IMG/VR virus record: IMGVR_UViG_3300012930_000009
Coordinates: 1-41,678 of that record
Length of the DNA: 41,678 nucleotides
Strand: one strand, 5' to 3'
From: a virus
The position numbers were made by a program, and so were the translations under genes. The notes beneath the pieces were generated by a model that saw only the letters and a program-made list of their open reading frames with translations, ran no database searches and was not told the origin of the DNA. How positions within the stretch are numbered: the first letter of the stretch is position 1; every line of letters starts with the position of its first letter. Below, one piece after another: positions 1-41,678 of this stretch.

Positions 1-123
1 CGCAATGACATCGGCGCCGAGATTGGCTGACCAGTCGAAGGCAAAGTCAGTCGTAGAATCCGGATCTTTCTCGAAGTCAATGTCAGCGTTGCCGCCGCAA
101 TAGGTGCCCAGCGTGCCGTAATC
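1..123. repeat. Left copy of 123-bp direct terminal repeat
   Basis: The first 123 bases are identical to the last 123 (41556-41678), read base by base. The repeat lies inside one coding frame that continues across both ends, so the unit closes to a 41,555-bp circle. It may be an assembly overlap of a circular or circularly permuted genome or a true terminal redundancy. A gene passing intact through the junction favours closure over a real cut site here. Confidence 0.97.
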
Positions 124-144
124 GCAAGCATAGTCGTAGCTCAT
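1..144 (-). CDS. Fiber-tail adaptor-like protein, N-terminal part (crosses junction)
   Basis: This is the first 48 codons of a 108-residue protein whose remainder is at 41373-41555. It starts at ATG 144-142, overlapping the upstream stop as ATGA. The complete product has a segment with FEKDPDSTTDF and a following DWSANLGAD, then IFVSGGSCG and NRITTTGGRTYDRTM. This arrangement (K-D-P, D-W, G-G, N-R-I-T-T-x-G-G-R) is that of the small Ig-like phage proteins annotated as phage fiber-tail adaptor or Gp77-like. The family role, joining fibres to the tail, is from memory of annotation and not seen directly. In the late operon it is followed by the terminase genes. Confidence 0.75.
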   Translation of the reverse strand, partial: MSYDYACDYGTLGTYCGGNADIDFEKDPDSTTDFAFDWSANLGADVIA

Positions 145-275
145 CGCCTGATGCCGTGTGCGAAGAGGATGCGGCGCGCAAAGCGTGAGAGGAGCGTGCG
201 CTCGCGCGGGGTCGTGATCGGCGGTATCGCATTTGCTGGGATATAGCCATCAGCCCTCATACGGCCAGAGTCCAT
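141..275 (-). CDS. Small basic protein (44 aa) of the tail module
   Basis: A short ORF lies between the spike protein gene and the adaptor gene. It ends in TGA overlapping the adaptor ATG (ATGA). From ATG 275-273 it encodes 44 residues ending with PRERTLLSRFARRI and a basic tail. There is no clear Shine-Dalgarno sequence; a GTG at 341 would lengthen it to 66 residues and overlap the preceding gene by 35 bases. No family is recognised. Its place in the virion operon and the ATGA coupling are the main support. Confidence 0.5.
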   Translation of the reverse strand: MDSGRMRADGYIPANAIPPITTPRERTLLSRFARRILFAHGIRR

Positions 276-306
276 AGTGAGAAGACTGTCGGCGGTCCAG
301 ATCGCG

Positions 307-2448
307 CTAGACGTACTGATAGTACATCTCCAGTACCCCACTCATGTTGGGGGACGGCACGGCACCCGAGCCAACCGTGAAAATCAAACGTAAGTCGATC
401 TTGTCGCCGGCCGCAAAACTGCTGGCAATATTGTAATTGTCAAACAAATAAGACTGCACATTCGCGCTTGATTGCGCATTAAAATTCAACGTCGAGATCA
501 CGGTGCCGTTCAGGTAAACCCCGACGCGAAATCGGTTGTTTGTTCCGGGAGACGCGGAGCTTTTTATTCCGACACCGATGACGCGCCCTGCACGTTCGGC
601 GATAAAAGGTCCGCCGATGCCGAGGCCAGACACAGAAGCTGCCGCATCCGCAGATGCGCAAGTTGCGGTCAGTCCGCCGCTCCAGGTAGCAGTCGTTGCG
701 CCATTGGTGAGCGTGACCGACTCTACATCAGAGGGCGGCGCCGTGATGTTGTTGCTGAACGTGACAGTGTACGCGCCGGTCGGATAAGTCCACGCGGCGT
801 TTAGCGTGGCGTTGGTTGCGCCAGATGCCGGGGAGCCGGTGAATTTGACCGGAACGATGTCCACGCCATGGCTGTAGAGAGGGCCAAACGGAACTGCGCT
901 CACGAAACCGGCAGTCATTCCCTTGAACTGAAAATTGAACGATTTATTCTTATAAAATGTCGGTACCGCAACAGAGAGAAACGTCGCCGCAAGACCACCG
1001 CGGGCTCTGTTACTGAACTCGAAGTCAACATTGTCCCCGCTGTACCAGGTGTACAAATCCGCAACATTATTCGCAACCTTCATCGGTCCTATGAAGTCCC
1101 CCGTGACAGTGCTCGAGGCGTTGACCTGACTTATTCCTAATGTCCCGGCTCCGATTCCAGTCACACGATTGCCTTCGATCAGTACATTGCGCTGACGAAT
1201 CTTTCCGCTCGCCGCAAAGTCAGAATTACCCGCAGGCCCTGTCCAGCCGGAGACAAACAGATTCGCAATCTGAATTGCATCCTGTGCAACTGCATAATCG
1301 CTATCCATCTGGATGATGTTGTCCTTGATGACAAGTCCATCCTGGACGCCGTTCGCTCGGATAACCGCAGTCGTCGGACAAGGGTTCGATCCGCTATCGA
1401 GATCCGCTGGGATGATCGCTATATTATCCTTGATATAAATATTCTTCGAGGCCTGGTTCTGATTCGTCGCAGAGTTCGTCATCGTCGCGTGGATGAAAGA
1501 GCCTGCATGCCATAGCCCTGTGACAGGATCTACAATCCTCGTGACTCGATTGCGTTGAATCCAGACCTCTTGGGAATTTTCGACATAGATTCTTCCATCA
1601 ATAGAGGAGCAATCGTTGTCCTCGATCCATACCTTGTTGCAGATATGGATTCCAATCGGATCATCTCCGGCCCCGACAACCTTATTGCGCTGGACATACA
1701 GGCCCTTGACATTCCCGAATCCGATGCCTTCTGAATTGCTCGAATTATGGTTTAGATCGAGGAAATTGTCCTCAAAAAAGAAATCTTGAAAGTCCGTCGA
1801 AGGACTTGCGCCGGTCGCCCAATTGGCGTTCGGCCCACTCGTAATCGTTCCGCCCAGCGCGGAGGATGTCCCAATCCATCCATTGACGGTAAAGTCGAAC
1901 TTGCAGTTGCGCACCCCTGCTTTCTTTGCGGCAAGTAACCAAATACAGCGCTGGAAAGAAGCATTGCTCGAAGTCTGAAACTTCAGGTTATAAAACTGAC
2001 CGCTCCATGAGGCAATGGGCTGTCCAAATGCGGTAGCGCCACAAGCAAAAACAATCGCATTGCTGTTTGGTAATGCACCTGCTGCTGTATCGACGTATAG
2101 AACGGAGCTATCGTTGCTGTCCCCCACCACATTGACATTGCCGTGCAAAAAAATGGCATTTGAGGCGATGCGAAATTTGCTGTTGGCAGGAAGGCGAACT
2201 ACCCCGCCGGTCGGACTCGCAGCAGCAGTATCGATGGCCGTTTGAAGTGAGGCGGTATCATCTGTGAGCCCATCACCGCGCGCATTGAAGTCATATGGCG
2301 TGTACACCGCGCCCACGCGCAGATTGATGGCTGCGATCGCCGCGTAATTCTCAACAAAGTTCGCATTGACCTTGGTAAAAGCACTGAACGCACTTTCCCC
2401 GGTTCGATCCCCCAGGGCCGTACCATGATTGATGACTTGTTGAACCAC
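307..2448 (-). CDS. Beta-helix tail spike / pectate-lyase-like tail fibre
   Basis: The 713-residue product starts at GTG 2448, just after the stop of the preceding fibre gene. The N-terminal section (about residues 1-45) has the GESAFSAFTKVNANFVE pattern common near the start of phage fibre proteins. It is followed by YDFNARGDGLTDDTASLQTA at about residues 50-70, the entry motif of pectate-lyase-3 type right-handed beta-helices. The middle is rich in N-x-V/I-x-x-N ladders such as IEDNDC and IEGNRV. The last about 90 residues form a separate beta-rich domain ending in LEMYYQYV. It probably binds or degrades surface polysaccharide. No catalytic residues can be assigned by eye. Confidence 0.85.
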   Translation of the reverse strand: MVQQVINHGTALGDRTGESAFSAFTKVNANFVENYAAIAAINLRVGAVYTPYDFNARGDGLTDDTASLQTAIDTAAASPTGGVVRLPANSKFRIASNAIFLHGNVNVVGDSNDSSVLYVDTAAGALPNSNAIVFACGATAFGQPIASWSGQFYNLKFQTSSNASFQRCIWLLAAKKAGVRNCKFDFTVNGWIGTSSALGGTITSGPNANWATGASPSTDFQDFFFEDNFLDLNHNSSNSEGIGFGNVKGLYVQRNKVVGAGDDPIGIHICNKVWIEDNDCSSIDGRIYVENSQEVWIQRNRVTRIVDPVTGLWHAGSFIHATMTNSATNQNQASKNIYIKDNIAIIPADLDSGSNPCPTTAVIRANGVQDGLVIKDNIIQMDSDYAVAQDAIQIANLFVSGWTGPAGNSDFAASGKIRQRNVLIEGNRVTGIGAGTLGISQVNASSTVTGDFIGPMKVANNVADLYTWYSGDNVDFEFSNRARGGLAATFLSVAVPTFYKNKSFNFQFKGMTAGFVSAVPFGPLYSHGVDIVPVKFTGSPASGATNATLNAAWTYPTGAYTVTFSNNITAPPSDVESVTLTNGATTATWSGGLTATCASADAAASVSGLGIGGPFIAERAGRVIGVGIKSSASPGTNNRFRVGVYLNGTVISTLNFNAQSSANVQSYLFDNYNIASSFAAGDKIDLRLIFTVGSGAVPSPNMSGVLEMYYQYV

Positions 2449-2451
2449 GGA

Positions 2452-3537
2452 TCAAATCCGGTACCAGTTCGTACCAGCCAAGTGATAGATGTAGGCAAAC
2501 GGTAGTGTTGCGCCCATCGTCGAAGGGGCTCCGCTGATTGTCTGGCCGCTATTGGCACTGACTGTCAGCGCCGTGATGGTTTGCGATGAGGAAAACCGGA
2601 TGATCTGTCCGTCGATGGGTGTTGCCGGCATCGTGATCGTGCCAGTGGCAAGCGTACCTGCGGGATTCAATATCAATGCTGAGATGTTGTCCGCGACCGT
2701 GATAGAAAAACCGGTGGTGGGCACCTGAACGGATTTGGATTGATCGGCAACCGCCTTGACGGTGATAAAATTCCCGTTCGCATCGAACTCGCCGCGATAA
2801 GTCGCGGCGCTGGAAAACCCTAATCTATTAGTACCTGGAACATAAATACCGCGCGTGGGAATCGTGGCACTGGTGACATCCACCCGTCCCAAAGTTGCGG
2901 TACCTGAGGTGGTTATATTCCCACTGAAAGTGAAAGTGCCAGAACCAAGCCAGCTCCCTGTTGGATTATTGGTCGCGTTGCCTAGTGCAATGTTAGTAAT
3001 CGCGGTAGTCGATCCGCGGGTAATCGCAATAGCATTGACGCCTGCACCATCAGCATCTGTACGCGTGCGAATCGTGAGCACGCCACCGTTAAGATCAACA
3101 TCCCAAAGCTTTAGATCAGACCCTTGATCCGACTCGCTCAACCTGATACGCGGCTCAGCAAGCGAGAAGGTATGCACACCAGTCCACGTCGGAACAATAG
3201 TGACATCCAATGCAGGCGCGCCGTCAGAGCGCATCGCCGTTGCGGCAGAACCATTGATGGCCGTCAAACCAAGAACTTGCGCGCCCGGATTCGCAACCGC
3301 GATGCCAGCTGCATCAAGCGTTGTCCCGGTCAATGTAAGATTCGTGCCGAGAGTGATTTCCTCCATCACACCCGTCGCTGCGGTGCCGCGACCAATAAGC
3401 TTATTGGTCGCCATCGAGGTCGTGATGGTGCGATTAGCGCTTAGATCACCGCCCCCGGCCAGCGGTGCAGTTGTGCTGATCGTGCGTGTATCGGCGACGG
3501 TACCGCTAGTGTTAGCTGCCCCGACTGACTTGAGCAT
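2452..3537 (-). CDS. Tail fibre protein
   Basis: 361 residues from ATG 3537-3535, one base beyond the TAA of the upstream small virion gene. An open frame continues upstream to 3735 but there only shadows that gene. Near the N-terminus TTAPLAGGGDLSANRTI is the typical phage fibre motif (G-G-G-D-L-S-x-N-R-T). Thr/Ala/Gly-rich low-charge segments follow (GNITTSGTATLGRV). The C-terminus (GQIIRFSSSQTITALTVSANSG, then a Y-x-Y ending) resembles collar domains of fibre tips. It is expected to be a trimeric receptor-binding or fibre component. It belongs to a run of fibre-like genes that sit together at the downstream end of the tail module. Confidence 0.8.
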   Translation of the reverse strand: MLKSVGAANTSGTVADTRTISTTAPLAGGGDLSANRTITTSMATNKLIGRGTAATGVMEEITLGTNLTLTGTTLDAAGIAVANPGAQVLGLTAINGSAATAMRSDGAPALDVTIVPTWTGVHTFSLAEPRIRLSESDQGSDLKLWDVDLNGGVLTIRTRTDADGAGVNAIAITRGSTTAITNIALGNATNNPTGSWLGSGTFTFSGNITTSGTATLGRVDVTSATIPTRGIYVPGTNRLGFSSAATYRGEFDANGNFITVKAVADQSKSVQVPTTGFSITVADNISALILNPAGTLATGTITMPATPIDGQIIRFSSSQTITALTVSANSGQTISGAPSTMGATLPFAYIYHLAGTNWYRI

Positions 3538-3538
3538 A

Positions 3539-3835
3539 TTAGATGCCACTTCCCACGGTGAAATAGACCGAGCCAGTACTGGAGGGCAGAATCGCTGCGG
3601 CATACGTGATAAGGCCTGGAAGGCCGAATACCTCGACCGCGCCCGGTGCGACCGGCGTTCCAGCGGCGAGCGTCGCCGTGATCGTAGAATCCCCAAAGGT
3701 AATGAAGGCCGCGACGGCTGCGGCGTTATAGACACGCACCTGTTTGCCCGCGATTCCGGCCGTCAAAGCGACGTTCGCCGTTGAGGTCGTACCCGAGATA
3801 TTGACGGTCGCGCCGCCCGCAACAAATGCTTCCAT
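3539..3835 (-). CDS. Small beta-rich virion protein (98 aa)
   Basis: 98 residues from ATG 3835, preceded on the minus strand by AAGGA six bases upstream. The sequence is almost uncharged and rich in Ala, Thr, Val and Gly, with patterns such as VRVYNAAAVAAFITFGDS and GAVEVFGLPG. Small phage virion proteins with the 'NAGTVPAFVAFG'-like pattern often accompany tail fibres, but I cannot name this family with certainty. It ends two bases before the fibre gene start, so the two are probably translated together. Confidence 0.7.
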   Translation of the reverse strand: MEAFVAGGATVNISGTTSTANVALTAGIAGKQVRVYNAAAVAAFITFGDSTITATLAAGTPVAPGAVEVFGLPGLITYAAAILPSSTGSVYFTVGSGI

Positions 3836-3844
3836 CGGTAATCC

Positions 3845-5008
3845 TTAGTGAAGTAGGAAGACGCGCAGGCTCGTCGGCGGCCGCGTATCAGGAATGGGAA
3901 TCGGTGCAGGCAGTACGGTGTAGGTAAAGGGCGCAAAGCTTGCCGAAGCCGGCGTTGCGTTCGACGCGGTGACTGTGAATGGACCAAACAACCCCGCGAC
4001 ATTGGTCGGCAGTTGCAGCAATGAGCCGGCCACATCCAATGACGGCGGGCTCACCGAATAGGTCGAGCCACCGCTCGAATAAGCGGCAAGGTCAATGGAT
4101 TGCGTGCCGGTATTGATGCCGTATACCGGACTTGGAAGCTCGCTCGTGATCGCCACCGCCCCAATGCTCCCGAGCGACAGGGAGATTGTCACCGTGGAGA
4201 ACGGCGCGACCTCGTTCAGCGCCGCCGGCGTCTGGCTGACGACGGCGCCGGGCGGAACAGTTGCGGAGTTGACCGCGATGCCAAGCGTCGTGTTGAGATA
4301 GCTCGCTGCGAGCAGTCCCGTTGCAGAAGCCTGCGTCACCGATGCGGACGCCGGGTACGACACATCAGGCTCAGTCACATTACCAACGATCAATGTGAAG
4401 ATCAGATCGGCATAGTCCCCGGTGACCGACAAGCCACGCAGCGTCTCAGCAGTAATGCTGTTGGCATCAGGGCTTGCCCCGGAAAGCGCTCCGGCGCCGG
4501 CAACATCCACAGACCCAGGTGGGTCTGAGATCATGCTGAAAGTCAGGGAATTTCCCTGCGGATCGATAATGTAGCCGCTTAAATCCTGCGGAGTGATGGT
4601 CTGGTTGCGTTCGACCGCGATGACCACCGGCGCGCTGGTGGCAACCGGCGCGAGGTAGTTGACGTAGGCGATCGCACTGCCATCAAAGGCGGAGTTGCGA
4701 TAAATGTTGAACGAGAAGGTCTGAGGCGAAGTATCCCCGCCCGCCGTGATCGAAAACGTCCCATCGGAGCGCAGCACGATCGGATAGCCGAGCGAGGTCA
4801 CCTGGTCTGTGACCAGGATTGCCCCTGAGCCTGCCCCCGTCGTATAGAACAGCGAGCCTGAGCCGGGCGTACCCGTGATGCTCGCGACAACGTACTGCTG
4901 CGTGGCGCGATTGTAGAGCCAGCGCAGTGTATAGGGCTCGTAGGCCCTGGCCCGATAGTATTGCGGTCTATATTGCGGCGGCTGCCGATAGACGTACTGT
5001 CTCAACAA
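3845..5008 (-). CDS. Virion structural protein with a PASTA-like domain
   Basis: 387 residues. The frame opens at TTG 5008, three bases after the stop of the upstream gene; no better start with a Shine-Dalgarno is apparent. The first about 35 residues are rich in Tyr, Arg, Gln and Pro. Residues about 226-280 read ATGLLAASYL, then VPPGAVVSQTPAA and VTISLSLG, which is the consensus of a PASTA repeat (peptidoglycan- or ligand-binding in Ser/Thr kinases and PBPs). The rest looks like Ig/cadherin-type strands (PQGNSLTFSMISDPPG). Its position among tail proteins suggests a surface-exposed virion component, perhaps touching the cell wall. The PASTA assignment is by pattern only. Confidence 0.7.
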   Translation of the reverse strand: MLRQYVYRQPPQYRPQYYRARAYEPYTLRWLYNRATQQYVVASITGTPGSGSLFYTTGAGSGAILVTDQVTSLGYPIVLRSDGTFSITAGGDTSPQTFSFNIYRNSAFDGSAIAYVNYLAPVATSAPVVIAVERNQTITPQDLSGYIIDPQGNSLTFSMISDPPGSVDVAGAGALSGASPDANSITAETLRGLSVTGDYADLIFTLIVGNVTEPDVSYPASASVTQASATGLLAASYLNTTLGIAVNSATVPPGAVVSQTPAALNEVAPFSTVTISLSLGSIGAVAITSELPSPVYGINTGTQSIDLAAYSSGGSTYSVSPPSLDVAGSLLQLPTNVAGLFGPFTVTASNATPASASFAPFTYTVLPAPIPIPDTRPPTSLRVFLLH

Positions 5009-5011
5009 TGA

Positions 5012-5464
5012 TCAGCCCCACTCGGCCCACGTACAAAACCCGCTCCAGTTGCGGCTCGAAGCGACAGCGGTTGCAAGATTCAGTCCGATGCCCACCGCGC
5101 TTGCGACTTCGATCTGCTCCTCTGGCGTCGGGCGATAGATGAGCGCGGAGAGCTGCGACCAGTACCAAGCGTGCAAGATTGCCCCGGCACTGCCAGGCGT
5201 TGTTTGCAGCGTCGTGCAGGCCGTGCGGATCGTGCTCGAATTCCCAGCATCGAGCGGCACTTCGGTCGCAGCCGATCCGCCCGAGCCGGTGGCCGTGCGG
5301 CGGATCAACCGCAGGCGCACGCGCTCATCGGTCGTGAGCGCCGAATACAGCTCGAATGCGATGAGCTTGAACGGATAGCCCGCGGTTCCGAACAGTTCGA
5401 AAATATCTTGATCGCTGTCGTTGGTAACTGTGAGATTGTCGAACGGCTGCGTATAAATGCGCAT
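5012..5464 (-). CDS. Virion structural protein (150 aa)
   Basis: 150 residues from ATG 5464. It begins MRIYTQPFDNLTVTNDSDQD, with a central RLRLIRRTATGSGGSAATEVPL. This resembles a widespread small phage protein family (N-terminal IYT..F...V....DLFE, then R.T..GSGGS..T..PL) found next to head-tail or fibre genes. The precise role is unknown. It lies in a row of four colinear structural genes with gaps of 3-9 bases. Confidence 0.75.
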   Translation of the reverse strand: MRIYTQPFDNLTVTNDSDQDIFELFGTAGYPFKLIAFELYSALTTDERVRLRLIRRTATGSGGSAATEVPLDAGNSSTIRTACTTLQTTPGSAGAILHAWYWSQLSALIYRPTPEEQIEVASAVGIGLNLATAVASSRNWSGFCTWAEWG

Positions 5465-5473
5465 TGAAGAGCC

Positions 5474-6178
5474 CTACAAAGTGATGATCGTGGAGCGACG
5501 CTGCTGGTACTGCTGATAGCCGGGCGTGGGCAGTCCACCGCCGGTATCGGACTTGAAGGCTGCGAAGATGTAGACGCCGGGCTGACTTGTCCCGCACGTC
5601 CATGAACTGCTGACGCTGCCAGCCACCGCCTTCACGAAGTCCTGCCCCTCAAAACGATTACCGGAGACGCCATCGGTGAAGCGGCTCGTCTCAGTGCCGC
5701 CCGGTACGATCGTCGTGACATCGGTATCGGCTGACAGAAAGGCCAGACACAGCGCGTTATCGGCAGCCGTGGTCTGCGAACTCGTCGCAGGCGTGGTCGT
5801 CGTCGTATAGCGGGCGGAGGTCTGGAAATCCAGCGATGCCGCGGCCAGAAGTCCCGAGTATTCGAGGATGCCCCAGCGAATCGAATTGCCTGTGGTGCTG
5901 GTCGTCGCAACGACTGTCTCCGCACCAGCCGCGCCGTTCTCCGCGTACCAGAGCGACAAGCGCACGGTGGACGCAAGGTTTGTGATCGTGGCCGCAAGGC
6001 CATAAGCGCCAGTAACAGAACCTGCAACCCCGGTGATGACGTTGCTCGCTCCCGATTGCCGCAGGGTGATAAAGCGGTGCGTGCTGAGCGCAAGGTTTGA
6101 CAGAAACGCCAACTGCTGCGAATTGGTTCCAGAGGAAGTCGAGCCTTTGTTGCTCTGAACAAACGCAGGCGCCGTCAC
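5474..6178 (-). CDS. Virion structural protein (234 aa)
   Basis: 234 residues from GTG 6178, whose GTGA overlaps the stop of the upstream glycosidase-like gene, a sign of coupled translation. The composition is Ser/Thr/Ala rich with little charge, as in beta-sandwich virion proteins. Segments such as TTSTTGNSIRWGILEYSG and WTCGTSQPGVYIFAAFK look like a jelly-roll. The C-terminus is Gln/Arg-rich (GYQQYQQRRSTII). Similar sequences occur in phage tail regions without assigned function. Confidence 0.7.
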   Translation of the reverse strand: MTAPAFVQSNKGSTSSGTNSQQLAFLSNLALSTHRFITLRQSGASNVITGVAGSVTGAYGLAATITNLASTVRLSLWYAENGAAGAETVVATTSTTGNSIRWGILEYSGLLAAASLDFQTSARYTTTTTPATSSQTTAADNALCLAFLSADTDVTTIVPGGTETSRFTDGVSGNRFEGQDFVKAVAGSVSSSWTCGTSQPGVYIFAAFKSDTGGGLPTPGYQQYQQRRSTIITL

Positions 6179-7605
6179 ACGCTAAGCCCGACAGGAGCCG
6201 TCTGATAAGTCGCCCACTCAGGATGGGCTTGCAGCATCGCCTTCCAGCGGAAGGTATCGTTCGCCGCCTGCGTACTATCCCAGTAAGTCTGCTCGTTCGG
6301 CAGTTTGTTGCCGGTGGAGAGTGGCCAGGCGTAGTTCTTGTCGAAGACGACGAGATAGCTGATCAGGATCGCCAAGGCCTCGGCGAAGAACTCACTCGGC
6401 AGGAAGTTCCCCGCCTTGCCGCCCATCTCAGGATCTTGCACCTGCGCGTTGTATGAAGCTTTGTTGCGGTAGTCGGTCCCGCCTGAGACCCAGGCCGAGC
6501 CGTTCCAGGTGTTACCGATGAAGACCTGATAGGCCCAGGTCGTGCGCTTGCCAGGAATGAGATCCGAGCCCATCGCGGCAAGACCCGAGGCGGTCTTGGA
6601 GAACGTATCTTTCGCCAGCGTCTCGAGCTGGCTCTGCTTGCCCATGAAGTTCAAGCCAATGAACTTCATGCAGTGCGGAAAGACCGTCGTCAGATACGTG
6701 TTCTGCCTGAGCATCTGGTTGAGGTAATCCACCTCGTTGAAGCCCGCCGCGGCGTACTGATCGGTCGAGAAGCCGATGTCGGATTCTTCGCCGCGAAAGC
6801 CCATGCACAGCGGGCGTGAGTCAAGGGCTGCAGAGAGCGCGCCGATCATCGCAAGCCAGTAGCCCATCACGACGCCGTCAGCCTGCCAGATCTTCGGGAT
6901 CGTCCCGGAGGGCTTCTGGTAGAGCGGAACGTAGCTCGGCGCATTTCTGACCGAGCCGCCGAAACTTCGGTCCTGCACCTGCACGAGATAGGGGACGCCG
7001 ACTGCTTCGCAGTAGCCAATGTTCTTCATTAGCTGGCTGCCGGCGACAAGGCCGGTGTAATTGCCTTGCGTCGCCTCGACCTGTGCCCAGCTCGTCCAGA
7101 TCGCAACGCCTCGGCCGAGTGCCTTGGCCGTCTGCACAAAGTTCGCAAGGTCCGAGTCGATCGTCGTGTGCAGGAGGTAGAAGTTCGGCGACCACTTGAA
7201 GGTCACCGGGGGCGGGGTGACGACGACGGCTTTGCGCGTCCAGTTGAGCGGGCTTGAGACGACTTCGCCGCCGGCTGCAGGGAATGCGACGAGGGTTAAC
7301 TGACCTGAGCCGAGCGTGAGCGAACTGATCGCAAGGTTGTCGACCGCGATGGCAAAGCCAGTCGCCGCCGCATCAGCGCCTTGCGCCGTGCGCAGGCCCA
7401 ACGCGGATGTCGCCGCAGCAGCACCCGTGAGGGCTGTGCGGACAGCGACTGAAACTGAGGTCCCGACCGTGGTCTGCGTAATCGCCGCCTGAATAGGCGA
7501 CAGATCACCCCAGGCTGGCAGCGGATCTGGCGGCGGCTTGTCCCCGTTCGGGAAGCTTGAGTCAAGCTCGCCCGCCTGACTTGCGCGGATGTGGAAGGAG
7601 CGCAT
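6175..7605 (-). CDS. Glycoside-hydrolase-like TIM-barrel virion protein
   Basis: 476 residues from ATG 7605, preceded by TTGGGAGAGG, a good Shine-Dalgarno. An open frame extends upstream to 7776, but that stretch carries the structured leader, so the shorter start is preferred. Residues about 1-135 are a linker/beta domain. From about 137 the sequence (FKWSPNFYLLH, then GVAIWTSWAQVEATQGNY) resembles the first strands of (beta/alpha)8 glycosidases, with Trp-rich segments and an FRGEESDIG acidic motif that could carry a catalytic Glu. It is the first gene of the late operon. The probable role is a receptor- or capsule-directed virion enzyme. The substrate cannot be read from the sequence. Confidence 0.75.
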   Translation of the reverse strand: MRSFHIRASQAGELDSSFPNGDKPPPDPLPAWGDLSPIQAAITQTTVGTSVSVAVRTALTGAAAATSALGLRTAQGADAAATGFAIAVDNLAISSLTLGSGQLTLVAFPAAGGEVVSSPLNWTRKAVVVTPPPVTFKWSPNFYLLHTTIDSDLANFVQTAKALGRGVAIWTSWAQVEATQGNYTGLVAGSQLMKNIGYCEAVGVPYLVQVQDRSFGGSVRNAPSYVPLYQKPSGTIPKIWQADGVVMGYWLAMIGALSAALDSRPLCMGFRGEESDIGFSTDQYAAAGFNEVDYLNQMLRQNTYLTTVFPHCMKFIGLNFMGKQSQLETLAKDTFSKTASGLAAMGSDLIPGKRTTWAYQVFIGNTWNGSAWVSGGTDYRNKASYNAQVQDPEMGGKAGNFLPSEFFAEALAILISYLVVFDKNYAWPLSTGNKLPNEQTYWDSTQAANDTFRWKAMLQAHPEWATYQTAPVGLSV

Positions 7606-7649
7606 CAGCCTCTCCCAAAGTGATTTGAGGGCTGCAAACACGGCGCTCC

Positions 7650-7675
7650 AATAAAAACCGCGACAAGTGCGGGTT
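7650..7675 (-). terminator. Second terminator-like hairpin in late leader
   Basis: On the minus strand a stem (AACC, bulged C, GC paired with GCGGTT; loop of seven bases; 7656-7675) is followed directly by TTTTTAT. It lies 45 bases upstream of the Shine-Dalgarno of the first late gene. It is weaker than the hairpin at 7837-7857 because of the bulge. Tandem terminators between a late promoter and the first late gene are expected where an antiterminator acts. Confidence 0.5.
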
Positions 7676-7716
7676 GAGGTTGGCCCGCTTAAGTCAAGCG
7701 TGCCACTCGATGTAGA

Positions 7717-7737
7717 GCGGGGGTGTGATACCCCCGC
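7717..7737. other. Strong GC hairpin in late leader
   Basis: Perfect 8-bp stem GCGGGGGT / ACCCCCGC with a 5-base loop and no following T-run on either strand. It is probably an RNA structure in the untranslated late leader. It also argues against reading the upstream extension of the glycosidase frame as coding. Confidence 0.6.
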
Positions 7738-7793
7738 GCCCGCGTCCTTGAAGGTGCCGCAAGCTAATGACGGCAATGGAACGTGCAGGCGTA

Positions 7794-7814
7794 CTTCCCC
7801 GGTTCAGGGGGAAG
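7794..7814. other. Hairpin CTTCCCC/GGGGAAG in late leader
   Basis: Perfect 7-bp inverted repeat with a 7-base loop and no T-run. It is placed between the terminator at 7837-7857 and the hairpin at 7717-7737. It is a candidate structural element of the leader transcript. Confidence 0.55.
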
Positions 7815-7832
7815 GTTTGTGCGTCCAGATAC

Positions 7833-7857
7833 GAAAAACCCCGCACACGGCGGGGTT
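7833..7857 (-). terminator. Intrinsic terminator before the late operon
   Basis: Reading the minus strand, the stem AACCCCGC / GCGGGGTT (8 bp, 5-base loop, 7837-7857) runs straight into TTTTT. It ends transcripts of the minus early operon and also any initiated at the promoter at 7890-7919, only about 30-50 bases upstream. It is a likely target for antitermination by the adjacent Q-like protein. Confidence 0.85.
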
Positions 7858-7889
7858 CTGGGACGGCATCGGGAAATTTACAGTAAAAG

Positions 7890-7919
7890 CTTGTACAACA
7901 AACGAAGCTGCGCTGTCAA
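7890..7919 (-). promoter_or_regulatory. Candidate late promoter (pR'-like)
   Basis: On the minus strand TTGACA (7919-7914, a perfect -35 overlapping the stop of the Q-like gene) is followed after 18 bases by TACAAG (7895-7890, four of six matches to -10). Predicted initiation is near 7883, followed by the terminator. The order regulator, promoter, terminator, late genes matches the lambda Q/pR'/tR' arrangement. Nothing else in this gap looks like a promoter. Confidence 0.55.
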
Positions 7920-8518
7920 ATATCGCGTAATGAGGCGAGCCGGTTGAGCTCCGGATGATCACTCTCAAGGATGCGCCAATGGACGAACAGCAACGTCACG
8001 CGCCAGCCGAGGTGCAGCGAGCGGTCATCGGTCAGTCCCATCAGCTGACCGATGCGCTGGCAGGGGATCGCCGTCGTGTACCAAAGCCTGATGAAGCGCC
8101 TGGTCTTGCCCGGACACTGGCACACGATCTGGTCCATGACGATGGCGCAGTCGTTATCGAGCGGCGGCGGCGGTGAATCAGCCGGCGGATCGACATCCGG
8201 GTTTGGCAGGCCCGAGCCGACCGAGGACCACCAGCGCTGAAGCACACGATCAACCGGTTCGAGCTCGGGCTCGAGAATATCCAGCCCGGCAAACGGCTTG
8301 AGAACTGGCCGTGAGGCGCGGCGCTTCACTTCAGCCACGGATTGAGCCTGAGCACGTTCGTGCACAGATGGCACTTCGGCCCGGTTGAGTGCATCGGTGA
8401 GAGTGAACGCTTTAGCGCAAGCAGTCCGCAGCGCGACTGTGCTGTCTTCGTGCTGCACTGCCACAGATGGGCGATCGGAGTTCGGGCTTTCATCCATGAG
8501 TCTGAGGTTGGCATTCAA
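7916..8518 (-). CDS. Q-like late antiterminator / late regulator
   Basis: 200 residues. Translation probably starts at TTG 8518: AGGAG lies seven bases upstream and the TTGA overlaps the nuclease stop; an ATG at 8497 has no such site. The N-terminal 100 residues are low-complexity and Pro-rich near PPADSPPPPL. The C-terminal third (VMDQIVCQCPGKTRRFIRLWY to HWRI) has the D.iV..L....R..i...Y pattern of sigma-region-4-like HTH proteins annotated as phage antitermination or late regulators. It is the last gene of the minus early operon, immediately followed by a promoter and terminator and then the late genes. Function is inferred mainly from this context. Confidence 0.6.
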   Translation of the reverse strand: MNANLRLMDESPNSDRPSVAVQHEDSTVALRTACAKAFTLTDALNRAEVPSVHERAQAQSVAEVKRRASRPVLKPFAGLDILEPELEPVDRVLQRWWSSVGSGLPNPDVDPPADSPPPPLDNDCAIVMDQIVCQCPGKTRRFIRLWYTTAIPCQRIGQLMGLTDDRSLHLGWRVTLLFVHWRILESDHPELNRLASLRDI

Positions 8519-8802
8519 GTAATCGCTCCTATGACGCGAAGAGCTTCATCTGGGTTGGTGACGATCGGCGTCTTGGTGAGCGCGAGGAACTCAGCTTGTT
8601 CGACTTGGCGCTTGTCCTTCAGTGGCTTCTTGCGGCCCTTATGGATGGTCTTGCACTCCATCAGGAACACGCGCTCGCGGAACCACACGATGAGATCGCA
8701 GGGCGTATCGACGCGATAGACCTCGGCGCCGACGAGTTGGAGCGCGCCCACGATGCCTGGCTCGGACTTGTCGCGCTGCTTGCCCCATCTGTTAAGCGAC
8801 AT
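8515..8802 (-). CDS. PD-(D/E)XK nuclease (VRR-NUC/resolvase-like)
   Basis: 95 residues from ATG 8802. Catalytic-type residues are visible: E14, D36 in PCDLIVWF, and E49-C50-K51 in LMECKT, the D...ExK core of restriction-endonuclease-fold enzymes. QVEQAEFLALTKTPIVTNPDEAL further resembles the Q-x-x-x-E helix and C-terminal strand of VRR-NUC and phage Holliday-junction-type nucleases. The likely role is trimming or resolving branched DNA during replication or before packaging. It sits beside the Q-like gene at the end of the minus early operon. Confidence 0.75.
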   Translation of the reverse strand: MSLNRWGKQRDKSEPGIVGALQLVGAEVYRVDTPCDLIVWFRERVFLMECKTIHKGRKKPLKDKRQVEQAEFLALTKTPIVTNPDEALRVIGAIT

Positions 8803-8817
8803 TAGGTTGAGCTGCTC

Positions 8818-9033
8818 TCATGGCTTGTCCTTCATTGGGATGAGAGAGGTTTTGCGCACTGCGCAGTCCAAGTGATGACCTAGCAAGCCGCTCACTCGAA
8901 AGCCGCACTGAGGGCAGGTGAGGAACGGGCTTCGGCCATCACGCATCTGCTTGGCAGCACCGCGGACCGGAAAGCCGTTCATGAATCTGGCATCGGACTG
9001 CGCATCGGGCATCTCGGTGGGGCGGCGAGTCAT
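8818..9033 (-). CDS. Small zinc-finger-like protein (71 aa)
   Basis: 71 residues from ATG 9033, which overlaps the upstream stop (ATGA). It contains LTCPQCGFRVSGLLGHHLDC, with two paired cysteines followed by His-His and Cys, a plausible single zinc site. Both termini are basic. No named family is recognised. A nine-codon frame (8821-8792, starting ATGA on this gene's stop) bridges the 15-base gap to the nuclease gene. Confidence 0.65.
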   Translation of the reverse strand: MTRRPTEMPDAQSDARFMNGFPVRGAAKQMRDGRSPFLTCPQCGFRVSGLLGHHLDCAVRKTSLIPMKDKP

Positions 9034-9368
9034 AAGCGAAAGCGAATCACCTGACCAACTGGCGTGGCATCGACCCGCTTGCCCTCGACAAAGCGCAGTA
9101 GCTTTGCTTCAGTTGCCAGCCAAAGCTCCTCCTGTTGCACCGATGTGAGTGATTCCCATGATTGGCTAAACAGGGTAGCCGCAGATCGATAACGCACGTT
9201 CCTGACCGTCATCTCGGCACAAATGCCCATCAGAATGCCAAAATCGAATAACTTTTGCGTCCGCTTAATCGAGCTTGCGATCGGAGCCAGTGCCGCGAGC
9301 TGCACTGGCGTCACGAGCACAATTCCAGCGGCGGCTGCAATTTTGAGAAACGAGCGTCGGCTGATCAT
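9030..9368 (-). CDS. Protein with Tat-type signal peptide
   Basis: 112 residues from ATG 9368, preceded by AGGAA at a short spacing. The N-terminus MISRRSFLKIAAAAGIVLV carries the S-R-R-x-F-L-K twin-arginine motif followed by an Ala-rich hydrophobic stretch and Pro-Val, with a possible AxA-like cleavage zone near LAALA. The remainder is a helical domain (LFDFGILMGICAEMTVRN to the C-terminal VIRFRL) with no recognised family. If the signal works, the product crosses or is anchored in the inner membrane through the host Tat system. That is unusual for an early-region phage protein. Confidence 0.7.
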   Translation of the reverse strand: MISRRSFLKIAAAAGIVLVTPVQLAALAPIASSIKRTQKLFDFGILMGICAEMTVRNVRYRSAATLFSQSWESLTSVQQEELWLATEAKLLRFVEGKRVDATPVGQVIRFRL

Positions 9369-9430
9369 GGTTTCCTGCACCCCGAGCATTGCAGGTCGGG
9401 CACTTCGGTGACGGGCTTTCGGGCGCTCAA
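9365..9430 (-). CDS. 21-residue Cys-pair peptide (relay mini-ORF)
   Basis: TTG 9430 overlaps the upstream stop as TTGA, and its own TGA overlaps the ATG of the Tat-signal gene (ATGA). The 21-residue product contains CSGC. There is no Shine-Dalgarno of its own. It may be a real tiny protein or simply a translational bridge across the 58-base gap. Confidence 0.35.
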   Translation of the reverse strand: MSARKPVTEVPDLQCSGCRKP

Positions 9431-9873
9431 CTGAGGATTGTCCAGAACGCCAAGCGCCACAGCATCGCGAGCAGAGCGATCGCGAGCGGCGTTACAACCA
9501 TGCTCACGGTGATCACCTTGCCGCGAATCTCCCACTTCTCACGCAGGGCTTTGCGTCGTCGTTCAAGTCTCGTGCTCATGTTCGTGTCCTTGTCGAGAAT
9601 GCGGGTCATCAGTTGGGCGTGAATGCGCCGGCGGTCAGCTTCGATGCGATCGAGTTCGCGCTGAATGCGCGCAGCGTCTTCGCGCTCGCGCTCTTCCTTG
9701 CTCAACTTGGCGATGCGAAAGGTTTCATCTACGAACGCTTTCGAGCGGGCTTCGCGCTGCTTTGGCGTCTCTTGCCACGCGTTCTGCTGAGCGTTCTGCA
9801 TCCCGGCATAGCCCCCGGCTATCGAGCCCTGGTAGGCGTTGATTGCGTTCATGACATCGATTACGCCAAACAT
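9427..9873 (-). CDS. Coiled-coil protein with C-terminal membrane segment
   Basis: 148 residues from ATG 9873, or 149 from GTG 9876, right after the upstream TGA. Residues about 1-35 are Gly/Ala/Gln-rich. A long charged helix follows (KEEREREDAARIQRELDRI, then RLERRRKALREKWE) that should form a coiled coil. A hydrophobic stretch (VITVSMVVTPLAIALLAMLW) near the C-terminus looks like one transmembrane helix. The likely location is the inner membrane with a cytoplasmic coiled coil. No family is recognised. Confidence 0.65.
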   Translation of the reverse strand: MFGVIDVMNAINAYQGSIAGGYAGMQNAQQNAWQETPKQREARSKAFVDETFRIAKLSKEEREREDAARIQRELDRIEADRRRIHAQLMTRILDKDTNMSTRLERRRKALREKWEIRGKVITVSMVVTPLAIALLAMLWRLAFWTILS

Positions 9874-9876
9874 CAC

Positions 9877-10152
9877 TCAGCCCCGCACAAGGCACTGACG
9901 GATGACATCGAGGGTTTCTGGATCAGCGAGGCCTGATTGCTCAACGATCCTGACCATGCGGATTGAATCAACCGGCTCGGTCAGCTTGGCCCGCTGCTTC
10001 GCCTCATCACGCAAGTTCTCAACCTCGTTGACGAGGTGATAGACGAGTTCTCTGAGCGTCGGATCCTCGTTCTTGCCGCCGCCAACATTGATCCAGCCCG
10101 CGCCCATTCGCATGAGGCCGACGTGCCGCGTAATCAGCTCAACAATGTCCAT
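9877..10152 (-). CDS. Hypothetical protein (91 aa), early operon
   Basis: 91 residues from ATG 10152, chosen because AGGAGG lies just upstream (AGGAGGGCAGATG). The frame stays open to 10215. MDIVELITRHVGLMRMGAG is followed by helices with LVYHLVNEVENLRDEAKQR, a short coiled-coil-like segment. No motif allows a functional call. It overlaps the end of the preceding small ORF by 14 bases. Confidence 0.65.
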   Translation of the reverse strand: MDIVELITRHVGLMRMGAGWINVGGGKNEDPTLRELVYHLVNEVENLRDEAKQRAKLTEPVDSIRMVRIVEQSGLADPETLDVIRQCLVRG

Positions 10153-10498
10153 CTGCCCTCCTGAAAGGCTCCAGGAGCCCGCGTGGTTGCACCCGCATGT
10201 GGGGATCATTGTCATCGCGAAGTCGTCTCAGCGAGGCTCCTGCGAGCAGCAGCGGGCATTGCGCGCGCATTCCTTGCGCGATGGCGATGAGGTCTGCGTT
10301 GTTGGGATCAACTGGCTGATGAGGAACGCTCAACGACAGCATTGTCACTGCGTCAACTGGTTGGCTCACCTGTGAAACGGTTCCACGTGGAACTGCATTA
10401 GTGACGGCAAGTGACGGCACTTCCGTATATATTTCAATGCGCACGCGTATTGAAGAAGAACAGGGATTGCCGTCACTTGCCGTCACTCTGTCAATCAT
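10139..10498 (-). CDS. Hypothetical protein overlapping the origin-like repeats
   Basis: 119 residues from ATG 10498, overlapping the helicase stop and preceded by GGAGGA four bases upstream, so initiation is well supported. The frame then reads through the 20-bp inverted repeat (RVTASDGN and VPSLAVTNAV are its translation) and the parS-like palindrome (VPRGT). It looks less protein-like than its neighbours. The 3' half (PNNADLIAIAQGMRAQCPLL) could be a small helical domain. It may be coding, or the DNA signals may be the main content. Confidence 0.45.
   Translation of the reverse strand: MIDRVTASDGNPCSSSIRVRIEIYTEVPSLAVTNAVPRGTVSQVSQPVDAVTMLSLSVPHQPVDPNNADLIAIAQGMRAQCPLLLAGASLRRLRDDNDPHMRVQPRGLLEPFRRADGHC
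10380..10393. promoter_or_regulatory. parS-like 14-bp palindrome
   Basis: GTTCCACGTGGAAC is a perfect palindrome. It equals the core of the chromosomal ParB-binding site parS (tGTTnCACGTGnAACa), in the CC..GG form I associate with Pseudomonas. The outer bases here are G and T rather than T and A. I found no other parS-like site in the window and no parA or parB gene. It could instead be an operator for an unknown dimeric protein. Confidence 0.55.
10400..10487. repeat. 20-bp perfect inverted repeat of tandem decamers (candidate origin)
   Basis: The left arm 10400-10419 is two direct copies of AGTGACGGCA. The right arm 10468-10487 is two copies of the complement TGCCGTCACT. The arms match at all 20 positions and enclose a 48-bp spacer with the AT-rich run TATATATTT. 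Iteron-like sites around an AT-rich core, at the 3' end of the primase/helicase gene, are typical of an initiator-bound origin. A cruciform or RNA hairpin is the alternative. Confidence 0.65.
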
Positions 10499-11927
10499 TG
10501 TTCCTCCAGTCCGGCATGTCAGTTCCCCGAAGTTCGACGCCTAAATACAGCCCACCCTGGTTCGTTCGCTTCCAATCGAAGCCGCGGCGTTTCATCTCAT
10601 GTGGCAAATCCTTTGAGGCCATCGAACGCTCTCCGATGTCCTTCGCGAAGTCCTGATAGGCCCGATAAAGCATTCCGGCCTTCACTTGCGCAAGCTTCCG
10701 GCGCTCGCACTTCTCATCGAGGAATTTGCCCAGCGTGTCGGAGTCCGATCGGTACTCGACGGACGCCTCGGTGATGATGGCCGGCGCCTTCAATCCGCTG
10801 CTTTGCCATTCCAAACAGCCCCGCACAGCCCACGCTAAAATGCCCGGCAGTTCTTCGCGCAGCTTCTCGAGGAGTCGCGGGTCTTGCTCATCTCCGGCGA
10901 AGAGGCGCGCGAACGGAAGTAGTCGCAGCCGGCGCCAGATGCCATCGTCCGTGCCGCTGATCGCTGGTTTGTGGTTGCCGCGCACCAGGAGCTTGTGCGT
11001 TGGCTTGAAATCGAAAAACTCGGCCCGCAGGAACCGTGCGTTGATCGAGTCCGAACCGGTCAGGTCTTTGAGCTTCGCCTCATCGAAGGCGCTGCCCTGG
11101 CTCGTCTCGTTCATGAGCGCGACACGGGCGCCGCGCAGACGTGCGACATCATTCGGGATGCCCCCGCCGTGCTTCTTCGACATCAGCATCTCAGGGGATA
11201 CGACGATGGCGTATTCGCCCATCAGATCCGCGATCAGCTCGCAGAAGACCGACTTGCCGTTGGCGCCCAGGCCGAAAAGGAAGTGCAGCACCTGCTCAAA
11301 CGTGCAGCCGGTGAGCAGATACCCAACCATTCGGCGCAGGTAATCAGCGAGTTCGGCATTCTCGATCGTGACTTGCGTGAGGAACGCATCCCAGCGCGGG
11401 CACAGGGCATCCGCCGCATAGGTGATGGGGATCACGCGGGTGATGAGATCCGAGCGCCTGTGCTCCCGCAGCTCGCCTGAGCGCAGATCAAGCGTGCCGT
11501 TCGCGACATTCAGAAGCCACGGGTCCGCATCGAACTGCGTCAGCTGAATGGGAATACCAGGCTCTGAGCGCGCACACCAGATCATGGCCTCAACCGCGCG
11601 CCTGGACTGCGACTGGCGCGCGTGCTTGTACATCTCGGTCTTGTCGGCCGCGCCCTTCACCTCATCGTAGATCGACAGGGCGACGTGCTTGGCAAGTGTC
11701 TGCACACGCACCGAGCCGTGATCGTGCGGCCAGCGCCTGCCATCCCAGACAAGCCAGCCATGCTCGGCGGTGTAATGCAGATCCTGGCCGAACTTCGCCG
11801 CCAATCGGCGCCCGTTCGCGATGTCGGAATCCGTGATCTGCGCGCCCCTGGCACGCCCGGAGCGCTTATCCATCGCGCGCTGAAGGCTCGCGACTTTATC
11901 GAAGTCGTCGTTATCCACGAATCGCAT
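10491..11927 (-). CDS. Phage primase/helicase, D5-like SF3 ATPase
   Basis: 478 residues from ATG 11927, overlapping the CHC2 gene by 17 bases. Residues about 40-210 contain the D5_N-type region (DADPWLLNVANGTLDLRSG, then YLRRMVGYLLTGC). Walker A is GLGANGKS at 219-226. A Walker-B-like ARVALMNET follows near 268, and the SF3/D5 sensor segment LVRGNHKP with GIWRRLRLLPF lies near 315-340. The C-terminal about 80 residues form a winged-helix-like tail. It is the replicative helicase of the phage, acting with the separately encoded zinc module. It lies directly upstream of the origin-like repeats. Confidence 0.9.
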   Translation of the reverse strand: MRFVDNDDFDKVASLQRAMDKRSGRARGAQITDSDIANGRRLAAKFGQDLHYTAEHGWLVWDGRRWPHDHGSVRVQTLAKHVALSIYDEVKGAADKTEMYKHARQSQSRRAVEAMIWCARSEPGIPIQLTQFDADPWLLNVANGTLDLRSGELREHRRSDLITRVIPITYAADALCPRWDAFLTQVTIENAELADYLRRMVGYLLTGCTFEQVLHFLFGLGANGKSVFCELIADLMGEYAIVVSPEMLMSKKHGGGIPNDVARLRGARVALMNETSQGSAFDEAKLKDLTGSDSINARFLRAEFFDFKPTHKLLVRGNHKPAISGTDDGIWRRLRLLPFARLFAGDEQDPRLLEKLREELPGILAWAVRGCLEWQSSGLKAPAIITEASVEYRSDSDTLGKFLDEKCERRKLAQVKAGMLYRAYQDFAKDIGERSMASKDLPHEMKRRGFDWKRTNQGGLYLGVELRGTDMPDWRNND

Positions 11928-12330
11928 CGCGCGCTCGCCCGATGCGCTCAGCGGCCAATATAAGCCGCTGGATTTGCTCGTCCTCGAGGCATAGCTGATC
12001 CTGGGATTGCGCGGCAATGTGCGCGGCGACCTGAACCTCATGAGAGATCAGAAGCAACAGATCTGCGGCCGGCATGTAAGTTTTGAGCGGCCGATACACG
12101 GCGCCAGGCTCGCGCTTCTCGAATAGTGCCGCAAACTCAAGACCGCAGGCATCTAGTATCGCGCCTGGCTCGCAGCCGCCAAAGCAGTGAATGAGCACGC
12201 GCCCGCCGTCCGCCTCTTTGATGGATAGTGAAGGTGAGCCGTCATCGTGCGCCGGGCAGCGCGCGATCCAGCGGCCAGGGCCTGTGTGCCTCACCTTCTC
12301 CAGGCGCTCAAGTAACAGTTCGGCGCTCAA
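11911..12330 (-). CDS. CHC2 zinc-binding primase module
   Basis: 139 residues. It starts at TTG 12330 with AAGGTG eight bases upstream. Zinc ligands fit C25, H28, C49 and C53 in CPAH and HCFGGC, the DnaG/P4-type CHC2 finger. The 'GSPSLSI' strand between them is family-typical. There is no TOPRIM catalytic domain; the C-terminal half is helical. DNA-template recognition is thus encoded apart from the helicase, and the primase active site would have to lie in the partner or in a host enzyme. A four-codon frame (ATG CGT ACT TGA) overlaps its start. Confidence 0.85.
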   Translation of the reverse strand: MSAELLLERLEKVRHTGPGRWIARCPAHDDGSPSLSIKEADGGRVLIHCFGGCEPGAILDACGLEFAALFEKREPGAVYRPLKTYMPAADLLLLISHEVQVAAHIAAQSQDQLCLEDEQIQRLILAAERIGRARDAIRG

Positions 12331-12387
12331 GTACGCATCACCTTATGGTGAATGGATATCGTTTTTTTAAGCCCCCCGCCGCCACCG

Positions 12388-12651
12388 CTACGGGCCCCTG
12401 ATGTTTGCGGTGCGGAACCCGGGAGCGTGACTTTGGGGGACCCGCTCGCGCGGGTAGATGTCGGGGCGCAGATCATAGCGCGTCACCTGTCCCATGGTGG
12501 CCGCCTCCACCGGCAGCACCCGCTCGGCGGGCAGGCGCCCGCGGGCAATCCACGAGGACACGGTGCCCTGGGAGCCGAGCCCGAGCAGTCTTGCCATTGC
12601 GGTTTGTCCGCCGACCAGTTCACAGGCTTTCAATATCGCTTTTCGGCTCAT
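12388..12651 (-). CDS. YdaS/Cro-like HTH repressor
   Basis: 87 residues from ATG 12651 (an upstream in-frame ATG at 12669 is possible). MSRKAILKACELVGGQTAMARLLG is the YdaS/Cro-type helix-turn-helix start, followed by SQGTVSSWIARGRLPAERVLPVE, the recognition helix and the conserved R-x-P-A-E-R element. It is the first gene of the leftward early operon and faces the rightward operon, so it most likely controls both. A -10-like TTAAAT lies six bases before the ATG, which would give a leaderless mRNA as for lambda cI. No second repressor is present. Confidence 0.85.
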   Translation of the reverse strand: MSRKAILKACELVGGQTAMARLLGLGSQGTVSSWIARGRLPAERVLPVEAATMGQVTRYDLRPDIYPRERVPQSHAPGFRTANIRGP

Positions 12652-12656
12652 TCCCC

Positions 12657-12686
12657 ATTTAACGCACATTCCGTTCTGCGCGTCAA
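12657..12686 (-). promoter_or_regulatory. Candidate repressor promoter (leftward)
   Basis: On the minus strand TTGACG (12686-12681), an 18-base spacer, then TTAAAT (12662-12657). Transcription would begin close to the ATG at 12651. The half-site GTCAACA/TGTTGAC occurs here (12682-12688) and, inverted, at the opposing promoter (12721-12727). Confidence 0.5.
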
Positions 12687-12722
12687 CAGCACGATACGCG
12701 AAAATAATTAATGCAAAAAGTG

Positions 12723-12751
12723 TTGACACAGTAACGGATCGTGCATTAAAG
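12723..12751 (+). promoter_or_regulatory. Candidate rightward early promoter with operator dyads
   Basis: TTGACA (12723-12728), a 17-base spacer and TTAAAG (12746-12751) lead into a short leader with AGGAG and ATG 12778. Dyads overlap it: GTGCA-N6-TGCAC at 12741-12756, and TTAATGCA (12708-12715) inverted to TGCATTAA (12742-12749). These are plausible binding sites of the divergent repressor. Confidence 0.6.
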
Positions 12752-12777
12752 TGCACTGGTTGAAAACAGGAGCAGAC

Positions 12778-13170
12778 ATGACCGCCTACTCAAACCTGAT
12801 CGCCCACCTCGCCGACTACTGCCTGGACAGCAGGACCGAGCCTGAAGCGCTCGTCCTGCGCAACGAGCAGATCGCCATCGTCATGCTGGAACGGGGCGCG
12901 GAAGTCACCGACTACATCTCTGAGCGGCTGGAGGCGATCCTGGCCGATGTCGCAGGCGATCTGTCCCTGACCAGGGACTACCACTGCTCGCGCGTCCTGG
13001 TCGGGGGCTCCCTCATGGCGCGCCTTTCGGTCGCCTGTACAGCCGCCATTAAAGAGGATCTGCAGGTCGAGATTGGCATCCTCCTGCAGGCCGCGAAGTA
13101 TCCGCTGAACCAGAACGCAGACCGCGCCTGGGAGGCATGGAAAGCGGGCGGCCTGGCAGGTGCCTCATGA
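12778..13170 (+). CDS. First rightward early protein (130 aa)
   Basis: 130 residues from ATG 12778, preceded by AGGAG at good spacing. It is helical throughout, starting MTAYSNLIAHLADYCLDSRT, with a central ITxxL-type segment VTDYISERLEAILADVAGD and AAIKEDLQVEIGILLQAAKY. No motif or family is recognised. As the first product of the early operon it may be regulatory or anti-host. Its stop overlaps the next start (ATGA). Confidence 0.7.
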   Translation: MTAYSNLIAHLADYCLDSRTEPEALVLRNEQIAIVMLERGAEVTDYISERLEAILADVAGDLSLTRDYHCSRVLVGGSLMARLSVACTAAIKEDLQVEIGILLQAAKYPLNQNADRAWEAWKAGGLAGAS

Positions 13171-13373
13171 GCTTCTCGCCCGCATCCTTGGCGCTGATCG
13201 CCCGCGATGAGCGGATCGCGAACCGCCGCACAACCGAGCAGGGCATTGTCCATCACGCCCGCCAGGCCCTGATTGCCTACCGGAACCTGGATCACTGGCC
13301 GCAGAACGAGGCGAAGGCGGCTCTGGAGTATTCAATGGCGCAGCTCGGCTGCCTGCTGGATGTGAGCGCATGA
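13167..13373 (+). CDS. Small early protein (68 aa)
   Basis: 68 residues beginning MSFSPASLALIARDERIANR, started by an ATGA overlap and ending in another with the next gene. It is helical and shows A-R-Q-A-L-I-A-Y-R-N. No family is recognised. It belongs to the chain leading to the recombination genes. Confidence 0.6.
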   Translation: MSFSPASLALIARDERIANRRTTEQGIVHHARQALIAYRNLDHWPQNEAKAALEYSMAQLGCLLDVSA

Positions 13374-13576
13374 GCACAACATTTTTCGGCGCCTTTATGC
13401 CCGCCCCGCGCAAGGTGCGCATCCGGATCTTCCGCCACCTCACGCGCGATGCCAGAGAGCCTGTGAGTTTCGCCGAGGAGTTCCAAATCAACAAGCGCGC
13501 CTTCAAAGCCGCCCGCATCCGCGAGTGCACGAAGGTCGAGCCAGCCATCGAATTCACCAGCAGGAGATCCCAATAA
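13370..13576 (+). CDS. Small basic early protein (68 aa)
   Basis: 68 residues, ATGA-coupled to the preceding gene; its TAA shares a base with the following ATG (TAATG). It is rich in Arg and Lys (PAPRKVRIRIFRHLTRDAR), with FQINKRAFKAARIRE as a possible basic helix. A nucleic-acid-binding role is possible but not shown. The Shine-Dalgarno of the annealing ATPase (AGGAG) lies inside its last codons. Confidence 0.6.
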   Translation: MSTTFFGAFMPAPRKVRIRIFRHLTRDAREPVSFAEEFQINKRAFKAARIRECTKVEPAIEFTSRRSQ

Positions 13577-14592
13577 TGACGATGTCATTTCAACGTGCCA
13601 CCAAAAAGAAATCCAAGCTACGGCTGGGTCTTGCGGGGCCGAGCAATGCAGGTAAAACACTCGGCGCGCTTATGATCGCTAAAGCCCTTGGCGGCTCGAT
13701 CGCGCTCATCGATACCGAGCGCGGCAGTGCAAGCCTGTATTCAACCTCCTTTGAGTTCGATGTCCTGGAGCTGAATCCTCCCTATTCGCCGGAGCGGTTC
13801 ATCGAGGCGATCCATGCGGCGGAGGCCGCAGGCTACGCCAACATCGTCATCGACTCATTGACGCACGAATGGGACGGCGCCGGCGGCTGTCTTGAGATCA
13901 ACGAGCAGATCGCGCAGGCGAAATATCGCGGCAACACCTGGTCGGCCTGGTCGGATACGACCCCGCGCCACCAAGCGATGATTGATGCGCTCTTGCAGTC
14001 ACCGACGCACACGATCGCAACGATGCGCTCAAAGACCGAGACCGTGCAGGGCGATGACAAGAAGGTCAAGAAGATCGGTATGAAGGTCGAGCAGCGCAAG
14101 GGCTCCGAGTACGAGTTTGGCCTGATGCTCGAGATCGATCACGACACGCACTTAGCCGTGCTCACCAAAGGTCGTCTCTATGACGCGCCGAAGGATGTGC
14201 AGGCTTATTTTGCGAATCCGCACAAGATCGACGCGCAGGACGGCGCGATGCTTCTCACATGGCTTGAGTCTGGCGCTGAGATGCAGAGCGCGGAGCCCAT
14301 CAAGAAGAGTGGTGTAGTGACTGACCTGCTCTCCGAGCAGGAGGGTGGTGTCACCGAGCGTGAGAACAATGATTTCTCGGACAAAGCATCTGCTTTACGG
14401 CAACTTCTCGACTCAGACAAAGAAGAGGCCGACATCGCGATACTGCTCGCCGAGTTGACCAGTACTTTCACAGTCAAGCAGCGACTCGGTGTCTCAACAA
14501 TGATGACGCCGAAAGAGAACAAAGCCGTTGCTGCTTACCTGGCAATGGCTCGCGCACCGAAAGAGACGGCATTACCGGAGCACGCGACATGA
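13576..14592 (+). CDS. Sak4-like RecA-fold annealing ATPase (AAA_24)
   Basis: 338 residues from ATG 13576, with AGGAG eight bases upstream. Walker A is GPSNAGKT at 21-28. IALIDTERGSASLY follows (RecA-type strand 2), and NIVIDSLTHEWDG is the Walker B region with an acidic pair. IATMRSKTE and the C-terminal domain fit AAA_24/Sak4 proteins, which anneal single strands together with SSB. The SSB gene follows immediately through an ATGA overlap, as in other Sak4 modules. The C-terminal 100 residues are a charged tail (LLSEQEGGVTERENNDF). It acts in recombination-dependent replication. Confidence 0.85.
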   Translation: MTMSFQRATKKKSKLRLGLAGPSNAGKTLGALMIAKALGGSIALIDTERGSASLYSTSFEFDVLELNPPYSPERFIEAIHAAEAAGYANIVIDSLTHEWDGAGGCLEINEQIAQAKYRGNTWSAWSDTTPRHQAMIDALLQSPTHTIATMRSKTETVQGDDKKVKKIGMKVEQRKGSEYEFGLMLEIDHDTHLAVLTKGRLYDAPKDVQAYFANPHKIDAQDGAMLLTWLESGAEMQSAEPIKKSGVVTDLLSEQEGGVTERENNDFSDKASALRQLLDSDKEEADIAILLAELTSTFTVKQRLGVSTMMTPKENKAVAAYLAMARAPKETALPEHAT

Positions 14593-15032
14593 GCTCGACG
14601 CAAAAATTGATTCTGGTGGGGTACTTAGGGCGTGATCCAGAAATGCGCACTTTACAAAGTGGTGACTCGGTTGCGAATGCCTCGCTTGCCGTGACGGAGA
14701 CGTGGAAGGATAAAACCGGACAAAAGCAGGAGCGCACAACGTGGTTCAAGCTTGCATTCTGGGGTGGACTTGCGGCTATCGTCGACAACTTCCTCGAGAA
14801 AGGCTCATTGATCTACGTCGAGGGAACCGTTGAGGCTCGGGCATTTGCTGGTAAAGATGGCTCTCCGCAGGCCTCGCTCGAGGTTCGCGTGCGAGAGATG
14901 AAAATGCTCTCCAGCAGCAAGAAAGGAAATGGAGAGGTTCGCGGTGCAACCGCGGCGCAAAACGCAGGTGCGAAAGTGGCGCTTGGGCCTGGTGATCGCG
15001 ATGGCTTTGAAGACGACAAGTTGCCCTGGTAA
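14589..15032 (+). CDS. ssb: Single-stranded DNA-binding protein
   Basis: 147 residues with one OB fold: LILVGYLGRDPEMRT, then SLAVTETWKD, TTWFKLAFWGGLA and KGSLIYVEGTVEARAF are the canonical SSB strands. The C-terminal region is a Gly/Ala linker ending in an acidic tip, DGFEDDKLPW. Bacterial SSBs normally end in DDDIPF, so the final Trp replaces the Phe that docks partner proteins. The gene overlaps the annealing ATPase by ATGA and probably works with it. Confidence 0.95.
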   Translation: MSSTQKLILVGYLGRDPEMRTLQSGDSVANASLAVTETWKDKTGQKQERTTWFKLAFWGGLAAIVDNFLEKGSLIYVEGTVEARAFAGKDGSPQASLEVRVREMKMLSSSKKGNGEVRGATAAQNAGAKVALGPGDRDGFEDDKLPW

Positions 15033-15076
15033 CAGAGCCATCATTGACTTACGGAGCCTTCCAGGAGTGATTGTTA

Positions 15077-15577
15077 ATGAACATTACAAAGAACGGCATT
15101 ACTGTTTCCTTTGACGAGCACGAGCTCATGCGAATGGCCCTTGAACGGCTGTCTGCGGACACACCAATCATCCGCCGCGCTCCTGCGTCGATCGGGGAGT
15201 TCTGGAATGGGCAGGGCGGCATCTACGCGGGGATCGCCCGCGGCCGGGACGGCCAGCCTGACTACCATCTGATCGTTGGCCCTGAAGCGCACGACGCACT
15301 CGACTGGGGCGCGGCCACACAGTGGGCGGCTTCTGTCCAGGTCGACGGCTTCACCGACTTCGCGTTACCGGGCCGAAAGCAGCAGGCGCTGTGCTTCGCC
15401 AACGTGCCAGAACTCTTCAAGGAAGAATACTACTGGTCTTCAGAACAGCACGCCTCGGACAGCGACTCTGCCTGGTGCCAGTACTTCTACAACGGCAACC
15501 AGCTCTACTACATCAAGGACAGCAAACTCCGATCGCGTGCCGTCCGCAGATCGTCCATAAGGATTCAGCCATCATGA
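15077..15577 (+). CDS. DUF1566-like (C-type-lectin-fold) protein
   Basis: 166 residues from ATG 15077, with AGGAG nine bases upstream. The segment YYWSSEQHASDSDSAWCQYF followed by NGNQLYYIKDSKLRSRAVRR is the DUF1566/formylglycine-enzyme-like C-type lectin core (W-S-S...A-W...F-x-N-G...R-A-V-R). This fold is used as the variable domain of many diversity-generating retroelement targets. GIYAGIARGRDGQPDYHLIVG precedes it. Residues between AW and RAVR are rich in Asn, Tyr, Ser and Asp. No reverse transcriptase or template repeat was found in the window. The gene is in the early operon, not among the virion genes, and its ligand is unknown. Confidence 0.8.
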   Translation: MNITKNGITVSFDEHELMRMALERLSADTPIIRRAPASIGEFWNGQGGIYAGIARGRDGQPDYHLIVGPEAHDALDWGAATQWAASVQVDGFTDFALPGRKQQALCFANVPELFKEEYYWSSEQHASDSDSAWCQYFYNGNQLYYIKDSKLRSRAVRRSSIRIQPS

Positions 15578-15807
15578 ACACTTTAAAAGATACCGAAGCG
15601 AATGACCTGGTACTAACGAATGACTTGGTACTTTCGTTTTTCAGTTCTTCTCCGTCGATTTGGTTAATGCGAATTGATGGTAAGACAGGCCATATCACAC
15701 TGAACCCCGATGTCCCACAGGATGTCATAGTGCTCAATTTTATTGAACTCTGTAATAAAACTATCTCAGAGGCAAAAAATCATATGGAAAGGATACAGTC
15801 AACATGA
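15574..15807 (+). CDS. Hypothetical early protein (77 aa)
   Basis: 77 residues, ATGA-coupled on both sides. Its composition differs from its neighbours: AT-richer DNA, and a product with LVLTNDLVLSFFSSSPSIWLMRI and HITLNPDVPQDVIVL. A near-repeat NDLVLTNDLVL lies near residue 10. No family is recognised. The different base use suggests more recent acquisition. Confidence 0.6.
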   Translation: MNTLKDTEANDLVLTNDLVLSFFSSSPSIWLMRIDGKTGHITLNPDVPQDVIVLNFIELCNKTISEAKNHMERIQST

Positions 15808-16760
15808 CATCGAACTCTTCAGTTATCCACGCCTTTCACGGCGATCCTGCGATCAAAGCAGAATACCTCGCCCGCGTGCTGGAGCATGAAAAGGCTGATG
15901 AGATCGTGCACGGCAAGTATTGGGAAGGCGGCAAAGGGTGCGCGGTAGGCTGCACCCTGCATTCCGCCGATCATATGGACTATGAGAGCAAGCTCGGAAT
16001 CCCTGTCGCCCTGGCACGGCTTGAGGACACGCTCTTTGAGGGGCAGCCGAACGGTCAGGCTAAAAGCTTTCCCGCGCGCTTTCTGTCGGCCATCAAACCC
16101 GGCGCCGACCTCTCGTGCGTGTCGTGGAAATTCCTGCACTGGCTGCTGACGGAAGAATTAGCGGGTCGCGATCATCCGTTCGTGCTTGATGCCATCAAGC
16201 GCTGCGCGGACGTTCTGGTGCCGCTCACGAAAGGCGCCTCGGCGGCCTCGGCGGCGGACTCGGCGCGCTCGGCGGCGGACTCGGCGCGCTCGGCGGCGGC
16301 CTCGGCGGACTCGGCGGCGTACTCGGCGTACTCGGCGGCCTCGGCGGCCTCGGCGGACTCGGCGCGCTCGGCGGCGTACTCGGCGTACTCGGCGGCCTCG
16401 GCGGCCTCGGCGGACTCGGCGGCGTACTCGGCGGCCTCGGCGGCCTCGGCGGACTCGGCGCGCTCGGCGGCGGCCTCGGCGCGCTCGGCGGCGGACTCGG
16501 CGCGCTCGGCGGCGGCCTCGGCGGACTCGGCGGCGTACTCGGCGGCCTCGGCGCGCTCGGCGGCGGCCTCGGCGGACTCGGCGGCGTACTCGGCGGCCTC
16601 GGCGGCCTCGGCGGCCTCGGCGCGCTCGGCGGCGGCCTCGGCGGCCTCGGCGGCGGACTCGGCGCGCTCGGCGGCGCACGTTCGCATGGCCGGTAAACTG
16701 ATTGAGTTGCTGCGCGCCGCTCCGGTGTCGAAGCATGCCGGCGGGACTGCGGGCGCATGA
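15804..16760 (+). CDS. Protein with 147-residue Ser-Ala repeat tract
   Basis: 318 residues. Residues 1-145 are a globular domain ([49 protein letters not shown]) seen in phage and bacterial hypothetical proteins. Residues about 146-292 are 44 units of Ser-Ala-(Ala)-X, where X is almost only Ala, Asp, Arg or Tyr. The last about 26 residues ([15 protein letters not shown]) are a conserved-looking helix. Alternating 4- and 3-residue units give many seven-residue steps, so an Ala-based coiled coil is likely. Similar SAA-repeat proteins occur in other phages with unknown role. The gene is ATGA-coupled on both sides. Confidence 0.8.
16239..16679. repeat. GC-rich TCGGCG tandem repeat tract
   Basis: 441 bases made of 44 units TCGGCG-(GCG)-NNN, where NNN is GAC, CGC, GCC or TAC and, once at the end, CAC. 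Because every variable codon ends in C, the heptamer CTCGGCG recurs every 9 or 12 bases. No stops arise in most frames, producing long spurious Arg-rich and Pro-rich frames on both strands. The tract can contract or expand by slippage without breaking frame. Confidence 0.95.
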
Positions 16761-16969
16761 GTAGTCTCAGCCCGCCAATGCTCATTCTGCTGATCGTGCT
16801 CGGCCCGTTCCTGTGGTGGTGCGCTGAACTACTCGTGCAGCCGAAGAACCCGCGAATCATCAAAAGCTGGGTGCTGCGCAGTTACTGGAACGCAACGATG
16901 GAGGAGGAGCGTCACATCAGCTTCTGCATCGTCAAAGCCGCGTGGCCGATCCGCGTGTGGCACCTGTGA
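16757..16969 (+). CDS. Small membrane protein (70 aa)
   Basis: 70 residues, ATGA-coupled to the repeat protein gene. A single hydrophobic stretch near the start ([20 protein letters not shown]) is followed by a basic segment ([13 protein letters not shown]) and a second amphipathic part with several Trp. It is probably anchored in the inner membrane with the C-terminus in the cytoplasm. No family is recognised. Its partner could be the preceding repeat protein. Confidence 0.6.
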
Positions 16970-17043
16970 GCAAACAAGCGAAGCAGTTCTGCGTCCTCAG
17001 CGCTGCGTCCGTGACCTGTCAGCGCTACGTTTTTAACTTGTAA
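16966..17043 (+). CDS. 25-residue peptide ORF
   Basis: GTG 16966 overlaps the membrane-protein stop (GTGA) and runs 25 codons to TAA 17043. The product begins [16 protein letters not shown]. There is no own Shine-Dalgarno. A direct repeat of TCAGCGCT lies inside it. It may bridge translation to the next gene, which has its own AAGGAAG site. Confidence 0.3.
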   Translation: MSKQAKQFCVLSAASVTCQRYVFNL

Positions 17044-17052
17044 GGAAGTCAC

Positions 17053-17640
17053 ATGCCAACCGGATACACAGCAGAGATCAGCGAGGGAATCACGTTTCAG
17101 CAGTACGCAATGAACTGCGCCCGTGCATTCGGAGCGCTGATCATGATGCGCGACGAGCCCTCTAATGCTCCGATTCCAGAGGAGTTCAAGCCATCGGATT
17201 ACAACCGCCGAGAACTCGACGAACAGCGAGCCCGTCTAGCCGAGATCGATGCCATGACGCCGGAGCAGGCAACCGCGGCCGCTACCAAGGCACATAACGC
17301 TGCGATGACAGAGCGGAAACGTCGCTTTGACGATGTGCAGGAACTGCGCCGCAAGTACCAGGACATGCTCAACAAGGTCAATGGCTGGGAGCCGCCCTCT
17401 TCGGATCACGAAGAACTGAAGACTTTCATGGCGAGCCAGATTCGGCAAAGCATCGACTTCGACTGCAAGATCTACGGTGAGGTACCTCAGCAGTTGACCG
17501 GTCCAGAGTGGCTTGCCGAGCAGCGTGCTCTCTGCCTGAGGATGATCGAATTCCACGAAGCCGAGAACAAGAAAGAGATCGAGCGCACGGAGAACCGTAA
17601 CAAGTGGGTTGCGGATCTTCGCAAGTCCTTGAACTGCTGA
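17053..17640 (+). CDS. Hypothetical early phage protein (195 aa)
   Basis: 195 residues from ATG 17053 with AAGGAAG upstream. The N-terminus MPTGYTAEISEGITFQQYAM is shared with phage proteins of unknown function (GYT..I..G..F..FA..CARAFGA). A charged helical middle with coiled-coil character (ELDEQRARLAEIDAMTPEQA, then RKYQDMLNKVNGWEPPS) follows. It is a conserved phage early protein; no activity can be assigned. Confidence 0.75.
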   Translation: MPTGYTAEISEGITFQQYAMNCARAFGALIMMRDEPSNAPIPEEFKPSDYNRRELDEQRARLAEIDAMTPEQATAAATKAHNAAMTERKRRFDDVQELRRKYQDMLNKVNGWEPPSSDHEELKTFMASQIRQSIDFDCKIYGEVPQQLTGPEWLAEQRALCLRMIEFHEAENKKEIERTENRNKWVADLRKSLNC

Positions 17641-17663
17641 TGAGCAAGAGGCGCTACGCGTGA
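17640..17663 (+). CDS. Relay mini-ORF MSKRRYA
   Basis: A seven-codon frame starts in TGATG overlap with the preceding stop and ends in GTGA overlap with the next start. Its AAGAGG may double as the Shine-Dalgarno of the following GTG. It probably serves re-initiation, not a functional peptide. Confidence 0.3.
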   Translation: MSKRRYA

Positions 17664-18139
17664 GGTGGATCGTGTCGCATCGATTCGACACTGACGTGCT
17701 GCCGCTCGCAGACCGGCACTACAACCGGCGCAAGGTTGGCTCGCCTCAGTTCGTGCCGCCGGGTCGGTGCGTTGTGCTGAAGACGCCGTGCCTCAAGGCG
17801 CTGTGGACGAGCTCGTGGCCGTTCGCTGAATACGTGCGGCACGCTTGGGCGGGCGCGTGGGTCAACAGCCTGTTTCGCAATGAAGGTGCGGGACTGTCCT
17901 CAGAACTGATCACGGAGGCCGTAGCGGCGACGCGGGCCTGCTGGCCTGAAGTACCTGCGCTCGGGATGATCACCTTCGTGGATGCCTCCAAGACGCGCGC
18001 AAAGCGCGATCCAGGTCGCTGCTACCGCCGGGCGGGCTTCCACCACGTCGGATTCACGAAGGGAGGCTTGTACGCCTTTCAACTCCTGCCGGATGAGATG
18101 CCGTCAGCGAGTCAACCGCTGCTGGAGATGGCCGCATGA
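17660..18139 (+). CDS. GNAT-like conserved phage protein
   Basis: 159 residues from GTG 17660. Characteristic segments are DRHYNRRKVGSPQFVPPGR, SLFRNEGAGLSS, MITFVDASKTRAKRDPGRCY and RRAGFHHVGFTKGGL. This combination is a family known from phages and integrated elements. Its last part (D-P-G-x-C-Y/F-R-x-A-G-F) resembles the acetyl-CoA-site end of GNAT folds. An acetyltransferase-like fold is therefore plausible, with unknown substrate. It is joined to both neighbours through seven-codon mini-ORFs. Confidence 0.7.
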   Translation: MRWIVSHRFDTDVLPLADRHYNRRKVGSPQFVPPGRCVVLKTPCLKALWTSSWPFAEYVRHAWAGAWVNSLFRNEGAGLSSELITEAVAATRACWPEVPALGMITFVDASKTRAKRDPGRCYRRAGFHHVGFTKGGLYAFQLLPDEMPSASQPLLEMAA

Positions 18140-18159
18140 CTATGAGGACTCACAAATGA
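18136..18159 (+). CDS. Relay mini-ORF MTMRTHK
   Basis: A seven-codon frame whose ATGA overlaps the GNAT-like stop and whose TGA overlaps the next ATG (AAATGA). GAGG inside it is the likely Shine-Dalgarno of the following gene. A translational-relay role is more likely than a peptide function. Confidence 0.3.
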   Translation: MTMRTHK

Positions 18160-18359
18160 CTATTCGTGTGCGAGTGGAGAATCTCGAGGCGGATGCCGGC
18201 CGGCACGTGCGCATCCGAGAGGTGAATATCGAGAAAACCGGGCGACGTAGCAATGGCGCGTGGGAGGACATTCCTCCGGGTAGCAGCCGAGAATTCCATA
18301 TCCACTTACTGAAGGATCTCGAAGTCTCTGAGCAGCATCCGGAGCACCGGAATGACTGA
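18156..18359 (+). CDS. Small early protein (67 aa)
   Basis: 67 residues starting MTIRVRVENLEADAGRHVRI, with GAGG eight bases upstream. The pattern suggests a small beta-sheet (IRVRVENLE, RHVRIREVNIE, SREFHIHLLKDLEV), as in small phage proteins with a short OB- or SH3-like barrel. There is no assigned function. It overlaps the next gene by eight bases. Confidence 0.6.
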   Translation: MTIRVRVENLEADAGRHVRIREVNIEKTGRRSNGAWEDIPPGSSREFHIHLLKDLEVSEQHPEHRND

Positions 18360-18552
18360 TGTTCACCGCTCTAAAGATCAACTCATACAGCGCTTCGGAG
18401 ACGCGGCTGCTGATGTCATCGAACAGATGATTCGTGGCAAATGGCGCGATGACCACGATCACGATGTTCAGCTCAACGTGGCAATGGTGCGCCTGAAGGA
18501 AGCATTGCTGGCTGCTGTTGAAATGCGTAGCGCTGACACGGGAAAAACATGA
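18352..18552 (+). CDS. Small acidic helical protein (66 aa)
   Basis: 66 residues from ATG 18352, inside the end of the preceding gene. Helices DQLIQRFGDAAADVIEQMIR and NVAMVRLKEALLAAVEM flank a His/Asp-rich turn (WRDDHDHD) that could bind metal. No family is recognised. It is ATGA-coupled to the next gene. Confidence 0.6.
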   Translation: MTDVHRSKDQLIQRFGDAAADVIEQMIRGKWRDDHDHDVQLNVAMVRLKEALLAAVEMRSADTGKT

Positions 18553-18722
18553 TTCAGTCTACTGATCCGAAGGTTCAACGCCTCATCCGCGTAGCAAAAC
18601 ATTGGGCCTCATTCCAAGATGGCGATAGCTTAGAGGATCAGCGTACCGACTCTCATCTGCAAGGCGACGCCATTGAGGCGCGCGAAGCCCTGCTAGATGC
18701 TATCAATGAGATGCCGTCATGA
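18549..18722 (+). CDS. Small early protein (57 aa)
   Basis: 57 residues from ATG 18549 (ATGA overlap) to TGA 18722. The product begins MIQSTDPKVQRLIRVAKHWA and ends with EAREALLDAINEMPS; it is helical and acidic. No family is recognised. Its start overlap and the complete codon chain without internal stop support it. Confidence 0.5.
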   Translation: MIQSTDPKVQRLIRVAKHWASFQDGDSLEDQRTDSHLQGDAIEAREALLDAINEMPS

Positions 18723-18760
18723 ATTGGATCTCCGTTCACGACCATCTGCCCATCACGTAG
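18719..18760 (+). pseudogene. DUF551 N-terminal remnant (MNWISVHDHLPIT)
   Basis: An ATGA-coupled frame of 13 codons encodes MNWISVHDHLPIT and stops at TAG 18760. W-I-S-V-x-D-x-L-P is the signature start of DUF551 proteins, whose full length is about 65-80 residues. A complete DUF551-like gene lies at 20438-20671. This looks like a truncated copy left in the operon, perhaps kept as a translational bridge. Confidence 0.55.
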
Positions 18761-18768
18761 GAATCGCC

Positions 18769-18948
18769 ATGGGCACGACCCTCATAAAGTGGGATGACGG
18801 CAAGGTTATTCACGCCTGCGAGAGTGATTACATGGTTCCGAACAATCGCGACACCATTCTTGTCTGGACCAAGTGTCAGCGCGACGTTCCCGCAAACGCA
18901 GGCTTCTACAGTCGTGAGAAAGTTACCTGCCCGAAGTGCCTGAAATGA
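18769..18948 (+). CDS. Small protein with C-terminal Cys pair (59 aa)
   Basis: 59 residues from ATG 18769 (AGGA upstream). It begins MGTTLIKWDDGKVIHACESD and ends KVTCPKCLK. With the earlier cysteines this could form one zinc site (HAC...KCQ...CPKC). No family is recognised. ATGA couples it to the next gene. Confidence 0.55.
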   Translation: MGTTLIKWDDGKVIHACESDYMVPNNRDTILVWTKCQRDVPANAGFYSREKVTCPKCLK

Positions 18949-19163
18949 GCGCAGCAGTCACCACAGAGAGGCGCTACGACGTGGTCTACGGCGGTTCAAT
19001 TGATCATCCGTATTGCGGCACGCAGCCGCATTTTTGCCGGGAGATTGACTGCTTTGGAAGCAACAAAGAGCACGGCTACACATGGAAAGAAGCTCGTAAG
19101 CAAGTCGCTGCTTGGTATCGAATGCACGCAAAGCGTTGGGAATGCGAGAAGGAGCCGAAGTGA
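18945..19163 (+). CDS. Small Cys-containing early protein (72 aa)
   Basis: 72 residues from ATG 18945. Segments YDVVYGGSIDHPYCGTQPHF and CREIDCFGSNKEHGYTWKEA suggest a compact fold with several Cys and His. Its C-terminus is a basic helix (VAAWYRMHAKRWECEKEPK). No family is recognised. Both ends are joined to neighbours by four-base overlaps (ATGA, GTGA). Confidence 0.55.
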   Translation: MSAAVTTERRYDVVYGGSIDHPYCGTQPHFCREIDCFGSNKEHGYTWKEARKQVAAWYRMHAKRWECEKEPK

Positions 19164-19942
19164 ATCAGTCCTCTAAGAAGCGCAACGACTGGCCGGTGTC
19201 AGAGCTACGTTCGTGGCACACGCTCAAAGGCACGCAATGCTTTAAGGATGCCGCCGACGAGATCGAACTGCTGCGCGGACCCGGCAACCCATCTCAACTT
19301 GCGCTGGACATGGCGACAAAGCCGCTAGATGACGAGATCGCGCGGCTCACGGCGCAGTGCGAGTCGCTTCAGAACCGCTGGGCATCCCGTCCACTGGATC
19401 ACCCCAACGGCGAGGCGCTGATCGCGGAGAACAAGCAGTTGCGAATAGCGCTGCGTCGCGCGAATGCTGCCCTGGTACGTCAGGGTTTAAGCGAAATGCA
19501 AGTTGATCTGGGAGAAGGACGGCTCTCTGGAGTCACTCTCGAGAAGGACGATGGCGGCATGGTACCCTCAGATGATTTGCAGGCGTGCGCTCATGAGGTG
19601 TTACGTCTGGAAGACAAAGTAGCTGCGCTACAAAAGTTCAAAGACTTCGTGCATGCGCGCCCCGATCAAGCAGGTGTAGAGAAAGATCCGCCCGGGCAAC
19701 ACCGAGACGCGGGCTGCCGTATCGGGCAGCGGCTCGATTTGGTATTAGGAGTTAGCGGTGCGTGCTCACTCGTGGATGAGCAGATTGCTGCCGCTGCTGC
19801 CTTCATCATGGATGAGAGCTTCGGCGATCCGCCCGCAAGCTCACCGTTGGAAACGTCGGCGCTATGTCCGCATGGGTTCGTGCTGGCAGAGAACACCTGC
19901 GGACCGTGCTCAGAAGGACGGCCTAACAGGAAACGTTCGTGA
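19160..19942 (+). CDS. Coiled-coil early protein (260 aa)
   Basis: 260 residues from GTG 19160 (GTGA overlap). Residues about 1-35 are a basic domain (KKRNDWPVSELRSWHTLKGT). A coiled-coil middle has EIARLTAQCESLQNRW and LIAENKQLRIALRRANAALV. At about 165-200 FKDFVHARPDQAGVEKDP plus GCRIGQRLDLVL matches a recurrent phage module (FHDF...LD.AG.P.DP...H...GCRIG.RLD). The C-terminus carries CPHGFVLAENTCGPC, a likely zinc knuckle. Function is unknown. It is the longest gene in the small-gene region. Confidence 0.65.
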   Translation: MNQSSKKRNDWPVSELRSWHTLKGTQCFKDAADEIELLRGPGNPSQLALDMATKPLDDEIARLTAQCESLQNRWASRPLDHPNGEALIAENKQLRIALRRANAALVRQGLSEMQVDLGEGRLSGVTLEKDDGGMVPSDDLQACAHEVLRLEDKVAALQKFKDFVHARPDQAGVEKDPPGQHRDAGCRIGQRLDLVLGVSGACSLVDEQIAAAAAFIMDESFGDPPASSPLETSALCPHGFVLAENTCGPCSEGRPNRKRS

Positions 19943-20079
19943 GGCCGCTGAAGTGTTTCGCGTTCGCCGTCTGGTGCCTTTGGAATGGGCACGAGGCGGT
20001 GCCGGGAACGGCGTACTCAATCAGCGCAGGCAAGCGTGTGCCGTGCGTGTGCTGCAAACATTGCCACGCAATACTTTGA
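19939..20079 (+). CDS. 46-residue Cys-rich protein
   Basis: GTG 19939 overlaps the preceding stop (GTGA) and the frame runs to TGA 20079. The product begins MRPLKCFAFAVWCLWNGHEA and ends with CVCCKHCHAIL, a cluster of four Cys and two His typical of a tiny zinc-binding protein. No family name is assigned. Confidence 0.5.
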   Translation: MRPLKCFAFAVWCLWNGHEAVPGTAYSISAGKRVPCVCCKHCHAIL

Positions 20080-20094
20080 ACGGGAACGATAGCC

Positions 20095-20445
20095 GTGAGT
20101 AAGCGAGATTATCCATACTACGCAGGACGCGAGAAGATCCACGGCAGCCACGGCAAGCGCTGCTGTGCTTGTGAGGACTACGCGCGATTCATCGTCACTT
20201 TTCAGAACAATTGGTTCAGGGGAGACGATACCGTGTGCCAAGTCTGCGAGAAGCACTCAAACATGGCGCGCTCGTCCTACGGAGAGTTCGCCGTGCTCTC
20301 GGCCGCTCATGCAGAGCGAATGCGCCAAGTAATCGAGGCGCAGCACGAGGAGACGGGCCGACCGTGGAAGGGCGAGCGTCGCGCGTTGCCGCCGCGCTAT
20401 CACGAAGTAACTGCTGTGAGCGAGTCGGGTGAACAACATGGCTAG
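20095..20445 (+). CDS. Zinc-ribbon-like early protein (116 aa)
   Basis: 116 residues from GTG 20095. Cys pairs occur in GKRCCACEDYARF and DTVCQVCEKHSN, spaced like an HNH-type or treble-clef zinc knuckle, but no H-N-H catalytic triad is evident. The C-terminal half is an Arg/Glu-rich helix (AHAERMRQVIEAQHEETG). Function is unknown. The next gene starts within its last codons. Confidence 0.6.
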   Translation: MSKRDYPYYAGREKIHGSHGKRCCACEDYARFIVTFQNNWFRGDDTVCQVCEKHSNMARSSYGEFAVLSAAHAERMRQVIEAQHEETGRPWKGERRALPPRYHEVTAVSESGEQHG

Positions 20446-20671
20446 ATGGATCAAATGCAAGACACGAATGCCGAAGCCACCCAAAGGGCAGGACTTCGCG
20501 CCAGTTCTGTTCTTTGTGCCACGGCTAGGCAACAACGGCGTCTGCGCTGGGCGTTACTTCCCAAATCAGCACGGTACGGAATTTGAGAGCTTGCAGCGCG
20601 CGCAGTTCTCCGCAGCCCGAGTAACCCATTGGATGCCGATGCCACCACGGCCATCGTCTAGTGCGTCATGA
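20438..20671 (+). CDS. DUF551 family protein (77 aa)
   Basis: 77 residues from ATG 20438. WIKCKTRMPKPPKGQDFAPV at the start and VTHWMPMPPRP at the end are the DUF551 hallmarks (W-I-x-V...x-x-P, V-T-H-W-M-P-x-P). Between them CAGRYFPNQHGTEFES fits the central strand. DUF551 proteins are common in phages and prophages with no known biochemical role. Its relic copy lies at 18719-18760. Confidence 0.8.
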   Translation: MARWIKCKTRMPKPPKGQDFAPVLFFVPRLGNNGVCAGRYFPNQHGTEFESLQRAQFSAARVTHWMPMPPRPSSSAS

Positions 20672-20964
20672 GCTACTGCCGCTGGTCGTGTGATGGCTCT
20701 GATGTTTACGTCTGGCATGACGTGAACGGCGGCTGGCGCATCTGGGTCGCTGGCTGCCGGGTCAAAGAACCTGGGCACGAGCTGGTGCCTATCGGCCTGC
20801 CATACGATGACGCGCGCTTCGCGTGTAAGACCCGAATGACAACGGTGAGAAAGCTGCTCTGGCTGCGGAAGATTGGGTATCACGTTCCAGAACATGCAAT
20901 TGAGCGGTTGAATGCCGAAATCAGTGCTGGACGTAAACAAGTCAATGGAGAGGTAGTTCGGTGA
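20668..20964 (+). CDS. Conserved phage protein (MSYCRWS family, 98 aa)
   Basis: 98 residues, ATGA-coupled. The start MSYCRWSCDGSDVYVWHDVN, followed by GGWRIWVAGCR, is a recognisable motif of a small phage protein family (SYCRWSSD...V...GGW..HVAG). Its role is not known. The C-terminal half (MTTVRKLLWLRKIGYHVPEH) is basic and helical. Confidence 0.7.
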   Translation: MSYCRWSCDGSDVYVWHDVNGGWRIWVAGCRVKEPGHELVPIGLPYDDARFACKTRMTTVRKLLWLRKIGYHVPEHAIERLNAEISAGRKQVNGEVVR

Positions 20965-21164
20965 GTAAAGAACTTATCGAACGCGCTGACAGATTTTATG
21001 CTGTAGCGAGGGAGTTGGAGGCAGACGCGGCCTTCACGTTGCGCTGCGCTGAGATGCTCAACCGTCACGCCGACGCAATGTGCGAATTGAACATGAAGAA
21101 CCAAAAGCCGCCTGCAGATCTAATGCAACCACCAGTGAGCAATGGAGAACCTAGTCGTGGGTGA
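20961..21164 (+). CDS. Small helical protein (67 aa)
   Basis: 67 residues from GTG 20961 (GTGA overlap). MSKELIERADRFYAVARELE and AAFTLRCAEMLNRHADAMCE form two helices, probably a coiled-coil hairpin, followed by a Pro-rich tail. No family is recognised. Confidence 0.55.
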   Translation: MSKELIERADRFYAVARELEADAAFTLRCAEMLNRHADAMCELNMKNQKPPADLMQPPVSNGEPSRG

Positions 21165-21327
21165 ACTGCCATTCCCGCCGCCCGCCGTCTCCTGTAAATG
21201 CTGGTGGACCGGCAATACTGGCGATCTTGGCATCGAAGGTTTCTGCTGCCCGAAGTGCGGGGAGCCGCTATTCCCGCCTGAATGGATCGACAACCCACCG
21301 GACAGCGCAGAGGTATCACGCGAATGA
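21157..21327 (+). CDS. Small zinc-ribbon protein (56 aa)
   Basis: 56 residues from GTG 21157, with GGAG nine bases upstream (an ATG at 21142 would add five residues but has no site). The Cys pattern SCKCWW...GFCCPKCGEPLFP is a zinc ribbon. A second overlapping frame from GTG 21161 lacks it and is probably a shadow. Function is unknown. Confidence 0.55.
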   Translation: MGELPFPPPAVSCKCWWTGNTGDLGIEGFCCPKCGEPLFPPEWIDNPPDSAEVSRE

Positions 21328-21602
21328 AGACCAAGCCGATGGAATCGATCATTGTGTATGACAAGGAAGGGACGGTCGTTACACAAGATCGATGGGATGC
21401 GCTTGAGAGCTCACACCCTGTTGCGTCGCCGCAGGGAATGGAGACGTATCTGCGCGAGACTTTTCCGACCGCCGCCCTTGCTCGTCTCGAGGTCGACAAT
21501 CACCGAGCAGTGTTGACCGTAGTCTATGAGAAACCCAACGTCATGAAGGGCGTGTGGGGACTAGACGGCGTTGAGCAGTTCCCACCCGGCGGCAACCGTT
21601 AA
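21324..21602 (+). CDS. Hypothetical early protein (92 aa)
   Basis: 92 residues from ATG 21324 (ATGA overlap). It begins MKTKPMESIIVYDKEGTVVT, continues with SPQGMETYLRETFPTAALAR and ends with VEQFPPGGNR. A small alpha/beta fold is likely. No family is recognised. It is followed by the first real gap (22 bases) in this stretch. Confidence 0.55.
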   Translation: MKTKPMESIIVYDKEGTVVTQDRWDALESSHPVASPQGMETYLRETFPTAALARLEVDNHRAVLTVVYEKPNVMKGVWGLDGVEQFPPGGNR

Positions 21603-21624
21603 CCAGCGCAAACGAGGTATTGAA

Positions 21625-21807
21625 ATGAAAGTAATTTGGCGTATAGCGCCTGGGCTGAGTGGGCTGTCAAAGGTCTGGTGCGTATATCGCGTCACGAAAG
21701 GCGACGGAGGCGGCGAAAGCACTGCGGCATTTGGATGCCACAAAACGCTCAAAGCCGCAAAGTCAGTGGTCGCCCATTTGAAGCGCAAGCCGATAGAGCT
21801 TCAGTAA
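21625..21807 (+). CDS. Small basic protein (60 aa)
   Basis: 60 residues from ATG 21625, with GAGG upstream. MKVIWRIAPGLSGLSKVWCV begins a strand-rich segment that ends in the basic helix KTLKAAKSVVAHLKRKP. No family is recognised. It stands between two genes, each with a separate Shine-Dalgarno. Confidence 0.55.
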   Translation: MKVIWRIAPGLSGLSKVWCVYRVTKGDGGGESTAAFGCHKTLKAAKSVVAHLKRKPIELQ

Positions 21808-21825
21808 CCGTGGAGGTAGGGCGAA

Positions 21826-22293
21826 ATGCTGGATAAAAGTGTCTCTCGTGAAGGCACCTTGCTCATGAAAGGCGGCGAAGTCTTTCTGGATGGGTGGGAA
21901 GTAACTGACGGCGGCATGTGCCGTGAGGTCGCAGCGCTCGCCTGTCTCTATGCCGCGCAGAGACTGCTCGAGTACGGAAACGCCATCACGCGCGCACCGC
22001 GCGGGGCTCCGCTGGTCTGCATCGGGATGCCGGACGACACGCCGATCGATTGGTATTGCGACAGCACCAGAGAGCACATTGAGATGGGCCGCGCACGGCG
22101 CACAGGCCGCGCTCAGGCGGCTTTCGATGAACAGGTGATCGAATGTACCAACTGCGCCAGGATCGCCGTATTGCCCTTTACAGACGAGACAAAGGAGCGG
22201 GTCATGCTTGCTCCGCTGGAGGGCTGGACCGCGCCGCCCGTCCAGTGTCCTGACTGCTCACAGTTACCACAGCCGGGAGAGCATCGTGAGTGA
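21826..22293 (+). CDS. Hypothetical protein with two Cys pairs (155 aa)
   Basis: 155 residues from ATG 21826, with GGAGGT upstream. The N-terminal part (GGEVFLDGWEVTDGGMCREV, then CLYAAQRLLEY) is globular. A coiled helix follows, and the C-terminus has IECTNCARIAVLPF and VQCPDCSQLPQPG, together a four-Cys zinc ribbon. Function is unknown. It overlaps the GIY-YIG-like gene by eight bases. Confidence 0.6.
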   Translation: MLDKSVSREGTLLMKGGEVFLDGWEVTDGGMCREVAALACLYAAQRLLEYGNAITRAPRGAPLVCIGMPDDTPIDWYCDSTREHIEMGRARRTGRAQAAFDEQVIECTNCARIAVLPFTDETKERVMLAPLEGWTAPPVQCPDCSQLPQPGEHRE

Positions 22294-22600
22294 AATCGAG
22301 TCTTGGGCTGAGAAGCAGCGCAGGCGTCTGGCGCATATCCCGATCCTGCCTCTCGAGGAACTGCGCAAGCTTCCACAGGCTGTGGACTTCGACGCGGGGA
22401 TCTACTTTCTGTGGACGGGCGACGAACTCGTCTACGTGGGGAAGTCGCGAAACATCCCGGACCGACTCGGCCGGCAGTCGCAGTTCAATCGATACCATGG
22501 AATGTGGACCGGCCGCTGTCCTCACATCTGGAACGTCGCCTATCCGGTCGGCGCGGCAAGTTCACCATCGGAGTACAGCGCAAACGATCAACGACCATGA
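22286..22600 (+). CDS. GIY-YIG nuclease-like protein, shortened
   Basis: 104 residues from GTG 22286. FDAGIYFLWTGDELVYVGKS is the GIY-x-YVG core, followed by R-N-I-x-D-R-L-G, the basic helix. Family members continue with F......E and a later Asn. Here the C-terminus (WNVAYPVGAASSPSEYSAND) has a single candidate Glu and ends early. It may be truncated, frame-shifted, or a minimal member. If active it would nick or cut DNA. It is ATGA-joined to a tiny Cys-pair ORF. Confidence 0.65.
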   Translation: MSEIESWAEKQRRRLAHIPILPLEELRKLPQAVDFDAGIYFLWTGDELVYVGKSRNIPDRLGRQSQFNRYHGMWTGRCPHIWNVAYPVGAASSPSEYSANDQRP

Positions 22601-22668
22601 CATGCACTATATGTGGCGTGGCCTCGCCACGCAGGAATTCACTCACCAATCGTCGACGGTCCGCGTAA
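22597..22668 (+). CDS. 23-residue Cys-pair peptide
   Basis: ATG 22597 overlaps the GIY-YIG stop (ATGA) and runs to TAA 22668. The product begins MTCTICGVASPRRNSL, a CxxC followed by a basic tail. It may be a remnant of a larger zinc-ribbon protein or part of the translational chain. There is no own Shine-Dalgarno. Confidence 0.3.
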   Translation: MTCTICGVASPRRNSLTNRRRSA

Positions 22669-22693
22669 GAGCGGACCATGGGGACACGCTTAT

Positions 22694-22981
22694 ATGGAAA
22701 CATTGCAGAAGGTTTACGGATACTACGACCGCGCGGACCAGCCAATTGACCAGCCAACGATTAACCCGGCTCTGGATGGTCCTTGTCTATTCTGCGGAAA
22801 GCCGCTGACCGATGAGGACATGCGCACGCATAGCATGATGGCGATGGATGGCGCTCAGCGCTCTTTCTTCTACCGAACGCACAGGACTTGCCATGAATCA
22901 GCCGATGACAAATCTCGCAACGCAATCGATCAGGTCGTGTGGGACTCCATTGCACACAATGGTGACGGAGCTCAGGTTTGA
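22694..22981 (+). CDS. Conserved phage protein with zinc-like motif (95 aa)
   Basis: 95 residues from ATG 22694. DQPIDQPTINPALDGPCLFC begins a recurrent phage motif, followed by GKPLTDEDMRTHSMM and FYRTHRTCHE. Cys-x-x-Cys with the later His-x-x-Cys-His could hold one zinc. Its function is unknown. No strong Shine-Dalgarno is visible; an upstream in-frame start at 22613 would overlap the previous ORF. Confidence 0.6.
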   Translation: METLQKVYGYYDRADQPIDQPTINPALDGPCLFCGKPLTDEDMRTHSMMAMDGAQRSFFYRTHRTCHESADDKSRNAIDQVVWDSIAHNGDGAQV

Positions 22982-22997
22982 CGGTGGGGAGTGCGAG

Positions 22998-23105
22998 ATG
23001 GGCGTGTACGCGGAGCTGACTACCAGGGCTGAGGCGGATAAGCTCGTAGCGCGAATCCTGGCGAATCGCGAGTTCTTGGCCGATAGACCCGCTCAAACCG
23101 TGTGA
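22998..23105 (+). CDS. Small protein (35 aa; longer start possible)
   Basis: ATG 22998 is preceded by GGGGAG six bases upstream and gives 35 residues (MGVYAELTTRAEADKLVARI...). The same frame opens upstream at ATG 22959 or 22893, overlapping the preceding gene, and would add TELRFDGGECE. I prefer the start with the ribosome-binding site. No family is recognised. Confidence 0.45.
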   Translation: MGVYAELTTRAEADKLVARILANREFLADRPAQTV

Positions 23106-23119
23106 TGACTACGCCATGA
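23105..23119 (+). CDS. Relay mini-ORF MTTP
   Basis: A four-codon frame starting in TGATG overlap with the preceding stop and ending in ATGA overlap with the next start. It is too short for a functional product and is a good example of a stop/start relay. Confidence 0.25.
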   Translation: MTTP

Positions 23120-23382
23120 TCGATAATAAAGATCATTCGATCATGAAAGTGGTCACGCTCCAGCACTCGAACTTTCGAGATCCGGTCGCAACGCTGCGGC
23201 ATATCGCTGATGAGATCGAGAGCGGCAAGTATGGCGCCGTGGGCTGCTTAGGGCTGGCTCTGCTTGGCAGGGAGATGCACGTCTTTGGAATGGGGCAGGA
23301 CAGCGAGGGGCCGTCTGTAGCGATTCTCCTTCACGCAGGATTCATGCGGATATCGAAGGCAATCGAGGAGCACGGGAAATGA
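23116..23382 (+). CDS. Conserved phage protein (88 aa)
   Basis: 88 residues from ATG 23116, or 79 from ATG 23143, where the family-like sequence MKVVTLQHSNFRDPVATLRH begins. IADEIESGKYGAVGCLGLAL and VFGMGQDSEGPSVAILLHAG follow, matching a widespread small phage protein (HSNFRDP...IA.EIE.G.YG.V). Its role is unknown. ATGA couples it to the next gene. Confidence 0.65.
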   Translation: MIDNKDHSIMKVVTLQHSNFRDPVATLRHIADEIESGKYGAVGCLGLALLGREMHVFGMGQDSEGPSVAILLHAGFMRISKAIEEHGK

Positions 23383-23588
23383 CGCGCGCAGAGAAGAAGG
23401 CGTTTCTCGCCTTGGTTCACGCGCTCTGCGACCTCATGACTTCGGGCGGAATTGGTCAGTGCACTCGTGGGTCAAAACGTCACGCAACTTGCAATGCCCT
23501 AAACTGCAAGCCCTACGCTATCGCGCTTCAGCAGCGAGAAAAGATCATGCGTAGCGCTCAACCACAGGACGCAGAACATGAGCGTTGA
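23379..23588 (+). CDS. Small Cys-containing protein (69 aa)
   Basis: 69 residues, ATGA-coupled. Helix MTRAEKKAFLALVHALCDLM is followed by CTRGSKRHATCNALNCKPYA, a Cys/His group that could bind one metal. No family is recognised. The next gene starts inside its last codons. Confidence 0.55.
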   Translation: MTRAEKKAFLALVHALCDLMTSGGIGQCTRGSKRHATCNALNCKPYAIALQQREKIMRSAQPQDAEHER

Positions 23589-23802
23589 ACTCTATATGGT
23601 GGGCCACGACTGCAAAAGCGGGCTGTGGGCGGGCTGCGATGGCATGAGCGGTCATCAATTCCTGTCGGCCAACCCTCGCGGGATGTACGCTCTAGGCGCG
23701 TTCCTGTACTCGCACATGCACCGCCGACTTGGATACGAACTCGACCATGCCGTAGAAGACTATGAGTTGCGGCGCGCGGACCAACTATCCGATGTACGTT
23801 AG
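23578..23802 (+). CDS. Small early protein (74 aa)
   Basis: 74 residues from ATG 23578, overlapping the preceding end. MSVELYMVGHDCKSGLWAGC leads into GMYALGAFLYSHMHRRLGYE. No recognised family. It overlaps the next gene by 11 bases. Confidence 0.5.
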   Translation: MSVELYMVGHDCKSGLWAGCDGMSGHQFLSANPRGMYALGAFLYSHMHRRLGYELDHAVEDYELRRADQLSDVR

Positions 23803-24010
23803 GCTCAAAAATAGTGGCGAGGTGATCTGGATCAACGACGTTCCGCATGTCACCAGCACTGGCGGCTTGCGCTGGGATGTGGCCGATATTGTTTTGGCCC
23901 CGCACACTTACGGGCTGACTACAGAAGTCGAAGGACCGCCGCTTCCGTGGCCGTGGCAGATGTGGTGGGCGGCGTGCAGGACGTGGATGCGTCTATCGTT
24001 TCAACCATGA
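23792..24010 (+). CDS. Small early protein (72 aa)
   Basis: 72 residues from ATG 23792. The segment MYVRLKNSGEVIWINDVPHV with LRWDVADIVLAPH looks like a small beta barrel. The C-terminus is Trp-rich (GPPLPWPWQMWWAACRTW) and could lie on the membrane. No family is recognised. ATGA to the next ORF. Confidence 0.5.
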   Translation: MYVRLKNSGEVIWINDVPHVTSTGGLRWDVADIVLAPHTYGLTTEVEGPPLPWPWQMWWAACRTWMRLSFQP

Positions 24011-24102
24011 GTGCGCCGCTTGAGTCACCATCGGTACGAGCGGAGCCTTCTCGCGAGGGTTCCGGGTCTCAGGCGGCGCTCTCGCCATGCTTGCTAAGGT
24101 GA
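24007..24102 (+). CDS. 31-residue Ser/Pro-rich ORF
   Basis: ATGA-coupled frame of 31 residues, beginning MSAPLESPSVRAEPSREG and ending CLLR. Its last 16 bases overlap the next gene. It is low complexity with no motif, so a relay role is as likely as a functional peptide. Confidence 0.3.
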   Translation: MSAPLESPSVRAEPSREGSGSQAALSPCLLR

Positions 24103-24272
24103 CTGCGGCACGGCTGCGAGAAGCAATCCGCTCTTACGAGATCAGCCCATGCGTGCCGACGATCGAGGAACCGTGGCACGGCGAGTATTGTACGTGCTCG
24201 CGGCGGATGACTTGGGAGTGGGCGGTGAGAGAGGTTTACGAACAGGAGCGCGCAGCGGAGAGCTGCGTTTAA
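24087..24272 (+). CDS. Last rightward early protein (61 aa)
   Basis: 61 residues from ATG 24087. MLAKVTAARLREAIRSYEIS is followed by EYCTCSRRMTWEWAVREVYE, a CxC with a charged helix. It ends four bases before the end of the late operon, which converges from the other strand. I see no clear terminator between them. Confidence 0.5.
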   Translation: MLAKVTAARLREAIRSYEISPCVPTIEEPWHGEYCTCSRRMTWEWAVREVYEQERAAESCV

Positions 24273-24276
24273 CTCA

Positions 24277-24426
24277 TCAAACCAGCGATCTGACAATGAC
24301 GCCAATGATGACTCCTGCAATAAACGCGAGCACCGTGATCTTGTTCTCGGTGAGCCAGGTCTTTGCCTTGACTTCATCGGCGAGCAGCACGCTCTTTAGC
24401 TTCGTCTCTTCGTCTTTGAATGACAT
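24277..24426 (-). CDS. Small single-pass membrane protein (49 aa), lysis cassette
   Basis: ATG 24426 is preceded by AAGGAG five bases upstream, one of the best ribosome sites in the window. The 49-residue product has a charged N-terminal half (MSFKDEETKLKSVLLADEVK) and a C-terminal hydrophobic helix (ITVLAFIAGVIIGVIVRSLV). It is the last gene of the late operon, after Rz/Rz1, so a lysis-accessory or second holin role is possible. Alternatively it is a virion or maturation protein. Confidence 0.65.
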   Translation of the reverse strand: MSFKDEETKLKSVLLADEVKAKTWLTENKITVLAFIAGVIIGVIVRSLV

Positions 24427-24443
24427 GTGAACTCCTTGTGATT

Positions 24444-24926
24444 TCAGGGGCGATGCGCGGCTTGCTGGTCGCGATACCAGTTCTGAAGAGAAAGCCAGCT
24501 CACGGCATCTGATTGAGCTAAGGCGGCGTCATTAAGCGCTGCTTCGTCGTTTCGATCGCATTGAGCGAGGCGGGCTGCGACATCAGCGCTGATGGTGGGG
24601 CCGGCCACCTGGGGCAGGATGAGATGACGGGAACGGCTCTGGTAGTCGTGCAGGCTGGCAAGAGTGGCATCGCGCTCAGCAGCAATAGAGTCAACTTGTG
24701 ATTGAGCATTGAGTGTCGCCCTTTGGGTGATGTCATCAGCGCGTGCATCGGCATCGCGGGTTTTCTGATCGGCTGCTGCTTTGGCTGCACTCGCCACGCT
24801 CAGCAGTGCTTCATAGTGATCGGTCGTGACCGCAACACCTGCGTGATAGCGCCAGTGCCCGTAACCCAACACGGCACCCAGTAGGATTAGCGTAGCTGCG
24901 CCGATGACGTAGAGGCGATACTGCAT
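24444..24926 (-). CDS. Rz: Rz-like i-spanin
   Basis: 160 residues. The N-terminus MQYRLYVIGAATLILLGAVL is a membrane anchor, followed by a long periplasmic helix (HYEALLSVASAAKAAADQKT to NAQSQVDSIAAERDATLASL) predicted as coiled coil. This is the Rz/i-spanin layout. A second, lipoprotein-like frame is nested inside it. With the Rz1-like partner it would fuse inner and outer membranes at the last step of lysis. Confidence 0.85.
   Translation of the reverse strand: MQYRLYVIGAATLILLGAVLGYGHWRYHAGVAVTTDHYEALLSVASAAKAAADQKTRDADARADDITQRATLNAQSQVDSIAAERDATLASLHDYQSRSRHLILPQVAGPTISADVAARLAQCDRNDEAALNDAALAQSDAVSWLSLQNWYRDQQAAHRP
24518..24709 (-). CDS. Rz1: Rz1-like o-spanin lipoprotein, nested in Rz
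   Basis: 63 residues from ATG 24709, in another frame inside the Rz gene. The signal peptide MLNHKLTLLLLSAMPLLPAC ends in the lipobox L-P-A-C20. The mature part is short and Pro-rich (CPRWPAPPSALMSQPASL), as in Rz1 proteins. It should be lipidated and placed in the outer membrane. The complete nesting is the lambda-like arrangement. Confidence 0.85.
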   Translation of the reverse strand: MLNHKLTLLLLSAMPLLPACTTTRAVPVISSCPRWPAPPSALMSQPASLNAIETTKQRLMTPP

Positions 24927-24934
24927 AAAGAAGT

Positions 24935-25144
24935 TTATTCGGATGGCGGATCACTAGACTTTGATGCGTTCAGGTGTCCGCAAATCGCAGTCACGATACC
25001 GACGAAAATCGTGAATGCTGCCATCTCCCGACGTGTCAGAAGATCGCGCAGCGGCTCATCCAGAGTGACCAGCGTTCCGGTCACAACTGTGACATAGCCG
25101 ACGACGCGTGTCTTATGGTCTGAAACCCAGTTAAAGATATTCAT
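24935..25144 (-). CDS. Holin-like protein (69 aa)
   Basis: 69 residues from ATG 25144, ATGA-coupled to the endolysin stop. Two hydrophobic segments are seen, VVGYVTVVTGTLVTL and AAFTIFVGIVTAICG, joined by a charged loop (RDLLTRREM), with a Ser/Asp tail. Size, topology and position between endolysin and spanins fit a two-helix holin. It would form the membrane lesion that releases the endolysin. Confidence 0.75.
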   Translation of the reverse strand: MNIFNWVSDHKTRVVGYVTVVTGTLVTLDEPLRDLLTRREMAAFTIFVGIVTAICGHLNASKSSDPPSE

Positions 25145-25506
25145 TTGATTCCATTGTGCGAGATGCTGAAATGATCGTTATCCGGCTTTGGGTGAAAATC
25201 ACCGCCAAAGCAGCACTGTGTATCCAGAGTTTTCCAGTAGTCACCGAGCACGCGATAGGCCGCGCCATCGGTCTGATAAACGCCATTCACGAATGGGTTG
25301 AGATCGACTGCGAGTCTTAGCGTATGCAGGCTGTTCTGGATTCCAGAGCCTTTATTAGCATTCAGAGCCGCCTGTTCTGGCGTGCGATAGCACTCCCCCA
25401 TCGTCACCTGATGACCGTTATCCGCACACCAGGTCAGGAACTGACCCAGAAGTTTTGAAAACAGAAATTGTTTTTCCAGCAGTGTCACTAATTTACCCCG
25501 AGACAT
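25141..25506 (-). CDS. Endolysin, M15 L-alanyl-D-glutamate-type peptidase
   Basis: 121 residues from ATG 25506, directly after the stop of the preceding gene. Zinc ligands H61 and D68 (SLHTLRLAVDLN) and H112, with D109 before it (PDNDHFSI), form the H-x6-D...D-x2-H core of the VanY/M15 peptidases. ECYRTPEQAALNANKGSG is the conserved substrate-side loop. No signal peptide is present, so release depends on the adjacent holin. It cuts peptide links in peptidoglycan. Confidence 0.9.
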   Translation of the reverse strand: MSRGKLVTLLEKQFLFSKLLGQFLTWCADNGHQVTMGECYRTPEQAALNANKGSGIQNSLHTLRLAVDLNPFVNGVYQTDGAAYRVLGDYWKTLDTQCCFGGDFHPKPDNDHFSISHNGIK

Positions 25507-25908
25507 TCATGACCGCGCCTGCTCCAGGCGCATCATCCTCTCATTCAGCTGATCCATCGCAATGATGTATGGATCTGCTTTCTCGTGCCGCCATTTGCGC
25601 AGCCGATTGATCTCGCGCTCGCACTGCAGCACCTTCATGGCAAGAACACCCGCTGTCTGAATGCTGTCAACTGATTTCTTGAGATCGACGATCTGTGCCT
25701 TGTCCTCTTCATGCATGGCTTTGCGGTCTTCGCGCATGCTGTCCATATATTCTTTGAATTCTCCCCGGCTGATCGATAATCTCTCCAGTGAGCGCAGTCG
25801 CAGAAGACTATCAATCCCCAGCCAGCTGAGAATTGCGGTCATCCCCGCCATGACTGCGCTGGTGATCTTCCACGGATCGATCTGATTCGCCATTCCCGGG
25901 TCTGTCAT
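25507..25908 (-). CDS. Membrane-anchored coiled-coil protein near lysis genes
   Basis: 133 residues from ATG 25908 (a second ATG at 25893 would remove five residues). One hydrophobic segment near residues 13-32 (WKITSAVMAGMTAILSWLGI) is followed by helices with EFKEYMDSMREDRKAMHEED and a C-terminal MDQLNERMMRLEQ. No family is recognised. Its place directly before the endolysin suggests a lysis-timing or antiholin-like role, which is inference only. Confidence 0.65.
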   Translation of the reverse strand: MTDPGMANQIDPWKITSAVMAGMTAILSWLGIDSLLRLRSLERLSISRGEFKEYMDSMREDRKAMHEEDKAQIVDLKKSVDSIQTAGVLAMKVLQCEREINRLRKWRHEKADPYIIAMDQLNERMMRLEQARS

Positions 25909-25933
25909 CCTTAAATACCCATTCGCTTATTCA

Positions 25934-27922
25934 TTACACATCCGCGGTCAGGCGCACGACATTGGTTCCGTCGTACTGGATCATCGCCCGCTTGGTGGAG
26001 GCGATGACGATTCCGGTGCCTGATGCCCCGATCACCTGAATCCCAGCGCCCGTGCAGGCGTTATAGACGGTGTAGATGCGCGGGATCGCAGGTACCACAA
26101 GATTGCGTTGCGCCGTCAATGCGCCGGTTGTCGTAATGCTCACCGTGGTGGATTGCTGAGCGGTCAGCGTCTGATTGGCATCGGCCATCGCCTGAGTTGC
26201 GATGTGGCCGGCGAGTCGATCATAGGCATAGGCGATGCCATTGATGGTCGAGTGGCGCATCTGGTTATCGGCACAACCTGAGCCTTCGACCGTGGCAAAG
26301 ATTCCGGATGCGGTATCCAGGGTATTCCCTGTGCTATTGGTGAGCAGCGTCGCTGCATCGGTACTGGTCGCGACAATGTTCTCAAAGGTACAGCCGATGC
26401 AATTCGCGAAAAGGAGTGAGGCTAGTGCACCGCCGTCAATCGTCAGTGAGCTAAACCGCCCATTCGTGCATTGTGTCGCAATCGCACCGCCGTTGATGCG
26501 CAGTCCGTTGAGTCCGAAGGGTCCGGCATTGCCCTTGACGACATAGCGATCAAGCGCTGTGAGTGAGATCGAGCCAGAGTTAAAGCGCAGGTCTATCTTC
26601 TCATCGATATTGAACAGCGTTTTGTAGATGACTTCAGTGGTGTTACAGCCTGAGATGTCAACGCTGTCGGCAATGAACGAGCCTTTGACAGTGTTGCCGG
26701 TGGAGTTGAACAGCCGCTCAAGGTAGGCGCGGCCCCGCAGGTAGCCGATGCGGATGCTGGTGAAGTTGTTCGCGATGATCGGCAAGTTGCCGGCGCTGGG
26801 CGGGTGCGTCGGATAGCCTGGGGAGCTATCAAAGTGCAGCGCGTTGTCCATGTCGGCGTAGTCGATCCTGACAGTTCCGATATTGATGCTGGGGTCGCCA
26901 GCAAATTGCATATTGCTGCCGCGCACGTAGCGGATGTGAATGCCGGTAGGGGCTTGTGAGATGCCTGCATTAGGCTCGATGTCAAAGAGGCGATAGCCGT
27001 TCTGCGTGCCGGTGATCGAGTTCACCTCGCACCCGTTCACGCCAACAAAGGACATGACGTTGCGATAGATGTTGGTCCCGTTGACATCACCGACCGTGAC
27101 GTTATAGAGCGGGTTTGCGATCGTGCCACCGAGGTAGAGCACATCACCCCGGATGTTCGTCCCCTTGATGCCGTGAATGGTGATGTTGGAAATGCTGGCC
27201 GAGCCACCCACGACGCAGGCGTGCATGAACTCCTGCGTATCGGTTGCGATGTTGCCGATAGCGCTGAATTCGTCGATCTCAACATCCGAGGAGTAAATAT
27301 TGAGGATGTGCGTATCGGAGGGAAGGCCAGACTTTTGCTTCAGGACTGTTGCATAGCCCGCAGTGCGGATGCGCTTGGGAGCGCTGACCGTGAGGCTCGA
27401 AACGACGGCTGTCCCGCGCGGCCAATAGGGGGCTGCACCGTCCGGCTGGTCGGCTTGCAGGAGTGAGTATTTGAAGGCCGCCGTGTCATCCGTGCTGCCA
27501 TCCAGCTGCGCCCCGTAGCGCCGCGGATCACCCTGCGCCGGGCCTTGCACGAGGATGGCGTTCGTGACGCCCACAGCGGCTTCTGCGTCCTGGAGCGGGG
27601 TCAGAATCCCCTGAAGCTCGGCCTGATCGAAGGGCAGCATGATGTAGGGGTCGATGTCGAGCCCGGGCAGATCCACCCCGTTCTGATCCTGAAAGCGCAA
27701 CTTGATGTCGCCCAGGTCCGAATTGGCGTAAATTGCTGGGAATGTTCCGTTGGTATCGGCAATGACCGGGTTGGAATGCTGCACCGCAAGCAGGCTTGAG
27801 GTGTACGTTGACAGCGGCGTTGAAGTGCCCGTGAGATATGTAAATAGCTTGGCTCCATTGCGCGGTATACCATCGTCATCGTGCAGCGATTCACGTCCGG
27901 CAAAAACTAGGACTGCGGTCAT
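25934..27922 (-). CDS. Second beta-helix tail spike
   Basis: 662 residues from ATG 27922, with GGAG seven bases upstream. The N-terminal about 130 residues (GAKLFTYLTGTSTPLSTYTS, NPVIADTNGTFPAIYANSDL) are the phage spike head/adaptor domain seen before many beta-helices. RRYGAQLDGSTDDTAAFKYS at about 135-155 is the pectate-lyase-3 entry motif. Then follow helical-ladder repeats (ITIHGIKGTN, VTVGDVNGTN) and a small C-terminal domain (NLVVPAIPRIYTVYNACTGA). It is likely a receptor-binding depolymerase. Unlike the 713-residue spike, it stands between ejection and lysis genes. Confidence 0.85.
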   Translation of the reverse strand: MTAVLVFAGRESLHDDDGIPRNGAKLFTYLTGTSTPLSTYTSSLLAVQHSNPVIADTNGTFPAIYANSDLGDIKLRFQDQNGVDLPGLDIDPYIMLPFDQAELQGILTPLQDAEAAVGVTNAILVQGPAQGDPRRYGAQLDGSTDDTAAFKYSLLQADQPDGAAPYWPRGTAVVSSLTVSAPKRIRTAGYATVLKQKSGLPSDTHILNIYSSDVEIDEFSAIGNIATDTQEFMHACVVGGSASISNITIHGIKGTNIRGDVLYLGGTIANPLYNVTVGDVNGTNIYRNVMSFVGVNGCEVNSITGTQNGYRLFDIEPNAGISQAPTGIHIRYVRGSNMQFAGDPSINIGTVRIDYADMDNALHFDSSPGYPTHPPSAGNLPIIANNFTSIRIGYLRGRAYLERLFNSTGNTVKGSFIADSVDISGCNTTEVIYKTLFNIDEKIDLRFNSGSISLTALDRYVVKGNAGPFGLNGLRINGGAIATQCTNGRFSSLTIDGGALASLLFANCIGCTFENIVATSTDAATLLTNSTGNTLDTASGIFATVEGSGCADNQMRHSTINGIAYAYDRLAGHIATQAMADANQTLTAQQSTTVSITTTGALTAQRNLVVPAIPRIYTVYNACTGAGIQVIGASGTGIVIASTKRAMIQYDGTNVVRLTADV

Positions 27923-27925
27923 TCA

Positions 27926-28195
27926 ATGACTCCAGATACGAAAAAACCGCCAGAAGGCGGTTCGATAATTGATAGGGTCGAGTGCGTAATCGGTTACGTG
28001 TGTTACTGGACCTTTGCGATCCTCTACGTGAGCCTCATGACTCTGATCGGCATCGCTTTGACAGCGATCGCGGCCGTGATATTCGCGCCGGCTTCGCTGG
28101 TTATTGGTTACCTGAGCTTGATTGTGATGTTTGCTGCGTGGCAGCAGATGTTGCGGCTGCGGCAAGAGTTCCGCGCTCCATCCGAGCCCGCGTAA
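27926..28195 (+). CDS. Antisense membrane protein in the late cluster (possible moron)
   Basis: An 89-residue plus-strand frame starts three bases from the divergent spike gene start. After a charged N-terminus (MTPDTKKPPEGGSIIDRVEC) come two hydrophobic helices (YWTFAILYVSLMTLIGIALT and FAPASLVIGYLSLIVMFAAW) and a basic tail. Its 3' end is antisense to the end of the ejection-protein gene by 95 bases, and its first codons hold the minus-strand terminator. The opposing frame is an unlikely Gln/His/Arg-rich product, so this one is preferred. There is no Shine-Dalgarno and no clear promoter, hence moderate confidence. Confidence 0.45.
   Translation: MTPDTKKPPEGGSIIDRVECVIGYVCYWTFAILYVSLMTLIGIALTAIAAVIFAPASLVIGYLSLIVMFAAWQQMLRLRQEFRAPSEPA
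27940..27962 (-). terminator. Intrinsic terminator between ejection gene and spike
   Basis: Minus strand: stem AACCGCC / GGCGGTT with a 4-base loop (27945-27962), followed by six T. It lies after the last ejection gene and just upstream of the spike, so it would lower spike and lysis transcription unless antiterminated. The 15 bases TTTTTCGTATCTGGA after the stem also follow the terminator at 7837-7857. Confidence 0.8.
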
Positions 28196-29969
28196 TACCG
28201 GCCCACTGCCTCATGGTTTGCGGGGTGGCCTGTTTGAGCATCAAGCTTGCAAGCTTCGGATTGAGCATTGCATCGGCAATGATCTCGTTGATCTGCTTGT
28301 CAGAAGATTTATAGAGCCAGTTGAGAGGGCGCGTGAGCGCCTGAATCGCCGGATGCGTGCTCAACTTTCCTGCACCGATCGCAGAAGCCACGGATAGATT
28401 CTGGAATGTGTCAGAGCCTGGCGCTTTCACGGTTGGCCCCGTAATCGCGGCGCCCATATCGAGATCGGTGCGAATCGCGCGCAGCGTCTGCACCTGGCTC
28501 GGACTCAGTGTTGCACCAGACTTCTGCGTTGCATTGTCGAGCGCCCGGCGAAAGAGCGCCGGAGACAGGAACTGCCGTTGTGTATTGGGATCGACTGCAG
28601 TCGTCTGTGCGCGATTCTGGATCTCCTGAATGACCTTCATCTGATCAATCGGTTTCGAGAGATCCTTATAGCGTTGCAAGTAGGCTTTAAAGCCAGGTGC
28701 CGATGCTTCGATTTGGTCATCGAGGGCTGAGACTACATCGCCCAACTGTCCTCGCGCCTGCGCCAGCGTGGAGGCTGCTGGAGCGTTTTGAGATGATGGC
28801 TGGAGTTTGCCTCGCTGCGCGAGCTGCAAGTCTTTACGGATCTCATAGAGCGCCGCAGGGTCGGCGTTATCGCCAATCTGATCGCGCGCCCATTCGATCG
28901 ACTGTTTGATCGTTTGGCGCTGACCCTGTGGAGAGGCGAGAATCGCGTCGATCTTGGCTTTGACCGGCGTCAGCGAGGTCACATTGGAGAATCCTGCGGG
29001 ATTCGCTGCCGGCCCGCTCAGCGCCGCATCGCGCATCGGTCCCGTTACAACATCGCGTGAAATCTTCGCCGCTTCAATGTCCTGCGGGGTACCGGCGATC
29101 TTGTCGAGCGCTGCTTGGCGCGCCGCATTCTGCTCGGACGTGCGCGTGCCGAACTCGGCCGGATTCTGGCTGCGCACCGCCTTTTCGAGTGCGAGAACGC
29201 CAATGTCGCCCGATGCTGCGCCCGTCGTCGGCTGCGAGCCCGCGACCGTGGGCTGATTGGCATCGAGCCGCGCGGCGGCGGTCTGCGGATTGATGGCTTG
29301 ATCCTGCAAGACACGCGATGCAATGGCCTGCTGGCCGGAGCGCGTTAACGGACGCACGACGCCCGCTACGGCGTTCTTTGCAAGGCCCGCCGTACTTGCA
29401 GCGGCACCCGGCGCAAGGCCTCCCGCAAGCCCTGCGACGGCTTGGCCAACAGGGCCTGCGCCACTGTCGGCGGCGACTTTCTGCGCTTCCGCCGCAGTCA
29501 CGCCGCTGACCACGGATGGCAGGATGCGCGAGCCGCCGGCGGGGCCGACAAGCGCCGCGCTGGCGCCCTGTCCGCCGACATTCAGATACTGCTGGACCTG
29601 GTCCTCGGGGTGCGGCAACTCTGCCGCCGAGCCCATGAGACCCTTGATGTAAGCGCTCGTGCCGGGAATGCCTGAGCGATCCGAATTGACCTCAAGAGCC
29701 GCGGGCGCGGCTTTCCCGGTCGCCTTCATGTAAGCACTACCAGCAGCAGCTTTCATGAGATCGACGATATTCGCCGCCGTATCCATCGGGATGCCAAGGA
29801 GCCCGGCGATACCGCTGTTAAAGCCAGTCGCCACCGCGTTCACGCGGTCGCCCGCACTGATCGGCGCGGCGTCTGCCGGTGCCTGAGTAGGCGCGGCGTA
29901 TTTCGCCCACGGCCCACCCTCTGTCGATGTGGGCGCGCTGTGGGCGTAGTTCTCCCAAGGGCCAGCCAT
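28101..29969 (-). CDS. Internal virion / DNA-ejection protein (622 aa)
   Basis: 622 residues from ATG 29969, TAATG-coupled to the preceding gene. GPWENYAHSAP and GPWAKYAAP at the N-terminus are the repeated G-P-W-x-x-Y motif of podovirus internal virion proteins. The rest is Ala/Gln-rich and helical (QAAFDKI-like helices, LDDQIEASAPGFKAYLQRYK) with Gly/Ala hydrophobic stretches (AVAGLAGGLAPGAA) that could enter membranes. It would be packaged in the head and ejected to form the DNA channel. It is the third and largest gene of an ejection trio. Confidence 0.75.
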   Translation of the reverse strand: MAGPWENYAHSAPTSTEGGPWAKYAAPTQAPADAAPISAGDRVNAVATGFNSGIAGLLGIPMDTAANIVDLMKAAAGSAYMKATGKAAPAALEVNSDRSGIPGTSAYIKGLMGSAAELPHPEDQVQQYLNVGGQGASAALVGPAGGSRILPSVVSGVTAAEAQKVAADSGAGPVGQAVAGLAGGLAPGAAASTAGLAKNAVAGVVRPLTRSGQQAIASRVLQDQAINPQTAAARLDANQPTVAGSQPTTGAASGDIGVLALEKAVRSQNPAEFGTRTSEQNAARQAALDKIAGTPQDIEAAKISRDVVTGPMRDAALSGPAANPAGFSNVTSLTPVKAKIDAILASPQGQRQTIKQSIEWARDQIGDNADPAALYEIRKDLQLAQRGKLQPSSQNAPAASTLAQARGQLGDVVSALDDQIEASAPGFKAYLQRYKDLSKPIDQMKVIQEIQNRAQTTAVDPNTQRQFLSPALFRRALDNATQKSGATLSPSQVQTLRAIRTDLDMGAAITGPTVKAPGSDTFQNLSVASAIGAGKLSTHPAIQALTRPLNWLYKSSDKQINEIIADAMLNPKLASLMLKQATPQTMRQWAGITRARMERGTLAAAATSAATQQTSQSSSGNQ

Positions 29970-31336
29970 TAGTTGGCCGGTTCCCAGTTCGCTTGATCAG
30001 CAGGATTTCCACCTTTGAATCGATAACCTTGCTCGACCGCACCTGGCGCTGGACCGTTGCCCGCCGCTGGCTGCAATCGCAACTTGGCCACATCGCTGAT
30101 CGTGGCCTGCGGGTTCTTTGATTGCTCAAGCATGGTCACATCGTGCTGCGTGTAGGGAATGGCTGTTTGTAGTTGAGTCAGGCTCTTTTGGATTCCATCC
30201 TTCATCTGCTGCGGGAATTTTGGGTTTGTGAGCAATACCTCCATTCCTTTTTCCGCAATCTGGCGAATCTCCGCCATGCGACGCAACCGAGTCAGTTCGG
30301 TGTCGCCTGGAATGATCTTCACCGTACCCATACTGCTGGTGAGTGACCCTTGTGGCGCAAGTCCGGCGGCTTCGATCGCCGCAAGGTTTCTCTCGACGCC
30401 CGTGGCCATCAGGTTGTAATCCTGCGTGCCCTGAGAACTGACCAGGTTCGCCAGCGCAGATTTTGTAGCCCCAATAAGCGTCGTGCCTTGATGAGAACCA
30501 ATCATTCCGCCAAAATATCCAGTGCTGGCCCCTGAGGGCAGTTCGGCCAGGTTCTGCGCGATCTGTCCGATCTGGTGACCGGCGAGCGCGATACGCGTGT
30601 ATTGAGTTTCAGCGCGATTGCCGAGACCGCCCGCCCCAACCGAGTCAGGATCTTTGGGACCGCCTGGAATTGGCATCAATGAGCCTGGATGCGTAGGGTC
30701 TGGCTGATATCCATCCGGGATCTTTGGCTGCAAATCCTTTTGTCGATCCCGCGCGTCAGTCATGTTCTGGCCGCGCTGAGTCGTTGCAATCGTTGCGGCG
30801 TTGTTCTCGCGCGAAGTATGCGCTGACAATTGACTGTCTGGAGATGCCGCCTTCGGAATCGTCGCAAGACCATCAGCAGGTTTGCCGGTTGTCTTGTCAT
30901 AGGGGATAAGCTTGTCGCCCACGTCTTTGTACTCAATTTGCGGAGTAATCCCAGCAGTTGCACCCGCCATCGCGCGCGCATGTTGCGCCAGAGACTTCAC
31001 CTGATCCGGAGTGAGTTGCGCAAATGCGCCTGGGCCGTGCGCCTTATCGAACTGTTGTTGAAACTCCGGCGCAAAGTCCTGCACGGCCTTGATTGGGTCG
31101 CTCGAATTCTCAATCGCAAGGGCACTTAAATAGTGCTGCTTTGCCTGAGTCACGGCCTGTTGCTGTGCCTGGTCTTGTGCCTGAAATTGCTGCTGTTGCT
31201 GTGCTCCGGAGAGCTGCGTCTGTAAAAGCTGCGAGCGCAGCGGCGCTTCGGCCTGCGCCTGCTGTTGCAGCTTGATAGTCCCAGCAGTCTGAAGCACGCG
31301 GCCGAGATCGAACGGAGCGAATATTGACGGGTCCAT
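29969..31336 (-). CDS. Internal virion / ejection protein (455 aa)
   Basis: 455 residues from ATG 31336 (TAATG overlap; an in-frame GTG lies at 31342). The N-terminal 100 residues are Gln/Ala-rich (QQQQQFQAQDQAQQQAVTQA). A central NAATIATTQRGQNMTDARDR and the C-terminal helical domain (ELTRLRRMAEIRQIAEKGME) follow the layout of podovirus ejection proteins between a small p7-like and a large partner. The C-terminus ends with GYRFKGGNPADQANWEPAN, a common phage endpiece. Confidence 0.75.
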   Translation of the reverse strand: MDPSIFAPFDLGRVLQTAGTIKLQQQAQAEAPLRSQLLQTQLSGAQQQQQFQAQDQAQQQAVTQAKQHYLSALAIENSSDPIKAVQDFAPEFQQQFDKAHGPGAFAQLTPDQVKSLAQHARAMAGATAGITPQIEYKDVGDKLIPYDKTTGKPADGLATIPKAASPDSQLSAHTSRENNAATIATTQRGQNMTDARDRQKDLQPKIPDGYQPDPTHPGSLMPIPGGPKDPDSVGAGGLGNRAETQYTRIALAGHQIGQIAQNLAELPSGASTGYFGGMIGSHQGTTLIGATKSALANLVSSQGTQDYNLMATGVERNLAAIEAAGLAPQGSLTSSMGTVKIIPGDTELTRLRRMAEIRQIAEKGMEVLLTNPKFPQQMKDGIQKSLTQLQTAIPYTQHDVTMLEQSKNPQATISDVAKLRLQPAAGNGPAPGAVEQGYRFKGGNPADQANWEPAN

Positions 31337-32025
31337 TACCACTGCACCGCGCCATAGTTGCCATTATAGCCAGTCGTTGCTGGCGGCGGGCTGCCGAGAT
31401 ATTTACTGAGCATATAGTTTGATAACCCGCCCTGAACGGACTGATTAATTCCGCCTGCCGTCAGATAAGCCGAGTTTCCTTGATTGACCCCGTTCTGCTG
31501 ATAGGCGCCTGAGATCTGATTCGCCGCATTGGTACCTGCTGCGGTCGTCGCCTGGACGCCTGTCTGTCCAATGCCAGCCTGTCCTGCGAGGCGGTTATAG
31601 AAGTCGCCGAACTGCTGCGAGGCAAGGCCGGAAGCGAAGCGCTGCCCAGATTTGACTGCGGCACCTGAGAGCAGCCCGCCGCGCGCGGCTGCGGAGCGAT
31701 CAATGGCTTGTTGGCCCTGGTCGAGATTGAATTGATAGTCGGGCGACTGGAAGAACCCGGACATATCCGGCGCGCCGCCACTCGTGAGGGAGCCGTCAGC
31801 ATTCGCGGTCCGCCCATAGAGTTTGTTGATGTCGCCGAGGGCTGCGACACCAATCTGACGATATGGCGCCTGATCGGCGCGCGTCTGGTCGTATTCGCGC
31901 TGCTGCTCGCCAACCGTTGATTGCGTGGCGCTCTTTGAAGCGCTCGCTGCCTTTCCACCTGCATAGATGGACGCGCCCGCGCCGATGACAGCACCGCCAA
32001 TGACAGCCGTTGCAACCCAGGTCAT
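31336..32025 (-). CDS. DNA transfer / ejection protein (229 aa)
   Basis: 229 residues from ATG 32025, with AAGGA upstream and ATGA overlap. A Gly/Ala-rich N-terminal helix (VIGGAVIGAGASIYAGGKAA) may insert in membranes. PDYQFNLDQGQQAIDRSAAA, followed by RGGLLSGAAVKSGQRFASGL and FGDFYNRLAGQAGIGQ, is highly typical of podovirus DNA-transfer proteins of the P22 gp7 class. It is the first gene of the ejection trio, coupled to the next through TAATG. Confidence 0.85.
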   Translation of the reverse strand: MTWVATAVIGGAVIGAGASIYAGGKAASASKSATQSTVGEQQREYDQTRADQAPYRQIGVAALGDINKLYGRTANADGSLTSGGAPDMSGFFQSPDYQFNLDQGQQAIDRSAAARGGLLSGAAVKSGQRFASGLASQQFGDFYNRLAGQAGIGQTGVQATTAAGTNAANQISGAYQQNGVNQGNSAYLTAGGINQSVQGGLSNYMLSKYLGSPPPATTGYNGNYGAVQW

Positions 32026-32483
32026 GAAGGTTCCTTTTGCGGTTCAATAACTTTTTGCATGGCTTCGGTCAACTGTTTCATCTCTTGTTCGTAGTCAATA
32101 AACGCAGAGCTCTTATCAACAAGTTCATCTTTCAATTTTTCGAGATCTGTTTCATTCGTTGGGTGGATCGTTATCCACACCATATCTTCGTGAATGTAGA
32201 GCGCCTTACGGACACCAGCGCCAGACTTAAAAACAGCCGGAGCTACGATGTCCTCGATCTGCCCGTCAATCATCACGGTTGCGCGTCCTGTCAGAACCAT
32301 ATTGAAATGCTCTGTCTTGTGACAGTGACCGAGTACGACAGTCCCTGCTGGCATGAACACCTGGCGCATGTAGACGCCGGGCGCGAAGCGGTGCATAAGC
32401 GGAATCTCAACTTGAGGCTCCTGCAACATGCGTTTCTCCAGTGTTTCAACCTTTTGAGCGAGCGTTCTCGCAAGCGCGTTCAT
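32022..32483 (-). CDS. Cupin-domain protein (153 aa)
   Basis: 153 residues. After a short N-terminal helix (LARTLAQKVETLEKRM), GHCHKTEHFNMVLTGRATVM holds the cupin motif 1 ligands H53, H55 and E58, and the 'G-x5-D-G' strand follows. A metal-bound beta barrel is expected. A C-terminal coiled-coil tail (EQEMKQLTEAMQKVIEPQ) follows. Cupins in phage head-to-ejection gene clusters are known but unexplained; a structural or assembly role is as likely as an enzymatic one. Confidence 0.75.
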   Translation of the reverse strand: MNALARTLAQKVETLEKRMLQEPQVEIPLMHRFAPGVYMRQVFMPAGTVVLGHCHKTEHFNMVLTGRATVMIDGQIEDIVAPAVFKSGAGVRKALYIHEDMVWITIHPTNETDLEKLKDELVDKSSAFIDYEQEMKQLTEAMQKVIEPQKEPS

Positions 32484-32487
32484 GCGA

Positions 32488-33282
32488 TTAGTCGAGCGAA
32501 TACGTGAGCGTTTGCAATTCCAAACCTTTCACGCCGGTCGCCGTGAAGTTTCCGGCCGTGAGCGTTAACCCCAAAGTGAGTACGCCGCTTGTATCCATCG
32601 AGGCAAGCCCCGCTGACACCACATTGTTGTCGCGCACGATCGCCTGGAGCACCTGCGTGCGAGCGGGACGGATGGCGGCCGGCGCCCCAGTAATCGTAAA
32701 TCCGGTCGCATTCGATGTCGCAGAGCTTTGAGGCACATAGAGCGCCACCAGTTTGCCAACTTTTGACCAGCGCAAAACGGGTGCTGGATTCGTCGCTGTC
32801 CCGGTATATGCCCCAGTGTACGTGCCGGTTGATTCGAGCGCGGCGTAGGCGGCGTTGCCTTCGGCGGCCGTCAGGTACTGCGGATGCGGGTCGGGGTCTG
32901 CGACGTGCGCGGCGAGGGCGCCGGCCGACACAACATTGGCCGCCGCGAGCGTTGCCGCATTGCCTGCGGAAACTTCCGAATCGCGCGCGATACTCGTGGG
33001 CAGATCGGCATCCCCAATAAAATCGAATACGAGCCCGCCAGAGCGGCCGATCAGCACCTCGCCATTACTCGCCACGATGTCAGCGAGAGCGCCGCCAGAG
33101 CTGGCAGAGCGCCCCACAACGGAGGCGCCAGCGGAGAAGCGCAACTTCGCATTCGTGACGGCCTGGTCCTGGATCTTCTGCGTGCCGACCGTGCCATCGT
33201 CGGGTTCGACGGCGACCTGACGCGCCCAACGCGCCCACTCCGCGGAGTCCTTCGGCGGCTCTTTCGGCGGTCGAATCGGCAT
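32488..33282 (-). CDS. Tail fibre-like protein (264 aa)
   Basis: 264 residues from ATG 33282, right after the upstream TAG. A Pro/Lys/Trp-rich start (PPKEPPKDSAEWARWARQ) is followed by GTQKIQDQAVTNAKLRFSAG, a standard fibre-repeat phrase. HVADPDPHPQYLT is the D-P-H-P-Q-Y fibre motif. The C-terminal domain is a beta sandwich (GLASMDTSGVLTLGLTL). It is a third receptor-side protein, here next to the head-completion genes. Confidence 0.75.
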   Translation of the reverse strand: MPIRPPKEPPKDSAEWARWARQVAVEPDDGTVGTQKIQDQAVTNAKLRFSAGASVVGRSASSGGALADIVASNGEVLIGRSGGLVFDFIGDADLPTSIARDSEVSAGNAATLAAANVVSAGALAAHVADPDPHPQYLTAAEGNAAYAALESTGTYTGAYTGTATNPAPVLRWSKVGKLVALYVPQSSATSNATGFTITGAPAAIRPARTQVLQAIVRDNNVVSAGLASMDTSGVLTLGLTLTAGNFTATGVKGLELQTLTYSLD

Positions 33283-34662
33283 CTAGTTGCCGATGATCAC
33301 GACATCGGTGAGCGCGAGCACCAGCGTGCGCGGCACAGGGTCGGAGATCGTGAGTTCGTAGATGCGGTGTCGGGCTGAACCCAGCCGGTTCCACAGCGCC
33401 CGGCGCAGGTATTCACCAACCTTGCCGATGGGCCGCCACTTCTCACCGGACCACTTGCGGCCGGCGGTGTCCGAGAAGCGCAGCATGACTTGTGGATCAA
33501 ATCCCTGGCCTTCCTGTAAGCCAACCCCCTGCTCAAAGAGCAGTTCCAGTCGGTCGTGCGCAACGATCTGATTATCTTTCGTCACCGGCGGGGAGACGAT
33601 GACCCCACGCAGGACGTTTCCGAACTCAGTGAACGTGTTCGCATCAAGCGCGCCGAGAATATTTGAGTAGAAATCCCCTGTGAGCCACTGGTCGTAGGCG
33701 CGCAGGATGAACAGCGGTCGCCAGCGGTTCAGGCCATAGGATTGCTTGCGATTCCACAACTGCGTGGCAATGTTGAACGCGAAGGTCTTATCATCGAAGC
33801 TGACCGAGATGAACTTGCTCCCGCCTTCATTCCAGCTGAGCATGAAGCAGGTCTTGTCCGCCGCATCCTCAATAGCCTGCTCAATCGCATCGGTTGAGAT
33901 GCGGATCGCTTTGTAGCCATTAAGGCGGTAGATGACCCCATCGTGACCGACGAAAAAGAGACTGGAGTCGGAGGAAACGACGGCGTAGCGTGAGATGAGG
34001 CCGATTTCACCGAAGCCGTTGGGCTCGCGCGTGAAAGGAAAATCTGCGTTGCCCGAGTCGTAGAAGATTTCGTAGGATTCACGCCCAAACATTACGACTT
34101 CACCGAGCAATCGCTTGCCGCGGATCACATCATCCGGGTACTGCTCGGCCGAGGCAAAGTCCAGGCTGTCCCACTCAAGTGGCGCACGGTTGTTCGACAG
34201 CGCGAATTCTTCAGAATCTGGGAATCCTGCGAGGTAGTAGCCTGCGACTTCTTCAAGCCACGTCGCGCCCTTCGGGAAGCCTTCGGCGGTGATCTCGTTG
34301 ATGCCGGTGTTGTCATAGACAAACCCGCGACCGGAGGCGAGCAGCACAACATGCGTCTCATCGCCCACGATGTCCACGAACTTATCGCCGGGGATCGTGC
34401 CGAGGGCTTCAGCCACAAACTTTACGGTGATGCGATAGAGCGTCTGGCCGACGACCACATACGGTACGCCGTTGATGACTTCGCCACCGCGGAAAAATCC
34501 GGTGCCAATCCGTACAAGCTCGAGAATGCCGTAGTCCGGAACGACCGCAGCAAAAGTATCTGCCGCAGGAGGCGCTGGAACGACGTGATAGTTGATCAGA
34601 TCCTGTGCAGACAGCGGCAGCGTGCGCAGCTTGTAAGCTTGAGTTCCGAATGCGAGACGCAT
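33283..34662 (-). CDS. P22 gp10-like packaged-DNA stabilization protein
   Basis: 459 residues from ATG 34662. AYKLRTLPLSAQDLINYHVV, then AGYYLAGFPDSEEFALSN, followed by FASAEQYPDDVIRGK and REPNGFGEIGLISRYAVV, are hallmarks of the gp10 family (N-terminal S.Q...N.y.E, beta-propeller-like repeats). It forms part of the tail hub below the portal and plugs the packaged DNA. It follows the gp4-like gene, the usual order in P22-type phages. Confidence 0.85.
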   Translation of the reverse strand: MRLAFGTQAYKLRTLPLSAQDLINYHVVPAPPAADTFAAVVPDYGILELVRIGTGFFRGGEVINGVPYVVVGQTLYRITVKFVAEALGTIPGDKFVDIVGDETHVVLLASGRGFVYDNTGINEITAEGFPKGATWLEEVAGYYLAGFPDSEEFALSNNRAPLEWDSLDFASAEQYPDDVIRGKRLLGEVVMFGRESYEIFYDSGNADFPFTREPNGFGEIGLISRYAVVSSDSSLFFVGHDGVIYRLNGYKAIRISTDAIEQAIEDAADKTCFMLSWNEGGSKFISVSFDDKTFAFNIATQLWNRKQSYGLNRWRPLFILRAYDQWLTGDFYSNILGALDANTFTEFGNVLRGVIVSPPVTKDNQIVAHDRLELLFEQGVGLQEGQGFDPQVMLRFSDTAGRKWSGEKWRPIGKVGEYLRRALWNRLGSARHRIYELTISDPVPRTLVLALTDVVIIGN

Positions 34663-34665
34663 GCT

Positions 34666-35025
34666 CTAGAAATAGTCCGCTTGGACTGTGTTTGAAATAT
34701 AAGTCCGTGCCAGTTGCCGCCGAAGCATGCGCTCCGCCCACGAAGGCGGGGATAACCCCAGTGCCCCACGTACTGCATACGCGGTTGGGTCTTGACCAAA
34801 TGATCCCGCGCACAAGCACGAGAGCATCTCTGTCAGCGGTGCTGCAGCATAGTCAGGCACATCGGCATCCACGGCCCACGCCGTCAGGCTTTCGCCTGCC
34901 AGCATGTCGTAGAGTTCGACGTACTTGTCCGCGACGAGCGTTGTGTCGTCCGCGTCGGCAGGGTCGCCTGCGCTCACGCGCCGCAGGTTCTCCAGGGTTT
35001 TTCGATAGAGCAAAGTAAGTGTCAT
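34666..35025 (-). CDS. P22 gp4-like head completion / tail accessory protein
   Basis: 119 residues from ATG 35025. No Shine-Dalgarno is evident, and the frame is open upstream to 35112. The C-terminal WAERMLRRQLARTYISN, ending with VQADYF, and the central VPDYAAAPLTEMLSCLCA match the gp4 family that bridges portal and tail. LVADKYVELYDMLAGE in the N-terminal half fits its helical core. It seals the head with gp10-like protein. Confidence 0.8.
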   Translation of the reverse strand: MTLTLLYRKTLENLRRVSAGDPADADDTTLVADKYVELYDMLAGESLTAWAVDADVPDYAAAPLTEMLSCLCAGSFGQDPTAYAVRGALGLSPPSWAERMLRRQLARTYISNTVQADYF

Positions 35026-35065
35026 AGCGGAAAGGAGCGGGTAATAAGTCCCCGCTCCAGGTCCT

Positions 35066-35494
35066 TTAGGCCTTCTGACAGTGGATGAAGAGCACTGCGG
35101 TTCCCGCAGCACCCGTAGCGGCTGCAGTGGACGAAGTGACCGTCACCTTTGTCGGCGTGGTGGCCGGTGCCAGTACCGCCGCCGCATTCGTCACCGCGGT
35201 ATAACTCGAAGTGCCAGTTTGCGCACCCGTGAGTCCAGTGACGATATCGGTGGAACCGACCGTGACTTTGTGCACGACGGCCGGAGAGCCGTTCGTATCC
35301 ATGTCAGTCGGTGCCCAGGTTACGCCAACCATGCGCACATTGGGCGGCAGATAGCCCGCCTCCATGACGTCAGCTGTTTCGTTGTCAGTTGAAAGAAAAG
35401 TTAAGTTGAATGGAACAACGAAGGTGCCAGCACCAGGGTTGTCGTAGTAGTTCCGCGCAGCAGAAGCTGCAACGGTGGTAGTTTCGCCCGCCAT
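35066..35494 (-). CDS. Virion protein following the capsid (142 aa)
   Basis: 142 residues from ATG 35494, with AGGAGA upstream. The product has few charges and is beta-rich (FVVPFNLTFLSTDNETADVM, then VGSTDIVTGLTGAQTGTSSY). Proteins of this size and composition next to the capsid gene are often head decoration or connector-associated proteins. No motif confirms this. Position and a strong start site support expression with the capsid. Confidence 0.65.
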   Translation of the reverse strand: MAGETTTVAASAARNYYDNPGAGTFVVPFNLTFLSTDNETADVMEAGYLPPNVRMVGVTWAPTDMDTNGSPAVVHKVTVGSTDIVTGLTGAQTGTSSYTAVTNAAAVLAPATTPTKVTVTSSTAAATGAAGTAVLFIHCQKA

Positions 35495-35519
35495 TTCTAG
35501 ATTCTCCTAAACGTTTGAA

Positions 35520-36650
35520 TTAGGCGACGGCTACGTAGCCGGTGCATACGCCGTTTTGCTTCGGGCTTGTGGTGTCGGTCGCGCCAGTGCCGTAATAGAC
35601 TTTGTTGAGCGCATCGATGAACTCGTAACCAGCGCCTTTCTTTGCGCCATAGTCGCGGATGTTCTCGATCATCTTGGTGCGCTGTGCGATACCGTAGGCG
35701 ACCGCCTGCGTCCCGCACAGAAACACTGGTGCCACCGATGTCGTGCCACTTGCGCCCGGGGTTCCCGACAGAATGCCGATCTCCGGAACTTCGCGGATGA
35801 TCATGCCGTCATAGATCATGTCGCCCGAGGTGTAGAGCGGGTTGTCCTTGGCCGCATTCGCCGTCAGTGCCGCGGTGTTGATGGCGGTGAGGGCCGTTTG
35901 CGCTGCACGAAACGCGCGAGTGCCGCAGAACACGACGTACCACTCTTCCTCGTCATTCACCTTGATCGGGCGAATCTTCGGATTGGCCGATTTCGCCGTG
36001 TCCTTCAGCAGCTGAAGAACGGTCAAGTTCAGAATGTCGTTGGTCGTATCGCACGCACTGATCCCAGTGGCATGCACCGTGTAGCCCGTGCCGGCATTCA
36101 CACCAAAGATCACGCGGTCCTGGTTGTTGACGAGCCAACTGTTGCGATCCGTGGAACTGGCCGAGGCGTAGGCCTGATGCACTGCTCCATCGGTCGAGAT
36201 GGAGTTCAGCGCAAGCACGATGCGATCGCGGATGTTCTCCTTGGCGTGGTCCTGAAGCGTTGCGTTCTTCGCTTCGACGAGATCGATGGCTGAGAATTGC
36301 TCATCGAGCTTGTCGTGCACGACCGCCCAGCGGGTGCGATCAACCTTCACCCGGAAGTTGCGGATGCCCATGGCCTCCTCATTACCTTCCAGCGTGTTGT
36401 AGCCGGTGATGCCGGAAACGACGCCAGCGACCGCGCCGGTGGCCGTGTTCGCGTTGCCAGTGAGCCGGTTGACCAATTCGAAGTTGATCGTTTCCCCGAT
36501 ACTCTTCGTCAGGTCCTCGTTGATTTGGATGGGAGAGCTTTCGTCAGCTCCCATGTATTTGGAAAAGCGGTTTGCGCGGATGTATTCGCGGAAAAACGTG
36601 TTTTCCCACTTGATGACCCGACTGTTGGTCGGGACAGTAGTCACTGCCAT
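35520..36650 (-). CDS. Major capsid protein, N4-gp56/DUF4043-like
   Basis: 376 residues from ATG 36650, with AGGAG nine bases upstream. TKSIGETINFELVNRLTGNA, YNTLEGNEEAMGIRNFRVKV and DRTRWAVVHDKLDEQFSAID are the core of the N4-gp56/DUF4043 capsid family, which has the HK97 fold. DEEEWYVVFCGTRAFRAAQT and GDMIYDGMIIREVPEIG continue the P-domain. It builds the icosahedral shell with the scaffold encoded just upstream. A terminator-like hairpin precedes it. Confidence 0.85.
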   Translation of the reverse strand: MAVTTVPTNSRVIKWENTFFREYIRANRFSKYMGADESSPIQINEDLTKSIGETINFELVNRLTGNANTATGAVAGVVSGITGYNTLEGNEEAMGIRNFRVKVDRTRWAVVHDKLDEQFSAIDLVEAKNATLQDHAKENIRDRIVLALNSISTDGAVHQAYASASSTDRNSWLVNNQDRVIFGVNAGTGYTVHATGISACDTTNDILNLTVLQLLKDTAKSANPKIRPIKVNDEEEWYVVFCGTRAFRAAQTALTAINTAALTANAAKDNPLYTSGDMIYDGMIIREVPEIGILSGTPGASGTTSVAPVFLCGTQAVAYGIAQRTKMIENIRDYGAKKGAGYEFIDALNKVYYGTGATDTTSPKQNGVCTGYVAVA

Positions 36651-36691
36651 TGAAATAAGCTCCTAATGAGCTGAGAGCTGTCTTTCAGGCA

Positions 36692-36714
36692 TAAAAAACC
36701 GCCTCAAGGGCGGT
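36692..36714 (-). terminator. Intrinsic terminator between scaffold and capsid
   Basis: Minus strand: ACCGCC / GGCGGT stem with a 5-base loop (36698-36714) followed by six T. It lies after the scaffold stop and before the capsid ribosome site. In a single late transcript it would stop part of the polymerases or protect the 3' end of the scaffold message. Confidence 0.75.
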
Positions 36715-36740
36715 CTGATTCATCCGAAAAGAATGAGCTG

Positions 36741-37580
36741 TCAGCGGGTGTTGTTACCGAATCGAACGATCGAGCGCAGATCATCTGCATCGGTGCTCTC
36801 GCCACGCGAGAGTCCTGCGGATGCCTGCCGGTTGAGCGATGTCGGAACAGCTTCGAGTTCTGCCTGTGATTTCTTCGCCAGTTGAAGTTCAGATTCAAGC
36901 GCTTTGATCCGGTTATCGCGCTCAGCCACCTGAGTCTTGAATTCACCGAACTTTGCTTCATCGCGCCTGGAGAGAGACCCGCCATGCGGTTCCATCTCGG
37001 AGAACCAGTACCCGGCATCGAACACGAACTGTCCGGGGTCTGATGCGTTCTCCATCTGCTGAATCAGGCCGGGATTTTTCCGTGCTTCCGCATTGAATGC
37101 GGACAGGGACCGGTCGAATTCATCGCCAAAGGTCAATTTCGCGATACGCAGAGACTGATCGACCAATCGTTGTGTGATTGGACTCATCTCCCTGCGCGTA
37201 GCGTTCGATAGCGCCTGATCTTCATTCTCAAACACCGAGACTTTCGGGGTTTCAGCCTGCTTTGCAGATGCTTGTCGTAGCTCGCGAAGCTCGGCTTCCG
37301 CAGCCTGGCGCTTCTTTCGCTCATCGATCTGGCCTGCCACCTCGCGGGTGACAGCCGGTTTCTCTGGCTCACTTTCACTTTTGACGAACTGGCCTTTCTC
37401 GTTGCGCTGAGTCGGCTTTTCGGCAGGATCTGCCGATGCTTCATCCTTCACGACGGACGGCGTCGCGGGCGCAGCGGCGGTTGCAACCGGCTCTGCGGGT
37501 TTTGCGTCTGCCGGTTCTGCAACCGGCTCTGGTGCGCTCGAGGGGCCTTTTAAAATATCAGACAGACTTTCAAGTCCCAT
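36741..37580 (-). CDS. Scaffold protein
   Basis: 279 residues from ATG 37580, with GGAG seven bases upstream. It is Ala/Pro/Glu-rich at the N-terminus (EPVAEPADAKPAEPVATAAA), followed by charged coiled-coil helices (QIDERKKRQAAEAELRELRQ and VAERDNRIKALESELQLAKK). FDRSLSAFNAEARKNPGLIQ is a typical phrase of phage scaffolds. The place between portal and capsid is the standard order. It guides procapsid assembly and then leaves. Confidence 0.8.
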   Translation of the reverse strand: MGLESLSDILKGPSSAPEPVAEPADAKPAEPVATAAAPATPSVVKDEASADPAEKPTQRNEKGQFVKSESEPEKPAVTREVAGQIDERKKRQAAEAELRELRQASAKQAETPKVSVFENEDQALSNATRREMSPITQRLVDQSLRIAKLTFGDEFDRSLSAFNAEARKNPGLIQQMENASDPGQFVFDAGYWFSEMEPHGGSLSRRDEAKFGEFKTQVAERDNRIKALESELQLAKKSQAELEAVPTSLNRQASAGLSRGESTDADDLRSIVRFGNNTR

Positions 37581-37670
37581 ACATCACTCCGTGAGAACGC
37601 CCGAATGAACCCGGCGGCGGTTTGAATAGGAAAACGCCCTTTGAAAGCAGGCGGCGCTTAAATCGATCGA

Positions 37671-39650
37671 TCAGCCGGTTTGCAGCGACTGATCTGAAAC
37701 TTGTTGCGGCTGGGCCGCGGTGAGGAAGCTCGCGGCCGCATTGATATGCGCGCCTGCGGTGTCTTCGCGAATCTTCTGCGTCTCAGCGACAGTCTTACCG
37801 ACCTGTGCGATCTTGAGACTCGCCTCGGCATCTTTCAGCCGGCCTTCCAACTGCATCATCTGTTGCTGCATCGCCTGCTGCTGTTGAGCGGCTTGCGCGG
37901 CTTGCGGGTTATCGCTGCCAGAGAGTTTGTCCATGACGCGCTTCTTCACATCGCTGCGGAGCTGCGACATATCGACGATGACATCGAAGGGGATCGCCCC
38001 GGGCGGCATCTTCTCGGCAAGGGATGCCAGGATCTGGAACTGCTCCTGCTGGATGTTCACCACGTCCTGCGTGCGATCGATGATGATGTCCATGTCCATC
38101 TCAGCGACAGAGTTCTTTTTGACTGGCTTGCCATTGGTGACCACCGGCTCCTGCGCCTGCGGATGCTGGGCGAGCGCCTGCACCATCTGCTGCTGCACCT
38201 CAGGAGGCGACTGCTGGAACTGCGGGTCATTCTTCATGCGCTGCGCAGCTTGATCGCCCTGCAGCACGGGTTGATTGAGTCCCACGAACTTCAGCTTGTT
38301 CTCATCATCCGTGACACGAATCCACATCTCGGAGTTCCAGAACTGACGGGCGCGATACCAGCCCTGCCGGTACAGGCGCGTCTCGAACGAATCGAGCGCA
38401 TCGAACAGCGGCGCGATCATGAGGGATCCGGACTGCTGATCCAATTGCTTCGCGCGCCCGGAGATGTCCCCGCTCTGGCCGGCCAGGGCGGCATTGGGGC
38501 CCGTCTGGGAGAGCTGATGATCGGTGTACTGGAGCAGTTCCATCTGCGCCGAGGACATATCAAGATTCTGGTGTATCTCGTATTTGAAGCCGATGTTCGG
38601 TTCTAAGACCATATCGGGCTTCTGGATCTCTGCGCGTGCCTTGGCGATGTCATCGAACGCACCTTTCTCGGCGATCAGCCCCTTGACTGACACCAGGTGC
38701 AGCATCTTCGAGCGGCGCTTGTTGAGCTCGTCCTGCGGGTCTAGATAGCGCGCAACCATGCCGTAAGGCATTGAGTCAGAGTCACGGTACAGCGCCTGTA
38801 GCTCAATCGGGCACGCAGGGCCGTCTTCATCCTTATAAGCCGACTTGTTAGGGCCTTCAAGTAGTCCACCTTTGCACCACTTGGCGTACATCCATACGCC
38901 GTCCTTTAAATAATAGGTCTCAAAGACCTGAACGCGCTTGCGCCGGCGCACCGTCATCGTATAGCGCGGCTTGTCATCCTCTGCGCGGGTTTCATTAGAG
39001 CCGTCAGACCTGAATGATGCCTCAAGATTGTTGCTCGCATCTTTGTTGGCTTTTTTGTTCGCCTTGAGGGAGGCGACCGCGGCATCAAAGTCCATCCAGG
39101 TAAACATGCCCTTGAACTGCGCATCCGAGAAGTCATCGCAGAGCGAGTGGACATCGTAATAGAGCCGATCCCAGCGAATGTGCTCCATCTTGATCTTCGG
39201 ATACTTCCCGCCACGCTCCACGATCACCTGCGCGCCGCACAGTCCCTCGATGATGAGGTTCTTCGTGCACGGCGCGCGCGTCGTCGTGTGAAAGTCGTTG
39301 CAGTCGGCGATATAGCGCAGGCAGTCGGTCGCCGCTTCCGCCGAATCCTCATCCTGTGGGTTGCGCGGGAAGGCCTGCGGGTCGGTGCGCATCTGCTTCT
39401 CAATCCCGAGAAGCGTATTGACTTTGTCCTGGATCTTGTTATCGATCACCGGCGGCTGATTGCGGGTCTTTAACGCCTTGCGCTCGGCCGGCGTGAGCTG
39501 ATCCCCGTCGTAGTAGTCCCGGCAGCGTTCGGAGAGCTTGCGAGCGGAAAGCGTTGTCTGGCAATACTCATCAAACTGCTCGCGCAACATGCGTGCGTCA
39601 TCTTCTGGGGTCTGCGCAGGCGCGAGGTCATCCTTCACGCCGCTTTCCAC
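37671..39650 (-). CDS. P22-type portal protein
   Basis: 659 residues from GTG 39650, with GGAGG four to five bases upstream and a 16-base overlap with the terminase gene. RDYYDGDQLTPAERKALKTR, then NQPPVIDNKIQDKVNTLLG and EDSAEAATDCLRYIADCND are portal hallmarks of the P22 family (725 residues in P22). The C-terminal region is a long Gln-rich helix (QAAQAAQQQQAMQQQMMQLE), the barrel. It forms the dodecameric entry for packaging and ejection at one capsid vertex. Confidence 0.9.
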   Translation of the reverse strand: MESGVKDDLAPAQTPEDDARMLREQFDEYCQTTLSARKLSERCRDYYDGDQLTPAERKALKTRNQPPVIDNKIQDKVNTLLGIEKQMRTDPQAFPRNPQDEDSAEAATDCLRYIADCNDFHTTTRAPCTKNLIIEGLCGAQVIVERGGKYPKIKMEHIRWDRLYYDVHSLCDDFSDAQFKGMFTWMDFDAAVASLKANKKANKDASNNLEASFRSDGSNETRAEDDKPRYTMTVRRRKRVQVFETYYLKDGVWMYAKWCKGGLLEGPNKSAYKDEDGPACPIELQALYRDSDSMPYGMVARYLDPQDELNKRRSKMLHLVSVKGLIAEKGAFDDIAKARAEIQKPDMVLEPNIGFKYEIHQNLDMSSAQMELLQYTDHQLSQTGPNAALAGQSGDISGRAKQLDQQSGSLMIAPLFDALDSFETRLYRQGWYRARQFWNSEMWIRVTDDENKLKFVGLNQPVLQGDQAAQRMKNDPQFQQSPPEVQQQMVQALAQHPQAQEPVVTNGKPVKKNSVAEMDMDIIIDRTQDVVNIQQEQFQILASLAEKMPPGAIPFDVIVDMSQLRSDVKKRVMDKLSGSDNPQAAQAAQQQQAMQQQMMQLEGRLKDAEASLKIAQVGKTVAETQKIREDTAGAHINAAASFLTAAQPQQVSDQSLQTG

Positions 39651-41089
39651 GAATCCTCCGTTTCAACTTTGTCGTATCCGTCATAAGCAACAGGCTTCTG
39701 TGCAGACACGATCATTGCCGGATGCGCCTGATCGATCGCAAGGCCCATCAATCCAGCCATATCAACGGCGTCATCACGTTGGCCGGCGGGAAATGAGAGC
39801 ATTTGATTGAGCAATCGGTGTCCATAATCTGTATTTGCAATCTTGACGCGCCCACTGGCCGCCATCGCCTGAAGTGATCGGGCCATCGTCGGTTTATCGG
39901 ACGGGCGGTGAATCCACTCGAGCCGGCAGAAGGTGCGGCGTTCAAGCATCCGGCGCTTCAAGAATGGCTCGGTGGCTTTTCGGATCTGTCCAGTCTCGCC
40001 GAAGAAGCACAGTGGCTTCCATTTTGCGACCTGATCCAGTAGCCGATCGATCCAGACATCTGCGCTTGTTTGTCCAAACCAGCCATCAACTCCGAGATAC
40101 AGCGTCTCTCCGCCATAGCCGTGTGTACCGATTTCGGTAAAGTCCCCGCCGTCATCAGTGACCGCAAAATCGCCGGTCGTATAGTGATGCACGCCACGCA
40201 GGTTCTGCGGCTCGAAAAACTCGAACCACTCGCGCCTGAAGAACGTGCCCTCATCTGGCGTCGGATTCTGTAGATAGAGCGCCGACCACTTACGAGGGCC
40301 TGAGATCGCCTTGATACGCTCGAGGGCGGGGCGGTCGTAACGCTCAACCCACGGCGGATCCTCCAGCAGCGCGGGAAGCTCTACGACTTCCCAGCGGTCC
40401 CCGCCTGAGCGTTGCTGAGCAAGCAAGCGCCCGACAAGATCGTCCTCATGCATCCGGTGCTGAATCACGATGATCGGAGCGCCGGGACGAATACGGTTAT
40501 AGAACGTGCCCGTGTACCAGTCCCAAACTTTGTCGCGCTGGAGCTGGCTCTGCGCATCATCCCAGGTCGCAAACGGATCATCGATGATCCCGAGTTCACC
40601 CCCGCGCCCCATGAGTGCGCCGCCGACGCCAACGGCGTAGTAACCGCCGCCCTGCGCGGTATTCCAGATGCCTTTCGCCTGTGAGTCAGGCGCAAGCGTC
40701 GTATCGGGAAACAGCGCCTGGTATTCATCGGAGGAGATGCAGTTGCGCACCTCGCGGCCGAACTTCTCAGCCAGCTGCGCCGTTGCACTCGCCGAGAGCA
40801 CATCGATCTGTGGGTTGCGCCCGAGGAGATACGCCGGGAAGCGCTCCGAGGTGATCTTGGACTTGCCGTGCTGCGGCGGGCACAAGAGCATCAGCCGGTC
40901 GATTTCCCTGGAGACGACCCGATCGAGTTGTTCGCAGATTACGCGGTGAATCTTGCCCGGCACCCAGCGCGGAGTGGTCGCCTCAGTGAACTGGCGGAGG
41001 TTCGTCCGCGCCGCTTTGCGGCTCAGCAGGATCTGCGCCGCGGCCTGCCGCAATTTCATGGAGTTCTGCATCGCTGAGTTCGTCAACAT
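39635..41089 (-). CDS. terL: Terminase large subunit
   Basis: 484 residues from ATG 41089; ATGs at 41071 and 41059 are alternatives and none has a clear Shine-Dalgarno. The ATPase half has Walker A CPPQHGKS at 70-77 and Walker B LGIIDDP at 166-172, with QHRMHEDDLVGRLL as the coupling region. The nuclease half has D307 (TGDFAVTDDGGD), E365 (GETGQ) and the DDAVD near 439-443, the RNase-H-like acid residues. It packages DNA into the procapsid through the portal and cuts it. It overlaps the small subunit gene by about 100 bases. Confidence 0.95.
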   Translation of the reverse strand: MLTNSAMQNSMKLRQAAAQILLSRKAARTNLRQFTEATTPRWVPGKIHRVICEQLDRVVSREIDRLMLLCPPQHGKSKITSERFPAYLLGRNPQIDVLSASATAQLAEKFGREVRNCISSDEYQALFPDTTLAPDSQAKGIWNTAQGGGYYAVGVGGALMGRGGELGIIDDPFATWDDAQSQLQRDKVWDWYTGTFYNRIRPGAPIIVIQHRMHEDDLVGRLLAQQRSGGDRWEVVELPALLEDPPWVERYDRPALERIKAISGPRKWSALYLQNPTPDEGTFFRREWFEFFEPQNLRGVHHYTTGDFAVTDDGGDFTEIGTHGYGGETLYLGVDGWFGQTSADVWIDRLLDQVAKWKPLCFFGETGQIRKATEPFLKRRMLERRTFCRLEWIHRPSDKPTMARSLQAMAASGRVKIANTDYGHRLLNQMLSFPAGQRDDAVDMAGLMGLAIDQAHPAMIVSAQKPVAYDGYDKVETEDSWKAA

Positions 41090-41285
41090 TGCGGTGCGCG
41101 ATCTCGCCTGAGTGCTCGATTGCGCTTAAGTCAGGAATGACTTTCTTGATAAAGACTTCTGCCGCGCGAATTTGCGTCGAACTCATCTGTATTTCGCCCA
41201 TTCCATGCTGATGGAGCCTGTCCATCAGCTTCGATGCTTTGATCCGGCGCTTGCTGATCGTCCTTTGCCGCTGTCCGATTTGCAT
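40983..41285 (-). CDS. terS: Terminase small subunit
   Basis: 100 residues from ATG 41285, with AAAAGG seven bases upstream (a GTG at 41294 adds three residues). ASKLMDRLHQHGMGEIQMSS, followed by TQIRAAEVFIKKVIPDLSAI, is a recurrent small-terminase motif (L...H..G...MS..Q..A...LL.K..PDL). The tail is acidic and Pro-rich. It recognises the packaging start and passes DNA to the large subunit, whose gene begins inside its 3' end. Confidence 0.8.
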   Translation of the reverse strand: MQIGQRQRTISKRRIKASKLMDRLHQHGMGEIQMSSTQIRAAEVFIKKVIPDLSAIEHSGEIAHRNVDELSDAELHEIAAGRGADPAEPQSGADEPPPVH

Positions 41286-41373
41286 CGAGTTCACCTTTTA
41301 ATGTCTGATCGATATAACGATATGCAACGTCGCGAGTAATTTGCCGCTGGAGGATTCGTTTCTTCCAGCCCAT
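41131..41373 (-). CDS. Overlapping ORF coupled to the adaptor gene (80 aa)
   Basis: ATG 41373 shares a base with the adaptor stop (TAATG). The first about 26 residues (MGWKKRILQRQITRDVAYRY...) are not covered by another gene. The other two thirds lie in a different frame over the small terminase. It could be a short helical protein, or a leader that keeps ribosomes moving to the small terminase start. Coding is uncertain. Confidence 0.35.
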   Translation of the reverse strand: MGWKKRILQRQITRDVAYRYIDQTLKGELDANRTAAKDDQQAPDQSIEADGQAPSAWNGRNTDEFDANSRGRSLYQESHS

Positions 41374-41678
41374 TACTGTTGCCTCACTAAAATACGCATG
41401 GTGCGGTCATACGTGCGGCCGCCGGTGGTCGTAATCCGATTAATAATTCGATAGATTCTGCCGCAGCTTCCGCCCGAGACAAAGATGGCGGTCTTGTTGC
41501 CAACCAACATATCACTCACTGCTGTGAGGCCATCGGGGAGGCTCATCACGCTGGTCGCAATGACATCGGCGCCGAGATTGGCTGACCAGTCGAAGGCAAA
41601 GTCAGTCGTAGAATCCGGATCTTTCTCGAAGTCAATGTCAGCGTTGCCGCCGCAATAGGTGCCCAGCGTGCCGTAATC
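41373..41678 (-). CDS. Fiber-tail adaptor-like protein, C-terminal part (crosses junction)
   Basis: This is the continuation of the gene starting at 144. Its stop is TAA at 41375-41373. It includes the 123-base repeated end, so unique sequence is 41373-41555 (60 codons plus stop). Visible segments are SVMSLPDGLTAVSDMLVGNK, IFVSGGSCGRIYRIINRITT and the ending TMRILVRQQ. Joining both ends gives 108 residues with no frame break, which proves the circular closure is in register. Confidence 0.75.
   Translation of the reverse strand, partial: DYGTLGTYCGGNADIDFEKDPDSTTDFAFDWSANLGADVIATSVMSLPDGLTAVSDMLVGNKTAIFVSGGSCGRIYRIINRITTTGGRTYDRTMRILVRQQ
41556..41678. repeat. Right copy of 123-bp direct terminal repeat
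   Basis: Exact copy of bases 1-123. It should be counted once when the genome is closed. Confidence 0.97.

Follow-up and report, generated by a model that had tools for sequence, protein, structure and literature searches.

A parS-like palindrome beside a candidate stem-loop replication origin in a virus contig without recognised partition genes

Gene content and the non-coding gap after the primase-helicase

The window analyzed here is the whole of IMG/VR virus record IMGVR_UViG_3300012930_000009, a virus contig of 41,678 bp with 58% G+C. A 123-bp direct terminal repeat at positions 1-123 and 41556-41678 makes it probable that this is a complete genome assembled as a circle. In Pfam/PHROG scans, the recognized genes were those for a P22-like portal, a Phage_capsid_3 head protein, a large terminase, a D5/P4-type primase-helicase, a Sak4-like AAA protein, an SSB, a tail spike, and a YdaS/Cro-like regulator. 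As an earlier sequence-only reading had stated, no ParA, ParB, or integrase was found among the predicted genes in these scans, and a six-frame search of the window for HTH_ParB was also negative. No Rfam family or tRNA was detected in the window. DNA searches of phage records, for near-identical as well as distant matches, returned no useful relative, and guessing the host through gammaproteobacterial relatives of the helicase failed, the best of these matches reaching only 45% identity. The longest perfect palindrome of the window, 20 nt in length (GACCAATAAGCTTATTGGTC), lies at 3390-3409. The features at the locus are as follows.

9877-10152, minus strand: 91-aa gene, next downstream of the primase-helicase; ATG at 10152, strong Shine-Dalgarno AGGAGG
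10372-10378, unstranded: parS-type half-site GTGAAAC, 1 bp from the palindrome, an adjacency noted post hoc that could be chance
10380-10393, unstranded: perfect 14-nt palindrome GTTCCACGTGGAAC, identical to the parS core; 16-mer context GGTTCCACGTGGAACT
10400-10487, unstranded: inverted repeat, candidate stem-loop replication origin; 20-bp perfect arms at 10400-10419 and 10468-10487
10491-12041, minus strand: P4/D5-type primase-helicase (PHROG 6088 and related DNA primase families); the start may be 11927
11911-12330, minus strand: CHC2 zinc-ribbon reading frame of the primase, upstream of and overlapping the primase-helicase
12388-12651, minus strand: YdaS/Cro-type DNA-binding regulator, the sole recognized repressor-like gene

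Positions 10153-10490, a 338-bp gap 3' of the primase-helicase (stop at 10491), contain the palindrome, so its described position beside the replication helicase gene holds. The other edge of the gap is set by the start of the 91-aa gene at 10152. The gap has a negative coding score, and an ORF at 10139-10498 was rejected as coding because of its negative codon score and the lack of any family. Six bases (10394-10399), and not seven as first counted, separate the palindrome from the inverted repeat.

The inverted repeat as a candidate replication origin

Each arm of the inverted repeat consists of two tandem copies of AGTGACGGCA, and a 48-nt AT/GCGC core lies between the arms. The single-strand fold of 10370-10495 had a z-score of -7.3 against shuffles. 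No exact copy of the 20-mer of the arm was found in IMG/VR. Relatives of the helicase were recovered by an alignment-based scan, a single-sequence scan having given none, and the closest of those found were L219 and L220 (60% identity) and L221 (56%). Directly after the helicase stop, all three have the same layout as the window, with a similar core and other iterons, namely TGTAGGC in L219 and GTGACGSC-like units in L220 and L221. An inverted repeat scoring at least 14 was present within 330 bp after the helicase in 37 of 78 relatives; control windows taken from these loci and shuffled sequence gave none. The arms are tandem iterons of lineage-specific sequence, and the layout is kept in many phages with P4/D5 primase-helicases. 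Among loci L219-L298, this layout takes the form of a double-iteron inverted repeat with a GCGC/TATATGG-type core, no more than about 330 bp past the helicase match.

A similar arrangement has been described in plasmid pRN1, whose replication depends on a stem-loop of 100 nt located 3' of its primase-helicase gene. Among pRN plasmids, this stem-loop is conserved in structure and not in sequence; the same study noted a comparable element in phage BIP-1 and put forward the stem-loop as an assembly site for replication proteins of this type (PMC4234260). In the window, a long stem-loop likewise lies immediately 3' of the primase-helicase gene, and among the relatives its structure is conserved while its sequence varies. 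The conserved layout after the helicase, together with the pRN1/BIP-1 precedent, suggests that 10400-10487 is most likely the replication origin of the phage. This identification would put an elaborate repeat in a known class, with many relatives available for a comparative study of the iterons.

The palindrome at 10380-10393 and its resemblance to parS

The 14-bp parS core (GTTCCACGTGGAAC / GTTYCACGTGRAAC) is present in the window as a perfect palindrome in a single copy, in agreement with the sequence-only reading. For one named 14-mer, the number expected by chance is 41,678/4^14 = 0.00016, close to the earlier estimate of about 0.00015, and the match to the parS core was singled out after the fact. 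The window holds perfect palindromes of at least 14 nt at 6 places, where about 2.5 would be expected; they are therefore not rare here, and the sole unusual point is that this one matches the parS core. No copy of the extended 22-mer GTGAAACGGTTCCACGTGGAAC was found in bacterial genomes. The outer bases of the window 16-mer are G..T, while those of parS are T..A, a mismatch that had been pointed out from the start; the consensus compared is the Pseudomonas type, which may not be that of the phage host.

In P. aeruginosa PAO1, ParB was found in vivo only on TGTTCCACGTGGAACM among parS-like sequences, and two-mismatch variants were unbound (PMC5098823). An in vitro hierarchy of P. aeruginosa parS variants has also been reported (PMC4368675). 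According to our results, P. aeruginosa PA7 (6.6 Mb) contains exactly four copies of the 14-mer, at 3.6, 4.2, 12.5, and 13.9 kb. All fall in the first 14 kb of the record, near oriC at its start; their number and position suggest that they are parS1-4. The fourth is AGTTCCACGTGGAACC, the reverse complement of the window 16-mer, so the T..A outer bases are not absolute and parS identity stays open to the window site. Two Psychrobacter species also have the window 16-mer, there at intergenic sites, and so does Granulosicoccus, where it falls in a recF gene region and a second 14-mer lies at a distance of 219 bp. Among the matches listed in bacterial genomes, 21% of the window 16-mers were in ORF-poor DNA, compared with 7.6% of random positions. 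As a rule, parS sites of Gammaproteobacteria retain one or both outer bases. Most Pseudomonas matches of the G..T 16-mer fall in one conserved gene and were set aside as coding coincidence and not parS. Taken together, the G..T outer bases would lower, without removing, the chance of a working parS.

Conservation at the same place, proposed earlier as a check, was not found in the relatives recovered. L219-L221, the nearest helicase relatives found (56-60% identity), lack the palindrome after their repeats; no parS-like 16-mer with at most one mismatch occurs in 616 kb around 80 helicase relatives, and no exact 14-mer in 40 portal (structural) relatives. With the closest helicase relative found at only 60% identity, these comparisons address conservation at a distance. 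Palindromes were not enriched next to the repeats of relatives, where 3 were counted against an expectation of 3.75, and palindromes were rejected as a regular partner of the origin repeat. In G072 (L212:1500-1515), a structural relative with 39% portal identity, a perfect parS TGTTCCACGTGAAACA is present and no HTH_ParB was found.

Intergenic palindromes are commonly operators. The site might be an operator for a dimeric regulator of phage or host, or serve the origin as an accessory palindrome, its likeness to parS being incidental; such a function would suit the three half-sites GTGRAAC/GTTYCAC in a row within 22 bp and the position upstream of gene 9877-10152 and adjoining the origin. However, there is no second copy in the genome and none in the divergent regulator region 12598-12777, no promoter-like pair lies between the palindrome and gene 9877-10152, and the lack of enrichment beside the origin repeat of relatives also speaks against it. 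We therefore consider a regulatory or accessory role unlikely. The idea that a phage repressor uses both the palindrome and the divergent regulator region as operators was rejected, since that region has no half-sites.

Orphan parS sites in viral contigs and interpretation of the window site

Perfect parS 16-mers (TGTTCCACGTGGAACA) are strongly over-represented in viral contigs; they are mostly located outside ORFs and often neighbor head or terminase genes. The viral collection contains at least 120 matches of the 16-mer, compared with 54 in the whole collection for TGTTCCAGCTGGAACA, a control palindrome matched in composition. In a second scan, among the matches listed, 61% of the parS 16-mers and 6% of the control were in ORF-poor DNA. 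Two or more parS 16-mers were carried by 11 contigs among the matches listed, one of them with five, and by none for the control. The loci of the T..A class are IMG/VR L004-L121 and L491-L552, and families of head protein, head protease, and terminase are found among the neighbors of the viral parS 16-mers. The records searched include many fragments and may include prophage or host contamination.

One viral contig has five perfect parS 16-mers in a stretch of about 6 kb (L535:4324-10457). In one phage lineage, TGTTCCACGTGGAACA and TGTTTCACGTGAAACA are paired 7-8 bp apart before a gene resembling a large terminase (read from sequence), at these loci:

L104:310-349
L501:3372-3411
L538:4504-4543
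L539:5089-5128
L529:14-52

L501 and L529 are about 76% identical in the flanks of the paired site, in which both 16-mers are unchanged and the spacer differs.

HTH_ParB was found in 0 of 134 records searched (the window and 133 others), with positive controls detected; many of these records are fragmentary, so that the absence of ParB is not proved for whole genomes. Text searches of open-licence papers found no phages borrowing chromosomal ParB. Since perfect orphan parS sites in viruses are over-represented, mostly extragenic, sometimes conserved and paired, and without ParB in the records searched, the idea of borrowing is directly testable in better systems than the window, and the orphan class is more worth pursuing than the window site.

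The outer bases divide the viral sites further. Among the matches listed, in collection order, 121 viral copies of the 14-mer were sampled: 60 had T..A, 43 had one of the two outer bases, and 18 had neither, compared with random expectations of 7.6, 45, and 68, respectively. The other self-complementary outer pairs accounted for 2, 2, and 4 copies against the 60 of T..A; the T..A excess in viral contigs is specific. ORF-poor positions made up 45% of T..A sites, 0 of 18 sites of the neither-base class, and 17% of random positions, ORF-poor here meaning ORFs under 120 aa. Viral 14-mers with neither outer base fit the background. The non-coding window site is an exception within its flank class, explicable as one chance case among about 20 of that class. 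Extra half-sites such as the one beside the palindrome are not typical of viral parS.

Our preferred reading, to which we give roughly even odds, is that 10153-10490 is the replication-origin region of the phage and that the palindrome beside the stem-loop origin is a fortuitous parS look-alike. The working element would be the stem-loop/double-iteron inverted repeat at 10400-10487, which the primase-helicase encoded alongside might bind and open. The palindrome would be a private, unconserved look-alike, probably a chance product in non-coding DNA, that is not used for partition and is at most bound by a host ParB of tolerant specificity. Against this reading, the palindrome is non-coding, with the putative origin 6 bp and another parS half-site 1 bp away, and its exact 16-mer is one of only four 14-mers in PA7, all oriC-proximal.

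Alternatively, the palindrome may be an orphan host-type parS, used through host ParB at a single origin-adjacent site for extrachromosomal persistence or for DNA handling during infection, much as chromosomes use their oriC-proximal parS. ParB would load at the palindrome, slide onto the flanks, and couple the origin to host ParA and possibly SMC. The exact parS core, the non-coding position beside the candidate origin, the same 16-mer in PA7 near oriC, in the Granulosicoccus recF region, and in Psychrobacter, and the recurrence of perfect parS 16-mers without ParB in viruses are in line with this possibility, and the absence of an integrase together with the Cro-like regulator would fit a plasmid-like prophage. 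Such hijacking also has a precedent, since the parS-like sites of SGI1 bind IncC ParB, stabilize SGI1, and destabilize the plasmid (PMC10954446). However, both outer bases depart from T..A, viral contigs carry this flank class no more often than background, the site is single-copy and unconserved in the relatives found, and its extra half-site is atypical. Weighing the background rate, the flank class, the non-coding position, and the adjacency to the origin and the half-site (the last two post hoc), we consider a look-alike somewhat more likely than a working parS, for which our rough judgement, and not a computed posterior, is about one in three. The suggestion that the phage borrows host ParB is thus partly supported, as a good hypothesis for a real class made plausible by recurring orphan viral parS and SGI1, and a weak one for the window site. 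More tentatively still, phages without ParA/ParB may recurrently bear orphan host-type parS that docks their DNA on the host chromosome-segregation machinery, the window, from a podovirus that lacks an integrase and is possibly plasmid-like, being an imperfect example linked to an origin. If the palindrome works, it would couple a phage origin to host ParB without any phage-encoded partition gene.

Compared with known systems, the window resembles SGI1 as a mobile element without its own partition genes that carries a site resembling the centromere of another replicon. For SGI1, the partner is a plasmid ParB, and binding and stabilization have been demonstrated, whereas the putative partner in the window would be chromosomal ParB. 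The inner 14 bases of the Pseudomonas-type parS TGTTCCACGTGGAACM are identical to the window palindrome, and the reverse complement of the origin-adjacent window 16-mer is found in PA7 as the fourth of its oriC-proximal sites. Unlike chromosomal parS, the window site is a single-copy candidate with both outer bases off the consensus, in a phage without ParA/ParB. The likeness to the pRN1/BIP-1 stem-loop origin lies in a structure that is retained as the sequence diverges. Unlike in pRN1/BIP-1, each arm of the candidate origin is a pair of tandem 10-bp iterons, and its core has a GCGC/TATAT motif common to its relatives.
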